Assembly: GCA_013368375.1 (NCBI GenBank)
Contig: JAACJP010000007.1
Span: 248,001-312,000 of the forward strand
DNA length: 64,000 nt
Direction: 5' to 3'
DNA from: Tricholomella constricta
Taxonomy: Eukaryota; Basidiomycota; Agaricomycetes; Agaricales; Lyophyllaceae
Position numbers and translations under genes: made by a program. Positions 1 to 64,000 of this stretch are shown here, in pieces. Within the stretch, counting starts at the first letter, position 1. Every line of letters starts with the position of its first letter. The notes beneath the pieces were generated by a model, which was not told the DNA's origin, made no database searches, and worked only from the letters and a program-made list of their open reading frames with translations.

Positions 1-1000
1 GGGCGCGCTGATTGCGGTCAAATTACAAGGTCTTCAAGTTGGACGTTGTGTGGGGGCCGTCCACTCGTTTGGTGCGTATTTTTTTTTTTTGTTCTGGGCC
101 GTGAAGGGTACTTGCGAAGGGATATCCTTGCAGCTCGACAGGCCAGAGGACGTGCTCATCCATTGTAATTACCATCAGAAGCCACAGGAAGAGTGACCTG
201 CCGCCGCTGTGGCAGTACCGAGTCCGAGTCCGAGTCCGGCGTGGAAGCTTTCGACCATTTTAGACTGTCTGCCATCCGAGTTTGGAGTACAGTCCAGACT
301 CAAAGACGGACCAACCCACAGGTGCATGTGCTCAGGAGGTACCCGTATCTATAACAGGTGCACGACCGCACATTCCAGAGAGTGGTGAGCGCAGTGGTAA
401 GAATAGAAACGGTCTAGGGCGACCGAAATCGGCGCAAGGCGGAAAGATAAACTGAACACACCAGGAGAACAGCCTGAGATTCAGAGATGAACGGTACATA
501 AGCATACCTTACCCTGCGAACACTGGGACATGACGTTCATAATAATATACAGACGAACTCGATTCTCCGAATCGAACCCCAACACCGACAATATTTCATG
601 TTTCAATATTCATGTACCAGCGCCGTTGCCGCCGTTGTCGTTGTCGCGGTCACGACACCAGGCCTGGGTACTTATCGGGCACTGAGGCGGAAGGGGCACG
701 ACCCACAATGGGCGGACTCGGAGTGTAGGCTGTGGTCCATAGACTTGCAGGCAAACATGTTCACGTCCATACTCATTTCTTGGGGGACATTCGTCTCCTC
801 CTGATGCTGACAAAAGCAAGAACTAGAGCGACACCATTTCTCGGAGTTCGTTACCAGCACAGCCTGTCGAGAATCAGATCAGCAGCGCGCCGACGCGGAC
901 TTGGCGCTTGTGGTGCGCATACACAGACAGTGCTTGGTCAAAGGGGCATAGATTTATTGATAGATTCCACTCCCTTCCTTCCCCGTCGACAGAGTCACAG
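1..1000. repeat. Left copy of a diverged segmental duplication
   Basis: This stretch resembles about 10530-11480 in the same order and orientation. Shared landmarks are the segment around 55-75 versus 10570-10600 (cactcgtttggtgcgt), the segment around 680-690 versus 11135-11150 (ggcactgaggcgg), and the region around 940-985 versus 11400-11460 (ggtcaaag, then ttccactcccttc). The copies carry many substitutions and indels, so the duplication is old. I see no convincing coding region in it; the short open frames lack codon logic and introns. The right-hand copy lies beyond the DIRS element and the small tandem genes, so the pair brackets about 9.5 kb. Confidence 0.6.
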
Positions 1001-2194
1001 TCATATGTCCCAGTGCAAGCCGGCTGTCTCGTAGAGCTCTCGCTTGAATTCTTCCATGCTAATCGGCTGCTCTCCAAGCTTCCTCCACCCCGAGTTCACT
1101 CCTAAACCATCGAACCCCCACACATGGATCTCATCCCCTACAACCACATATCCCTTCATATATGGAACGCGGCGCTTCGAGGCAGCGAGATCCATGTAGC
1201 GCGCTATCTGGAAAGTACCTAATCTGACCTGGGACTGCCTCGTTTTCACTTCGATCACGCAAACCATTATGTCGTCGATGAGCGTTTCGGTGGCTTTGAC
1301 GACGATGAAATCGGGACTGCACTGAGATTTTGATTTTCTCAGGCGCACTGTGCGCGAAGTCGTTAGAAATGGACTAAGATAGAGTCAAAAAGAATACTTG
1401 CATACGAGGTTCCCGCAGGAGTCTAGACTGATGTCCCCAACCCCAGGATCATGATACGGAACAGAAGGTTAAATTCACTGTCCTAGTTACATGGTCCCAA
1501 TGTTCCCAACTGGGGATGCCACAGGCAGCCGCTACATCGTCGAGGTGTGAATTATTCGCACAGAGATCTTGCATGGAGAACGATGTGTCGTCAACATCAA
1601 TCGATCCTATACTGGTTCCTTCGAAATCTCTGAGGTCTCGCGGACCAGACCCATCACTGCCAACATCGGACGGCGCCTGTGCGTCAAAATCCTTCCGTAA
1701 GAGACCCTGAGGCTTTACCATGAACCTCCTATTAGAAGGAAAGATCGAGGTAAAGAGGCCATTGAGAGGCCCGTATAGAGACGCCTCGTAGTGGACACCA
1801 GGCCCTTCGTCGTTATTAAGTGGTTCAACTGGTGCGACGGATTTGAATGAGTGGAGCGCATTGCGAAGGCGGAGCAGTATCCATCCGCTAACGAGTTCGT
1901 CGAAGGGAGGCTGTCGGGCGTTCTGAAGGGGAGCCATGGATAGTTCAAAAAATGCAAGCAAGTGCGACTTTATAGATGAAAGGACAATGGCCGTTCTACG
2001 AGAGCGAGATTCGACCCCATATATACTCGATATGGCCCATGGCCGGCCACGCCAAGAACATACATTGGGCCAGTTGCCGTACTGAGGCCTGTGCTTGATT
2101 TTACTGTGAAAAACGGCGACAAGTTTCGTTCCTTGGCATGGTCCAAAGTCGTCGAACAATGGAAAAGGCCTCAGGTCCAAGTTCTAAAGCTGTC
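1001..2194 (-). pseudogene. Decayed host gene with PD-(D/E)XK-like C-terminus, cut by the DIRS element
   Basis: Two open stretches on the minus strand (2180 to 1449 and 1348 to 1001) read like parts of one protein. The downstream part contains PDFIVV followed about 18 residues later by VCVIEVK, a spacing reminiscent of PD-(D/E)XK nuclease folds, and ends in GLHWDI and a stop. Between the parts, around 1395-1450, the plausible coding frame (HDPGVGDISLDSCG) is shifted relative to the upstream part and would be followed by a donor-like GTATGC. Neither open stretch starts with ATG (the first codons are TTG and GTG), so the true start lies upstream, on the far side of the insertion that begins at 2195. 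I infer a gene broken by the retrotransposon. The nuclease link is a motif-level guess; no family is recognised with confidence. Confidence 0.4.
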
Positions 2195-2379
2195 CATTTC
2201 GTGTGTTTGCTTACACATAACCATAGTAAATATTGAAGTATAGATAGACTGGAGGAGGAGAAGGTATAGACTTGCTCGTTACACGTCTGATACAAACTCT
2301 ATTGTAGAGGTGGGCTTAACATCTCGGAGCCTTTCGGCTTGAGAGTCAGGGGGTCTGGAATGAGCGAGGGATGTCACCC
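2195..2379 (-). repeat. Split direct repeat B2, terminal
   Basis: This 185-bp segment recurs at 2720-2904 (B1). It forms the outer end of the DIRS element distal to the recombinase. The flank changes at 2194/2195, where host sequence ends in gctgtc and the repeat begins catttcg. After 2379 the sequence differs from B1 and enters a short unique spacer leading to A2. Confidence 0.9.
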
Positions 2380-2529
2380 TCGTTAATCAGAACAATAGAG
2401 CAGGTACAAATGTGAACAGGAAAGTCGTGAACAGTAAGGAAGTTAGGAAGTATAAGAAGATACTATAGGAGAAGGGATTAGGAGGAAGAGAAGAGAAATT
2501 ACATCAAGGTAGAGGATGTGGGCGGGTGG

Positions 2530-2720
2530 GCGCGAAGACGAAGAAGACGTACAGCTACTTCTCAGAGGATCGCTTAGGACGACGCGCGAAACAGATGAGG
2601 CGAGGAGTCTACAGACGCGTCGAAGAAGGTGGAGGTAGGAGGACAAGAGAGCCGGGTCATGTGTCACGCGACACGAAACGTGTCCCTCGTTCATCCCGTG
2701 CCTCCTTTCCGAGGACTTTC
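2530..2720 (-). repeat. Split direct repeat A2, internal
   Basis: This 191-bp segment is repeated at 8037-8227 (A1). It abuts B1 directly, sharing base 2720. That B1-A2 junction is the template that lets reverse transcription rebuild both ends in Ngaro/PAT models. Confidence 0.9.
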
Positions 2721-2904
2721 ATTTCGTGTGTTTGCTTACACATAACCATAGTAAATATTGAAGTATAGATAGACTGGAGGAGGAGAAGGTATAGACTTGC
2801 TCGTTACACGTCTGATACAAACTCTATTGTAGAGGTGGGCTTAACATCTCGGAGCCTTTCGGCTTGAGAGTCAGGGGGTCTGGAATGAGCGAGGGATGTC
2901 ACCC
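2720..2904 (-). repeat. Split direct repeat B1, internal
   Basis: This is a 185-bp copy of B2. It overlaps the 3' end of the recombinase ORF, whose stop is at 2899, by 6 bp, so the repeat contributes the terminator region of that ORF. Confidence 0.88.
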
Positions 2905-4083
2905 AGAACGAAGTAAGCCCGGCGGCGCGTCGGAGCCCGAGAACGATGACCCCCCGATCAGTGATGAAGCCGAGGGGCGAACGTTTCGCAGTACGATAGG
3001 TTCGAGGAGTTCCGCGTGCAGTGGCGCGATGACTTCCAGACAGCGCCAGTACCTCAGGAAGGAATCGGAAGACCACCGCCCCATAATTTTGACGATGTCA
3101 GGTGCAACGCCAGACAGTAGAAAGTGAGTCGTCCCACCGATTCGGAAAGAGTGGCCAGAAATATGCGGTAGAGCAAGCGCCGCGAGAATGCCATTACAGC
3201 GGAGCAGGAACTTCCGTTTCGTGAGGGCAACGGGGGAACCGGCGGAGGACGCGTACCACGCGAGCGGCCAAGAGTCAACGGTCGCTATGTGTTTGCCGTG
3301 ATCCGCGAGGTGTTGTATAGGGTCTGCTGTGGCTTGACGGGTGATGACGACGTCCTCGCCTTTGTATCCAGAAGTTTTGGACTGGGGGAGATGCAGAAGG
3401 CGAGTGCCCCGACTGTTAGGGGAATGTAGGTCACGCCAGCGAGGCAAGCGGTCAGCGCTGAGAAGGCCTTCCCGATCGGGCAGTAGTTCACCGAGCCGCA
3501 GCTGACCCCAGAAGGCCGTACAAGCGATAGCAACCGTACAGGAGTCGCGCGCGCAGGCAGGATCGAGGCCTGAGAGTATGGCGGTCAGCATTTGTATCGT
3601 GACGGGATTGCGTTTGGCGGTGAAGCTGCTGGGTGGTCGCATGGACTCGCAGCCTTTGATCGTGTACGCTAGCTTAGTTGAGCCGAGCCAGGGCAGTCCA
3701 TTAAGGATGTGCCACGAACGGAGCGCGGCACATTTGGAACGTATAGAGCTCGCCGCGAGAGTGCCTGAGAAGGAGGCGGCAAATGCACAGAGTAAGTCTT
3801 CGGACGCCGGAAGCCAGGCAGAAGCGGGAGCGTTCAGGTTCGAACAGAAGGCAAAGAATTGGTCTACGGAACGTGAGTACCCGGCGCTAGTTGAAGGTTT
3901 CCATGCACGCGAAAGAACCGTATTGGCGTGCTCCTGCAGGGAAGCGGGGATCTGCCATGGTTGGCGATGAGCCGAGGGCCGTTGGCCCTTCAACACTGCC
4001 GGTGTACGGGGCCTGAATAGCCGAGCCGTCCAGTCGGCGGACAGACGTAAGACGACCTGGTGGCCGGAGCGATGAGGAGGCAT
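2899..4083 (-). CDS. DIRS/Ngaro tyrosine recombinase
   Basis: The protein is 394 aa and starts at a true ATG. It catalyses integration of the circular cDNA in place of a DDE integrase. The N-terminal half (about 45-150) fits a SAM-like core-binding domain (LSRAWKPSTSAGYSRSVDQF). The catalytic half has the expected residues in order: Arg196 in GQLRLGEL, His311 and Arg314 in GHSFRIGG, Trp338 in GRWSSDSF and the nucleophile Tyr345 in FLRYWR. All are present, so the enzyme is probably active. It is in the same frame as gag and runs 6 bp into repeat B1. A Crypton origin was considered, but the linked RT and split repeats favour a DIRS-type element. Confidence 0.92.
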   Translation of the reverse strand: MPPHRSGHQVVLRLSADWTARLFRPRTPAVLKGQRPSAHRQPWQIPASLQEHANTVLSRAWKPSTSAGYSRSVDQFFAFCSNLNAPASAWLPASEDLLCAFAASFSGTLAASSIRSKCAALRSWHILNGLPWLGSTKLAYTIKGCESMRPPSSFTAKRNPVTIQMLTAILSGLDPACARDSCTVAIACTAFWGQLRLGELLPDREGLLSADRLPRWRDLHSPNSRGTRLLHLPQSKTSGYKGEDVVITRQATADPIQHLADHGKHIATVDSWPLAWYASSAGSPVALTKRKFLLRCNGILAALALPHISGHSFRIGGTTHFLLSGVAPDIVKIMGRWSSDSFLRYWRCLEVIAPLHAELLEPIVLRNVRPSASSLIGGSSFSGSDAPPGLLRSG

Positions 4084-4271
4084 GGAGGATGTGCTACAGG
4101 GCCAGCCGCTAGATAAGGGCAGTCAGCCAAACGCTAGTGGCTGACTTCCGCATGCACGCGCGTGCCCGCGCAAGTCACGGAGCAGATTGCTTTAGCGCGA
4201 AGTACAGTATTATCGGGACGGCGTATGATTTCTACATAAGTACAGTGCATTAAGAAAGGAAACGGAGAGGT

Positions 4272-6248
4272 TCATAGAGAAAGGTCATGGAAGGACACCG
4301 AGGGTGCGACGTAAGGTCGGAGGTACCCGGGAATGCGAGGCGGATGCGGAAACAGTAGTCTGCGAGAAGGAAAGACACCTCGGGAGGGCGCGTCGGCGAG
4401 GTTGAGGGTGGTGGAAACCCAGCTTGTGGTGATCCAAAGACTGTGTTGTTGAAAGTTATCGACGATGCGTCGCAGGATGGCATTTTGCTGAGAATTCCGG
4501 GACCGGCCAGCAGCCAGTGCCCCGACGACGCCCGAATTGTCTGAACGAATGACCAGGTGGCAGGATCGATAGCCGCCAGAGATGATCGCGTGCAGCGCAA
4601 GGTCCACAGCGACCATTTCCGCCCACCCGATGTCGCGTTCTTCGGACTTCCATCCCGGTAGTAGCTTCCAGGCCAGCCATTTCCCGTTCAGGTAGAATCC
4701 GATGCCCCACGAGGTGGAGGCGTCGACGAAGATGGGAAGGTCAAGGGGTTCAGGGGGACGGACGATATCCAGGCAACAGTCGGAATGCCGCAGAGTGTCA
4801 ACCCACCATGAGATATCGGAGGAGACGACGGGAGAAACGCGGTGCTTCGACCAGCGAGGCGCGTTGTCATGGAAGGCAGCGCGAAATTTGTACAGTGAAG
4901 GGAGATGTGAACGGCCGACAGGAATAACGAGGCAGATGTGGTTCAGAGTCCCGATCAACGATTCGGTATCGTGTAGCGAAACGAAGTTGCCAGGGGACCA
5001 GGCGCCGAGTTTTTCCAGGTATTTGAGCCGTTTCTTCTCGGGAAGGCGGACCGACTTAGCGGAGAGGGACCACTCAAAGCCGATGTATGTGAAGGACGTA
5101 GCGAAGGGAACGAATTTATCGGGTGCCCATGGCCAGCCAAGATCGTCCGCAATAGACCAGATAAGAGTTTCGTCGTATGAGAAGTACGAACGCGACCCAG
5201 GGTGCGAGCGTAGGTAGCGGAAGAAAATAAAGTCGTCCACCCACTTAATGACGGCATCGATACCTTTGTGGAGATAGATCCATACGATGGCGTCGGCAAC
5301 CAGTCCGAAGATGCCGGGCGCAGGACAGATACCAAAGTTTAGACGACCGTCAAGATGGACGAGACCGTCGATTAGAATGGCAGTGGCAGTACGGTCGATA
5401 GGTCTTGTAGGAATGTTGCGAAAGGCGGAGTCCACGTCGAAGACGCAGGCCTCAGTGCCAGGCGGAGCATCCGCCACGAGGAGATAGCAAACGGAGAAGG
5501 TACCCCACGCGCATTGAAAGTGCTTTGAATTAATTTCGGAATTTATTGAGGGAATAAGTGGGTTGTCGCGAGGGTACGAGTGATCGACTGTAATACGAAA
5601 TTTACCGGGGTGACGCTCGATAACATTGAGGGGGGCTGTACGGTAATGACCAAAGAGACTAGTAAATACATGCGGAGGGTAACCAGGAGAAACGCGACCG
5701 AGGCGAATTTCCTCGGCGTACTTTGATATTACGAAGGCGTGATGTTCGGGAGACTTGTAGTGGTTTGGAGGGGAGTAGGTATGGTCGAGATGGAAGTTTT
5801 CGAGTCCGAGGGAGAAACCGTGAATGAGGCCGTCGGGGACGGCGGCGAAGCGGGGCAGCCCTCCGGTTTCCTGTAAAAGGGCTGTCCACCGTTCGGGTCG
5901 AAGGGGTGTAGTAATGGGAAGGTGGAATTCACACAGTGCACTGTTGTGCACCGTGGATAGAAGCTCCGCAGAGCGAACAGGCGTGAGCGTGATTGCATCC
6001 GGATTTGGCGCAGGAACTGGGGCCATTCCACCCGAAGCAGAACAGCTGCCCTCCGGGCCCTTTCCATTTCCCGTCGGACGACTTGACGAGGTACTTCCCA
6101 GGGCCGGGGCAGCGTGAGAAGCGATGTTCGCAGCTGCCGCAGCACATGCAGCGGATGTTGCGTTCACGACCGGAGGAGGACCGGGAAGTGCGGGAGTGTG
6201 CAGCTGAGGAGTCGGCGTGGGCGGCAGACTCGGAAATACGGTGGTCAC
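4272..6248 (-). CDS. DIRS/Ngaro reverse transcriptase-RNase H
   Basis: The frame is open for 658 codons. It opens with GTG; the first useful ATG is at 6026, so translation may start there or by a shift from gag. The RT domain starts after gag ends (LCEFHLPITTPLRPERW). It contains FDVDSAFRNIP (first catalytic Asp) and KWVDDFIFF at about 335 (catalytic Asp pair, VDD in place of YxDD, as in DIRS elements), then a thumb-like segment. The RNase H domain follows: FVDASTSWGIG (Asp), WAEMVAVDLAL (Glu), IRSDNSGVV (Asp) and NLADAPSR near the end (Asp). No integrase or methyltransferase follows. The stop lies 188 bp before the recombinase ATG. The ORF looks intact. Confidence 0.9.
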   Translation of the reverse strand: MTTVFPSLPPTPTPQLHTPALPGPPPVVNATSAACAAAAANIASHAAPALGSTSSSRPTGNGKGPEGSCSASGGMAPVPAPNPDAITLTPVRSAELLSTVHNSALCEFHLPITTPLRPERWTALLQETGGLPRFAAVPDGLIHGFSLGLENFHLDHTYSPPNHYKSPEHHAFVISKYAEEIRLGRVSPGYPPHVFTSLFGHYRTAPLNVIERHPGKFRITVDHSYPRDNPLIPSINSEINSKHFQCAWGTFSVCYLLVADAPPGTEACVFDVDSAFRNIPTRPIDRTATAILIDGLVHLDGRLNFGICPAPGIFGLVADAIVWIYLHKGIDAVIKWVDDFIFFRYLRSHPGSRSYFSYDETLIWSIADDLGWPWAPDKFVPFATSFTYIGFEWSLSAKSVRLPEKKRLKYLEKLGAWSPGNFVSLHDTESLIGTLNHICLVIPVGRSHLPSLYKFRAAFHDNAPRWSKHRVSPVVSSDISWWVDTLRHSDCCLDIVRPPEPLDLPIFVDASTSWGIGFYLNGKWLAWKLLPGWKSEERDIGWAEMVAVDLALHAIISGGYRSCHLVIRSDNSGVVGALAAGRSRNSQQNAILRRIVDNFQQHSLWITTSWVSTTLNLADAPSRGVFPSRRLLFPHPPRIPGYLRPYVAPSVSFHDLSL

Positions 6249-7974
6249 GAAAGGGCTTCAAGGAAGAGGAGGGGGCGGCGTTGGATGAGGAGGAGAGGGA
6301 AGTCATAGCACGGGCGACACGGGCACGGTCGTACGTCTGAAAGACAGAATCGTGAAACTGGTCGAGGGGAAACATAGGGCGACCCGAGTGAAGACGAGAG
6401 AGGAACTGACGGCGAATGAACACGTCGTACTCAACGTACGTTGCGAAGTTGCTCTCGAAGTCCGGCCGCCGCATGATTAACTTGTAGTGTGCTTTGAAAC
6501 TAGCCGCAATGCGCCGAGCAGAGGGGCCGCCGGGAGAGCGATCGCTGGCAGAGTGATAGTGGTAGCGTATAGCCTCGACGAAGTTCCGAGTCGCTTGCAT
6601 CCAACCAAGGATGGGAATCCGGAGTTCGCGGGAGCAGTCCAGAGCAGAGCTGCGGACGTGGAGGCGGCCGCCGGCCTGTAGGGCAATGGCGGCGTCGTCC
6701 TGGAGAAGAGGAGCGAAGGAAGCGGAGCGACAGGCATCGTTCGTAAGGGAGTCCAGTGGAATGTAGTCGAGCCATCCCCCGCGAAGAATGCGGACAATGC
6801 GATCCGGCGTGACTATTTCATTGGCATTCAGTTCCGCCGAGAAGTCCGGAGCATGCGACGGATTTCCCAGCGAATCGCCCGGAGAGAAGGAGCTGTCGGC
6901 CGAACCGTGCTCGGATGCGGAGGGGGACGGAGCGACGTACGGGATGCCTCGTGAGTTGCGATGGATGCGGGGCGAACGAGGAGCGGGGTACGGCGCGTAG
7001 CTGTGGGAGGCACGAGAGGGGCCGGAGCGGGGACGCTCGGCACCGGGATGGTTGCACCAGGCGGCGTGACTACCGGAATGGCAGTGATCCCGCGAGTTGG
7101 ACTCGCGTGCCGACCTTGGAGGTGGGGAGCGGGGAGCGCCGGTAGACTGCGTGGAAAGGCCTAGCGATTGGAGAAGCTCATCGCCGTAGGCACGAAGGAT
7201 ATCCACTAGCTCATCCTCCGTGAACGCGCGCTTCTCGACTACGAGAGGAGAGGAGGGTGGATCGACGGCGGGAGGGGCACGGGAGGAGGAGGCTGGCGCA
7301 ATGGAGGTGCGCGAGAAGCGCACGGCCGGACGGGAGGGGCTCAGGGGACGTAGGGACGAGGAGACGGGGCGGGAGGCCAGTAGGGCCTCGTCAACCTCAT
7401 CGGGACCCAGGGGAGGGTTGGGAGCACGACCCTTGCCTTTGCTCCGGCTAGGGCGGGTCTCGTCCTGCGCGGGAAGTGTGGAGGAGGACGAGGAAGGGGC
7501 GTCAAGGGAGGTAGGAAGCTGCGGCACGTGCAAGGTAGAAGCGAGGGGATCCTGGAGGGCAGTGACGACCGCGCGGTGAGCGGCTTGGAGCTGTTCGTCC
7601 GAGAACTGGGGAAGTGGCGCGAGGCCGGAAGAGGCAAGTCCGGAAGTGGAAATCGCAGTACTGTATTTGGAAAGTGTAGTGTAAGTTGTAGGAAGTAAAG
7701 GCAGAGGATCGGACAGCACGTACGTGGATGACGTGGATGTAGATGTTTGGGGAAGGACCCCAGAAGTAGGTGATATGACCGTGTTGCCGTCGAGGGGGGG
7801 TTTCGCATTGCAAGGGGGATTGGCCTGAGGAATGTCCTCAGTAGAGGGAGAATCACCTTCGTGGTCGGAAAGCACGAGCTCGGTTATGGGGGACAGAGCA
7901 GGATGGGTAGCGCCCTCCGGAAGAGAAGGAGCATTGGAGGCAGTGCGTGTAGGACGACGCTTGGAGGAAACCAT
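5929..7974 (-). CDS. gag: DIRS/Ngaro element Gag-like protein
   Basis: The protein is 681 aa and starts at a true ATG. The N-terminal 300 residues are Ser/Pro/Thr-rich and low in complexity. A more ordered central part (about 370-560) includes the Trp, Tyr and Arg-rich segments usual for Gag of this group. The C-terminus is Cys/His-rich: CMCCGSCEHRFSRC at about 620, then a cluster with CFGWNG, further Cys residues and CSLCG...H...C near the end. This is the metal-binding tail common in fungal DIRS-type Gag proteins and is inferred to bind the RNA. The last 98-320 nt overlap the next ORF, which is in the +1 frame, so the two products need frameshifting, reinitiation or separate mRNAs. Confidence 0.85.
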   Translation of the reverse strand: MVSSKRRPTRTASNAPSLPEGATHPALSPITELVLSDHEGDSPSTEDIPQANPPCNAKPPLDGNTVISPTSGVLPQTSTSTSSTYVLSDPLPLLPTTYTTLSKYSTAISTSGLASSGLAPLPQFSDEQLQAAHRAVVTALQDPLASTLHVPQLPTSLDAPSSSSSTLPAQDETRPSRSKGKGRAPNPPLGPDEVDEALLASRPVSSSLRPLSPSRPAVRFSRTSIAPASSSRAPPAVDPPSSPLVVEKRAFTEDELVDILRAYGDELLQSLGLSTQSTGAPRSPPPRSARESNSRDHCHSGSHAAWCNHPGAERPRSGPSRASHSYAPYPAPRSPRIHRNSRGIPYVAPSPSASEHGSADSSFSPGDSLGNPSHAPDFSAELNANEIVTPDRIVRILRGGWLDYIPLDSLTNDACRSASFAPLLQDDAAIALQAGGRLHVRSSALDCSRELRIPILGWMQATRNFVEAIRYHYHSASDRSPGGPSARRIAASFKAHYKLIMRRPDFESNFATYVEYDVFIRRQFLSRLHSGRPMFPLDQFHDSVFQTYDRARVARAMTSLSSSSNAAPSSSLKPFRDHRISESAAHADSSAAHSRTSRSSSGRERNIRCMCCGSCEHRFSRCPGPGKYLVKSSDGKWKGPGGQLFCFGWNGPSSCAKSGCNHAHACSLCGASIHGAQQCTV

Positions 7975-8036
7975 CGAATGTATGCGCGAGAAGGCGTGTA
8001 AGAAATGTAGGGACGCGATGTACGCGAGTTCGCGTA

Positions 8037-8227
8037 GCGCGAAGACGAAGAAGACGTACAGCTACTTCTCAGAGGATCGCTTAGGACGACGCGCGAAACA
8101 GATGAGGCGAGGAGTCTACAGACGCGTCGAAGAAGGTGGAGGTAGGAGGACAAGAGAGCCGGGTCATGTGTCACGCGACACGAAACGTGTCCCTCGTTCA
8201 TCCCGTGCCTCCTTTCCGAGGACTTTC
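8037..8227 (-). repeat. Split direct repeat A1, terminal (5' end of the element)
   Basis: This is a 191-bp copy of A2 (2530-2720), at the upstream end of the element with gag starting 63 bp further in. The element ends at gactttc (8227); host sequence beginning aaagtcgtcg follows. It probably carries the promoter, but I see no clear TATA box. Confidence 0.9.
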
Positions 8228-8362
8228 AAAGTCGTCGAACAATGTAATCATCACGTGATGGTTGAACTTGATACAAGTAGCTGAGGAACGCCTTGAACGT
8301 GGCCAACACCTCGCCCCGCACCTAATTCTCCACTCAAACGCATCTCAACGAACAAGCAGACC

Positions 8363-8825
8363 ATGGTAGGAATATTTCATCGTTAACTTGAGGACAGAAA
8401 CTGATGATCTTGTTCAGGTTGCGATACGTTACCGACTCGGTGGCTGGGTCATGTCCGAGGAGGAAGCCTTCAAGTGGGCCGCACGTCTAGACAATAAACC
8501 TGTGGAAGAAGTTACTTTCGACTATGCCATAATGATAATCCTACGACATCTCAAGCAGCGCATCGAAATAGCGCTTGTGTATCCCAACACTCCGGACGAG
8601 GCGATGATCATGGTTGTTACACAGCTATATCCTTACTGGCAGCACTCGCGAAGAGGTGAGAAACTGGAGCAGTTTCAAAAGGGGAAAGCGGAGGAACTGG
8701 TCAGACGAATCCTCACCCACGAAGGTAAGGTGCCTCGATGCCTTTCATGGGAGGGGAAACTAACATGTCAATGGTTGTCAGGAGTCCAGAACATTCAGTT
8801 TATCACTGCTATCGGAGAACTTTAA
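8363..8825 (+). CDS. Small hypothetical protein, tandem copy 1
   Basis: The predicted exons are 8363-8365 (the ATG alone), 8418-8724 and 8782-8825, giving 117 aa. The introns are GTAGGA...TTCAG (52 nt) and GTAAGG...GTCAG (57 nt), and the phases join cleanly. The protein begins MVAIRYRLGGWVMSEEEAF, is helical and charged, and ends FITAIGEL. I do not recognise the family. Support for a real gene comes from a second copy 823 bp downstream (9186-9644) that preserves both splice positions and most of the coding sequence. Homology extends upstream of the ATG (8291 versus 9114, gaacgccttgaacg), so a unit of roughly 0.8 kb was duplicated. Confidence 0.55.
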
Positions 8826-9185
8826 TTACTGCGATTCGAAGGCTGCCCATTTCCTGTACATTGTAACATTGCAACATCACCAACTTTGTTTTCCTTTCGT
8901 CTCACGATTTGGACGTCACTTGTGCACTGCTGCTGTATAATTGCGACATCAAAAATGTGTATATCTGTTGAGCTAAGAAAATGGAAATCTTATGTAGTTT
9001 GTAATTAGAACGATTGACGACCGCAAAAAACAGAGCACACGTCGCGAATACGTTGTCCAGCGTTGTCCTCGCGTGGCAACACTTGTACAAGCAACTTTGG
9101 GCTGAACAGAACGCCTTGAACGCGACCAACACCTTTCCCCGCACCCATTTCTTTATTCAGACGCATCTCGACGTGCAAGCAGGCC

Positions 9186-9644
9186 ATGGTAGATACTTTA
9201 TCGTCGGCGAACTTGGACATAAACATCATCTTATCCAGGTTGCGATATTCTACCGCGTCGGTGACTGGGCCATGTCTGAGGAAGAAGCCCTCAAGTGGGC
9301 CGCGCGTCTGGACAATAAACTTATAGCAGAAGTCACCTTCGACTTCGCCCTGATGATAATCCTACAGCGTCTCAAGCAACGCATTCCAATAACACTTGTG
9401 TATCCCACCCCGGGCGACGCATGGATCATGGTCGTTACAAGCACCGACCCCACTACAACTGGCGAAGAGGTGATGATAATAAGAAACTGAAACAGTTTGA
9501 AATGGGGAAATTGGAAGATGTGGTTGGTAAATTCCTCACCAAGGAAGGTAGGGCGCCTTGACAGCTTTTGTCGGTCCAGGGAAGCTAAGATATTTTTCAG
9601 GAATCCAGGGCCTTCAGTTTATCACCGCTGACGGAGTACTTTGA
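9186..9644 (+). pseudogene. Small hypothetical protein, tandem copy 2, frameshifted
   Basis: This is a diverged copy of the gene at 8363-8825 with the same layout: ATG immediately followed by an intron (GTAGAT...TCCAG), a main exon from 9239, then GTAGGG...TTCAG and a last exon 9601-9644. The main exon reads cleanly to about 9430 (LVYPTPGDAWIMVV). The continuation matching copy 1 (WRRGDD, then GKFLTKEG) is in a different frame, so the in-frame reading stops at 9490. I infer an indel and loss of function, although an unrecognised splice event could restore the frame. Confidence 0.5.
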
Positions 9645-9764
9645 TCAGCGGCTCTTGTTATCCTCCACATTGTAATATTGCTGTCTCGCCACCTCGTCTA
9701 TGGCCTTGCGCATATTTCATTGTGAGCTTTGTCTTTCTTTAGTCTCGTGGTTTGACTGTCACTT

Positions 9765-10064
9765 GTGTGCTGCTGCTCTATCACTGCTGTGACAGCTTTC
9801 GGCATTTCTGAGAGCAATATGTTTCGATTTTGGGACTGTCCAGTGCTATCGGCTTGTGGATTGCTCGAGTCGTCGTTGGGCTACGACCGCTTTGCGGAGC
9901 TCTTGAATGATGCTCATGGAATGGACGAGGAAACGTCTCTGGAGCAGAACCTGCGCATTATCCTTACCGGCCTAGGTAAACGGTACAACAATTTCTACAC
10001 GAATCCTCGCCCTGGGCTTGATTCAGGCTTTTATGACCAAATCCCTCTAGAATTCGCAAATTAA
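9765..10064 (+). CDS. Unrecognised open stretch, possible exon
   Basis: The 99-codon frame follows the second tandem gene by 120 bp. Its C-terminal 60 residues (LGYDRFAELLNDAHGMD, then EQNLRIILTGLGKRYNN) look protein-like, with amphipathic helices. The N-terminal third is Cys-rich and less convincing, so the true start may be downstream or across an intron. It may be another decayed member of the neighbouring cluster. No function can be assigned. Confidence 0.3.
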   Translation: MCCCSITAVTAFGISESNMFRFWDCPVLSACGLLESSLGYDRFAELLNDAHGMDEETSLEQNLRIILTGLGKRYNNFYTNPRPGLDSGFYDQIPLEFAN

Positions 10065-10533
10065 GTCCAGTAGGCGAGCGCGCCGCACCGGGGCGACACG
10101 GAGTCCAACAGCGAAAGAGCAGGCCAACGCGTGGACCACTGGCAGCACCAGATCCGGCGTAATTTAAATGTTGCGTCCTCCTTCCCCGTGCACGTCACGT
10201 TCTCAACGCCTTCCTGCAGCCGATCTTCCGGGGCGGCGCGCCGCCGCTGCTGGCATGCACGCCCAGCGCCCCTTCTACAGAGGGAACGAAGGACGAAGGT
10301 CGTCCCCGCGCCGACCTTTTTCGACGACGGCGCACCGAACCCCATCGCGCGCGCGCTCGCTCGACGTATCACCGCGTCCTGCTGCCCCACTCGGCGCTCA
10401 CATTCGATTTTATTCTCAAGTTCGGCAGGACGCAGGCGCAGTTCCGGCAGCGGGCGCTGCGTAAAGAACGACTCGAGGTGTCGTAGGGAAACACGCCGAG
10501 CCACCTCGGCCCTCTGGTTCCCGCCACGCAGCT
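10065..10533. other. Intergenic, GC-rich, no gene recognised
   Basis: Overlapping open frames on both strands (10131-10544 plus, 10061-10561 minus) are Arg/Ala-rich and look like by-products of GC content. No motif or splice pattern supports either. Confidence 0.4.
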
Positions 10534-11480
10534 GGGCGCGCTGATTTCCCAGTAAAAGCATAACTTGGTCTCTATGTGGGGACCGTGCACTCGTTTGGTG
10601 CGTGTTTTTCTTTTGTTTTATTTAGATTGAAGCCGCAGACTGGCAGCCTGCAGAGATGAGCGCTGGCGCCGAGCCGTGGGCCCGGTAGTTCAGAATCTTG
10701 CCATCCACTGTAACTGTGATTAACTGTAACTAACCACCAGAAGTCAGTGACCTGCCGCAGCAGCTGTGTTATTGCCCAGTCCGAGACCAACCGACGTGAA
10801 AGCTTTGTTGTGGCGACCGTCATTTTCTTCCTTGAGTACGATTGATTCTCCCCCCCGCAGTCAGTCGGACTCACATCTATCATAGGTACCTGCGTTCCGA
10901 TCTCGAGTCGGGAATATTATACATCTCATGATCATGCACCTCGATTATTTAATTATTCTCCAAGTCAAAACCCACGACGATATTTCGTTTTTTTTTTCAT
11001 TTTTATTGTTTTCCATTCTCTATTTTCCATTCTTATGAATTTTCAGCGCCGTTCGTCGCGGTCACGCCTCTCTCCAGCCAACAACACCTGGTCCTGGTCG
11101 CGGTCGTGGTCGTGGTCCATGACCAGGTAGCATATATCAGGCACTGAGGCGGCAGGGTTTTATCACAATCCACGATGGGTGCCGGCCGCGCTCGCAAACA
11201 ACCACGTCCACGTCCACTGCGTCTACCTACAAGTCCATATTTTGTTTCTCAGAAAGCCTCCTGGTGCTGTCAAGAGTAAGAGCAAGCAAGAGCAACACCA
11301 CCTTTCCAAGAGCCTTCAAGCTTCAAGCTTCAGCGCTTCAGCGCCGACTCAGACGCGGACTCGGACTTGCGACGCATATATACAGACACTGACAGCACTT
11401 GGTCAAAGTATATATGCACCGATATAGATATATCGATATATTCCACTCCCTTCTTCCTTCCCCATCGACAACGAGCAACG
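10534..11480. repeat. Right copy of the diverged segmental duplication
   Basis: This copy is collinear with about 1-1000 of the window; the landmark matches are given under that entry. It is more AT-rich and contains a stretch of alternating at dinucleotides near 11408-11442. No gene is apparent. Confidence 0.6.
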
Positions 11481-12005
11481 AAGGAAAAAGGAGAAAAGAA
11501 AAGGAGAAAAAGGAGGTAAGTAGTACGTGGAAGCACAGTCATTTCGCGGGACTCGTGAGCCAAAACTCGGACCCGGATTCGGGAATCCAAGTCGGCGTCG
11601 TACGTATGTATGGATGTATGGATGTATGTAGGTAGGTAGGTAGATAGGGATCGAGTAAAGGAACGTTAGGATGCGGTGGTGCAGTGGTGCAGTCGTGCGG
11701 AGGTGTGGTGGTACGGGGTGTGAAGGTGTGGGGGTGCGGAGTGAGGAGGTGTGGGGGTGTCGCGGCGTAGTAAGCATAAACAGCATCAAGTGGAAATCGG
11801 AGAAACAAAACGAGGTATCGCAGCATTAAACAGAGTTGGGTAAATCAATGAATGAATGGAAGTGGGAAGTCGGAAGTGGGAAAGTGGGGTGGGCAGGGGC
11901 AGCAGCACGAACAAGGAGCGGGGGGAGGTGGGGGAGTGTGACGATGACATTTTTGTCGAACGATTCAGATAAATGGGGAGGGGTTGCGAGAGCGTCGGGT
12001 CAGGA
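11481..12005. other. Low-complexity intergenic region with simple repeats
   Basis: It holds a purine-rich block (11480-11520), an imperfect gtatggat/gtaggtag microsatellite (about 11603-11648) and a strand-biased G/T-rich stretch (11670-11765). The open frames here are repeat translations (Pro/Thr/His-rich) and are not called. It includes the 3' flank of the minus-strand gene ending near 12006. Confidence 0.6.
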
Positions 12006-13227
12006 TCACGCCAAAGCCTTAAAATCCAGCTTTGTAGGCACAATCTTCCCCTCTTCTTCGCCACCCTCACTCTCAGACCCGCTGAAAGTAACAGACCTCC
12101 CTCTCCCCCTCGCGCCCTTTCTCCCCCTCTCCTCTCCCTCCCTCTCCCTTTCCCCCTCCCCCTCACTCCCGCTTCTCCCCCTTTCCCTCTCCCTCTCCCT
12201 CCCCAATCGCATCTCCTCCTCCAACGTCCGCTGCCCCGTCCGCTCCCTGATCCCCTTCCTCTTCCGGACCAACCTCGCACTCTTCCGGGGCGGCGCAGGC
12301 GGGAACAAAAGCTTCGGCGGGCAATGCGGCGCAGGCGAGTACTCGGGGTGTTCCACCGGCAATCGCGAGCGCGCAGACGGCGACCTTGGCCGGCCGCGCT
12401 CGTGGTCGTACAAAGGGTTCGGGAACGTCCCGCGTACGCCTCGGCTGTACAGTAACAGTAAAGGGTTCGTGGTCAATACGTCGAGTCTTACAAAAGAGAG
12501 AGAGAGAGAGAGAGGTGGGGGGGACGTACAACACGTAAGTGACCGTGGGCCGTTCTTGGAGTGGCGTGCGTGGTTCAGCAGCGCTCGGGCTTGAACCGGG
12601 GCTGGGGCTTGCGCTGTCCTCTGCTGCAGCTGGAGGCGAGACGAGGAAAGGATTATTGGGCGAATCGCGCATTGGGAAGATCCTTCTGAGACTCTTGCTC
12701 CTTGTCCTTGACCCAACATCTGCATCGGGGTCTAGTTCGGGCTCGGGGGTCCTGGGGGGCGGAGTCAGCGCCAATGCCACCTTCGTCTGTGCCGCGGCAG
12801 CCTTGCGATTGGACGGCGGGGGCGAGACGGGGGCGGTACCGACGCTGCTGGTGCTCGCACTAGCGGCGAGGGCCTGACGGCGGCGGTAGAGCAGCGCCGC
12901 AGGAGCTGGGGTGGGAGGCTTGGAGGGGGCGTCCCCGTCGGATTTGCTCAGCCAGAAAGCCTCCTCCTCCGCATCGGGGTCTGCACCTTCACCTGTCCTG
13001 CGCTTCTTGTGCGTACGGGTGTCAGGATCACTTTCGACCTCGCCTTCGCCTTCGCCTTCGCCCTCGCTTTCATCGCGATCGGTGTCGGTGTCGTATGCCT
13101 CGCGTGTGCGGGTACGGCCCTTGCGTTTGTGACGGGTTCGGGGCGGGGTGGGGAGCGATGCGGTGGATGCGGAGCGCTTTAGGGGGCGCGGGAGCGGCGG
13201 GAGAGCCACTGGGGACGAGTCGAGCAT
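12006..13227 (-). CDS. Low-complexity, probably nuclear protein of unknown function
   Basis: The ATG is at 13227. Exon 1 runs to about 12529 and encodes an acidic/basic low-complexity region with an NLS-like KKRR, alternating Glu/Gly, and SP/TP sites, ending in a better conserved-looking stretch (SPNNPFLVSPP, then TPLQERPTVTYV). An intron of roughly 80 nt containing a (GA)n microsatellite is inferred between a GT near 12528 and TACTGTACAG at about 12449. The second exon continues RGVRGTFPNPLYDHERG, then PPRKSARLVRKRKGIRERTG, and a long Glu/Arg-rich tail to the stop at 12006. I do not recognise the family; a cell-cycle or chromatin role would be speculation. The exact donor is uncertain because several GT dinucleotides are possible. 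Confidence 0.6.
12487..12516. repeat. (GA)n microsatellite inside the intron
   Basis: About 14 ag/ga dinucleotides followed by a G run lie within the inferred intron of the minus-strand gene, where the mRNA would read as a polypyrimidine tract. Confidence 0.85.
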
Positions 13228-13495
13228 GCGGAAAAATTGTGATTATGGTGCGCAAGAGGTGAGAGAGAGAAAAGAAAAAGGTTAACGATGGCGGGGCCCT
13301 TGTCGTGGTTGAGAACAATGGCCGTGGAATCCTAACATACACAAATATGGTGAAACCTCTTTCTTGTCTCGCCACGTGCGGATCGGATGGTTTCATGACA
13401 CAAGGTGGTTCGAGTAAAGAGGAAGAGTAGTGCACAGAGCCTGTACCGACACGGAAAGTAATAAAAAATATGACGACCCTCCTCGAGCTTCTCCC

Positions 13496-15522
13496 TCACG
13501 TGAACACCGCATCTTCCGCCCACTGCATCCCCGCCGCACTCATCGAAAACACCTCCTCTTCCGTCTGCCCAATCCACGCACCCTCCTCCCGGCTCTTCAC
13601 CGCCTGTTCCCCAAAGGCAAAGTCAAACTCCAAGTCAGGGTCAGCCCAACCAAGCACTGCGTACGTACGCACCTTGCCCAAAAACTCCTTGGACCGCCCC
13701 ATCTCCCGCTCCAGCTCCCCAAGCGCCGCCGCCTGCCCCTGCACATCCGCAAGCACCGCGTCCACCTGCGCCTTCGTGAACCTCGGCGCTGGGTCCGAGA
13801 ACGTCACCGTCCCGTCTGCCGACATCTGCGCCGCGATGTCCCCTGCTTCGATCTGGTGCGGGCCGGGGTAAGGAGGTGGGGGGGAGGAAGGAACGAAACG
13901 ACGTCAGATCCGAAAACCCAGACACAGAAAAACGGGGAAACGGGGCAAGGGGCAGACTCACCATGCTCAAAAGTAACGCCCGCACGTCCTCCTCCGCCTC
14001 GATCCCCACCGCACGCCCAATATCCCCCAGCCCGAGCGTCACATACGTCGCCGTGAGCTTCTTGAGCGCCCACCGCGGCGCCCGCGCAACCGCCTGCTGC
14101 AACAGCCCCGTGTTCTTCTCCTACACCCGCCAGAAAAAAAGAAGGAAAAAAAATACGAAATCCATGAGGCAAGGACGATAGGCACGGGGTTGAGGGCGAT
14201 ACTCACAGTGGCGAAGAGCTGCGCCTCGCGCTGCATGATATCAGCCAGCACCCCAACATTATTCGGGTACGCATTGATAAAAGCATTATACGGCGAGTTC
14301 TTGAGGAGCCTCCCCAGGAGCGGATGCGTATACTTCGGGAGCGGATTCACCTACCCAACACCACACCCACACACTCCATCAGCCACTCCCCAAAAAGAAT
14401 AAAATCCCTGACGCACCTTCCCCCCCGCAATCAACTGCACGATCCTCAGCTTCTTCAACGCCTCCAGCTGCAGCGCCGCAGGCACCACCCCCGGCGCACT
14501 CACCGCGATCTCGAAGAACTCCTCCGCGGCCCGCCATGACTTGAGCGCCGCCAGCGCCACGCCCCCGAGGTAGTGGTAGGATAAATTGTCCCCGTATGTC
14601 AGGTCCGGCGCGAGTGTGAGGTCGATCGAGGTTATGGGTGTTGAGAGCACGGGGAGGAGCGCCGGGAAGGTGTGTGTTTTTACGCAGGTCTGGTGTAAGA
14701 GGAGGGGGTGGGGGGGGTTAGTGGGCGGGTTATGGGGGAGGAAACAAGGAGGGGTGGGGACGTACGAGAGCGAAGATGGGGTGCAGAGCGGTGAGGTACG
14801 ATGCGTCGGGCGGGTAGCGCTGTACGAGGTCGGAGAGGGGCTGGACGGCTGCTTTAGGCTGCCACACGTACATGATCAGCCTTGGTCACATAGGAAGGGG
14901 AAGGGGGGGGGGGCACGCACGTTGGACATGCTCGCTGCGAGGCTGGCGATCCCTTTAGCGAGGGCTGTCACTGCATTCGATCGTTAATCAAGATCATGGA
15001 TTGTGAAGGAAAGCTTCGAGGAGGCGGAAGAGAGGGCGTACCGCGATCGGGCGCAAGCCGCGCTTGCTCCGGGATGAAGGAGCGGCAGAACGCCTGGATG
15101 AGCGGCCAGGGCGGCGGTGGGGTGCCTGCGCTCGGTGTATTCAACCGTGCCGCTCTGTACCGCATATCGAGTGTCGTGCATCGTATGTCGAGTGTCGTTA
15201 TCGTCATCGTTATCATTGTCGTCATCGTTATGCCCAATCAAAAAGAAAGAAAGCCATATAATCAAACAGTCAAACGGGGGCCAGGCGCACGAGCAGAATC
15301 ACAGCACACGCACAAGATGTACAACACCCCCAGCGTATTCTCTCTCACATCCAGCACCGAGAGCGGGTCCTGGCCCGAAGCGAGGGCGCTGGCGAGGATG
15401 GTGTCGCGCGATTCTTTGGGGAGGGCGTTGCGCAGGGTGTGGTTCAGCGCGCCCGGGCTGTTGGAGGTCGTGATCTGGGTGAGGATGCTGTCCAGCGATT
15501 CGGGGGCTGGTTGGGGGGCCAT
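13496..15522 (-). CDS. csn3: COP9 signalosome complex subunit 3
   Basis: There are eight exons: 15522-15314, 15154-15042, 14970-14921, 14858-14766, 14689-14417, 14350-14207, 14120-13962 and 13852-13496. All join in frame to give 465 aa. It is a PCI-domain subunit of the COP9 signalosome, which removes NEDD8 from cullins and so tunes ubiquitin ligases. Family hallmarks are visible: the helical N-terminal repeats (AFCRSFIPEQARLAPDRV), the central YHYLGGVALAALKSWRAAEE and LEALKKLRIVQLIAGGKV segments, LPKYTHPLLGRLLKNSPYNA, and the PCI winged helix with VARAPRWALKKLTATYVTL, ending GDIAAQMSADGTVTFSDP. It is slightly longer than animal CSN3 (about 420 aa). Seven introns of 56-159 nt have GT..AG ends. 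The start is the first ATG of a Met-Ala-Pro leader. Confidence 0.95.
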
Positions 15523-16474
15523 TGTTTGTGTGGGGTGATTTGGTGGATTTGGTTGGGTGGGCTGGGTTGGGTGGGATGGGAGGAAAGGGAGAGGGCTGGC
15601 TTGGTGCTTAGTCGTTGGCGTGCCCGTACGAAATGTACGACGAAGATCGGACTCACAACGTGTCACCGTTGCCGTGTAATCAGTCTTTTGCCGTGTTCCC
15701 TGTGTTTCGCCGGTACCGGTAAGATCTCGTAGTGCGTAGCGTAGAGTGGCGTACTAGGTCTCGATCTAGAGACGAAAGAGTCAGACGTTTGTCGATTTTG
15801 AAGGACCCAATACGCAAGGCGCATCCACAACAATCATATCTATATATCTATCCGGGGCCTCCCTCCCTTCCTCCTTGCAGTGTCCATCCAAGGACCCAGG
15901 GACCGGAGACTTGGGAGATGGCACAGAGATCGACTCACTTGAATTGATTATCTGTCTATAACTGTGCGTCAATTGAAACCCTTCGTCGTGTCGATGGGCC
16001 TGGCTGGACGTGGGTTATCCTCGCGTCGCGTGATCTCCTGCAGACACTAGGACTTCAACTTGTGCGTTTGTGCAGCTTGCCTTGCAATTGTGCCGAGGAA
16101 GAGTGCGATCTGACGACCGGATAGCTGGAATCTCAGGTCACACGTGTCACGTGAGGCCCATGACGCCCGTTTCCTGACGCGATTGAGTCGGATTGACTTA
16201 GACTATGCAAACTTACCGGCTTGGCGCTGGTTGAGGGAAACCATCGACAAACACCGCGATGCCAGATTTTTCGCTGCCTTGATCATATTTTTGAGATACT
16301 CTGTCAGACAGGCCCAGTGCTGTTATGAGGCCGCGCCCTCGCAAATAAATGCCAATTTCGCAGAACCAGTCTGAACTTCAAGGACTAGCTATAGCCGTAC
16401 ACACACACACATACCGACAACCTGATACACAAACCCCAATCGATATCTAAACCTCAACATTCCATCTCATTCAT
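15523..16474. other. Intergenic between csn3 and the cutinase gene
   Basis: No gene is recognised. A T/G-rich tract (15525-15590) lies just upstream of csn3 and may belong to its promoter or 5' UTR. Short frames at 15732 and 16144 lack homology-like features. A CA dinucleotide run sits near 16398-16412. Confidence 0.6.
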
Positions 16475-17259
16475 TCAACCCCCAACGCGTCCCAAAACGA
16501 AGCTGACCGCCTTTTTTCCATATTTCGTGACATACGCCGCGTGAGCGATCGGGTCAATCCCACCAGCACAGAACGGGTCGCCAAAGTCGCAGAAAGAGTT
16601 GATCTTGGACGCGAAGGGCTCCAGTGCATTATTCGAACGGGGGAACAGACCGTTGGACATGTTCGCGGTGCCTATAGGTAACATGGTCAGTGAAAAGACC
16701 CAGCCCCCCCTGGCGACGTTGTTTCACCTTTTTGGAAGGACTCGCCACGGACATGGCCCGGGTCGCCCATCAAGATAAGAGCCGCAACTGCAAGGGGGGA
16801 AACCCAACTCAGTCATGATGTATGTACATACTGTATATCCAAGCAAAAAAGCCTACCATTAGCAGTACCACCGGCTTTGGAAGCAAGAACATCCCCAGCG
16901 ACATGCGCGCCCTGACTATATCCCGTCAACACAATCTTCGTGTCGGGGCACGCCGAAGCCTTGGCTGCAAGCCTCGCCTTCATAGCAGCCACTCCCTGGG
17001 CCTGGGAGCCGAGGGGGCCGAGGTAGTTGATGACTGTGGCGGGGTAGACCACCGCCTCGCGGGAGACGGTCTGTTTGCTGCTGGAGACGACATCGTCGAC
17101 TATGGCGCCGATGGTGCCTTCGCCTGGGGGCTCTGAGGAGCCGCGGGCGGTGATGATGTGCACGGCGGCGCAGCCTGTGCTGGGGGCGGGTATGGGATTC
17201 GCGAAGATGGAGACGGCGAGGGTGGTGAGAGCGATGAAGATAGCTTTGGATGAGAGCAT
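16475..17259 (-). CDS. Secreted cutinase (carbohydrate esterase family 5)
   Basis: Exons 17259-16857, 16787-16728 and 16671-16475 join in frame to 219 aa, a normal length for the family. Residues 1-20 are a signal peptide (hydrophobic IFIALTTLAVSIFA). Cutinases hydrolyse ester bonds of plant cutin or related polyesters outside the cell. The serine hydrolase signature GYSQG gives nucleophile Ser115; Asp186 (GDPFC) and His198 (DPIAHAAY) complete the triad. Cys30/Cys104 and Cys182/Cys189 fit the two conserved disulfides. Two short introns, one before VAALILMGDPGHV, are typical. The gene looks intact. Acetylxylan esterase is the alternative within CE5, but the overall sequence favours cutinase. 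Confidence 0.95.
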
Positions 17260-18769
17260 TGTGGTTTTAGCTTAGGGATTGAGGTCTACTGCTAGGGGTT
17301 TTATGCGTTTCTGAAATGAACCCATTCAATGCCCAAGCTTTTTCCAAGATACTGTGCGGACGGCGTGGAGGAGCTTACTGGGTGGCATGACCCCAGAGGA
17401 AATGGAAATCTGCAGCCGAAACGCCTCGAAAGCTGCCAACGAATGCTCCAGTGACCGATTCGTGCGACATGCAAGTTCGTCGAGAGTGGGATTAGAGACC
17501 GCGGATGCAGATGCCCACACCGAAGAGGTCCGACAGATATCGAAAGGTTGACGACGATCTGGTACATAGCTTCGGCCGCTAATAGCACAGTCGTAGTAAA
17601 CTTTCGCATGGATGATATCATCCACAGTGCCCCGAGTCGCCTTGGTCAAAAGGCGGCTACAGTCGAATGTGTGAGCTGCCGAATATATCCAATTCTTGTT
17701 AGCTTTGGTATTGTACCCGAGCTTGATGTACGCCTTGGGTATCTTGATAGAAGCAATGACGAGCATGGGCGGACATTACAGCCGAGGAACGGTGTACCGT
17801 CCGAGCGAGATGCCACCTGCACGCGCAGTCATCTGAGTCGGGCGATCAGGACAAGTCGTACGTTACAACCACAATTTAAGCCACCTATACCTATACACAT
17901 AGTAACTAGTAGCGGTAAGTAGTTCAGAAAATAAAGAGTGCTTTTCACTGACCGAAAGACTACACTACGCTGACTCGAAGGCATCCAGAGCACCACAAAG
18001 ACTCCACCGAATTATATCGCTATCATCAAGCCGTCCAAAGGCAACGATATTCAAGTTCTGAACTGATTAAGAATCTTCTGGTTGAACAAAAGCGTCTTGG
18101 CAAAGCTATTGCAACCGCTGCGGAAGGCCGCGAAGTGCTACCGTCGAATGTGGCTCCAATTCGATGGGTACACTTGAAGCATGGACAATCATAACAAGGT
18201 GCCCTGGGTTTTCAGGACAAGTCTCGGATATTGAGCCATAATCGTCGGTCAAGCGTAAGAATGGCCATTGTATTCGTTTCCGAGTGGTAATCCGGGGTCT
18301 TAGAGCAGTGATCAAATTTTCGGCTTAGTGGACCACACTGGATGTGGATGCAAGATGAGATTGAAAGTTTCAGGCCAAGGAGTATTTCAAAGCTTCTTGA
18401 AGCTTTATAGGCATGTTTTGGATATCTGATTTTGCCAAACCAACTTCAGCATTCTCGAGGTTGATTTTCAGCCAGCAGAGAACAGTCGGTATTGGAAGTA
18501 TGTCCGTTTCGAAGTAAAAAGACGCCAGAAGTACTTAAACTGTCGTGCACTTGTACGCTTAGGCTCGACACAACCGTTACGGATGATACAGCATCAATTG
18601 ACCTGTCTTGTTGTAATTATAATCCAGGAACAGAACAACAAATTTTTGAATTAGCGTCGAACCCACTCCCTGATACCGTGACAACATTGTGTATTAGCAT
18701 CAAGACGGCTGGGTTCGAGTATATTGTATGCTACCCATTGCAGTATTCTCCACACTGAAGTCCCCAGAA
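17260..18769. other. Intergenic, no gene recognised
   Basis: A 146-codon minus-strand frame (17766-17326) and smaller ones occur, but I see no recognisable domain, intron set or neighbour logic. Composition drops to more AT-rich from 17870 onward. Confidence 0.5.
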
Positions 18770-20475
18770 TCACTTTCTCTTCTTCTTTCTTCTCTTCAAA
18801 TCACTGATACCCCTTTGTTCCACGGTGGGGGGCTCAGGCATTGCGACCTCGACTGGTTCCCTCACCACCTGCTCTGGTTCGCCAAGCACCTCCGCCATCA
18901 CCTCCACTGCAGCCTTTCCCAGTTTGCAATAGATATCACCCGCCGCTCGCACATCCTCGAGTTCCTTCCCAAACTCATTATCAACCGCCGTCTCATGTTG
19001 TGATCTGAAGATGCCCTTTGTGAGAACAGAGTAGAAGAACTTCTCCCTGACCCTGTACAATGCAATGGCAGATTCCAATCCTATCCTCGCACCGTCCTCG
19101 AGAGACATGTCCCCCATGACCATAAGTTCAACGAGGGCGGATCGGAGCCATTCAGACACCCCATTCTCCCGAGCTAAGATCACTCTGTCCACCGGTGTAT
19201 GGCTCGGCACCTTGCACATCTCCGCCTCCATTGCTTCGTCAACCAAAGTGCCAATGTCTCGCACATCTTCGATGTCCTGCGACAGCCGACGTTCTCGTGC
19301 CCCGCCCAGCCTGATCGCAGCTTCGTATCCAAGTGTCGCAGCCTCTTCGATAGTCAACGATTCTTTCCGTTCCACCAATTCAACATAGGCGGAGCGTAGC
19401 CACTCTGCAACGTTGTATGTCCGAGCCAGAAGAACTTTCTCGATAGAGCTCCGCGGAAGACCCTGAAGCTCATGTCCAAAGACATCATCAACTGCAGAAC
19501 CAAGCGGCTTGTTGCCTATAACCCAGAGTGAGAAAATGCGCAAAACACTGTCTCGTGAACGGTAAAGCTTGAGAGTGGACTCCAAGCCGATCTTGGCCGC
19601 GTCTTCGGGAGATATCCCAACTTCTATAGACACGTCTGCCAGGTCGATGTACGCAGAGCGCAGCCAGTCGGCAATATTGTAAGTCCGGGCTAGGATCACT
19701 CTATCGGCAGGGGGGATGCTGGCAGATGTCAGATGTTCGATCGCCATGCGCCGAACGTCGAGCATCATCCAGTTGGTCGACAGCTTCAGCACGGACACCC
19801 ACTCGTCGTCCGAGAGCGTTCGAGTCAATGTGAGAGACCTGCGGGCAAAATTTAGTCGTGCAAGTCGTAGATGTAACATAAGGCGAGGCTTACCGGGGAT
19901 ACATGAGGTTTAGCAGCGCGCGGAAATCTGCTTGTGTGACGTCCTCCAGTTTGAGATGACATTCGTCCCCGCTCGCATCGGCAGAATCAAAGTCCACGTT
20001 GAAAAACTCTGTGCTCGCTCTGAAATAGTGCGTGGGGACTCTGAATAGACTATCCTCAACCTGTCGTCGGGTATGGATGAGGCGCTGCCATTGAAAGCTG
20101 AGTACGAAAATTACGGACCTCAAAAACAGCCATGGTCATATAAAACTTCGAATCTCTTGTTTTCGGAGAAGTTTTTTCATGAAGCGCCCATGGGTCCTCG
20201 GCCGTTGATCTGGTATCTACGGGACTTTCAAACTCGGGAACCATCATGGTGATGTCTTCCTCAAGCAAAGAAAAGGGAGATTCGGGGTCTGGAGAGGGCA
20301 GAGGATCGGTATTGAGACATAGCATGGCCGGACTACGACTACCACGGGACGTTGAGGGTTTCGGCGTCGAGGGCCTTGTGCTGTACCTGGAATGCGCACC
20401 GTCGATCGGATTGTGGTAACGCCCGTGTTGTGCAGCCTGTGGTCGAGAGACAGCAATAGTGGTTGGCGACTCCAT
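18770..20475 (-). CDS. BTB-domain protein with three BACK-like repeats
   Basis: Exons 20475-20119, 20060-19894 and 19838-18770 join in frame (introns of 58 and 55 nt) to 530 aa. The start is the ATG before ESPTTIAVSRP; the open frame extends 12 nt upstream without another ATG. After a disordered Ser/Pro-rich leader, the BTB fold begins at AVFEVEDSLFRVPTHYF, followed by the typical DFRALLNLMYPR. The region after DEWVSVLKLSTNWMM holds three repeats about 85-88 residues apart, each with an (V)ILARxxxxxxWLRSAxxxL core (near 222, 310 and 394) and a following acidic EDAAxxGLE helix. The tail is basic (KRRKKKRK). BTB proteins of this kind are a large mushroom-specific expansion. Some BTB proteins recruit substrates to cullin-3 ligases, but that role is not shown here. 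Confidence 0.85.
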
Positions 20476-21026
20476 TGCTAGTCGCAATCGACGGTGTCGC
20501 AGTGAGGGCTATTGAGGAAGGAAGAAGTGAGCAACTGCCGTTGGGGACGCCGCGTGTCAGTGAAGAAGAGCCTCTGGATCATGTAATGTGCCTCGCTGCA
20601 GCCGCGTGGTTAGGCCGCGCGTCTCAACGACGACTGACCCTGCTATAGCGTCTGACGACGTAAAGCAATGTTTCAATCCATAGAATATGATCCAGAGGTC
20701 TCAGGACCAGTCAGTGTCGAACTGACTCCAATGCATGATTTGGCGTCGGAATTTGCGACGATGTCAAGACCGCCAACTCGAGCGAAGTTTACCGGTAAGA
20801 AATGGCACCATGATGGAGTCGTTGCTCAACAGTTATATCTGGGATCAGTTACTTGCAAGCGCCGTATATTTTCCAGCTTGAAGCGCCGTTGAATGAGCTG
20901 AAGATGGTGTATTTGCGAAGGAGTCGACGAGCACTGCACAGTATTAAAATAATTACATAATTACAAATTTTCTGCAACACAGGATAACTCCCCCTCCTTC
21001 TCCTCCCTCGCGTTTCGCTTCACAGT
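20476..21026. other. Intergenic, divergent promoter region
   Basis: It lies between the minus-strand BTB gene and the plus-strand MOB4 gene, so both promoters should be here. No TATA box stands out. A small frame at 20668-20892 is not supported as a gene. Confidence 0.6.
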
Positions 21027-23489
21027 ATGCCAGTCCTCCCTCAGCGGCCCCTGCGAGGGTCAAGAATCTCTTCCTTCTACCCCGTAAAGAGTCTGCCATC
21101 GCTTTCCTCGTTGGACAGCGCGTTTCAGCTCCAGGAGTACATCTCGTTGCTCATACGACTTGACGTTCACGACGTGGACGCAATTGTCTCTTTGCCCGGA
21201 AAAGCTGCAGGAAAAGAGAAGGAAAAGGGGGCAGAGAGCGATGACACAGGGAGAGATAAGGACAAGGACAAAGAAACAGACACGGTTGATAACACGGGCG
21301 AGGAAAGCGAGGGGAAGGTAAAGAACGAGATCACGGTCGACGAGGCATGTTGGATATATGAGCAGATAAGGTGCAACTTGGTTTCTTAAGCTCCGAAATC
21401 TGCGATACTGAATGGAGAACAACAGACGACTTGCACAGGACCTGACACATCCGCTCATTACGATGCTTCAGCAGGAGTGCACACGCGCATCGTGTCCAGA
21501 GATGAAGGCTGGTGAATGGCTCTATCTCTGCGTCGCCCACGGAAACGAAGGTGCAATGGAGGTGAATCTAAGTTCGCTGCAAGCCGGATATCTGGCATTG
21601 TTTCGTGCAACGTCTGCTTTAAATTCCACATAATCTCTCTACATCTTTTGAACTCTCGCTAATAATGCTCTCTTTAGCAATGCTGTGCCATAGACTACAT
21701 CTTACATACTCTGGACAGCGCAACCGCCCTGCTGAACACCTCACGCGTCTTCCCTTCCCGGTACGTCCACTCCTTTCCTGGTCCATCGCAACCTAACCTC
21801 CGGCACAGTCTCCAAATCCCACAATCTTCCCACCGGCACTTCTCCTCACTCGCTCGGCGGCTCGGACGCATATTTGCGCACGCGTACTTTCACCACCGCG
21901 AAGCCTTCGAGCAAGCCGAGGCCGAATCCTCCTTGTACGCGCGCTTCCTTGCCCTCACTTCCAAATTCGATCTCGTGCCCCTCGAGTTCCTCGTCATCCC
22001 CCCGCGATCCACCGAGCACGAGCATGACGATCGCGCCAACCACAGGGACAGGGACTTTGACGTGCAGCCCCCGCGCTTGCTCGCGGCTGCCGTCGATCCT
22101 CGCGCGGCATATGAGGATGTGAACGTCCCCGGCGCACGGCAACAGCAGCAGCAGCCAAACATCGCAGCGCCGTACCCTGGACAGTGGGAACGCAGAGGGA
22201 GTGTAGTACCCCTAGTTGTCACTGAACGCGCCAAAAGTGATAGCCCACCAGGTCTAGGGAATGGGAGCGAGAGCCCACGAAAAACGGGACGGAGCAGGAC
22301 GGACACGATGGTGCTCCATGAAGCGTTTGTTGTTGCGGAGGAGCTCGCAAAGGTGGATAGGGCGGAGGCTGCGGAGGTCGCAGCGGTTGAGCAGGCTGTG
22401 AAGGAACCCTCGACGACGGGAGGTCGCCCCATGCCTGTGTCGATTGAGGTTCCGGAAATGCCGGATGAGTTGCTCTCGCCTACTGAGGATTTTCCAAAGA
22501 CAGCAAAGCCTCGCGCGGACACGCTCGAGGAGCCACAACACACGGTACGAAAACTAATTTACTGCTTTCTGTATGGTATTTAACCCACCTTGTTTGCCCA
22601 GGATAACTCGTTACCCGAATCACCAATCATCAAGTCACCTGGTGCGCCCCTCACCTCTAGTCTCCCCGAGGATGCTACAGAAGCAGCCGCCGCCGAGAGC
22701 GAAACGCAGGAGGTGGACTCACAGGAGGAAGAGCCTGTCGCTGCTGCTGCCGCCGCAGAACCCGTCCTCGAGCCAGAAGCCGTTTCCACGTCCACTTCTG
22801 CCTCCACTTCCGCCCCGATAGAATCCGAAACCCCAGCAACCCCTGCTGCTGATGAAGCTGCACCCGCCGCGGAAGCTACATCTCTCGAAATCGACATCTC
22901 GGAAGTCTTGACGGCCGCTGCTGTTCCTCTACCGGCGCCTGAAGCAACGGCACCAGCGCCCATGAAAGCAACAGAGACTCAGCAATCGTTAGAGGAGGTG
23001 AAGGTCGCTGTGGTTCCAACTTCTGAAATAGAGACCAAGGAGGAGGTGGAAACGGAGTGGGAAGAGGTGAAGACGGAAGAGGCTTCGTCGATTGAGGCCG
23101 ACGTTGTGGTTACTGCGATTGGAGCGGATACGGATAAGGTGGAAGCGGAAGAGAAGGAGCCCCCTGTCGAGGAGGCTCCCTCCACCACTACTGCTGAGGA
23201 GACGGTGGAGGCACTGAAGGAGACAGTGGAGGTACCGAAGGAGGCGGTGGAGGTACCGAAGGAGGCGGTGGAGGTACCGAAGGAGGCGGTGGAGGTACCG
23301 AAGGAGGCGGTGGAACCGAAGGAGACGGTAGAGGCACCAAAGGAGACGGTGGAGGTACCGAAGGAGATTGAGGTCAAGGCCGAGGTCGAAGCGCCTGTTG
23401 AAGTGGCGTCAGAAGAAAAGGCTGCAGAGCCCAAGGAGACGACGGTGGCTGCTGAGCTTGAGGCTGAACCTGCAGCGGCACAGGGATAG
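21027..23489 (+). CDS. MOB4/phocein-family protein with a long acidic C-terminal extension
   Basis: Exons 21027-21370, 21426-21561, 21678-21760, 21809-22544 and 22602-23489 join in frame to 728 aa. The first 240 residues match phocein (MOB4), a subunit of the STRIPAK phosphatase-kinase complex: FQLQEYISLLIRLD, then MLQQECTRASCPEMKAGEWLYLCVAH, CAIDYILHTLDSATALLNTSR and RLGRIFAHAYFHHREAFEQ. The Cys pair and the His residues of AHAYFHH fit the zinc site. An insert of about 45 charged residues (KEKEKGAESDD) interrupts the N-terminal part. The remaining roughly 490 residues are Ala/Glu/Pro-rich and disordered, with repeats of VEVPKEA. Animal phocein is about 225 aa, so this is more than three times longer. 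In fungi, MOB3/phocein acts in hyphal fusion and fruiting-body formation. Confidence 0.93.
23220..23365 (+). repeat. In-frame minisatellite encoding VEVPKEA units
   Basis: A 21-bp unit (gtggaggtaccgaaggaggc) is tandemly repeated about four times with near-identity between 23226 and 23306, flanked by diverged units. All units keep the frame, so copy number can vary without breaking the MOB4-like ORF. Confidence 0.85.
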
Positions 23490-23817
23490 GAGCACTCCAA
23501 CCTTCTGGCGCCTGCGTAGAGCACGGTACTTGAAGTTGGTACCATTTTGCGGTCATTTCGTGTTGTATTTATCTTTGTATTCTTCGGATGGCGATGGCAT
23601 TTCGCAATTCTCAGTAATCTTTCTGCTTCCCACCTCGATGCTAAGTTTGTGCTAAGTCCCATCATCTCCCACATTTCACTGCTGCTGCATTCATCTGGGG
23701 CTGTTCTGATCTTTGACGTTGGCCCTCACGGTCTTGTGCTGCCTGCGTGTAATGGTCTCTGAACGGGCTGGTAGACTGAATGAAGGGAACTCAGAATGGA
23801 GCTTCAGCTGCCGCACG

Positions 23818-25948
23818 ATGCCCTACGGTGCTTACTCAGACTCGGACTCTGATACGGACACAGAATCAGGAGGCGACAGGGTCTCCAGCGAAGCGAAGTT
23901 GCTCAATGATCTGGATCTTTCATCGCGGGAGGAGACGGTGCAGTACAAGCCGAACCCATTCAGCATTGCCAAGATCAACGCTGCATCGCGTCCGGCGGCC
24001 ATAAAAGCGGACATGACGAAAGCCATCCCTGCGCTCAAGCCTGCTGCCGGTTTTGTAGCACCTCCGCGTCGAGATAAACCAAGGCTGAAGCCAAAAAATC
24101 TGGCTGGATCGAAATCGAACGGGAATATCATCGATGGATTCAAGAAACAGACGAAGCGGGTGCCTGTAAACGCAGGCACCAAATCATTGAAGCCCTCGAG
24201 TACGATTCCGAAACGACACGTTCCGACCCCTCCTGTGGCAGTTTCGAGGGCTGGTGCAATTACTCCGGCCTCTGTTACATGGTCAAAGAACATGACCCGC
24301 CCGTTTCGGCCCCTAGTCTCTCGACCTAGAGTCGATGAGAATGCTGCTATGACCCAGCTAACACCCTCTGCTGCGAATAAAGAGCTCTTAACGCTTAATA
24401 TGTCGACTCAGGCGCTCCAGGCATCAGAAATTGCTCCATCTATACGTACCCAGAGCCTGATGTCCGCGCATATAACCAGTCCAAAGTCCCCCTTGCTCCA
24501 TCAAATGTCTCCTTTCCTTGATTCTAGGCAATCCGGTGGATCCAGGGCCACATACCACGCCCATGCACTCCCATTTTCGTCGCCGCCCCGACAGCTTGCC
24601 AGGACCTCTGACTTCTCGCAATCTAACACGTCAGATCTGGCGGCTGGGTCTTCTCCCATGAAACCCTCGCAATCGACGGCCACTCGCGATTTCGTCTTCA
24701 ACACACGCACTTGGGCTGATACCAGTTCCAGCCGCTTTTCGAGAGAAAGCAGACAATCCGTCCAACGCGCGCCTGCTTTCGCGCATTGTGTCCCGCCTCG
24801 ACTCGGTCCTCCTATGCGAGGTTCCTGCTTTTTGAAATTGTAGGCGTCCCCGAAACCATGCTGACGTCCTTGCTTGCAGAGAACCCCTTACGGCAAAAAG
24901 CTCATCTGCCTGTCCATGACGTCGATTTATACCCTTCTCGTTCTCAATCACCTGTACCAGCCTTTCCTATACTAAATCCTAAATCAAGACCAAGTACACC
25001 CGCTGACATGCCTTATTACGAACTTAACGAAGCATATATGCCCTCGCCATCAACCCCGGCGACATACAACATCGATACGGAATACGATTCTTTCCGGAAA
25101 TTTCCAGCACCACAGGACTTACCTCGACAAACTTACAAACAACATGTATATCTTCCGGAACCTGCTTCGATTGAATTCTATCCACCTTCGAAGCGCACAT
25201 CTGAATCCCCTTCTCCATCTCCTCCCGAGAGCAAGTCCAGCTGGAGAACCCCATCGCGCCCCTCTGACTCGAAGAAGAGAGACGCCTACGCCTTTTTTGC
25301 GCCCGATTCAGAAGAAACCTGGAGCACGCTTCCCGCACGCAAGAAGACGAAGATGACGTTAGCCGCCTCTCATCCATTGTCTCTTGTCTTCTTTGTCATT
25401 ACTGACGGCGCTTTTCACAACACTCCAGCGGATCTGCGAGCGTTCAGAGGACTGGAAAGTTCCGTGTGCAGAAACTAGGCCTGGCGCCTGCGAACACGAT
25501 TACGGCGAAAACAGGAATGTCAGCCACGTCTGCGCGCCGCGTTATAACCTTTCTCCCACCGCCGCTCCAATCCAAGTCCAAGTCCAAGCCCGTCGAAGGA
25601 TTTCCCGCCGAAGAGGCTGGTACTGGGCGCCGCGCATACCCCTCGCCGACGCGTTCTGTACTTGAGTCCTCTTCGTCGCCGCTTCCGCGACCAAGGTCAA
25701 GGATGAGTAGCCCATCCTTAGCAGTGTCAAAGACGAATGCCGGGGAGAAAGATTCGTACACCCCACTCTCGCCTCCGCCCTCCGATCTTCCCGTGCCCCA
25801 AACCGAGGATCATGATCATGGGCGCGATATGCGCATGGAGGTTAATCTCGATATGATAGGGCGGCTGTACCCCGGCATGAAGGCAGCGTGGCGCAAGGTG
25901 CGTGACGACGATTCCGTTGTCAAAATGACAATGAGGCAAGGATGGTGA
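23818..25948 (+). CDS. Unrecognised multi-exon, mostly disordered protein
   Basis: The start is the ATG before PYGAYSDSDSDTDTESG. The first exon is open to about 24730 and is Ser/Pro/Lys-rich with IPALKPAAGF and RPFRPLVSRP motifs. Around 24737-24790 the convincing reading (EKADNPSNARLLSRIVSRLD, a helical stretch) is in the +1 frame relative to exon 1, so either an intron that I could not place or an indel lies between. The next exon ends at 25357 (KKTKM), a 71-nt intron (GTTAGC...CTCCAG) follows, and the last exon 25429-25948 reads GSASVQRTGKFRVQKLGLAP to MRQGW. A conserved-looking C-terminus (MEVNLDMIGRLYPGMKAAWRKV) suggests a real gene. I do not recognise the function. Confidence 0.55.
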
Positions 25949-28272
25949 TGTTGTATGATTGATATGATACCGCATTTTCACGCAGCGTAGAAGGATGAGT
26001 GAAGGTGTGTGGGAGATGCTTGACCTTCCGAGCTGCGGTCGCGTTTATTGTGATGGGCAGGATCAGGATAATGGAGAGGGGGAGATTGGGATCGTTGTCT
26101 TTCGTGGATGTGCGTGATGTACAAACGCTCAAATTACACCGAGTCTCAGCTGGACGAGTGTAGACAGTATGTATGGGATGTCGATCGCGGAGTATTCGTC
26201 CAGGCATACGCCGACGAAGCAGCAAGTCCTTTAGTCCCGCTTCAAACCAGCTCCGCGGTTGCGGTCTGTCAGGGATTGATAATAAAGGCTAAGACCGTAT
26301 AACAGAGAGACAGATATCGCACGTACCAGGGCTACCCTCTCAGGGCACTTGCTACAGTCTCAGGGCTTGCTACAGTAGAGCGACAAGTTCCTCGTCCCTG
26401 TCAAAGGTCCCCTGCGACGTGTGTTAAATCGCTTAATGTATTCCGCCGGGCAAATCGTTCCATCGTGGCACTGAACAATCACCCAACACTGGTCATGCAC
26501 CCACAATGCAAGGTGCTGCTTACCACACCCACAGAAACAGAGCTAAGCCCCAAATGATCGCAGGCTGATCAGGCAGGGCTAGCACCTCGCTCCACCGACC
26601 GCACATTGCGGATACGGCAGATCTAGGTTTCGACGATATGGGGCTGCTGGGAGTACTTGGCTAATACAGGACCGCTCCGATACGACGTGCACCAGGCGCT
26701 ACAGCCTTTCCTCAGCTGCGACCTGCGGACTTGGGGGTGATACTTGGGGAGGAGGGTGGGTGGGTAAGTATTTGAGTTGTGTGGTCAGTTGTTGCGTTAG
26801 ACTTCAGGTACGCGTAATGCACGCGAACGCTAATTGCACGCGGACTCCGATCGTAAGGCTGTTCCTCACAGGCCTTGGAACATGTTCAGGACACAGTGTG
26901 AATCGGAGCGGGCGGCTGGACCTTCTTTGCGCGCACGAAATGATGGGAGCTGGGAGCCGGACTCTTCGACGTGGGGGGGGGAGGGGAAAGTTCACCTACA
27001 GCCATCACCATGTATGATCTTGTATAGCGAGTCTTGTGAATCAAAGTAGTCTACATCAGCAAAAAAACCAGCCGTAGGTAATCCATTTTGAGCAATTGTG
27101 ACAGTCACAATATTTCTAGAAACGGTAATCGGCTTATATTGGTGTTCAAATCACTTGCAGAGATTGCAGTGCGATTGCAATCTGTGCAACGTATTGTGGT
27201 GATTGTGATCGGGTTGCAGTCAGCCATACTTCAATTGTGAATTGACCATATGACAGCATTTTCGGAAACATCATTTTAAAAGGTCTCTAAAGTCCCAGTG
27301 ACAAAGAATGAGCTAGGGAAACCAATCCTTTCAACGAAACATATCGAATTCAGAGAGTGGACTGTCAACGGGGCAATCGAAATTTCCCTCAAGTTATTTT
27401 AAGCTCCGCTTAAATTCTACCCTATCTGCCACGTCACAAATTTTGCCCGTTTCCCGTCGCACTTTGACTTCCCCCCCGAGCTCGGTGCAATGATGTTTGT
27501 GGAGGATGTTCTCCTCGGATGCCTGTGGTGTATGTACCACTGCCTAGTCTGTGGGCACCCTATGTTGGGCACAGGCACCTCTTTTGTCTTGTCACCTCCA
27601 CCCCATTTGTCCCCTTCCTCCTGTTTGCTATTATCATGTCCGTTGACCGGTTCCCTCCGTGTTTAGGTCTCTGACTGTTTCTGAAATACAGTAAGTAACT
27701 CCTCCCATATCTGTGCTGTGGACAACTAATGAGTATTCAGAATTATAGGCTATAACCAACCTCGGCTCCCTCTTTTCCCATCTGTCGTTGAAATTTACGG
27801 CCAGTTTCTAGTTCATAGTTCTCCACATGTATTTATTATTTTCGATATTTAAATTTATTTTTCATGCTACATCGCACGGTTCAAGCAATGAATTGAGTCG
27901 AGGGTCAGAAGGAAAAGTTACCTGTTCTGTAGGCTGTTGTGATATGGTCATATTCCCCTTGTATCCGACAATAAGGTCTACAATGGTTGCATATATTGCA
28001 AGGTTCAGCATTTGTTACCATGGTTGTAGTCAAATTGCGCTCAGATCATAAGGACTGCTATCCAGCCATAATCACCTTTATTAGATTTTGAAGATTGTGA
28101 GCAGATTTTGATCAATTATACTGTTTGTAAGGCTATTTAAGTAAGCCACAGAGCCCTTGCAAGACTCAGGCCAATTTGCTGATGACTATCCGCAGTGAAA
28201 AAGTGAATATTGTGGACATCGAAGAGGTGACCCAAACAGCGTCCTGATCCACTTTCACCACTCCGGCAACAT
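25949..28272. other. Long intergenic region without a recognised gene
   Basis: I find no domain, splice pattern or repeat boundary in these 2.3 kb. Short imperfect repeats occur (ctcagggc...tgctacag around 26338-26372). The section from 27060 to 28250 is AT-rich. Small frames at 26108, 26760 and 27827 are not supported. Confidence 0.5.
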
Positions 28273-28376
28273 GGCGAGATGGCCGAGCGGTCTAAGGCGC
28301 CAGACTAAGGACCAAAGCAGTTGCTGCTCATGATATCTGGTCCTCCGGGGCGTGGGTTCGAATCCCACTCTCGTCA
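28273..28376 (+). tRNA. tRNA-Leu (anticodon AAG) with a 24-nt intron
   Basis: The full cloverleaf can be drawn. The acceptor stem is GGCGAGA (28273-28279) with TCTCGTC (28369-28375) and discriminator A. The D arm is GCCGAGCGGTCTAAGGC. The anticodon stem is CCAGA/TCTGG with loop C-T-A-A-G-G-A, giving anticodon AAG, interrupted after position 37 by an intron at about 28311-28334. A long variable arm typical of class II tRNAs and the T arm GTGGG-TTCGAAT-CCCAC follow. The D arm and T arm carry the internal A and B boxes for RNA polymerase III, and ctgttttt directly after the gene is a Pol III terminator. The intron sits at the canonical position for eukaryotic splicing endonuclease. Confidence 0.95.
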
Positions 28377-29954
28377 CTGTTTTTGCCGCTGTATATTTGT
28401 CATTTTTCTCACCGACTTCAAGGCTCGTGGGATTTTCCAAGGGTGCCCGCAGGCTCAATCTAGTGCTCACGCTTACAAGGAGAGCTATATTTCGTCGCTC
28501 TTCATAAACTGTCATAGTATGATTGGCCAATGTGGCCATCTATAAACAAACAACCGTAAAAAAAAATAAACATAAAAATAACCGATCGCGAGTTATTTAT
28601 ATCTTGCTTCCGTGCGTCGAAATTTGTGCAGTCGACGCTCTCGTTGTGACGTCGAATTCATCCGTTAATTGCCCCACGGGGTCAAAATATTCAAAAATTG
28701 GAATTGGAAGCCTTGGAGATCCGAGGTGGACACGGTGTATGGGAAATTACCCTCCTTCGTACTCCTTTACATAGATCAGGTGGACTCCAGCGTCCGATAA
28801 GGGAAAAAAAAGGCCCCGAATTCCTGAAGCTACGTCGAGAATTTAGCCCCTGAAACGGCAGTACATTACCCTCAAATTTCGTATGGTTTGCCCAATGAGC
28901 ATCTTCTGGCGCCCTCGCTGATCATTAGGAACATGGCGTCGGTCCGAGCTTTCCGTCGTAGGCAAGATGATACAGAATGGTGAGTATACTTGCGCGATAT
29001 AAACGTACCGGGACAGTCTGTATCGGTTCATAAATCTCGCGACGGTCTACTCCGAAGCTGTGAAACTGTCAGAGATAAGTCATTGGCATTTGACGACGAT
29101 CTCATGGCAAAAGTATTCTGTTTCGATAAGGGGGCAACGGCATACAGGACGAAACCATTGATGCCAGGTTCAAGGTTGATCCAGAAGGTATTTGATACCT
29201 TACACGGAGAAAGGTAGGCTAATGCTTGATACCATCCAGGAAAAGCAAAGCAGCCGAGGCACCTGAGAACCACATGCATGTGAGACGACCGCACGGCCCG
29301 GGTTTAGAACCGGCAAGGCAGGCATATGCCATCCATCTGATCACTGGTGATTTCTACCACCCTGGAGGATGGGCCCAGAATGACGTCGTAGACACTAAGG
29401 CTGCCTGCCGCTCATAGAAACAGTCCTGCTTGCAGCTTAAAGCACCCACGCCCGTGAGGATGGCAGACGAAAGAAATCTCCTGTGCCATCCCGATGCCAT
29501 GAGGGTCCAGGAGGTCTACAAATTGTGTTGCCATGAGTCATGTCACGGCGAGATCGAGGGTCTAGAAGGTGGTTGTTGAGCGCTCTTTTCCATGAAAGAT
29601 TTTAATGCCAAGATGACATCCATCCTGGAAGTCGGTATGGCTCCAAAGCCAAGTTGAGCAGTTCAGCAGCAAGAGTTACGATGGCGTGAAGGTTAGAGAG
29701 CTTCCAAAGCCTACCAACGTCCCGTTGCCAAACTAAGGCGAAAGAAATCGAGAGGACCAATCGGCTTTGGGATCGGGGACGGAAGCCAAGGGGAGCCGAA
29801 AGTTCTATGCCGGTCTCATGCCGGTACGCCAAGTATACCAAGGATCATCTTCACTTATTCTTCGAGTACTTAAAGGGCCGAATGAGCTACAAGTTCTCAG
29901 GCAAGTGTGCAGCCCCACCTTTATCGCCATTTATTACCTTTCTAACGGGAGGCC
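28377..29954. other. Intergenic between the tRNA gene and the DUF1275 gene
   Basis: No gene is recognised. Short frames such as 28990-29217 and 29602-29841 have no visible family. An A/T-rich tract lies at 28555-28580. Confidence 0.5.
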
Positions 29955-31072
29955 ATGACTTACTCCTCGGATCTGACAGCCGATATTCCGTCGGGGTCTA
30001 AAAACAAGAGCCAAGTTTTGACACAAGTCTACACGGCTTCGTCCTCCACCTCTATGAATAACAGCAAGGCGGACGTCGAAGAGGGCATGTCCAGGGCATC
30101 GTCACCACCGCCCTCGTCCTCATTTTGGACGCATCTCAATTCGGATGTCGACCCAGCGCAGTGTACGGGCCCATTGGCAGCATTTTGTTTCATGACCGGT
30201 TACATGTGTGTCTTGTTGATTTTTTTACCCAGACGGGTTCATTGTAGGCTAATACTTGTGTCGATACTAGCGACGTCATCTCCTTCTCGGCCATATTTGT
30301 GTGGTGTGGTTTCCAGACAGGCAACTGGGTTCAGGTACGTGGTTTGGTTTTCTTTTAGGCCTAGCCTACTGACCGCCAAGCGCACACAGCTGTCCTTAGC
30401 CATCGCTCGTCTCTTCGAAGGTCCAAAAGGGTTCAGGGATACGACCTTCCACCGACCCGATCAACAGGCTCTGTGCTCGCTCATCGCTTTCAACCTGGGC
30501 GCGTTCGTCGGGCGGATCGGTGACCGCGTGGGACCGATGAAACGGATATGGCTCATCAGCGGCACTCTTTTGCAAGCATTCCTCACGATGGCTGCGGCAC
30601 TCACGGTCTGGAAGAGCGGCCAGCCCAGCATCGCACCCGACCGAGGGGCCCCTGCCTGGACGAACAACTTGACATTTGTCAGTCTCGCTTTCATGAGCGC
30701 CAGTCTCGGCGTCCAGGGCATCCAAGGAAAGCGTCTTAACACTCAATTCGGAACTACCAGTGCGTCCCTCCCCGCTTCTCTCTTTCCCAACTTGATGATC
30801 AATGATCTGACAAAAAAAAATTGATTGTAGTTGTGTTGACGACTGTCTGGGTCGAACTCGTATCTGACCCACGTCTCTTCAAGCTCCGTGAAAAGGTTGT
30901 GTCGCGCGATCACAAAATCATTGCGGCCCTCGCACTGTTCGTTGGTGGCTTTATGGGCCGCGCCTTGGTTGGGAAAATCGGTGCCGCCGGTACGCTGGGA
31001 ATCGCAGTAGGACTGCGTGTTCTCATCGCCGTTTCATGGATTTTCGTCGGCGGTAAATCCTCCGCTACTTAG
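29955..31072 (+). CDS. DUF1275 (YoaK-family) membrane protein
   Basis: Exons 29955-30205, 30271-30334, 30390-30759 and 30831-31072 join in frame to 308 aa. The family is an integral membrane protein of unknown transport role found in bacteria and fungi. Visible hallmarks are the first membrane segment FCFMTGYIDVISFSAIFVW followed by CGFQTGNWVQLSLAIARL, then LIAFNLGAFVGRIGDRVG, ISGTLLQAFLTMAAAL, LAFMSASLGVQGIQGKRLNTQFGTTIVLTTVWVEL and two closing hydrophobic segments. That gives about six to seven helices. The 5' part before the first helix is hydrophilic, and an in-frame second ATG at 30054 is an alternative start. Introns are 55-71 nt with GT..AG ends. Confidence 0.92.
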
Positions 31073-32216
31073 ACACTATCATTCCTCACGTTCTTTTCTT
31101 GCTTTCTTGCTGCTTAGAGCTTTCACGTATACACCTTGCCTGACGATACACCCCTTGGATCGTGGATAGATGGCACCAGTGTTCATCATTCATTAGAGAT
31201 GTAACTTATTTATCTGTATCCAATAATATGTTGATTACTTCTTGTCCGTAAAAGATCACCGCCCCACAAGAGATGTCTAATACATCCTGAAAGCATGTCA
31301 TTTACAGTGACTTGTAAAGAACCTGTATCGAGCTACCGTCTTGTTCATGAATTTTGAAAGAGTGAAGAGCTGAGCGCTGTTTGATCACGAGGAGACCCAG
31401 GGTGGTTGGCACCATGCCCCGCCTGAGACTCCGAGTTAACTGGAGTAGAACGTGCCAAGAAAATACTGTCCTGGGCTTCATGAATGCAAAGCATATCGTT
31501 TATCGCCCTAACAATGGCAAAAGTGTTTATTAAATTATCATTAACCCGGAGCTGGACTGGTGTAAGAAGGGAGCGTGTGGATCGGGTGAGGATTTAGACG
31601 ACGTCATGGGATGTTGTTAACCTGCGGCTTGTATATAAAACAGTGAACAATTGTACTCCGGCGGAACTTCTGTTTTCACGACGCGTTGAACTGCAAAAGC
31701 TCCGAACTTGTAAACCTGGCTTCCTAATTTCATTGGCTAAGCACAAAGGGCCGACTAGTGGACTTATTTTGAACTGGGACCATAGGCTCTGAAATATCTG
31801 GTCACTTGTCAGCAACTTTTAAGCCAGAGTTACGACGGGATAATTATCAATGGTGCCAACAGATCTTGTCTCCAGGTTGTTCACTTCGAAAGCCCTCTTT
31901 CTCCGGTCATCAGAGTCTCTGGCGATGCAGAACGTTTTGCCCTATCCTCCATGCTATGGATCCGCCAGATTTTTGATCTGTGTTGCGGAGCCTGGCGTAG
32001 TCTCTGGATCGGCTGCTTAATCCCGCTCAGAGGCTGTTGGTATCTCTCCTTGTGGTGGCTGACTATCACCAGTTCTGGAATGCTCGGCTGGTCGGTTTTA
32101 GAATGTTCGGGCAGCGCAAATTTGAACTCCTATGCGATTTACTATCTAACTAGACGAAAGTCTTGATATACCTCCATTCATTATCTTACCCCGGGATCGT
32201 TTCTCATCTTTCTCCA
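31073..32216. other. Intergenic, no gene recognised
   Basis: The stretch between the DUF1275 gene and the glycosidase gene shows no domain or tandem repeat. A missing first exon of the glycosidase (signal peptide) could lie here, but I could not place it. Confidence 0.5.
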
Positions 32217-33496
32217 ATGATACTACCACGCGATCTACAGGCTGCCATGGTCGAACGCAAAGGCATCATCATCGGCGTTCTGACAAGCCAGATCATGAAC
32301 TTTCAGCCATTCCCCTTTTCACCTGGGTTTGATATCCAGAAGGTCGCCGCCCTCGCTGAATCTCGCCCCTCTCACTCCTGGGAATACGGGGCTGCGGCAC
32401 AAGCACTGCTCGAACTTCATAATGCCTCCTTATCCGTCTTCGGCGACACGCCATTTCCAGTTCAGTGCGTGGACAAGGATGAAGTAAAGGCTTTGGCGTA
32501 TGCGGCGAGTAAAATTACGCTGGGCGAGGGCGTGGATAGCCTTTCAGATAGCGCTGGCGCTGTGGGCGACCCAGCTAGCCTGGGAGTCAGTGCTGTGATG
32601 CTAGGGAAGCGGGAGCCACAATACGCTCAAGCTTCACGAGACACGGCGGATTTTATGATGGATTCTGCCCCTCGGTTTTTCAACGGTGCGATCTCGCAAC
32701 GGGTTTCGCAGTCAGAGTTATGGTGAGTGATCTCGTCTCCTGTCCGATGTGTTCCTTTCCACCTCAACGGTTTTGATTCAGGGCGGATTTCATGTACATG
32801 GTGCCTCCCTTCCTTGCTTACTACGGCGCAGACACCTCGAACGAAACTCTTCTTTTCGAGAGCGTAAAGCAGTGCGGCTACTACCGCCAAGTCCTCCAAG
32901 CCAACACCACCATGGCCCACAAAGGCGTATGGGAGCACATCATCGGCCCCGAGAGCCAAGATACAGGTCTATGGTCCACGGGAAACGCATGGGCCGCTGC
33001 TGGCATGGTCCGAGTGCTCGCAACCATCACGAAAGCTCCCATAGCTCAGGCCGCCGTATGGAGGCAGGACGCCATCGACGATCTCACGTGCTGGATCATG
33101 GAGATATTGAACGGGACCATGACATCCTCCTTCGACGATGACCTGGTACGCAACTACGTCGATGATGAGGACCCGAACGCCCATGGTTTCGGCGAGATTT
33201 CAGGAAGTTCTCTCTTGGCTTCCGTTGCCTATCGTATGGCAGTCCTTCAGCCCCAGGCATGCGGGGACGACTATGTCCGCTGGGCGGATGGAGTTCGTGG
33301 TGTACTGGCCGGGGAGGACAAAAATGGGTTGCCACATATCACGGAGGAGGGCATCGCCACGCCCGCCGTTAACCCTCTTGAATGGAAAGACAAGAAACCA
33401 TGTACGACTGGAAGCCCTGAGGGCCAGGCCTTTGTCGTGTTGATGTACACTGCGTGGCGGGACTGCGTTTTAGTTGGCCGATGTATCACACAGTGA
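32217..33496 (+). CDS. GH88/GH105-like six-hairpin glycoside hydrolase
   Basis: Exons 32217-32722 and 32782-33496 join in frame (59-nt intron, GTGAGT...TTCAG) to about 406 aa. Members of this clan remove unsaturated uronyl or rhamnogalacturonyl ends from plant-wall pectin fragments. Visible family features are SHSWEYGAAAQALLELHN, the segment LGVSAVMLGKREPQY, SELWADFMYMVPPFLAYYGA (an alpha/alpha-barrel helix with conserved Trp-Ala-Asp), and LWSTGNAWAAAGMVRVLATI. The C-terminus reads TGSPEGQAFVVLMYTAWRDC. The start is uncertain: the frame is open upstream but has no other ATG, and no clear signal peptide is present, whereas relatives are normally secreted. A short upstream exon is likely missing. 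Substrate is inferred only at clan level. Confidence 0.8.
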
Positions 33497-34660
33497 CTAG
33501 GATTTGGAATTCTGGAAATTGTGTAGCAAGCGAATTGAAGATAGGAGCATCTCGAAAATATGTACATCAATCATTATATAGCACTAACGTATCGTTCTTC
33601 GAATATATTGTTCAGTGATTTTGTTTTTTAGACCGTCGGACTCCAAGCAGTAACACATATTCTTCAGAGTTCGGTACATCTGTGTCGATACATTTAGTTT
33701 CTGTATCTTCACAGAGTGAAAGGTATGTAGACTCGTGAGAGTGCTCCGCTTTCAGTGGTTTCACACCCCTCGGTTCAGTGACAGCGGCGTTCACATGTTC
33801 AACAAATTGGGCATCAACGGATCCTGGTTGCAATGGCTATAGTCGCTGTGGCGTCTCTGGCTCCAGTCACTTATGTTTTTCTCTGAGGACTTGACCATCC
33901 AACGCCTAGGCCCTGTCCAAACAACGACTGTAGAACGTCCAAGAAAGGGCCGAATAGTCAGCACAAAGGAGCGAACATTGCAGACGTCCCGCCAGAGACG
34001 GTGTGAAATATTTCAAATGTCAATTCGACTTTGACAACTTGGCGGAAGTGGGATAGTTTATGTCAATCGGGTAGTGATGCCTACACTTGACAGTCGCGGA
34101 GTTGTGGTGATACCGATCAGGGTCGAGTGAGTGACCGCGAGCGATCACTTGAACGGAGGCTGACGGGACACTCCTCGAGAATTCTTTCCAATCCATTGAC
34201 AGTAAAGCATTCCGTCTATTAATATTAAGCCGGTGGTGCCACGCTGCTTCAAATTCACAGGAGTATGAACAACGTTAAGTTAAGGTCCGATAAAATACTA
34301 TTCAAGTCGAATACTTGAAATATCCTAACAGCCAAAAGCAGTGAGCGCGGTGGACGACGGTAAAATCGTTGATGAATGAATTTGGATCACGCCAACTTCG
34401 TGGTTGGTGCTCCGTCTGATTTGTCACTTGTCAGTCGATTGAAGTTATTTGCTATATATGTAAACGCATGTGTCATCCTATTGATTCTTGTTCCTGTCGT
34501 TCTGAGCGAACCCAGGCCCTGGCTAAGCTTGATTTTGCGATGTCATACATATGTGTGCCAACCATGCTGTATGATGGTCGCAGATCATAGCCCGCACTTC
34601 TTGCCACTTCTTGCTTCTTCCAGCTGCGCGCTTTCTCTCCCGCACATCTCGGCCTTGAGG
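33497..34660. other. Intergenic, no gene recognised
   Basis: No supported coding region; a minus-strand frame at 33833-33612 has no visible family. The end contains the promoter of the first rhodopsin-like gene. Confidence 0.5.
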
Positions 34661-36048
34661 ATGGCATCACGAACAACTCTCGTCAGCCTGAGAGGTTTGT
34701 CGCCCAGCCCACGTCTTCCACGAACTCCGGCAACTCAATTTGTTCTCAGTCATAGGCGGAACTTTCCATGGCTTGGCGCTCTCGGCCACTGCTTTTCGTG
34801 TCATAGACCAGCGACGGAGGAAGCAATTCTACTGGGATGATATATTTGCTCTCATAGCTGGTCTTTTCGAGACAGTCGTGCTTATTTTTTTCTGTGTGCG
34901 TGTGAAGCTCAACGGTAAATCTTCCGGTTTTTGCAATTAAAATTGAAAATGTCCTGATCATGACTTTGGCTCTGAAGATCGAGCCAGCCTCGGCCACCCG
35001 TCTTCGAAGACTCTGGCTATGGCCATATATTTTATCATGTCCCTCGGATATACCTGCGTCCTTTGGTATGTGTTTTCCCGTTGGTTGTGCAATCCTCGGC
35101 TTGACGACGAGCAAAATATAGGGCGGTCCGAATCAGCATCGCATGTAGTGTTCTCCGGATCGTACCCATAGGACGGACACGGGTTCTCATACAATGCATC
35201 ATTACAGCTTTTGCACTCACATGGTTTCTCTTGGTCTTCTTCAAGAGTTGGATCTGCGGTTGCAACAAGTATTGGGTCAATGATTGCCCCCTGGGTCGGC
35301 CTTACAGTATGACAAAGTTATGCAGTGAGGCCCATTTCCACTTGAAGCTCTGCCAGCCTTGACACGAATTTCAGCGGAAATAGTTTCGAATGCCGTCCTT
35401 GTCGCTCTTCCAATTTACCTTCTGTGGCACATTACTTTACCGAGACCTCTTCGATACATGCTCCGCGCTATCTTTTCGACCAGCATCCTCACGACGGCTA
35501 TAAGTGCTCTGCATTCCGTGTACGCGATGGGCAACAACAAACTTCTGGAAGGCTTCACAGCACATCTCGAGGTAGACCTATTTTTTATCTTTGACGAACC
35601 CCTGAAGCGTACTCATCTCCGGACATTCTGTATTTTTCAGTCGGCGGTGACTTTGATGGTCTGTAACCTCCTGTTCTTGGTAACATTCGTCTACCGCCGC
35701 ATCCGCAATGGCCGCGACCTTGATGACGAACTCTCCGAGTATCTATCGACCGCACCGCCCAGAGGCGATCGCAGACATGCAACGCGGATATCATTCACTG
35801 CCATTTCGTCACGAAGCCAGCACACCTTTCTCTCAACGCTGCGGCGGGGCTCGTCCGTGTTTCTCGAAGCCGCCCCCTCTGCAAATGCCCCTGACAACGA
35901 CGCATCGCTCGAGTCGTCCCTTAGCTCGGGGTACGCCTCAGCCGAATCGTCCGTTGAAAAAGCCCATAGATACCCCTCCATTCCCCCTATTACGACTCGG
36001 CCCGGTGGTCCACACGAGCTATCTGATGCCGTGCCACGATATGTATAA
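34661..36048 (+). CDS. Rhodopsin-like seven-helix membrane protein, tandem copy 1
   Basis: There are six exons: 34661-34694, 34750-34914, 34978-35065, 35122-35306, 35375-35571 and 35641-36048. All phases match, giving 358 aa. It resembles the fungal rhodopsin-like integral membrane family: VIGGTFHGLALSATAFRVID, then RRKQFYWDDIFALIAGLFET, the third helix around ASLGHPSSKTLAMAIYFIMS, AVRISIACSVLRIVPIGRTR with the following FALTWFLLVFFKSWICG, and SNAVLVALPIYLLWHITLP. Seven hydrophobic segments are evident, then a Ser/Pro-rich cytoplasmic tail of about 120 residues after VYRRIRNGRDLDDELSEYL. The third intron acceptor is AAG. The ligand or role is unknown. The identical exon layout of the copy at 38277 supports the model. 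Confidence 0.83.
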
Positions 36049-38276
36049 CTTCTGCCATCCTCACGCCTCGTCCTCCGCCCCTCATCTTTAGCCTTTAACC
36101 TGTATGTATACCCTAGATGCTTATATTGCTCTTGCGCTGTCAGCACACCTGTGTTCGCCTATTGCGAGCCGTAATTTGTATTTTAGGTTCGACTTACATA
36201 GTGATATCATATCATCGTTAACATCGATGGATGGTACATACTTCATTCTGTTCGTTTCGTGAAAATACAGCAAGGGACGGGTGAGTATGTAAATTTATAT
36301 CTCAGTCTCTGATAGGTCATTTGTAGTGACATGACAGGTAGTGTCAGGTACTGTTCAGGAGTAGGTGCAGCGAGAGCCATTCAGGGACAGATGACGTTTG
36401 AGGAAATGGCTTGAAGATTGATGAGATACAAAGCACACGCAGCAACTGCCTGCCAATCACAATACGCACTTACGCGATATATCCTGCGTGGCCCTAGGGT
36501 TTACGACGGATTTGTACCTCAGTACCACCAGCGATGAGCAGATATGACTTTTCAGACACCTCTCTCTCTCGGCAGCACGATGCTTACACCTGAATATGTC
36601 AGTAATTCCTTAATCCTCGCGTTGTAAATCCTCATCCTCACTTACAGCACCCAAAGGTATGTTTTATAGAAATGCAACGATTGACTACACGGGTTGTCCA
36701 GCTCAGGGAACCACCGGTTGATCTGTTTGCCCGCGCTGGCAATGTCAAAGGCTGACCTAGACTTCGAAGTTCGGTCTACCATTGGATGGGGGCGATGGCC
36801 GTTGCGTATGGAGATTTTGCAAGGTATTAGTAGGAGACGCAGGGCTGCCGGGATTGTTCAGCTGTATGAATTTGAATTTGCCACATCTTTCAAAAGAAAT
36901 ATCAGAGGAACCGTGATTTTACGAAACAAAGGTGGACACCTTGTATTGTGTTTTATAGGCGGTCCCGGTCATCAGCAGAAGTCGGGAATCGTTGATCTAA
37001 ATGGGCGTCGAGTACGTTGGTGCGATCGAGTCGCGACGGAGCTGCCAACTGTTATTATTGACGTTGGCCATGTTCAGGAATTGAATCGGAGTTGAAGCGA
37101 TTCTCCAAATGCGGTGGCGGACCGCCCAGTTCGGAACCACCTTTTGAACAAAATGTTGCGTCGTATGTCCAACGTCGTCTCGAATGCCGCCATTGGGCAG
37201 GCAATGAATTCTTTGAACGTAAGAGTTCTTTACGGTACGTTGTGTGATTTCAATGCTACTTGAATCACTATAATTCGCACAGTTGTAGCCATCCTCCCAA
37301 CCCACAGTGCAAACGGTTCCAGATAAGTTAGTCTCCCAGTCCTTCGCGCTGCGCATTGGAGGCCAGTTAATGTCGCTCAATTGCTCTCAGGCTGCCCTAG
37401 CTTTGCCCGACGCTTGGTTCCGAGCTTCTAGTTATGTCGTAGCGGCAAACTTCCAGTGGGATATTTACCGAGGGTAGAACAAAGAACGGCCCTTGGAAAC
37501 TATTCGCCAAATATGATTTCGTCGGTTTCCTCACAGAACCAAAGGGAGAAGGACAAAAATTAAGTGATATCGGCGTTGAAGGGTGATGTTAGCCTTAGTT
37601 TTGGCAGTTTTTTGTCATGGTCGCGATGCTTACACTCGACAACTGCTGACGCGATCAAGGGACTAGATATGTCGTTGAAAGACCCTAGCGCCAGCATAGA
37701 CAGAATAACGGGGCAGAACGGGGGTGAGAGACCCTTGCACCAACTATATAGAACAACGGGGCAGAACGGAGCTCCTCAAGGATTGTTTTCGACAGCCACA
37801 GCCACCAAAATCTGGAGAGATTGAGCAGCCCGGTGCCATGGTCCCTGAAAGTCGTATAAGTAAATGGAGTATAGACAACGTCGAAAGTCCGACGATACTC
37901 TGTGTCGTGTTGAGATCCATCCGATAAGCTCCATTCCAGGCTCAATGATTAGAGATTACAAAGGGGAGAACAGCGAGCGCGACCGAGCCTGTCAAAGGTG
38001 GCCATTATTATGAAACGAATTTGAGTGGTGAGACGGGTGCTGCCTACCCCGCCTCGAAGCCTATCTTTAACAGAGTGCACGTGATCCATATCTGCCCCAC
38101 GATGATCGCGTTAACCACTGCCAGGGCGTTGGTTCCGTCCACGATGTCGACCCTTCATCTACCAACATGCCACTATATGACCACCACACAGCTCACACTA
38201 TTTGCATCTGACTTCATTATCCCCACCGCCGCCTTTCTCCCCGCCTATTCCGATGTCGACGATGGCACCGCCATTG
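36049..38276. other. Spacer between the tandem rhodopsin-like genes
   Basis: I recognise no gene. A 133-codon frame (36694-37095) contains a segment IRGTVILRNKGGHLVLCF that looks protein-like but stands alone. A short motif (acggggcagaacgg) occurs at about 37708-37722 and 37758-37772. The segment just upstream of 38277 remains open in another frame (38021-38310), but by comparison with copy 1 the conserved coding starts at 38277. Confidence 0.45.
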
Positions 38277-39631
38277 ATGGTCTCACCGACCACCCTCGTT
38301 TGCCTGAGAGGTTCGTTGCACCCGTCTGTCGCGCAGCCTGGGAACTCACTTCGTTAATCTCAACAGTCCTAGGTGCAATTTTTCACAGCGTGGCGCTCGT
38401 AGCCACTGCCTTTCGCCTCATCCATCGGCGACAGAGAAAACAATTCCATTGGGACGATACATTTGCGCTGATAGCTGGCTGTTTCAACACAATCGTATTT
38501 GCCTGCTTTTGGGCGCGTCTCATACTTACCGGTAATTATCTTAATTTCTTGTTCATGCGCCAAAAATTGATAATAAACTGACTTGATGTTGCGTATCAAA
38601 GATCGAGCCCGTGCTGGTCACCCGACTTCGAAGGCTTTGGGAGTGGCCATACACTTGATCTTGTCCCTGACGTTTACCAGCACCCTCTGGTATGTCTTCT
38701 TTTTTTTTTTTGAATATCAATCTATTCGCCTGATATCTCGCAAAACATAGGTCAGTCCGAATAAGTATCATGTGTAGTGTCCTCCGGATCTTGCCCAAAG
38801 GCCGGACACATATCCTCTTACGATGCATTATAACAGTCTTTGCGCTCACATGGTTTCTCTTGATCTTCTTCAAGTGCTGGATCTGTGGCACCAATTTGAA
38901 CTGGGTCGGCGCTTGTGTCCTCGGTCGGCCTTTCGGTATAGGAAGGTTAACCGGTGAGGTATTTTCCCGTTTCATCTATATCAGTGTTAATGTGTTTTGA
39001 AACCAGCGCTCGTTGTATCAAATCTCATCCTTGTTGGTCTCCCGACGTTCCTTCTGTGGCCCACCTCTTTACCCAGACCTCTTCGACTCATGCTCCGCGC
39101 CATCTTTTCGACCGGCCTCCTCACGACGGGTATAAGTGCTCTGCATTCAGTTCACGCAATGGGCAACAATAAGTATCTGGAAGGCTTCACAGCCCACTTC
39201 GAGGTAAACCTATTGCTATTCTTGTCAAACCCTCAAAGCGTACTCATCTCCGGACATTCTGTGTTTCTCAGTCGGCGGTGACCTTGATGGTCTGTAACCT
39301 CCTGGTCCTGGTAACATTCATCTACCGCCGTATCCGCAACGGCCGCGACCTCGATAACGAGCTCACCGAGTATCTATCGACCGCACCGCCCAGAGAAAAT
39401 CGCAGGCTGACTACATGCATATCCTTTACCAACATCTCGTCACGAAGCCAGCCCGCCATTCCCTCAACGCTGCGGCGGGGCTCGTCCGTGTTCCTCGAAG
39501 CCAATTCTTCTGCCAACGCCCCCGGCAACAACTCATGTCCCGAGTCATCTCTCAGCTCAGGGTGCACCTCAAAGGATGAAACACCATCATTGCCCCTCCC
39601 CCATTCCGAGTCGGCCTGGTGGCCTCCATGA
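38277..39631 (+). CDS. Rhodopsin-like seven-helix membrane protein, tandem copy 2
   Basis: Exons 38277-38310, 38367-38531, 38602-38689, 38751-38935, 39007-39203 and 39272-39631 give 342 aa. The first five exons have exactly the same lengths as in copy 1 (34, 165, 88, 185 and 197 nt). The protein shares VALVATAFRLIHRRQRKQF, HWDDTFALIAGCFNT, DRARAGHPTSKALGVAIHLI, SVLRILPKGRTHILLRCIIT, and MLRAIFSTGLLTTGISALHS with only conservative change. The C-terminal tail is shorter and diverges after LRRGSSVFLEA. An upstream frame (38021-38310) could add about 85 N-terminal residues in a different phase, but copy 1 does not support it. Function unknown; a duplicated, probably recent, membrane receptor-like gene. 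Confidence 0.83.
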
Positions 39632-40333
39632 GCTGCCTGACGCCACAATGCTATTTCCGAATCACGGTATGTATGATACCGACCACTCTTCCGTGCCTTC
39701 GACGCGTGTCATCGGCCACCCCATCCCTTTAGCCTCCAAATTACTCACATACCCTAATTGCTTTTTGGCTTTTGCGCTGCCAGCACGTCCAGTTCTCCCT
39801 TATTGCTAACCATAACTTGTATCTTTATTTTAACGTTGCATACACCACCAATTCAGTTCATAGATTACTGAAATATTGAGCGGCTGATTGCCTGCCAGAC
39901 TTGGCCGGATATGTCCAAATATGGCTCAGACGTCCGCTGAATATTGGATCATAATTTTTTGGATATTCCCTGAGACTCAATTCGTAGATGTCTGCACCGG
40001 AATATTAGCCAGGTATCTCAACTTCCCTGATGTTGAATGATGACCTCTCGGTGACCTTGAAGAGACAGGCACTGGACAGGTTTAATCTAGTGGGGATTTC
40101 TCGCATTGCTGGCATTCCAAAAACAAAAAAAAAGGTGGATTACGAACAATGTATTGGATGAAATTACATAGCGACACATGTGCACTGGTCTACAAAAATT
40201 TATAGATGGTAGCATGGCCGCGTTCATATAGCAACTCATGTACACGCTTGCCCTGCCTGCATGCAAAACCCTCCGCTAATCTCCCACTCACCCAGTAATG
40301 AGACCTGTATCCACACTCGGCTCTCCAGCCCCC
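39632..40333. other. Intergenic, flank of the Gypsy insertion
   Basis: No gene is recognised. It ends in the CCCCC target sequence of the retrotransposon at 40334. Confidence 0.6.
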
Positions 40334-40478
40334 TGTCACGGTCACTACTACGTTATGTCTCACCTACTTACTTACGCGTTATTTTACGATACACTTTTTC
40401 CTTAGTTCAATCAACACATTCATAGCTGCTACGCTTCGTCCCTCGCCTAAGTCTATTGTCTCAACCTTGACCGTAACA
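40334..40478 (+). repeat. 5' LTR of element 1
   Basis: The LTR begins tgtcacgg and ends ccgtaaca, with TG..CA termini. A TATA-like ttatttta (40379-40386) precedes a pyrimidine tract and the sequence AGTTCAATCAA (40404-40414), which I take as the start of the transcript because it pairs with the primer site. Confidence 0.96.
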
Positions 40479-40480
40479 GT

Positions 40481-40491
40481 TTGATTGAACT
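40481..40491 (+). promoter_or_regulatory. Self-priming primer-binding site of element 1
   Basis: TTGATTGAACT lies 2 nt after the 5' LTR and is the exact reverse complement of AGTTCAATCAA at 40404-40414 inside the LTR; pairing stops at both ends, giving 11 bp. Tf1/sushi elements prime minus-strand DNA from the folded 5' end of their own RNA with a duplex of this size instead of a tRNA. Confidence 0.85.
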
Positions 40492-40509
40492 GCCTAAAAC
40501 TACGCATCT

Positions 40510-41667
40510 ATGTCTTCCTCTGCCGAAATTCCACCTCAGACACCCGTCGAATCCATCATCATACCTGAGACACCCCCTTCTGGCGTGGGTGTACAGGAAC
40601 TCTGGCGAATCGTCCACGCTGTTGGCAAGTCTGTGTCCGAGGATACAGCTCAGCGCAAGTCAGACAACTCGGCCATCCTCGACGCTATCAGAGAACTCAA
40701 GAACCAACAAAACTCCAACCACACTCCTGCTTCTTTCACCAGCTCTATGCCGCCCCTATCTTCCGACGTTTCAGCTCCTCCTCAAGTACCTACGGCCCCG
40801 GTTCAAGGCGCTGAGGGTTCAGGCGTTCCGAAGGTTCGAGAGCCGCGCATGTACGATGGTACTGTCGCACAGCTGAGTTCTTTCCTTCGCGAAATCAATA
40901 ACGCCCTCCACCTTCAACGTCGTTCGCTCCCTACGGACTACGACAAGGTTCTCTACTTCAGCTTCTATCTCAAGGACGGATCCCCGGCATCGTGGTACGC
41001 TAGTATCGAGAAGACGCGCCCCGAACTCTTCCACGATTTTCGTGGATTTTACCAAGCGTTCGTGGAGCACTTCGATGATACAGATAAACATGCTACTGCC
41101 CTCGCCAAGGTCCGGAAGCTCAAACAAGAACCTGGATCTGCTGCCAACTATGCGTCTCGCTACCGCGAAATCATTGCCGATCTCAACTTCGACGAAGATT
41201 CCAAGATCGACAATTTCTATCCTGGACTCAAAGAATCGGTCAAGGACGCCATGGTCATCCTTCCTCGTCCCAAGACTTTCGACGATTACGTGAAGACTAT
41301 CATCTCTATCGACAATAGGATTCATCGTCGTCAAACGGAACTCAAGGAACATCGTGGCAAATCATCCAGTTCGACAACTTCAACTCAGCCACGCCATCCT
41401 CCGGCACCTCCTCACCAGGCTCCGCACGCTTCGTCGTCTTCGTCGTCTTCGGACGTCGTACCAATGGAAGTCGACAGTTTGCGTCGTGGAAAGGTTAACC
41501 CCACTGAACGTGAGCGCCGTCGCGCTAATAACCTCTGCTTTTATTGTGGTCAAGGTGCGCACTCTATTAATGACTGTCCAAATATGTCCGAGCGCGCCAA
41601 ACGCGACATGAGGGCCAGACAAGCGAAGTCTGCGTCCAAGGCTGATCCCAAGTCGGGAAAAGCCTAA
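40510..41667 (+). CDS. gag: Gag of element 1
   Basis: The protein is 385 aa. After a short Pro/Ser-rich leader comes a coiled segment (DAIRELKNQQN). The Ty3-type capsid follows at about 110-270 (VREPRMYDGTVAQLSSFLRE, then YFSFYLKDGSPASWYASIEK, GFYQAFVEHFDDTDKHATAL and KLKQEPGSAANYASRYREI). A Ser/His-rich linker and one CCHC zinc knuckle (CFYCGQGAHSINDC, about 342-355) end the protein. It packages element RNA in virus-like particles. The last codons contain the slippery heptamer, and the stop TAA (41665-41667) lies in the spacer before the hairpin. Confidence 0.95.
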   Translation: MSSSAEIPPQTPVESIIIPETPPSGVGVQELWRIVHAVGKSVSEDTAQRKSDNSAILDAIRELKNQQNSNHTPASFTSSMPPLSSDVSAPPQVPTAPVQGAEGSGVPKVREPRMYDGTVAQLSSFLREINNALHLQRRSLPTDYDKVLYFSFYLKDGSPASWYASIEKTRPELFHDFRGFYQAFVEHFDDTDKHATALAKVRKLKQEPGSAANYASRYREIIADLNFDEDSKIDNFYPGLKESVKDAMVILPRPKTFDDYVKTIISIDNRIHRRQTELKEHRGKSSSSTTSTQPRHPPAPPHQAPHASSSSSSSDVVPMEVDSLRRGKVNPTERERRRANNLCFYCGQGAHSINDCPNMSERAKRDMRARQAKSASKADPKSGKA

Positions 41668-41700
41668 CCGGTTCCCCTCACGAGGTCCAAGGGCTACCGG
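41655..41700 (+). promoter_or_regulatory. -1 ribosomal frameshift signal, element 1
   Basis: The heptamer GGGAAAA (41655-41661) is phased G_GGA_AAA in the gag frame, the X_XXY_YYZ rule. A 6-nt spacer (41662-41667, containing the gag stop) is followed by a hairpin: CCGGT (41668-41672) pairs with ACCGG (41696-41700), and inner CCC pairs with GGG (41691-41693). The pol frame is exactly -1 and is closed by a TGA at 41643, so the shift must occur in a 22-nt window that contains the heptamer. Confidence 0.85.
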
Positions 41701-44700
41701 ATAATGATGCTAGGACCCATCTGATCACTCCGGAGCCCGTCGTCCACTCTTCTCGGCTCGATAACGGGAAATGGACACGTGTTTCGTCATTCCATGCTCC
41801 TCGGTATAATTTTCCTCCTGATACGAACATTTCTTCGCCCGACCATTTCTTTATTTCTGTTTCTCTTCATTTTCCGAACCATAAGTCTGTCAAGACTTTC
41901 GCTCTCGTTGACTCTGGTGCTTCGGCATCATGTATTTCGGACGTCTTTGCGAAGCGACATTCCTTGCCGCGGCGCGTTAAAGACATACCTGTACCGATAA
42001 TAGCGGTGGACAATCGTCCTATCGCCTCTGGACTTGTCTCTTCTGATGTTGTTACGCAACTAACCGTGGATAAACACTCCGAGTGCAACGCATTAGGTGT
42101 TGTCGCTGTCCCATTCCCTGTAATTCTAGGTCTCGATTGGCTTCGTCGCCACAACCCTCGAATCGATTGGTCGAATCCTGACCTTTTGCTCGACTGTTGC
42201 AATCTCACACCTACGTATCCAATTACGGTTCCAGCTAAAGGCTTCGGTCTTAAGCCTCCAAGTTCTATGTCTACGTCCATCCAAGCTTGTCCCATCACCA
42301 CGGCTGGCCTAGGCTTCGGTCTCGCTAGCGCCCCTATGTCTTCTACGCCAACACTTACGCCGCCACCACGTCCCAAGACGCCTTCGGCACCACCGTATCT
42401 CAATTTTCTGGCTAAATGGACCGGCTACGGTCGCTCCTCTACAGATAATCCTTTGCCTACGCCCAAGCCGAACATTTCGGTCACCACGCCACAGCGTTTT
42501 CTCAAATACGCTAAACACGCTCCCGTTTCACTTTTCCGTTTTCACCCTACAGGTTCACCCGTCTATGTCGCGGCTACGTCGTCTGACTCTTCAAACGAAG
42601 TTGACGACCAAGTTCCGACTGCGCCACCACCCAACGACCAATACCAACACGTACCATCCAAGTATATGTCGTGGGCTGACACTGTCTTTTCTCCCACAGA
42701 AGTCAATCACCTTCCGCCCCATCGACCCTATGATATATCTATCGAACTCGAGGAAGGGAAAACGCCTCCGTTCGGCTCGATTTATCGACTGAATCAGGAA
42801 GAGCAAAAGTACCTTTCCGAATACCTCGATGATTATCTCAAGAAAGGGTTTATTAGGCGCTCGACTTCCTCCGCCGCCTCGCCAATCCTCTTTATTCGAC
42901 GAAAAACCGGCGATTTACGTCTTTGCGTGGACTATCGTGGTCTTAACGCGATTACGAAGAAGAACCGGTATCCTCTCCCCCACGTCGATGATCTCTTGGA
43001 TCGGACGCAAGGATGTAAACTCTTCACGGTCATTGACCTGAAGAACGCATTCAATCTAGTTCGCATTCGAGAAGGAGATGAATGGAAAACCGCCTTTCGG
43101 ACACCACTAGGACTCTATGAATATTTGGTTATGCCATTTGGTTTGACTAACGCTCCAGCGACTTTTCAGGCTTTTATTCAGGACACTCTCCGGGACTATA
43201 TCGGCGTCTTCTGCGTCGTTTATCTCGACGATATTCTGATATTCTCTCGAAACCAAGAAGAACACGACCATCAAGTCAAATTGGTTTTGGATCGACTTCG
43301 ACAAGCTCGTCTTTTTGCTAACGCGAAGAAGTGCGAGTTTGACAAGACCGAGGTCGAATACCTAGGCTTCCTCATCGGAGCTGACGGTATCAAGATGAAT
43401 CCCAAAAAACTCGCTACCATTGCCGAATGGCCTACTCCTCGAAACCGTCGTGATATTCAATCTTTCCTTGGTTTTACTAATTTTTACAGACATTTCGTGG
43501 ATCACTACGCTAAAATTGCCCTTCCTTTGAACAAGTTAACTCACAAAAATATTCCTTTCGACTTCACAGATTCCGCGCGTTCGTCTTTCGAACAACTTAA
43601 GCGCGCTTTTACTTCGTACCCTGTTTTGCGCCATTTCGACCCCTCCAAACCCTCTACTCTTGCTACTGACGCTTCAGATTTCGCTCTTTCAGGTATTCTC
43701 CAGCAACCCGACGAGAGTAATCGACTTCACCCCGTCGCCTACTACTCTCGAAAACTCTCGCCCGCCGAAATTAATTACGACATCCACGACAAGGAACTCC
43801 TTGCTATCGTCGATTCATTTCGCGATATGCGTCCTTGGCTGATGGGTACCTCCGTCCCCATTTCGGTGGTTTGCGACCACAAAAATCTTGAGTATTTTAT
43901 GTCTTCTCGTTTACTTAATCGCCGCCAAGCTCGGTGGTCTATGTTTCTTTCCGAGTTCGATTTCTGTCTCGATTGGGCCCCAGGTACTCAGAACGTCGCC
44001 GACTCGCCATCTAGGCGCCCCGATTTCCTACCTCAAAAAGGGGATGACGTCCTGGAGGCTCAACGAAAGACAATTCTTACTTCATCGCACACTAAACGCA
44101 TTTTTCCTTCTTCCGAAACAGATTCGTCTACTTCGCCTTCAATTTCTGCCTTTACAACACTCGCCATCGACAATTCTGAACTCCTCAAGCGTTTTCGAAC
44201 AGCGTTCCAAGAAGACTCCGAGTGGCGAGAAGCACTTCTTCATGGATCTACAGAATTCACGGCCCAAGACGACATGGTATTCCACAACGGTCGCGTCTTC
44301 GTACCAAAGTCCCTTCGTGCCGAGATACTCTATACTCGCCATGATTGTGTACTTGGTGGTCATCCTGGACGTACTCTGACCGTTAAGAATATTCTACGCG
44401 ACTACTCTTGGCCGGGAATCTATACGTATGTCCGCCGCTACGTCTCAGCGTGCGATACATGTAATCGTATCAAGATCCCTCGCCACAAGCCCTATGGTCT
44501 TCTACAACCGCTCGACATCCCTGAACGCCCATGGAAATCAATTTCTATGGATTTTATTGTTAAGCTTCCTAATTCTCATTCTTACGATTCAATTCTCGTC
44601 GTTTGTGATCGTCTAACGCGTGCAGCGCACTTCATTCCCTGTACAGAGTCGATGACCGCGTCGGATCTCGCGTGGTTATTCGTCAATCGCATATTTCGCT

Positions 44701-45947
44701 ACCACGGTCTCCCAGATTCCATCATCTCGGATCGTGGCACCCTTTTCGTTTCTAACTTTTGGAAAGAACTTACTTTGCGTCTCGACATCGACGCTCATTT
44801 CTCCACAGCCTATCACCCACGCACGGATGGCCTCACAGAGCGTACTAATCAGACTCTTGAGGGCTATCTGCGCGCGTACTGCTCGTACCAGCAGGACGAT
44901 TGGGTTGATTACCTTCCCCTGGCAGAATTCGTTTTCAACAACTCCGAAAACTCGTCAACAAAACATTCGCCATTCTACGCCAACTATGGTTTCCATCCTA
45001 CCTTCACTCCTAAACTTTCTGAAGTCTCTACCGTTGCTGCTGACGATTTAGCTCTACGTTTAGATCAAATTCATTCCGAACTACGCGCCGAACTTCAGTA
45101 TTCTCAAGATCGTCAAAAGAGAATATTCGACACCAAGGTCTTACCCTCTCCATCCTATTCTCCCGACCAACTGGTATGGCTACTTCGCCGTAACATTCGA
45201 ACGACTAGGCCGTCGCTCAAATTGGATCATCGACGCCTCGGCCCTTTCCCAGTCGTTCGTCGTATCGGCTTGCAGACGTATCAGCTACGCCTCCCATCCT
45301 ATCTCTCTCGACTCCATCCCGTGTTCCACACCTCCCTATTAGAACCCTATCAAGACCCTTCGGAATTCCATCCCCACTCCTCTCCTCAACCCTTCCAACT
45401 CGCCGACTCTACCCCATCCATTTCCAACATTCTCGACTCTCGTAAAATTGGTCATCGTTATGAATACTTCGTCCACTGGCACTCCCTTCCCGACTCAGAA
45501 AATTCCTGGATCGCCCTCTCCGACATCCCTACTACCGCCAACGAACTTATCGATCGTTTCCACCGTCGTCACCCCCGAGCCCCGAGGCCTCATCCTATTA
45601 CGTTACAACAACACTTTTCTCTTATTACTGACAATTTACCTACTAGTTCCACTCACGACGCCCAAGATGTTCCATCGACCGAACTTCCCCTCTCTACGTC
45701 CGAGTCTCCCGTGTCGCACTTCGACGTAACCGGTGTTACGCCAGGAGCCGTGTCAACCTCGGTAGACGGTCGTGAACAGAGTTCGGCTCACGGTTCGTCG
45801 TCGTTTCCTCATCCTCGTCCCGTTTCTCCTCCTACTATACATGAAAATCCTCGTTCTGTTTACGTACCTCCGCCTACTACTACTACTCGCACAGGTCGCG
45901 TCTCTCGGCCTCCCAATCGCCTCGATCCACCATTAAAAGGGGGATAA
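41661..45947 (+). CDS. pol: Pol of element 1 (protease, RT, RNase H, integrase, chromodomain), made by -1 frameshift
   Basis: About 1429 codons follow the shift; the first ATG (41964) is inside the protease and is not the true start. Retropepsin: [11 protein letters not shown] with DSG at 41910-41918. RT: [20 protein letters not shown], then VIDLKNAF, and the YLDD box at 43221-43232. RNase H: [12 protein letters not shown] and [15 protein letters not shown]. Integrase: HHCC zinc region ending CDTCN (about 44450), and the catalytic triad in [17 protein letters not shown] and [21 protein letters not shown] segment precedes the chromodomain (about 45420-45600; [20 protein letters not shown]), which targets integration to chromatin marks. 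A Ser/Pro-rich tail ends at the LTR. No stop or frameshift is visible. Confidence 0.96.
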   Translation, partial: [1428 protein letters not shown]

Positions 45948-46092
45948 TGTCACGGTCACTACTACGTTATGTCTCACCTACTTACTTACGCGTTATTTTA
46001 CGATACACTTTTTCCTTAGTTCAATCAACACATTCATAGCTGCTACGCTTCGTCCCTCGCCTAAGTCTATTGTCTCAACCTTGACCGTAACA
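45948..46092 (+). repeat. 3' LTR of element 1
   Basis: It is identical by eye to the 5' LTR. The pol stop codon TAA (45945-45947) directly abuts it, and the polypurine tract (aaaagggggataa, about 45935-45947) overlaps the last pol codons. Confidence 0.96.
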
Positions 46093-46097
46093 CCCCC

Positions 46098-46570
46098 TGT
46101 CAGGGGAACTCTCGTTGGCGCCCCCCAACGCTCACCGATCGTTCCTCGACTCACGCGATCATCCCCGACTGACCGATCGCGATCCCGACCCTGACGCTCC
46201 AACCCAAGCGTCGGTGTACATACTTACTTACTTCCTGTCGTTTCCCCTCCCTCCCTGCGCACGCCCGACGCCGATCCCGACGACCTGACACCCCGAAGTT
46301 GGCTGTCCCGCCTCGTGCCCGTACCCTGAGCCACGAGGATCGGACAGCATCGGGAACGTGTCCGTACACGAGCCGCACACCATTCGTTATTATTACATGT
46401 ACAGTACACTCTGGAGGACCGGCCCTCACGTCCTACACTCGTATATAGTCGGCCCCCTGGCATTTGGGAATCCTTTACACTATTCTCTTCGGATTCCCCC
46501 TTGCCAGGTAAGCCTTACTTACCTTCGTTACTGTACATCAATATAACTTCGGATTCCCCCTTGCCAGTGT
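46098..46570 (-). repeat. Probable 3' LTR and duplicated polypurine segment of decayed Gypsy element 2
   Basis: On the minus strand this region lies downstream of the truncated pol of element 2 and ends in CTGACA (plus-strand tgtcag at 46098), a plausible LTR terminus. A 20-bp polypurine-like segment (minus strand ctggcaagggggaatccgaa) occurs twice 60 bp apart, at about 46488-46508 and 46548-46568. The LTR start is not certain and no partner LTR is seen near 49.3 kb. Confidence 0.45.
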
Positions 46571-46596
46571 GATCACGCTCCACTGTAAGGGTTGCC

Positions 46597-47827
46597 CTAA
46601 CAGCAGAATAGTGTAAACCGGAGACCCGACGAAGCCGACTCGAGGTTCTCCTTGAGGAACGCATTGAGTTCGACTTGCTCTGCGGGCGACAGAGGGTAGA
46701 CCTTCGTGCCAGTTGGTGACGTGCCTGGTTCCAATTCGATCGCATGGTCCCACTGTTTGCGATCGGGAAGCTCGTCAAACGCAACCTTGGAGAAGACATC
46801 TTCAAAGTCATGGAGGTGCGTCGGGACGGCATCGCGGAATGACTTGGGCACAGAGTTCACAGCATGCGCTTCAGCAAGTCACTGTGATGTCGTCTGACTG
46901 GCGCGGATGTGCACTTCGATCGGAGGAGGGTGGATCGCAGTCGCAAAGATGCGATCACCATTCAGGAAGGTCTCCGTGAGGAAGTCGCCCGACTCTGGAT
47001 CGGGTTCCTCCAGGATTGGGGTGTAGGGGAGGAACTCGTCGGTGTCAGAGTTGTCTTCGAAGTAGGGGCAGGTCGGGGCTTGCAGGTCGGGCTCGACTGT
47101 CGGGATTCCTTCCGCCCGACAAGCCCGAATGGCGGCTCGCAGCTTGGTGCGTGAACGACGCTCCTCCTTGACTTCAACCTTGCAGGTGTCGCAACGTGTC
47201 AGTGCTCGACTCATTTTCACCTTTCCCGTCGCCCAATCAATGTCGGGGTTGTGGTCTCGGAGCCAGGTGAATCCGAGAATGAGATCCTGCTTCCCAATAC
47301 CCGCGACCGCGAACAGAACGCGCTCGTGACCGTCGTAGCGTAAGACTGCGCCCACAACGTATTCAATAGCGCCCGCCTCATTAGGGGTTCCGTCAACATT
47401 GTAGGCACGTGTCGGGCGATTCAGCCGTCGCGTCTTCAGCTTGTGCTTTTCAACGAAGGCAGTGTTGATGAAGCAAGCCGAAGCCCCGCTGTCAACGAGG
47501 GCAGCGAGAGAATGCGTCTCTTGGGTGTCGGTGGTCTCGAGCTTGACCTTGAGCGACAAGAATAAGGAGTCGGGGGAGGCGGCGATCACGAAGCGACGGG
47601 GCAGTTGCTTTTCCCAGCGCGGTAGTCCGCGACGCGACAGTACAGTCGGCTCGGTTGGAGCAACCGAAGGAGATGGCGTTTGGTCAGGAGAGGATTGTAC
47701 GTCTTCGTCGATCGGTTCACCCGTAGAAGTAGCAGCAATATTAAGTATATTGGGGTACTCTACAGATAGGGGGGCGAACCGATTACGACTAGACAACGGG
47801 GGCGTACTTTTCACCCGTTGTGCGACT
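46597..47827 (-). pseudogene. pol: Protease and truncated RT relic of element 2
   Basis: The retropepsin domain has [20 protein letters not shown] and a typical second half (LILGFTWLRDHNPDIDWATG). After a linker the frame meets TGA at 46879, then continues in the same frame with the RT approach segment (HLHDFEDVFSKVAFDELPDR, then WDHAIELEPGT and LSPAEQVELNAFLKENLES). Coding sense is lost at about 46620, before the catalytic motifs. Confidence 0.85.
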
Positions 47828-49293
47828 AAAAATCCTCTTCCGTGGCCAAGGCGGTCGGGTCGGCTGACTCGGGAGTTGGGTCAGCTGGGATCGCATCCTT
47901 GCGCGCCAGTAGCTGCATGATCAGCTCATCCAGTTCCTCTGGCATGATGTGGCGCAGGTCAAAGCGCTTGGGGCAGTCGCGTCGGGTCGGCTGGAATCGC
48001 GTCCTTACGTGCCAACAGCTGCATAATCAGCTCATCCAGCTCCTCTGGCATAATGTGGCGCAGGTCGAAGCGCTTTGGGCAGTCACGCCAGAAGTGCCCC
48101 GGCTGCTTGCACTGACGACAGGTGTCGTCCTGAACAGGACGTCCGCGGAGCCGGTCGATGTCCATAGGGACACCTGGGGGAAGAGACGGCGTCACGGGCG
48201 TGCTGAGAAAGTGCGCCGGTGCTGACGCACGAACGGGAGCGGTCGGTGGGGCAGTGGGTCGCCATCGGAGCATGGGCGCGACCACAGGCATCGGAATGGG
48301 GGCAGTCGGGCAACTCGCAGTCGGAACTGTCGGAGCCGACCGACGGTGGAAGTCCTCCTCGGTCCTCATGATGAAGTCCTGGGAGCGGGCGATCGCTAGC
48401 CAGTCCTCGATCTTGGAGTCGTCGGGCCGACCCGTGGTGATGCTCCCAAGCCTCCTTGAGAGCTTCGGGTCCATGCCCCGACGGAATTTGAGGACCAGAT
48501 GGCGGCCGTCTGGGTAATCGGCCTTGATCCACAGGGCTTTGAACGAGTCGATGTACTCATCGATGGTGCACCCATTCTGGAAGTACGCTGTCGACTCAAG
48601 GGTGAGCGCAGCGTTGGCGACTTCGTCGAACAGGAAGAACTCCTTTTCGAAGTTCGATGCGAAGTCCTTCCAGGTCGGGAATGCGCGCTTTACCGACCCA
48701 TACTGAAAGACCCAACCAACGAAGTCGGCGGCGCGACCGTGTTGCATGTATGACAACACCCAGCTGATTCAGGCGTGGTCGTCGGCGAACTGTCCGACGC
48801 TCAGGGAGAAGCAGAGCTGGCACGCGTTCCAGAAGGCGCGGCCGCCCAATCGAGCGCCGTCATACACGGGAGGGGGCGACGGCCGAATGTGCGATCCCGA
48901 TCGTGGAAGGGGAGGGGACGTCGGCAGGGGCCGCGCCGGCGTCGCGGGGGTCGTAGGTGCTGCTGGGGAGGCAGCGGAGGGGTTCCCCAAAACGATGGTA
49001 TCTAAAAGAGCGGCAATGCAGTCCATGGTGGCCGAGTTGGTGGTGTTGGATTGGGAGAGAGCCGACATTGCGGTTTCAAGGCTTGCCAGTCGTTCCTCTG
49101 GCGTAAGCGCAGCAGGAGACGGAGGCGTGTCGAATTCACTTGCCTTCAACTTCCATTCATTCAACCGCTTGTTCTGATCTACTAAGAGATCACAAAGTTT
49201 GTTGGTGATTAAGTACTTGTCGTTTGTTTTCTCAGATGCATGATGAGTGAAAGACAAAAGCTGCTTTGTGACACCCCAAAGCACGCTGGACAT
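47828..49293 (-). pseudogene. gag: gag relic of element 2
   Basis: ATG at 49293. The N-terminal part (174 aa) has a predicted coiled helix (LCDLLVDQNKRLNEWKLKAS), a Pro-rich linker and the start of the capsid (GGRAFWNACQLCFSLSV), then TGA at 48769. The frame continues with LSYMQHGRAADFVGWVFQYG, EFFLFDEVANAALTLESTAY and a zinc knuckle CRQCKQPGHFWRDC. Downstream a tandem duplication of 106 bp (not a multiple of 3) makes the reading end at 47959. Without it the frame would run to a TAG near 47828. The stop and duplication are read directly; the undamaged state is inferred. Confidence 0.88.
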
Positions 49294-49991
49294 GCACCCC
49301 TGCCAGGCATAGAGGTGCGGCCACAGTGATCAGCATGCATGCAAAGCCGTGTTCTGTTCCTTTCAATGGCACAAAAAAGAATAACCCAGGCTATGTAAAG
49401 AATATCTGTGACGATGAAACGAGTACCCATTCCAGAATTCCCCAGTGGGCCATTTAAGAGGAATGCCAGGGCATTCGTCGATGATTGAAGCAGTCAGCAA
49501 AGCAGTGGTCGGAGGGGTTGATTCAAGTTCAGCACTACTGTCATCGTGGAGCCTTTCGACCTCCATATCGGATACATATCTGAAGATTTCAACAGATTAG
49601 ATATGCATGTGTCGAGCAAAAATTAGAACCTTACACGTCAGCAAATTTGATGCTTTCAAATTCTGCTGGTGATGATGCCACAAATCCCATTTGTGAAGAA
49701 GCAGGACCAGGCGCTGCAAGAGAACATGTTGAGGAGGCTGTTTGAGAAGGTCTGGTGGGCGAGAAAAGCACTGCCCATGTCACCTGGGTCTGGACCTGTT
49801 CTTTATTGTGCAGTACAGCTTCTGGCTTGCATTTATGAGTGCTCTGCATGTGGTTTGCTAACAGATCAACATTCCCCTGTTTAGAGTCTGTAAAGACCTT
49901 TTTTTGCACCTTGGACACTGTGCTTGTAACTTTCATCCAATTCATTGTGTTGCCACTCAAGTTCTTCAGGGTTTAGCACTTCCTGGAGAAT
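49294..49991. other. Unassigned sequence between two decayed Gypsy elements
   Basis: Minus-strand frames (49960-49631 and 49566-49363) contain Cys/His-poor segments such as WPTGEFWNGYSFHRHRYSLH, vaguely like N-terminal parts of basidiomycete transposon proteins, but too short to assign. No LTR of element 2 is found here, so its 5' end is probably lost. Confidence 0.35.
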
Positions 49992-50225
49992 TGTAACGAC
50001 AGCGCGTTACAATACGTCTATATTGAGATGCGACCTGTTTGGCATTACCTTCTGGTAATGCACGACCATCTTTGTTATGCGTATATAAATGTCTTGTACA
50101 GTTTATGCTTAGATAATCCTTTGCACCTTCACCCTGTACACGTACTTAGCAGAATCCCACAGATTGGTCTAGCTTAACGTGTCTGGTGTCTCGCAAGGAT
50201 CCCCCAACCCCGTACAACCGTTACA
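49992..50225 (+). repeat. Probable 5' LTR of Gypsy element 3
   Basis: The sequence begins tgtaacgac and ends cgttaca. It contains a TATA-like gtatataaat near 50078-50087 and lies directly upstream of a gag-like coding region. No second copy is in the window, so the boundaries rest on the termini and context only. Confidence 0.5.
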
Positions 50226-50339
50226 CTTTTTTAAGCTACCCAGCTTTGCTATCTGCTTAACTGCTCTCTATCTTCGACGTCGACTCGCTTATCAGCGCCA
50301 TCACCATCACCACAACCCTGAAACGAAGATCTATCTGCG

Positions 50340-52531
50340 ATGGATCCAAACCGAGCGCCACCGAGCGCTACCAGCTCTGAAAACACACCAACGATACAAT
50401 CTATCGTCGACCCGCCAGTACCGCGACCTCCTATAGCCTATGTGCCGCCTCAACGTCGTTCGGGCGAAGTCGGGCAAGGTGTAGCAGCAGCAGAGGGACC
50501 AACAGCGGTAAGTAGCCTGGAGCTACTATCAATGCATGCCACAGAGCGCCCAGCTGCAAGGTTAGGCACTCTGGGGGTTGAAACTGCTGAAGATGCGAGT
50601 CTTAGACATGCATCGGACGATGGCCCCGTACGATTGGCTCTACAACAAGTGTACGCCGCGTACGCCGCCTCCCCGGCCCCCACTGCTGCGCCACAGTCTT
50701 CGGTACAAGCCCCGGTACACGCCAACATGGATAACCAGTCGGTTACGAGTGCGTACCTTTGACGACGGGCATTATCGCCTGTCAGCTCGACGGCAGAATC
50801 GGACAACGGGACCCTGAACATCTTCAGGTTTTCGCCCCTCCTCAAGCACCAGGTTCACCTCTACTGGTCAGAAAACCAGTCGATGGTCCCAGACGCTAGT
50901 CGACGTACTCAGATGAATGAGAACGCGCTAGGCTCCGCCTACGTACACTGTGCGATCATGGACACGGAGCCTGATACGAACAGTATCGAATTTGTAAAGC
51001 TAGTTATCGAAGGCATTCACTTTGGAATAGATAACTATGCTATGGCCACTGTCTTGGAAGCATCGAGGTCTTCGACACCGAAAGCTCCGCAAGCAACAGT
51101 AGGAACAACACAAGCAGCCGACAGCATCGGCCCGTGCTCACCACGCCTGTAAAAATTGAGGATCGTGTGGATGAAACACATGACGGCATCAAACCGATTG
51201 AGGAAAGGCCTGCGCCTGCTCAAACACTACGGTTCACGACTGAGACATTACCACCTGTGATACAAGTCCCTGGGAATGCATCCCGTCGATACCCAATGGC
51301 AGACTCGTGGGCAGACAGAGTCGCCCTCCAGCGCGAGCGGGATCGAGACTTGCAGCAACAGGGTCATTCAGTTTACGATGACCAGGGAGTGATCTTTATC
51401 GGACGTCAGCCCGTCGACCAAATGAAGAGCATTTATTCCGAGTCGATTGGACAACCTCACGAACAGGACAATAATGTGCAGAGTGCCCCCTACGATGAGC
51501 ACCTGCAGGGACGTGATCAACAGCAAACATTTGCTAGAGATCGACCTCCTCATGAGACTCCCATAGTTCGTATGCATTTTACCAATGCTCGTGGACGCGG
51601 TAGGGGAATGAGCGTCGTGAACCCTATATCACGAAACCCAGGTAGATCAAGTGAAACCCCTGGGCGTGGGTTCTCGATGCCTCCGCAAGTGCGGTCAACT
51701 TCCCGAAACCCTGGAGTCGCTGAAGCCGTGGAACAATACCGAGATTCTATGCATGTACGCTTGAAAGCGCTGCTAGAAGAACAACTCGGTACACGCCTGC
51801 AACTTCCCGAGGGTAGTAAATTGAGGCGATCTGACGCGTCCAAAACTATAACTCCATACGCTGGAGGAACCAAGGTTAGCGACCTTGAAAGGTGGCTAAC
51901 GGACGTGTGCGTTCATTTAGCCGCATGCCAGTATGGTGGCGACGAACGCGACCGTGAACGCGTGCTCGTTGTACCAGAGTTTCTCAGAGGAGAAGCTAAG
52001 ACATGGTACCAGCGCCACGTCGTTCATGTAAACCGTCGTCAACGCCATTGGACGTTTGTAGACGTCATTCTTGGATTGTATGATCGCTTTGTACAGCCGT
52101 CAACAATGCAGGATGCACGAGAGGACTTTTACGATGCTACTTATAATGAAAGCATTGGAGTTCAAGGGTTTTATGACGAGCTCATGGACCACGCACAAAA
52201 TATGGCTGTGTTCCCAGACGAATACACCGTGCGTGATACCTTCCTGGAAGGTATACCCAAAGATATGCTCGTCGCCCTAATTAAGGAAGGTGGATTGTCA
52301 CCTGAGATAAATACAGTCGATGAGTTTGTCTCCGAGGCGAAGGTGTATGGGTCTGCCTCTAAGACAGCTGCGCACTACCTTGCTCGAAACTCATGCCGTC
52401 GTTCGCGCCAGAATCCCGAAGTAACATCTTCGAGGCCCCGCGGAGGTGGGCGAATCGGTACCACTTTCATTCGCAAGTCCGCCTTAGCAGGAGGACTACA
52501 CGCGAGAGTGGTGGCTACGCCACTGCGTTGA
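50340..52531 (+). pseudogene. gag: gag relic of element 3
   Basis: The region opens with ATG (MDPNRAPPSATSSENTP), a disordered leader that stops at 50762 and resumes at about 50883 in the same frame. The main part (51134-52531) is in another frame and holds a good Gag core: VEQYRDSMHVRLKALLEEQL, then LERWLTDVCVHLAACQYGGD, EFLRGEAKTWYQRHVVHVNR, YDRFVQPSTMQDAREDFYDA and MAVFPDEYTVRDTFLEGIPK. A zinc-knuckle region would follow, but the frame ends at 52531 and the sequence is then interrupted at 52585. I infer at least two disabling frame lesions. Confidence 0.8.
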
Positions 52532-52584
52532 CGAGGAGGAAAGGTGGAAGTGCAAGCACGCCCCGACCCGAACTCGGGTGCGCC

Positions 52585-52943
52585 TGTCACGAACGTCCCT
52601 AACGACCACCCCTAAAGTCACACCCACTACGCTTTCCCACGCACGTCCGCCGTACATATATGACACCACTTTCTTTTCGGACACCTTACCTCGATATTAC
52701 CATTTGTTAAGACCAGTTCCTGTTCTCGTTCTCGTTTCTATCTCTCTTTCTCAAATATACTTGGCTTCACACCTGTATCACCTGAGCTCGTTCGATCGAA
52801 TTAGCTCCGGTGAACTCCTTCGTCAACGCTCATGACCTCCGAATATCCTTTCGAAGGCCGTTTTCCTTGACGAACGTCAGGCCTGTCCGCTTCGGTGGTT
52901 CCAGAGTACATCTGTAACCGACGTGCTACGCAGAGTCCTAACA
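52585..52943 (+). repeat. 5' LTR of element 4' (diverged subtype)
   Basis: Starts tgtcacgaacg, ends cctaaca, 359 bp. It is the same length as the LTR at 53706 but with many substitutions. TATATG (52657-52662) lies 31 nt before ACCTCGATATTA (52688-52699), the inferred RNA start, which pairs with 52944-52955 immediately after the LTR. Confidence 0.88.
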
Positions 52944-52955
52944 TAATATCGAGGT
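52944..52955 (+). promoter_or_regulatory. Self-priming primer-binding site of element 4'
   Basis: TAATATCGAGGT begins directly after the LTR and is the exact reverse complement of ACCTCGATATTA at 52688-52699. Compared with the intact copy, the duplex window is shifted by 1-2 nt, and the LTR and the primer site have changed together. Confidence 0.75.
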
Positions 52956-52972
52956 CCTCCCACCCACCGGAC

Positions 52973-53705
52973 ATGTCCTCGACGATAGTGGAGCCTAACA
53001 CAACCATCCGCTATCAAAACTTCGAAGGTCCCTCCTTCACTCAAAGGAGACCTTCACCACCACCCTTCGAAACCTCCCCTGCCTCAACAGGACCTCCGAT
53101 GCAAGGGACTTTCGGATCCAACAGGTCCAGGTTGGAACACCAGATCTTCCAACCTGGCCAACATGAGGGGGATTTTTCCTCAGTCAGTCAGGACCCACGA
53201 CGACCCCTACCCCGAACCCCCTCAAACGTATTCAACCCCTCTTACCAACTCGCCACCCCCAACTATCCCCCCTTACCACCATCCGCAACGACCTCCGGAC
53301 CTCCGCTTTCAAGTAACCAGACTCCCGGGTCGTACTACGAAAGGTTGAGGCACCCGGAGATGTTCCAGAGGAGGGATAGGGCTCGAGAGGAGGGACAGGG
53401 ACAGTTCGCTCGTCAACAAAACCCCTTTCTACACGGTTCAGACCACGAAAGGATACTCTACGAACTCCGCATGACGCGAGAAGAGTTTTCACGACAACTC
53501 CTAGTCGAAACCATGGGGATGGATCATCAACCCCGAACACCGGAACAATGGGCCAACCTCGTGTTGTCGACCATGCAACTGCACGAAGCCCATCGATTAC
53601 CCCCACAACTGACGGTTTTGCTACAAATGGGGGGAAACGAAAGAAGGTTACGCGCTCTGGCTGGAGAAATCCAGACGTCCAACGAGGGAAGAAGATTCTC
53701 CGACC
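52973..53705 (+). pseudogene. gag: Truncated gag of element 4'
   Basis: About 244 codons from ATG match the intact Gag at 54094 almost exactly. Visible differences are one residue (ET versus EN near residue 34) and loss of three codons (Ala-His-Glu) after EEFSRQ. Coding continues into the inserted LTR and meets a stop at 53735-53737, so the native product is lost. Confidence 0.88.
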
Positions 53706-54064
53706 TGTCACGACCGTCCCTAATCGACCACCCCTAAACTACCCACCTTCTACGCTTTCCCACGCACGTCCGCGGTACATATATGACACCACTTTCTTCT
53801 TTGACACCTTACCTCGATATTGCTTATTGTTACGACTAGTCTCTGTTCTCGGTTTCTTTTCCACTCTCAATCTATTCTGTTTCTTTCACTCGTATCTCTT
53901 GAGCTTCACACGTTCTCGTAAACGCTCTCGTGAACGCCTTCGTCGACGCTCACGACCTCCGGATATCCTATTCGAAGGCCGTCTTCCTCAACGAACGTCA
54001 GGCCTGTCCGCTTCGGTGGTTCCAGAACACTTCTGTAACCGGCGTGCTACACAGAGTCCTAACA
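53706..54064 (+). repeat. 5' LTR of element 4
   Basis: Starts tgtcacgacc, ends cctaaca (359 bp). TATATG at 53780-53785 lies about 29 nt before TTACCTCGATATT (53809-53821), the inferred RNA 5' end. Confidence 0.92.
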
Positions 54065-54065
54065 T

Positions 54066-54078
54066 AATATCGAGGTAA
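54066..54078 (+). promoter_or_regulatory. Self-priming primer-binding site of element 4
   Basis: AATATCGAGGTAA, 1 nt after the 5' LTR, is the exact reverse complement of TTACCTCGATATT (53809-53821) in the LTR, a 13-bp duplex. This is the Tf1/sushi-type arrangement in which the folded RNA 5' end primes reverse transcription. Confidence 0.85.
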
Positions 54079-54093
54079 TCCCACCCACCGGAC

Positions 54094-57006
54094 ATGTCCT
54101 CGACGATAGTGGAGCCCAACACAACCATCCGCTATCAAAACTTCGAAGGTCCTTCCTTCACTCAAAGGAGACCTTCACCACCACCTTTCGAAAATTCCCC
54201 TGCCTCAACAGGACCTCCGATGCAAGGGACTTTCGGATCCAACAGGTCCAGGTTGGAACACCAGATCTTCCAACCTGGCCAACATGAGGGGGATTTTTCC
54301 TCAGTCAGTCAGGACCCACGACGACCCCTACCCCGAACCCCCTCAAACGTATTCAACCCCTCTTACCAACTCGCCACCCCCAACTATCCCCCCTTACCAC
54401 CATCCGCAACGACCTCCGGACCTCCGCTTTCAAGTAACCAGACTCCCGGATCGTACTACGAAAGGTTGAGGCACCCGGAGATGTTCCAGAGGAGGGATAG
54501 GGCACGAGAGGAGGGACAGGGACAGTTCGCTCGTCAACAAAACCCCTTTCTACACGGTTCAGACCACGAAAGGATACTCTACGAACTCCGCATGACGCGA
54601 GAAGAGTTTTCACGACAAGCGCACGAGCTCCTAGTCGAAACCATGGGGATGGATCATCAACCCCGAACACCGGAACAATGGGCCAACCTCGTGTTGTCGA
54701 CCATGCAACTGCACGAAGCCCATCGATTACCCCCACAACTGACGGTGTTGCTACAAATGGGGGGAAACGAAAGAAGGTTACGCGCTCTGGCTGGAGAAAT
54801 CCAGACGTCCAACGAGGGAAGAAGATTCTCCGACCCCCAAAGCGCGGGACGTTCCTTCCACATGCCAATTCAGGAGCCCGTTCCCTCCAGAATCGAAACT
54901 AGATTCGAAGAACCTCCACGAGCGACAAGCACGGTCAATACGCAGACAGCTTCGGCTCTACTCAGGAGGATGAACCAAGGGAACGCTCCCCCCAGCCAAG
55001 AAGGGTTCGAACCCACCGTCACACCAGGGGCAGACGCTCGAAGAGCTCCGACGTTCGGGTTCTGGGGAGCCCACAACTTACAAAGAATCCCCGAAGAGAA
55101 CCCCCCTGTCGAAGGACCGTTTTCCAGGCCAAATTCGGGTTTTCAGGGCCCACAGGGGACCTTCGCAAACCAAGAAGGAGTACCTCCGAGGGAACCTGAG
55201 AACATTCCCCTACCTCCGTCGGAACGGGGAATCCCAACGCCACTGTCGTACGCCCACAGCTACGAACTACGCGAAGAAAACTCGGAAAGAAGAGAGGGAG
55301 CACCCCCTAGGGCACGAGAAGACTGGCGCCAAACACCACCTCACCTGGCGACTCAGAACAGGAGGTCACCGCAAGGCCCACGTCCCATCTCCCCAAGAGA
55401 ACGACGGGGACTCGGAGCGGACCCCAGCCCCGGTCAAAATGTGAACATCCTCGAAGGAAGGCAAGGGACCCAACAACAGTTCCCCCAGTTCGAACAATAC
55501 AGAACTGACTACAACCGCGGACCAGCCCCACCAATACCCGGCGGACGACCAATCCCTCAGTACAACGGACCACCTCCACAGCCCCAACCACCTCCGGGAT
55601 CTTCGGGACCACCTACCCCGAGAGGATCTCAATGGGGAAACGGTCCCGGAGGACCAGGAGGGGGAGGAGGAGGTTACGGAGGAGGAGGGGGAGGCCCCGG
55701 TGGAGGCGGGGGAGGTCCCGGGGGAACAGGAGGTCCCGGAGGAGGAGGAGGTCACGGAGGATACGGACCACCACAAGGACCAGGAGGCCCTGGAGGCCCC
55801 GGAGGTCCGGGATGGGGAGGAGGAGGCCCAGGATGGGGAGGGGGAGGTCACGGAGGAGGAGGAGGAGGAGGCCCGCCCGGAAACCAAGGGGGAGGCCACT
55901 TCGCAAACCCCCAACGACCCCCACCTCCACCGCAACAATTCTTAGGCCCAAACCAAAACTTGACCCCGGAACAGTATCGGCACCTCCTAAACCTGGAATC
56001 GAAGATCGACATCAGGAAACCGGACCCCTTCACGGGAAAAGAACCGAGGAGATGGAAGACCTTCGTCACGGAATGCCTAGTAACGTTTCAAGCCAAGGCG
56101 ATCACCTACGAACAGGACCACCTGAAGGTGTCATTCGCGAGCTCCTACTTAAAGGACGGAGCTATGGACTACTTTCGACTGCAACTCACGTACAACCCCC
56201 AACACCCAATGTTCACGAATTGGGAAGGATTCGTACACGAACTAGGATCACGCTTCGGAATACCGAACTCGAGAGTGGAAGCCGAGAACAACATTTCGCG
56301 ACTGAAAATGAAGGACTGGGAAAAGTTCACAGCATTCATCGTCAAGTTCGAACAAGAAGCGTACGAAACAGGTTGGAACTGGGTAGCGCTGCAGTTCACA
56401 CTCCGGAAAGCGCTCCCCCCGCGAATCCTCAACGTCCTGGCCATCGCACCAAGCCCCGAAACCTACGAAGGTTACCGAGATCTGGTCACTCAAATCGATC
56501 GGAGGTACTGGGAACATCGCATAGAAAATCCAGAGTCCTACAAACCCCTCTGGGCGAATAACGCGAACACCCCCAACACCTCCGCACGACCTCCGATGGG
56601 ACCTTCGGCCGGACCCGCAAGCCGCACGACGCCGCAAACGGCTCAAGGGAACAGGAACGCACGCTTGAACGCCGAAAGTCATGATCAGGACCCGGACTCA
56701 GGTAGGGAAGGTAAGGCGCAAGACCAGGAAATCGCATGGGACGACGAGGAGGCCCTACAAGCCAACAACTTCGGGTTCAAGAAGTCAACACGCCCCTGGG
56801 TGAAGATCGACGAAGACGTAAAGCAACAACGAATTCGAGACAAGGCCTGCATCCTATGCGGTGACCTGGAACACTGGATGCGCGACTGCCCAACAGCAAA
56901 CGCCATGGGCAGAGCCACCTACCTCATCGGCGACGACATCTTCGAATTCCATCACAAGACAGAAGAGGGAAACGCGGGGGCGATTCAGGACTTGCCCGGG
57001 CTCTGA
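54094..57006 (+). CDS. gag: Gag of element 4, unusually long with a Gly-rich domain
   Basis: The protein is 970 aa; typical chromoviral Gag is 300-500. Residues 1-500 are Pro/Arg-rich and disordered, with one helical patch (SDHERILYELRMTREEFSRQ). A block at about 510-600 is almost pure Gly with Pro, Tyr, His and Trp interruptions, encoded by GGA/GGN repeats. The capsid core follows (about 630-810: KPDPFTGKEPRRWKTFVTEC, then VSFASSYLKDGAMDYFRLQL and SRFGIPNSRVEAENNISRL). A linker and a zinc knuckle CILCGDLEHWMRDC (about 915) precede the end. The slippery site lies 10 codons before the stop. The long disordered and Gly-rich parts could drive condensation of particles, but that is only inference. 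Confidence 0.93.
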   Translation: MSSTIVEPNTTIRYQNFEGPSFTQRRPSPPPFENSPASTGPPMQGTFGSNRSRLEHQIFQPGQHEGDFSSVSQDPRRPLPRTPSNVFNPSYQLATPNYPPLPPSATTSGPPLSSNQTPGSYYERLRHPEMFQRRDRAREEGQGQFARQQNPFLHGSDHERILYELRMTREEFSRQAHELLVETMGMDHQPRTPEQWANLVLSTMQLHEAHRLPPQLTVLLQMGGNERRLRALAGEIQTSNEGRRFSDPQSAGRSFHMPIQEPVPSRIETRFEEPPRATSTVNTQTASALLRRMNQGNAPPSQEGFEPTVTPGADARRAPTFGFWGAHNLQRIPEENPPVEGPFSRPNSGFQGPQGTFANQEGVPPREPENIPLPPSERGIPTPLSYAHSYELREENSERREGAPPRAREDWRQTPPHLATQNRRSPQGPRPISPRERRGLGADPSPGQNVNILEGRQGTQQQFPQFEQYRTDYNRGPAPPIPGGRPIPQYNGPPPQPQPPPGSSGPPTPRGSQWGNGPGGPGGGGGGYGGGGGGPGGGGGGPGGTGGPGGGGGHGGYGPPQGPGGPGGPGGPGWGGGGPGWGGGGHGGGGGGGPPGNQGGGHFANPQRPPPPPQQFLGPNQNLTPEQYRHLLNLESKIDIRKPDPFTGKEPRRWKTFVTECLVTFQAKAITYEQDHLKVSFASSYLKDGAMDYFRLQLTYNPQHPMFTNWEGFVHELGSRFGIPNSRVEAENNISRLKMKDWEKFTAFIVKFEQEAYETGWNWVALQFTLRKALPPRILNVLAIAPSPETYEGYRDLVTQIDRRYWEHRIENPESYKPLWANNANTPNTSARPPMGPSAGPASRTTPQTAQGNRNARLNAESHDQDPDSGREGKAQDQEIAWDDEEALQANNFGFKKSTRPWVKIDEDVKQQRIRDKACILCGDLEHWMRDCPTANAMGRATYLIGDDIFEFHHKTEEGNAGAIQDLPGL

Positions 57007-57011
57007 ATCGC
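56967..57011 (+). promoter_or_regulatory. -1 ribosomal frameshift signal, element 4
   Basis: The heptamer GGGAAAC (56967-56973) is phased G_GGA_AAC in gag. After a 6-nt spacer (56974-56979), GCGATTCAG (56980-56988) pairs perfectly with CTGAATCGC (57003-57011), a 9-bp stem with a 14-nt GC-rich loop; the gag TGA (57004-57006) lies in the 3' arm. Pol is in the -1 frame. Confidence 0.87.
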
Positions 57012-60000
57012 GAAGACCTAAAACCGGACCTTAACACTAAACTACGCGCAACGGCATTATCGACAACGGACACCCGCACAGTAACCCTCTCCTCCCATTC
57101 GTCACTGGCATTTCTAATACACCTCACGCCAAACGGAGGAGGAGAAGACCCCGAAAACACGCTCATCGACAGCGGAGCTACCGACAACTTCATGGACTCC
57201 GTCATGGCGACATCACGTGGGCTCCACCTCGAGGAGCTCAACCCCCAAATAAACCTCTGCCTATTCGACGGAGAACCCTCCGCATCAGGCAAAATCACAC
57301 ACTATACCACCAACGACGTCAAATTCAGTGACGGCACCACTCAGAGGATAAGATTCCTCATAACGAAACTCCACGAGACAGCGACGATAGTACTGGGACT
57401 ATCATGGCTGAAGGAGGTCAACCCCCGCATAAATTGGAAAGACCTCTGCATCACGCTACGACGGGGGTCAAACGGCAAAATCGAAGGATCACTACCGGAC
57501 CTCCGAAGAAAAAAGGAAGTCGCTCCAACAACAACAGGTACAGGAGCTCAACGCTTACCCTCGCGGTCGGCTCGCTCCTTCACGATCGAAGTACAGTTGG
57601 AGGGATCTGCAACGCGTCTACGGGCACTTATTGATAGTGGGGCGGCGGGCAACTTCATAACAAAATCCTCGTGTACGAAGCCGGAACCTCTCGCCAACCC
57701 CATGACCCTACAACTGTTCGACGGAAACCCCAGCGGAGGCGGAGCCATTTCACACCATAGTCCCGAAACGATCAAACTCGAGAACGGACTAGAGTATAAG
57801 GTCGACCTCCTCATAACACAGTTACATCCAGCCACACCAGTAGTGCTTGGATTACCTTGGTTACGGGAAGCAAATCCGGACATCGACTGGCGGGAAATGT
57901 CCATGACCATGGAACAAGGGGCAGGACTAGCCGCGATATCGCTTTCCCAGAAGACGCAATGGGGAACCGTGACCCTTGAGGAGGAGGAAGACGTCGAAGC
58001 TCCGAAACCAGCCAACCCCCTTTCGGAAAAACAACCCCTCCTTAGGGACATCCTGGACAACGATAACGACCAGAACGACACCTCCAACGACATCAAGAAG
58101 GAGGAAGACACCCACCCAAACACCAACGAACCCCAAGAGGAAGTACCAACACCGACAACCGAGTCGCCAGAGGAGGTAACGGGACGGAAACGCACCCGAA
58201 AACCACCCCCACCGAACTACTTCCCTCCAAACGTTCCGAGGTCCAAATTCAAACCTCACCCCAAACGGAAATCCGCAACGTCCCCAACGACAGAAACACA
58301 GGAAGAAGAGGAAACCAACCCGGAAACGGAGGTCGAAGATGAAACCGGAGAGGGAGAAGAGGATGTCGAAACACAAAACATCCGCCTGATCGGAGCGGCG
58401 CCATTCGCGAACCTCATCAGGGACGGAGCCACAGCGTTCCAACTACACATCTCCCCCACCGAAAAGGAAGAACACCTCCATGCCAATAACACCTCCGACG
58501 ACGAACCCAAACAACCAAAGACAGAAAAGGAAATCTTTGAGGAAGTCGTACCTCCGGAGTACAGGGACTTCGAAGACGTATTCTCAGCGGGCGAAGCGAA
58601 AACCATCCCCCCACACCGACCTTACGATCACACAGTGGAACTCGACGAAAACACTACCCCTCCCTTCGGAAAGATATACAACATGTCCGAACTGGAGTTG
58701 AAAGCATTGAAGGATTACATCGACGAGATGCTCGGTAAAGGGTTCATCCGACCTTCGAGTTCATCAGCGGGAGCTCCGGTACTGTTCGCAAAGAAGAAGG
58801 ACGGATCACTCCGGTTATGCGTGGACTATAGAGGATTAAATCGGATCACCAAGAAGAACCGTTACCCTCTACCTCTGATCGGAGACCTCATAGACCGACT
58901 TCAAAAAGCAAAAGTATACTCGAAGATCGACCTCCGAGTGGGCTACAACAACGTCCGCATAGCTCCGGGACACGAATGGAAGACAGCCTTCCGCACTCGT
59001 TATGGACTTTTCGAATACCTGGTAATGCCCTTCGGCATGACAAACTCACCCGCGACGTTCCAACACTTCATGAACGACATCTTCCACGACATGAACGACG
59101 TGTTCGTAGTGATCTATCTCGACGACATTCTGGTTTTCTCGGAGACCTTAGAGGAACATCACGGACATGTTCGGAAGGTCCTCGAGAGGCTCCGGAAACA
59201 CAACCTTCATGCGAAACCGGAGAAATGCACGTTTCACACTACGGAGATCGAGTATCTAGGCGTCATTGTATCCCCTAGCGGAGTAAAGATGGATCCAGGA
59301 AAAGTCGACGCGATCCGGAAGTGGCCTAGACCGACGAAGGTCAAAGAACTCCAATCCTTCCTAGGCTTTGCAAACTTCTATCGGCGGTTTATCGACAATT
59401 ACTCGGGCATAACGAAGAGACTAAACAAACTCACGCAAAAGGACACAATCTGGAAATGGGATTCCGAATGCGAAGGAGTTTTCGAGCTATTGAAGAAAGC
59501 ATTCTCCTCCGCACCCATCCTACGACACTTCGATCCTCAACTACCGGTGATACTAGAGTGCGATGCTTCCGACTTTGCCATAGCAGGAATCATCTCCCAA
59601 TTCGACGAGACATCGCAAGACCTACGTCCCGTCGCCTTCTATGCGAGAACCATGATAGACGCGGAGCTCAACTATGACATCTACGATAAGGAGCTCCTAG
59701 CGATCGTTGAAGCGTTTAAACAATGGAGAGCCTACCTCGAGGGATCCCCCCACCGCATTCAAGTGTACTCCGACCACAACAACCTACAGTACTTCTCCAC
59801 GACCAAGCAACTCAGTCGCAGACAAGCACGATGGTCGGAATGCCTGGCGAACTTCGACTTCCAAATAAACTACAGACCGGGAAGACTAGGAGCGAAGCCA
59901 GATGCCCTCACACGACGAGCGGACGTATATCCTAAGAAGGGTTTCGAACAGGATCATAATTCGTTCAATAACCGCATCATCATACCCCCCGAACGGTTGA

Positions 60001-61472
60001 ACGCATCCCTAATTCTAAACGAACAACTCCTGTTGAACAACGTTCGTAATGCACCCCGAGATGACTTCTTCGAGAAATACGCACCCAAACCTGGAGACGA
60101 GTCCTCCGCGTTCTCACTATCCGACGACCACAAACTACTCCTTCGCGACGGAAGAATCTACGTACCGAACCATTCCAGGTTACGCCTCGACATCCTGCAG
60201 CAACATCACGATCACAAACTACGTGGACATCCAGGAATCAGAAAGACCACACAACTCATCATGAGGACTTATTTCTGGCCCGGATTACGGAAGGAGGTCA
60301 CCCGATACATCCGAAGTTGCCACACTTGCAAAAGAGCGAAGGTCCCGCGCCACAGCCCATATGGATTGCTGAAACCGCTTCAGATCGGACGACGGGCGTG
60401 GGCCTCCATATCTATGGACCACATCGTGGAATTACCGGAATCGGATGGGTACGACGCCATCTTGGTCGTAGTATGCCGCCTCACAAAACAAGGCATCTTC
60501 ATACCCTGTCACACAACGGACACAGCGAAGGAGCTCGCACAACTGTTCCTAGAACACGTCTTCTCCAAGCACGGATTACCCGATGACATCATCTCCGACA
60601 GAGGCACTCTCTTCGTCTCCCGTTTTTGGAGCTCGCTGTGCAAAGCCCTGGACATCAAATCGAACCTTTCGACCGCGTATCACCCGGAGACCGACGGCCA
60701 GACGGAACGAGTAAATCAGACACTGGAACAGTACCTCCGGATGTACGTGAACTACCTCCAGACCAACTGGCGAACACAGCTCCCGCTGGCGGAATTCACG
60801 TATAACAATACGACCCATTCAACCACGGGAGTCTCTCCTTTCTTTGCGAACAAAGGCTATCACCCCCGCCTGACAATCTCTATAAAAGACATACCGGCAA
60901 GGGAAGCCCAGGAGGTAGCCGTCGACCTCCGGACCCTCCAGGACTACCTCCGCCAAGAGATAGAGATCGCAAACGAAGCCTACAAACGATTCGCGGACAA
61001 GAAACGGGACCCTACACCAGACTGGGCCGTAGGAACGGAGGTATGGCTTGACTGCCGGAATATCAAAACGAAACGCCCCTCCAAAAAGCTGGACCACCTG
61101 AGACTGGGCCCCTTCAAAATCCTACAGAAGATCTCCAGCCACGCGTACCGTCTGGAACTACCTCCGGCATTGAAGGGAATTCACAATGTTTTCCACGTCA
61201 AATTACTCGAAGAACACAAACACGAGAACTTCCCAGGAAGGTCAAAGCCACCTCCGCAGACGATCGAAGTCGAGGGCGAAGAGCACTATGAAGTAGGACA
61301 AATCCTAGACTCCAGGACACGAGGGAGGCGCGTCTTTTACTTGGTACGATGGGAAGGGTACGGCCCCGAAGACGACACATGGGAACCAGCAGAGAATATA
61401 GAAGGAGCAAAAGACATGGCCCTCGAGTTCCACCGACTTTTCCCAAGAAAGCCACGGGACCCCACGATTTAA
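56973..61472 (+). CDS. pol: Pol of element 4 with two tandem protease domains, made by -1 frameshift
   Basis: 1500 codons including the stop follow the shift. First retropepsin: TLIDSGATDNF, DSG at 57168-57176, then VLGLSWLKEVNPRINW. Second retropepsin: ALIDSGAAGNF, DSG at 57633-57641, then VLGLPWLREANPDIDW. A 200-residue acidic, Pro-rich linker leads to RT: LRLCVDYRGLNRITKKNRYP, KIDLRVGYNNVRI, YLDD at 59115-59126. RNase H: LECDASDFAIAG and YDIYDKELLAIVEAF. Integrase: zinc region ending CHTCKRAK, then SMDHIVELP, ISDRGTLF and QTERVNQTLE. Chromodomain at about 61275-61440 (GQILDSRTRGRRVFYLVRWE, then YGPEDDTWEPAENI). No stop or frameshift is seen. Confidence 0.95.
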   Translation, partial: RGGDSGLARALNREDLKPDLNTKLRATALSTTDTRTVTLSSHSSLAFLIHLTPNGGGEDPENTLIDSGATDNFMDSVMATSRGLHLEELNPQINLCLFDGEPSASGKITHYTTNDVKFSDGTTQRIRFLITKLHETATIVLGLSWLKEVNPRINWKDLCITLRRGSNGKIEGSLPDLRRKKEVAPTTTGTGAQRLPSRSARSFTIEVQLEGSATRLRALIDSGAAGNFITKSSCTKPEPLANPMTLQLFDGNPSGGGAISHHSPETIKLENGLEYKVDLLITQLHPATPVVLGLPWLREANPDIDWREMSMTMEQGAGLAAISLSQKTQWGTVTLEEEEDVEAPKPANPLSEKQPLLRDILDNDNDQNDTSNDIKKEEDTHPNTNEPQEEVPTPTTESPEEVTGRKRTRKPPPPNYFPPNVPRSKFKPHPKRKSATSPTTETQEEEETNPETEVEDETGEGEEDVETQNIRLIGAAPFANLIRDGATAFQLHISPTEKEEHLHANNTSDDEPKQPKTEKEIFEEVVPPEYRDFEDVFSAGEAKTIPPHRPYDHTVELDENTTPPFGKIYNMSELELKALKDYIDEMLGKGFIRPSSSSAGAPVLFAKKKDGSLRLCVDYRGLNRITKKNRYPLPLIGDLIDRLQKAKVYSKIDLRVGYNNVRIAPGHEWKTAFRTRYGLFEYLVMPFGMTNSPATFQHFMNDIFHDMNDVFVVIYLDDILVFSETLEEHHGHVRKVLERLRKHNLHAKPEKCTFHTTEIEYLGVIVSPSGVKMDPGKVDAIRKWPRPTKVKELQSFLGFANFYRRFIDNYSGITKRLNKLTQKDTIWKWDSECEGVFELLKKAFSSAPILRHFDPQLPVILECDASDFAIAGIISQFDETSQDLRPVAFYARTMIDAELNYDIYDKELLAIVEAFKQWRAYLEGSPHRIQVYSDHNNLQYFSTTKQLSRRQARWSECLANFDFQINYRPGRLGAKPDALTRRADVYPKKGFEQDHNSFNNRIIIPPERLNASLILNEQLLLNNVRNAPRDDFFEKYAPKPGDESSAFSLSDDHKLLLRDGRIYVPNHSRLRLDILQQHHDHKLRGHPGIRKTTQLIMRTYFWPGLRKEVTRYIRSCHTCKRAKVPRHSPYGLLKPLQIGRRAWASISMDHIVELPESDGYDAILVVVCRLTKQGIFIPCHTTDTAKELAQLFLEHVFSKHGLPDDIISDRGTLFVSRFWSSLCKALDIKSNLSTAYHPETDGQTERVNQTLEQYLRMYVNYLQTNWRTQLPLAEFTYNNTTHSTTGVSPFFANKGYHPRLTISIKDIPAREAQEVAVDLRTLQDYLRQEIEIANEAYKRFADKKRDPTPDWAVGTEVWLDCRNIKTKRPSKKLDHLRLGPFKILQKISSHAYRLELPPALKGIHNVFHVKLLEEHKHENFPGRSKPPPQTIEVEGEEHYEVGQILDSRTRGRRVFYLVRWEGYGPEDDTWEPAENIEGAKDMALEFHRLFPRKPRDPTI

Positions 61473-61672
61473 CGAACACTCACGCACATCACGAAAATCA
61501 TGCAAATCTCCCAAGGAGACGAACTCTGTTCTATATGTACACCGACCACCAAGACAACAACATCACAAGAAGAAAAAAAAAAAAAAAATATCAAGAAAAA
61601 CTAACGAACTTCAAACTGTAAATATTGAGCAAAATAAAATGCACGAGACCAAGACACCGCCGAAGGAACAGA
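61473..61672. other. Convergent 3' untranslated region between pol and the antisense gene
   Basis: It contains an A-rich run (61568-61589). The pol and antisense stops face each other 200 bp apart, so this segment probably holds 3' ends for both transcripts. Confidence 0.5.
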
Positions 61673-63707
61673 CTACTCAATGCGCCGACGCTTAGAGGGA
61701 CCTGCACTAGCAGAAGAACCCTCCCCGCCCACAACCCCCACCTCCCCAATCAACCCTACCTCCAGAGGACGCATCGATGCGATATCCCGCTCGTCATCGG
61801 CAATCAACTGCGACCGGGATACGAACTCGGCGAGAGCGTCTTCACGAGTGAGTGAGGCGCGGTGAAGAGCAAGGAGGTGCTCAAACGCAGGGAAAGGAAC
61901 CTCGGGATCGACAGGAGGACGGAAAAGCTCAAGGAGCGAGTGCCGCTCCAGAATCTTGTGGGCGCCATCGATGATACTTCGAACTGGCGACACATCCAGC
62001 TCGACGAGGGCGCGACGCAGAGCACCATCCGCGATGAACATGTCGGACGCGAAGGCGGTATGCGTGAGGTCAAGGGCTAGGACAGTTTTCAGAAAGAGGG
62101 AAAGAGAAAACAAAGGGAATGGAAGAGAACTCACCATCGACGCGAAGGCGAAGGTCCAAAGCATGACCACGCCAAAAGTCCCGGACCTCCTGCAAATGGA
62201 CAACGTGCCCCTGTAAACCAGCGACCTCATCCTCAAAACCCGCAACCTGCATCCGCAGATCCTCGACCTCAATGTCACGATCGACATCGACGACCTCCAC
62301 GGCACGCGATGTCTGCGCCTGCAGATGAAGAAGACGTTCACGCTCGTCGGCGAGTTGGGATAGGACTCCGTGAAAACGACCTTTGTGGCGTTCACCCTCG
62401 GCCTCGAGACGCTCGACCTGGGATGAAAGGGCCTGAGCACGCGCGACCTCCTGGTCGTAGAGACGCTGGAGACGGAGGAACGCCTCCGGTGAAGGAACAG
62501 AAGGAGCAGGGGTAGCGAGGGGGGACGACAACAACATGGAGGGAGGGCAAGACTGTAGAGCTGGAAGAGCTGGCGTTGGAGAATTCGAAACAGACGAGCC
62601 CTTTAAAAAGAGAGGCTCGACAGGGGGAGTATCGGGGGACACCGCGCGCGTAGCGCCCGACAAAGGAGGGGCCAAAAGAGGAGAAGTCGGCGCCGCGGGA
62701 GAAAGGGAAGGGGAACGAGACACGGACGAAGGCCGCCTCCCCAGCCCCTGCAGACCAGATCGCCCACCCCCACGACTAACAGACACTAATTTTCGACCCT
62801 GCCCTCGGGTACCTCGAAAAATGGCGCGTGGAGGCGAAACACGGCTAACGCTCATGGCGGCCTCATCACCAGAAGACGAAGTCAGGGAAAGGACCTCCGC
62901 AGAGGGCACGGAGACAAGGGAGTTTCGAAAAGAAGGCGGCGCCACACGCAAGACGCGACGGATGGCGTCGAAGGACATCGCGACACCAGTACGAGAAAAA
63001 GTGAACCCTTCGACACGGGATTGAAGCCACGCCAAGGGGATGCCCAACTGCCTAGCCGCCACTTCTAGGCCATGATCGAGCGAAAGCGAGCACAAGGAGT
63101 GCGCCGCACGACAATCAACACAAGGCAGGGTCCCGCGAAGACGGACCTCCTGAAATTGACAAGGCTGCTGACGCCCCCGACAACGATCGCACTAACGAAG
63201 AACCCAAAACGGAATCAGCTAAAGCGATCGACTCGATCACAGAAGGAGGGCGACACTTACCGGCGCATGCGCCTCACACCATGCCAAGGAGGGAGGAACC
63301 CGCACAGCGGTACGCAACACCTCCGCCAAAATCGCATCCGTCAACAACGACCCCCAGGATAAGGAGGTGGCCGCCGGACGCGATACAGGATCACTAGCCA
63401 GTTCAAACTCGGCCTCAGGAGTGACGGAACGAGGACGCCGGATTTGTCGAGATCGGTTAGGAAGACGGATGGTGAGACGAGGGACGGGGGGCGTAGAGGG
63501 AGCAGGGGAAGAGTCAGGGATCGTCGAAACGCCCCCATCGATAAGAGTGACGATCTCAGGCAGAGAGGAGGTGGGAGAAGCAGGTTGGGGCACGCCCAAG
63601 AACGCGACGCGCGCTCGATCTTCAGCGGACAAGCGCGCCAATTCCTCATCGTGTAAAATTCGGGCAGCGGAGGCAGAGGACGCGGAATCTTGGTGGGACC
63701 TCGACAT
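61673..63707 (-). CDS. Spliced antisense gene inside element 4: coiled-coil protein of unknown function
   Basis: Three exons on the strand opposite gag-pol, 63707-63261, 63149-62135 and 62076-61673, join in frame to 621 aa. Introns are GTAAGT...TTTCAG (111 nt) and GTGAGT...CCTAG (58 nt). The start ATG precedes SRSHQDSASSASAARILHDE. Residues about 158-170 hold a Cys motif (PCVDCRAAHSLC). The middle is Ser/Pro-rich. A heptad-like coiled coil follows (LRLQRLYDQEVARAQALSSQ, then VERLEAEGERHKGRFHGVL). After the second intron comes a helical domain (ALRRALVELDVSPVRSIIDG) and a basic KRRRIE end that could be a nuclear signal. It is not an env, capsid or polymerase protein that I recognise. Being antisense, its introns would survive retrotransposition through the genomic RNA. 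Confidence 0.82.
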
Positions 63708-63811
63708 GAAGAGAAGTGAGGATTGGAAGAGGAAAAAACAACTGGAATTTTCTCTATTCGGTCTCCGAGATCCTCAAAACACCCACAAGGACCCACAAAC
63801 AATCTAGACCG

Positions 63812-63828
63812 CACGTGCCCCTCACGTG
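63812..63828. promoter_or_regulatory. Paired CACGTG E-boxes upstream of the antisense gene
   Basis: CACGTG at 63812-63817 and again at 63823-63828 are 11 bp apart, one helical turn, and lie 105-121 bp upstream of the antisense ATG (63707), between it and the 3' LTR. CACGTG is the classic bHLH binding site, so these are candidate promoter elements for the antisense gene. Binding is inferred. Confidence 0.5.
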
Positions 63829-63928
63829 ACCACGCACACGCGAGAACAAAAACACAAAAAACTTTACTCTCCTTGCATTCGAAAAGCTGCCCCGCGTCTC
63901 AGTGGCTCGACGCTTGAAGAGGGGGTAA

Positions 63929-64000
63929 TGTCACGACCGTCCCTAATCGACCACCCCTAAACTACCCACCTTCTACGCTTTCCCACGCACGTCCGCGGTA
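63929..64000 (+). repeat. Start of the 3' LTR of element 4 (cut by the window end)
   Basis: The 72 visible bases are identical to the start of the 5' LTR. It is preceded by the polypurine tract gaagagggggtaa (63916-63928). Confidence 0.93.

Follow-up and report, generated by a model that had tools for sequence, protein, structure and literature searches.

The 3′ end of a Ty3/Gypsy retrotransposon in the agaric Tricholomella constricta (Lyophyllaceae) raises the question of how a gene with introns, read from the strand opposite to gag and pol, came to be carried by such an element, and what it does there. The window analysed here is the whole stretch of 64,000 nucleotides, positions 248001-312000 of contig C7, taken from an assembly of 44.1 Mb in 118 contigs. 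A first-pass annotation of this DNA had proposed three roles for the product of the gene, namely that it regulates the element, counters host silencing or represents captured host sequence.

The Carrier Element

The gene is carried by a Ty3/Gypsy chromovirus, in which pol contains reverse transcriptase (RT), RNase H, integrase and chromodomain regions and the whole is flanked by LTRs (Table 1). Pfam matches above cut-off were obtained in pol for RVT_1, RT_RNaseH, Integrase_H2C2 and Chromo, and the rve match reached 27.9 bits, below its cut-off of 32.6; in gag, the capsid and CCHC matches were both under the Pfam cut-offs. Since both 359-bp LTRs are identical, this copy is young. By analogy with self-primed elements, the LTR stretch that is complementary to the putative primer site is a possible RNA start and self-primer. 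The left flank of the element (53498-53705) equals 54628-54835, which suggests an insertion into the gag of a second copy of the same family. A further family RT was found at C7:316200, and a further antisense gene at C7:319541.

Two other traits of the coding frames were recorded. A glycine-rich repeat tract occupies 55642-55889 in gag, and tandem protease-like stretches occur in pol at 57100-57950, corresponding to gag-asp_proteas (residues 98-183) and RVP_2 (residues 252-351) in the 1535-aa frame.

Table 1. Positions in the window of the element's parts and of the antisense gene with its upstream block.
Feature	Positions	Strand	Details
5′ LTR	53706..54064	+	359 bp, TG...CA; 3′ LTR identical
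LTR stretch able to pair with primer site	53809..53821	+	13-nt complement
Putative self-primer binding site	54066..54078	+	13-nt complementarity to LTR
gag frame	54079..57006	+	975 aa, stop to stop
pol frame	56865..61472	+	protease-like stretches, RT, RNase H, integrase parts, chromodomain; stop at 61472
Exon 3	61673..62076	-	stop codon 61675-61673
C-terminal basic KRRR	61682..61693	-	in 5/5 subfamily representatives
Intron 2	62077..62134	-	58 nt, GTGAGT...CCTAG, phase 1
Exon 2	62135..63191	-	
Proline-free stretch, probable coiled coil	62135..62486	-	residues 385 to 502, on to 531 in exon 3
Zn2Cys6-like cluster codons	63090..63191	-	residues 150-183
Intron 1	63192..63260	-	69 nt, GTAAGT...GTTAG, phase 0
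Exon 1	63261..63707	-	149 codons, ATG 63707-63705
Conserved block upstream of antisense ATG	63756..63835	-	72% of columns invariant, six subfamilies; probable promoter
Conserved stretch ending in polypurine tract	63895..63928	+	34 bp, before 3′ LTR
3′ LTR, first 72 bp	63929..64000	+	extends past window to window-equivalent 64287 (read in L001)

The Antisense Gene and Its Product

Between pol (stop at 61472) and the 3′ LTR (starting at 63929), the minus strand holds a three-exon gene spanning 61673-63707, and this locus is almost certainly a real gene. The first-pass annotation had claimed a gene of this kind, with canonical intron donors, in this place of a Gypsy element; the predicted gene structure, with its GT..AG introns, bears it out, the place agrees, the element being a chromodomain one, and so does the junction of exons 2 and 3 (62135/62076). 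What had to be replaced was the acceptor of intron 1, which had been set so as to give an intron of 111 nt (63260-63150), in place of the 69 nt (63260-63192) adopted here. The cysteine cluster begins in the 42 nt thereby assigned to the intron, 14 codons whose CDRC......C makes up its first half. The acceptor at 63150 was rejected because these 42 nt are in frame and open, with the cysteines kept, in all seven copies displayed, and because the matching residues are contained in the annotated gene models P0001-P0004, which are predictions and in which the residues flanking intron 1 are joined. The AG of the acceptor at 63150 was likewise found in 7/7 copies displayed, its use also leaves the frame open, and it may be used occasionally. 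With intron 1 ending at 63192, the product therefore has 635 residues, in place of the 621 first claimed, and a complete C-x2-C-x6-C-x12-C-x2-C-x6-C. Thus, a Cys motif had been rightly noticed, but the earlier acceptor halves it and the full six-cysteine cluster needs the corrected intron; a long coiled coil and a basic tail, which had also been claimed, correspond to a long proline-free region predicted to be helical and to the terminal KRRR.

The six cysteines, with the spacing 2-6-12-2-6, are invariant in P0001-P0004. The Zn2Cys6 consensus is C-x2-C-x6-C-x5to12-C-x2-C-x6to8-C, and the cysteine spacing of the product agrees with it. The Zn_clus profile was matched by eight of nine domain sequences, with a best E-value of 0.0046 that falls short of the Pfam curated cut-off: P0001 scored 15.5 bits and P0003 16.6 against a cut-off of 21, P0002 scored 11.2 and the domain piece of the window copy 10.6, and in the Pfam search neither P0004 nor the entire exon 2 of the window was matched by Zn_clus. 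Because of these scores under the cut-off, the product is called Zn2Cys6-like, not a member of the family. Moreover, a profile search of the PDB (E <= 10) returned two LEU3 zinc clusters alone (E 0.23 and 1.3), in whose alignments all six cysteines are aligned, and the UniRef name of P0001, P0003 and P0004 is 'Zn(2)-C6 fungal-type domain'.

The AF2 models were weak, with a mean pLDDT of 50.8 for the whole of P0001 and 60.4 for the domain. In P0001, residues 121-230 form a block with pLDDT 59-88, in which short helices start within both C-x2-C pairs, and outside this block values near 70-79 were reached for the helix 372-432 alone. In structure searches with the weak full model, the helical region prevailed and the matches were unrelated helical ones; the lack of a zinc-cluster match among them carries no weight. 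Judged by its sequence, the proline-free helix region is probably a coiled coil. All five subfamily representatives have the terminal KRRR, but at least one other copy (L027) carries a changed version. The product shows no 19-residue stretch of strong hydrophobicity, the highest mean hydropathy being 1.14, where the usual threshold for a membrane span is about 1.6; the gene is antisense, and has neither the sense orientation nor the transmembrane segment of the envelope-like aORFs. Protein database searches, one of which scored 7988 candidates sharing most words, gave matches in T. constricta alone; a narrow distribution cannot be claimed from this, because repeat masking before annotation may hide relatives. 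An IMG/VR scan for relatives gave 29 pattern stretches, none of them confirmed. The public gene model of P0002 (D9615_009035) seems to be a fusion of a Ty1/copia RT piece with an antisense gene of the family.

Copies in the Genome and Their Pairing with RT

Exon 2 gave at least 121 matches in the T. constricta genome, merged into at least 105 loci, and these counts are lower bounds because 115 of 171 candidates were scored. When the loci were set against the best 150 of 773 candidates of the RT search, an opposite-strand family RT was found within 9 kb at 86 of the 105, at 2.1-6.0 kb, with most distances close to 2.87 kb; none of the 105 had a same-strand family RT within 6 kb, and 19 were unpaired, some of them at contig ends. 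Among the same best 150, the gene was present at 85 of the 100 RT matches of at least 78% identity and at none of the 50 listed matches of 63-64% identity, which belong to a sister family. In the single sister-family element read, the pol frame enters a G-rich, polypurine-like tract at a putative LTR boundary, no zinc-cluster gene was found behind this tract, and a minus-strand frame of another retroelement comes next. The gene thus lies between pol and the 3′ LTR, on the opposite strand and in most copies, which is the arrangement termed aORF-3R; the position of the LTR relative to the gene was read in six copies.

Full-length matches to exon 2 were stop-free in 72 of 76 cases, and 11 full-length copies were 99-100% identical. 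The gap between exons 1 and 2 measured 58-83 nt in all 73 pairs measured, a part of the matches, so that no intron-less copy was seen; this fits the earlier suggestion that antisense orientation lets the introns persist.

Selection on the Protein and Probable Recombination in pol

Fully intact genes with GT..AG introns were found in 28 of the 36 gene-bearing copies fetched, the window copy included; the gene is broken or cut in L005, L022, L024, L025, L026, L031 and L036, and L030 has lost the acceptor of intron 2. The frame, the intron positions and their phases are kept across five divergent subfamilies, and the exon lengths of intact subfamily copies differ by multiples of three only, while intron lengths vary (58-83 nt for intron 1 and 52-60 nt for intron 2). 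Among intact representatives of the five subfamilies, dN/dS was 0.19-0.30 in 10/10 pairs, no bootstrap upper limit exceeding 0.37, and it fell to 0.09-0.16 in the region with the cysteine cluster and to 0.11-0.16 in exon 3. Since dS between subfamilies is 0.43-0.87, this conservation is not mere recency. In a six-frame control, the gene frame alone was stop-free, again in 10/10 pairs; four other frames gave dN/dS of 0.94-2.54, and the frame that shares third positions gave 0.29-0.43 with 16-22 stop-containing codon pairs. Each pair differs by 167-268 changes at third positions versus 52-130 at first or second positions. Neutral decay is excluded because the frame and introns are kept, dN/dS is 0.19-0.30 and a single frame is stop-free, and a selected, intron-bearing antisense gene is strongly supported. 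The comparison of family copies had been proposed as a check in the first-pass annotation, with stops and frameshifts at the neutral rate as the outcome that would speak against the gene; no such decay was observed. Inside subfamilies, pN/pS was higher (0.41-0.80), which fits selection on the active lineage with slow decay after insertion.

The pol of the window copy was compared with that of one copy each of subfamilies B, C, D and E. It is under stronger constraint than the antisense gene, dN being at most about 0.05, and it is a mosaic, in which dS ranges over 0.03-0.76: values of 0.03-0.07 occur in many stretches for C and D, and within 60200-60600 every one of the four copies reaches 0.58-0.76. 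On this pattern, the subfamilies have probably recombined. With its dS of 0.43-0.87, the antisense gene has roughly the age of the most ancient parts of pol. The notion that it is an exchangeable cassette with a faster rate of evolution than the whole of pol was also considered, and was dropped because the oldest parts of pol match the dS of the gene. The exon 2 protein is about 69-87% identical to that of the window copy across subfamilies, and RT is mostly 98-100% identical. LTR type and gene type do not go hand in hand, the LTRs of B and D, for instance, being 92% alike and their exon-2 parts 67-87%. Within 59400-60600, pol dS relative to the window copy jumps to 0.6-0.76 and then drops, a sign of recombination among copies.

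The Conserved Block Upstream of the Antisense Gene

The ATG of the antisense gene is separated from the 3′ LTR by 221 bp, and the conserved block listed in Table 1 stands out within this spacer, since the invariant columns beside it amount to 21% and 29%. The corresponding values across the six subfamilies are 36% for the start of exon 1 and 49-56% for LTR parts. The block contains CACGTG...CACGTG, a pair that five of the six subfamilies keep intact, ACCCACAAGGACC, also in 5/6 subfamilies, and the near-palindrome GATCTCCGAGATC, which is exact in 5/6 and has one mismatch in the window copy. It is the probable promoter of the antisense gene, judging from its conservation and place. Near the distant genes described below (L037-L039), neither the GATCTCCGAGATC palindrome (at most one mismatch) nor the CACGTG pair (at most three mismatches) gave a match. 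A CCGCGG in the LTR, upstream of a TATA-like box, was considered as a target and set aside, as it is not conserved in other subfamilies.

Distant Relatives and the Origin of the Gene

A search with exon 1 revealed distant relatives at 34-37% identity, and a matching cluster exon was found at nine distant loci in the T. constricta genome, among them L037, L038, L039, C71 and C82. In four sequences (two in L037, one each in L038 and L039), L038 repeating a gene of L037, splice signals fall, as in the antisense gene, at the codon boundary that precedes the first cysteine, and the gene models of P0003 (D9615_010630) and P0004 (D9615_010489) join at this intron 1 boundary. These two proteins are 27-28% identical to P0001; they share with the antisense gene the six cysteines, the exon 1 motif, the position of intron 1 and the long helical region, and they differ from it by a long acidic stretch. 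No RT frame was noticed around the distant genes when frame lists covering 3-10 kb were inspected by eye.

In C15 and in C82, two of the nine distant genes lie about 5.3 kb apart, and some of the nine are near contig ends. A JmjC-like neighbour of these genes was dropped, as it had no Pfam support on the three pieces searched.

With the cluster present in nine distant genes, and the intron at a matching position in those examined, the gene may plausibly have been captured from the host. The simplest account of these likenesses is that the ancestor of the family captured such a host gene in antisense; the reverse direction, from element to host, may have been taken instead.

Comparison with Known Antisense Genes

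The first-pass annotation knew of no spliced antisense gene of this kind in a fungal chromovirus. As to antisense genes in fungal Gypsy elements, this novelty does not hold: brtn, located between pol and the 3′ LTR of Boty, has been published, according to the passages of PMC7264820 and PMC8365987 that cite Zhao et al. 2011. Boty-like elements, as far as they are described in PMC4227169, have a CHROMO domain in gag-pol, so that the brtn of Botrytis cinerea and Sclerotinia agrees with the T. constricta gene in place, orientation and chromodomain gag-pol, although the host of Boty is an ascomycete and T. constricta a mushroom. This comparison is one of descriptions, not of sequences, and the passages on brtn in the citing papers make no statement on introns or on a zinc cluster. 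As to the spliced, zinc-cluster type, no spliced antisense gene in a fungal Gypsy is described in the literature searched, outside which most subscription papers lie, Zhao et al. 2011 included, and the word 'antisense' is absent from the main texts of PMC3411680 and PMC2864245. What is new is the conserved introns, the zinc-cluster-like product and the evidence of selection in a mushroom chromovirus.

Among plant Gypsy elements, Grande (gene23), RIRE2 and Retand (TRP28) carry antisense ORFs that are kept in most copies, with an own upstream promoter and a nuclear product in Grande and probable DNA binding in Retand, according to the sections of PMC7264820 and PMC11963269 devoted to them. They share place and orientation with the T. 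constricta gene, but encode a different protein family (TRP28 in Retand), and the word 'intron' is absent from the main text of both papers. The HBZ/APH genes of HTLV, as outlined in part of PMC3185765, are spliced antisense genes at the 3′ LTR, and the bZIP product of HBZ regulates its own LTR. HBZ resembles the predicted T. constricta gene in being spliced, antisense and near the 3′ LTR, an analogy of working for which no homology is claimed; in contrast, its transcription starts in the 3′ LTR and its protein is bZIP, not zinc-cluster-like.

A Probable Regulator Carried by the Element and Its Alternatives

Among the three roles first proposed, host capture and regulation fit best, and counter-silencing is neither supported nor excluded. 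Selection has preserved an antisense gene in copy after copy, which suggests that the element maintains a regulator of its own, and the product of this accessory gene probably, if far from certainly, acts in the nucleus, binding DNA and regulating transcription of the element. Its most likely ancestor would be a host gene whose product had a zinc cluster and a coiled coil. After capture in antisense, the introns would go unrecognized during synthesis and reverse transcription of the genomic (sense) RNA, so that every new copy would carry the whole gene. A promoter in the 221 bp between ATG and 3′ LTR would drive an antisense mRNA, spliced from three exons, and the 635-residue product would enter the nucleus by its KRRR tail, dimerize by the coiled coil and bind DNA by the Zn2Cys6-like cluster. 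By binding targets such as the conserved promoter block or the LTR of the element itself, it would set the level of the element's transcription, upwards or downwards. The idea of a tight pairing of LTR and protein is weakened by the mismatch between LTR types and gene types. More tentatively, the whole may be put together as a captured intron-bearing host zinc-cluster gene that could serve as a trans-acting regulator, made possible only by the antisense shielding of its introns, with HBZ as a counterpart reached independently and with the subfamilies as sub-lineages that recombined in pol.

Accessory proteins of plant transposons include an anti-silencing type, exemplified by VANC of VANDAL elements. 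A nuclear DNA-binding protein whose target is the heterochromatin or methylation of the host at copies of the family would have the same architecture of DNA-binding type and the same basic tail, and would suit a multicopy family with recent insertions (identical LTRs; 11 exon-2 copies at 99-100%) in which the gene is kept at 85 of 100 close RT matches among the best 150 of 773; the sequence, however, is without any pointer to chromatin enzymes, and we regard this role as unlikely. It is more doubtful still that the minus-strand transcript itself controls gag-pol via double-stranded RNA, the frame being secondary. Such a transcript would overlap the genomic RNA, and retroelement antisense transcripts can act so, as noted in a passage of PMC7264820, but selection here is on codons, as the excess of third-position changes (167-268 vs 52-130) indicates, and the introns drift in length. 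We give an equally small chance to a post-entry or integration factor, which would travel with the pre-integration complex and steer or aid integration alongside the chromodomain; a nuclear-type tail and the self-insertion into a family copy would accord with it, but pol already has a chromodomain, and the sister family (63-64% RT identity) manages without the gene (0/50 listed, one copy read). Least probable of all is a useless passenger, conserved through recent spread or repeated recapture: despite the nine genes of related architecture in the genome, of which those checked share the position of intron 1, a dS of 0.43-0.87 with dN/dS of 0.19-0.30 between subfamilies requires long selection, position and strand are fixed, and the outside genes, at 27-28% identity, are too distant for recapture.

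Significance

According to PMC7264820, no function has yet been settled for the antisense genes of LTR elements. The T. constricta case combines codon-level selection, the architecture of a regulator, a conserved upstream block and at least 72 stop-free full-length exon-2 copies, and with distant homologues outside the element in the same genome, capture and regulation are therefore directly testable. It also suggests a simple rule, according to which host genes with introns can be maintained in retroelements provided that they are carried in antisense.
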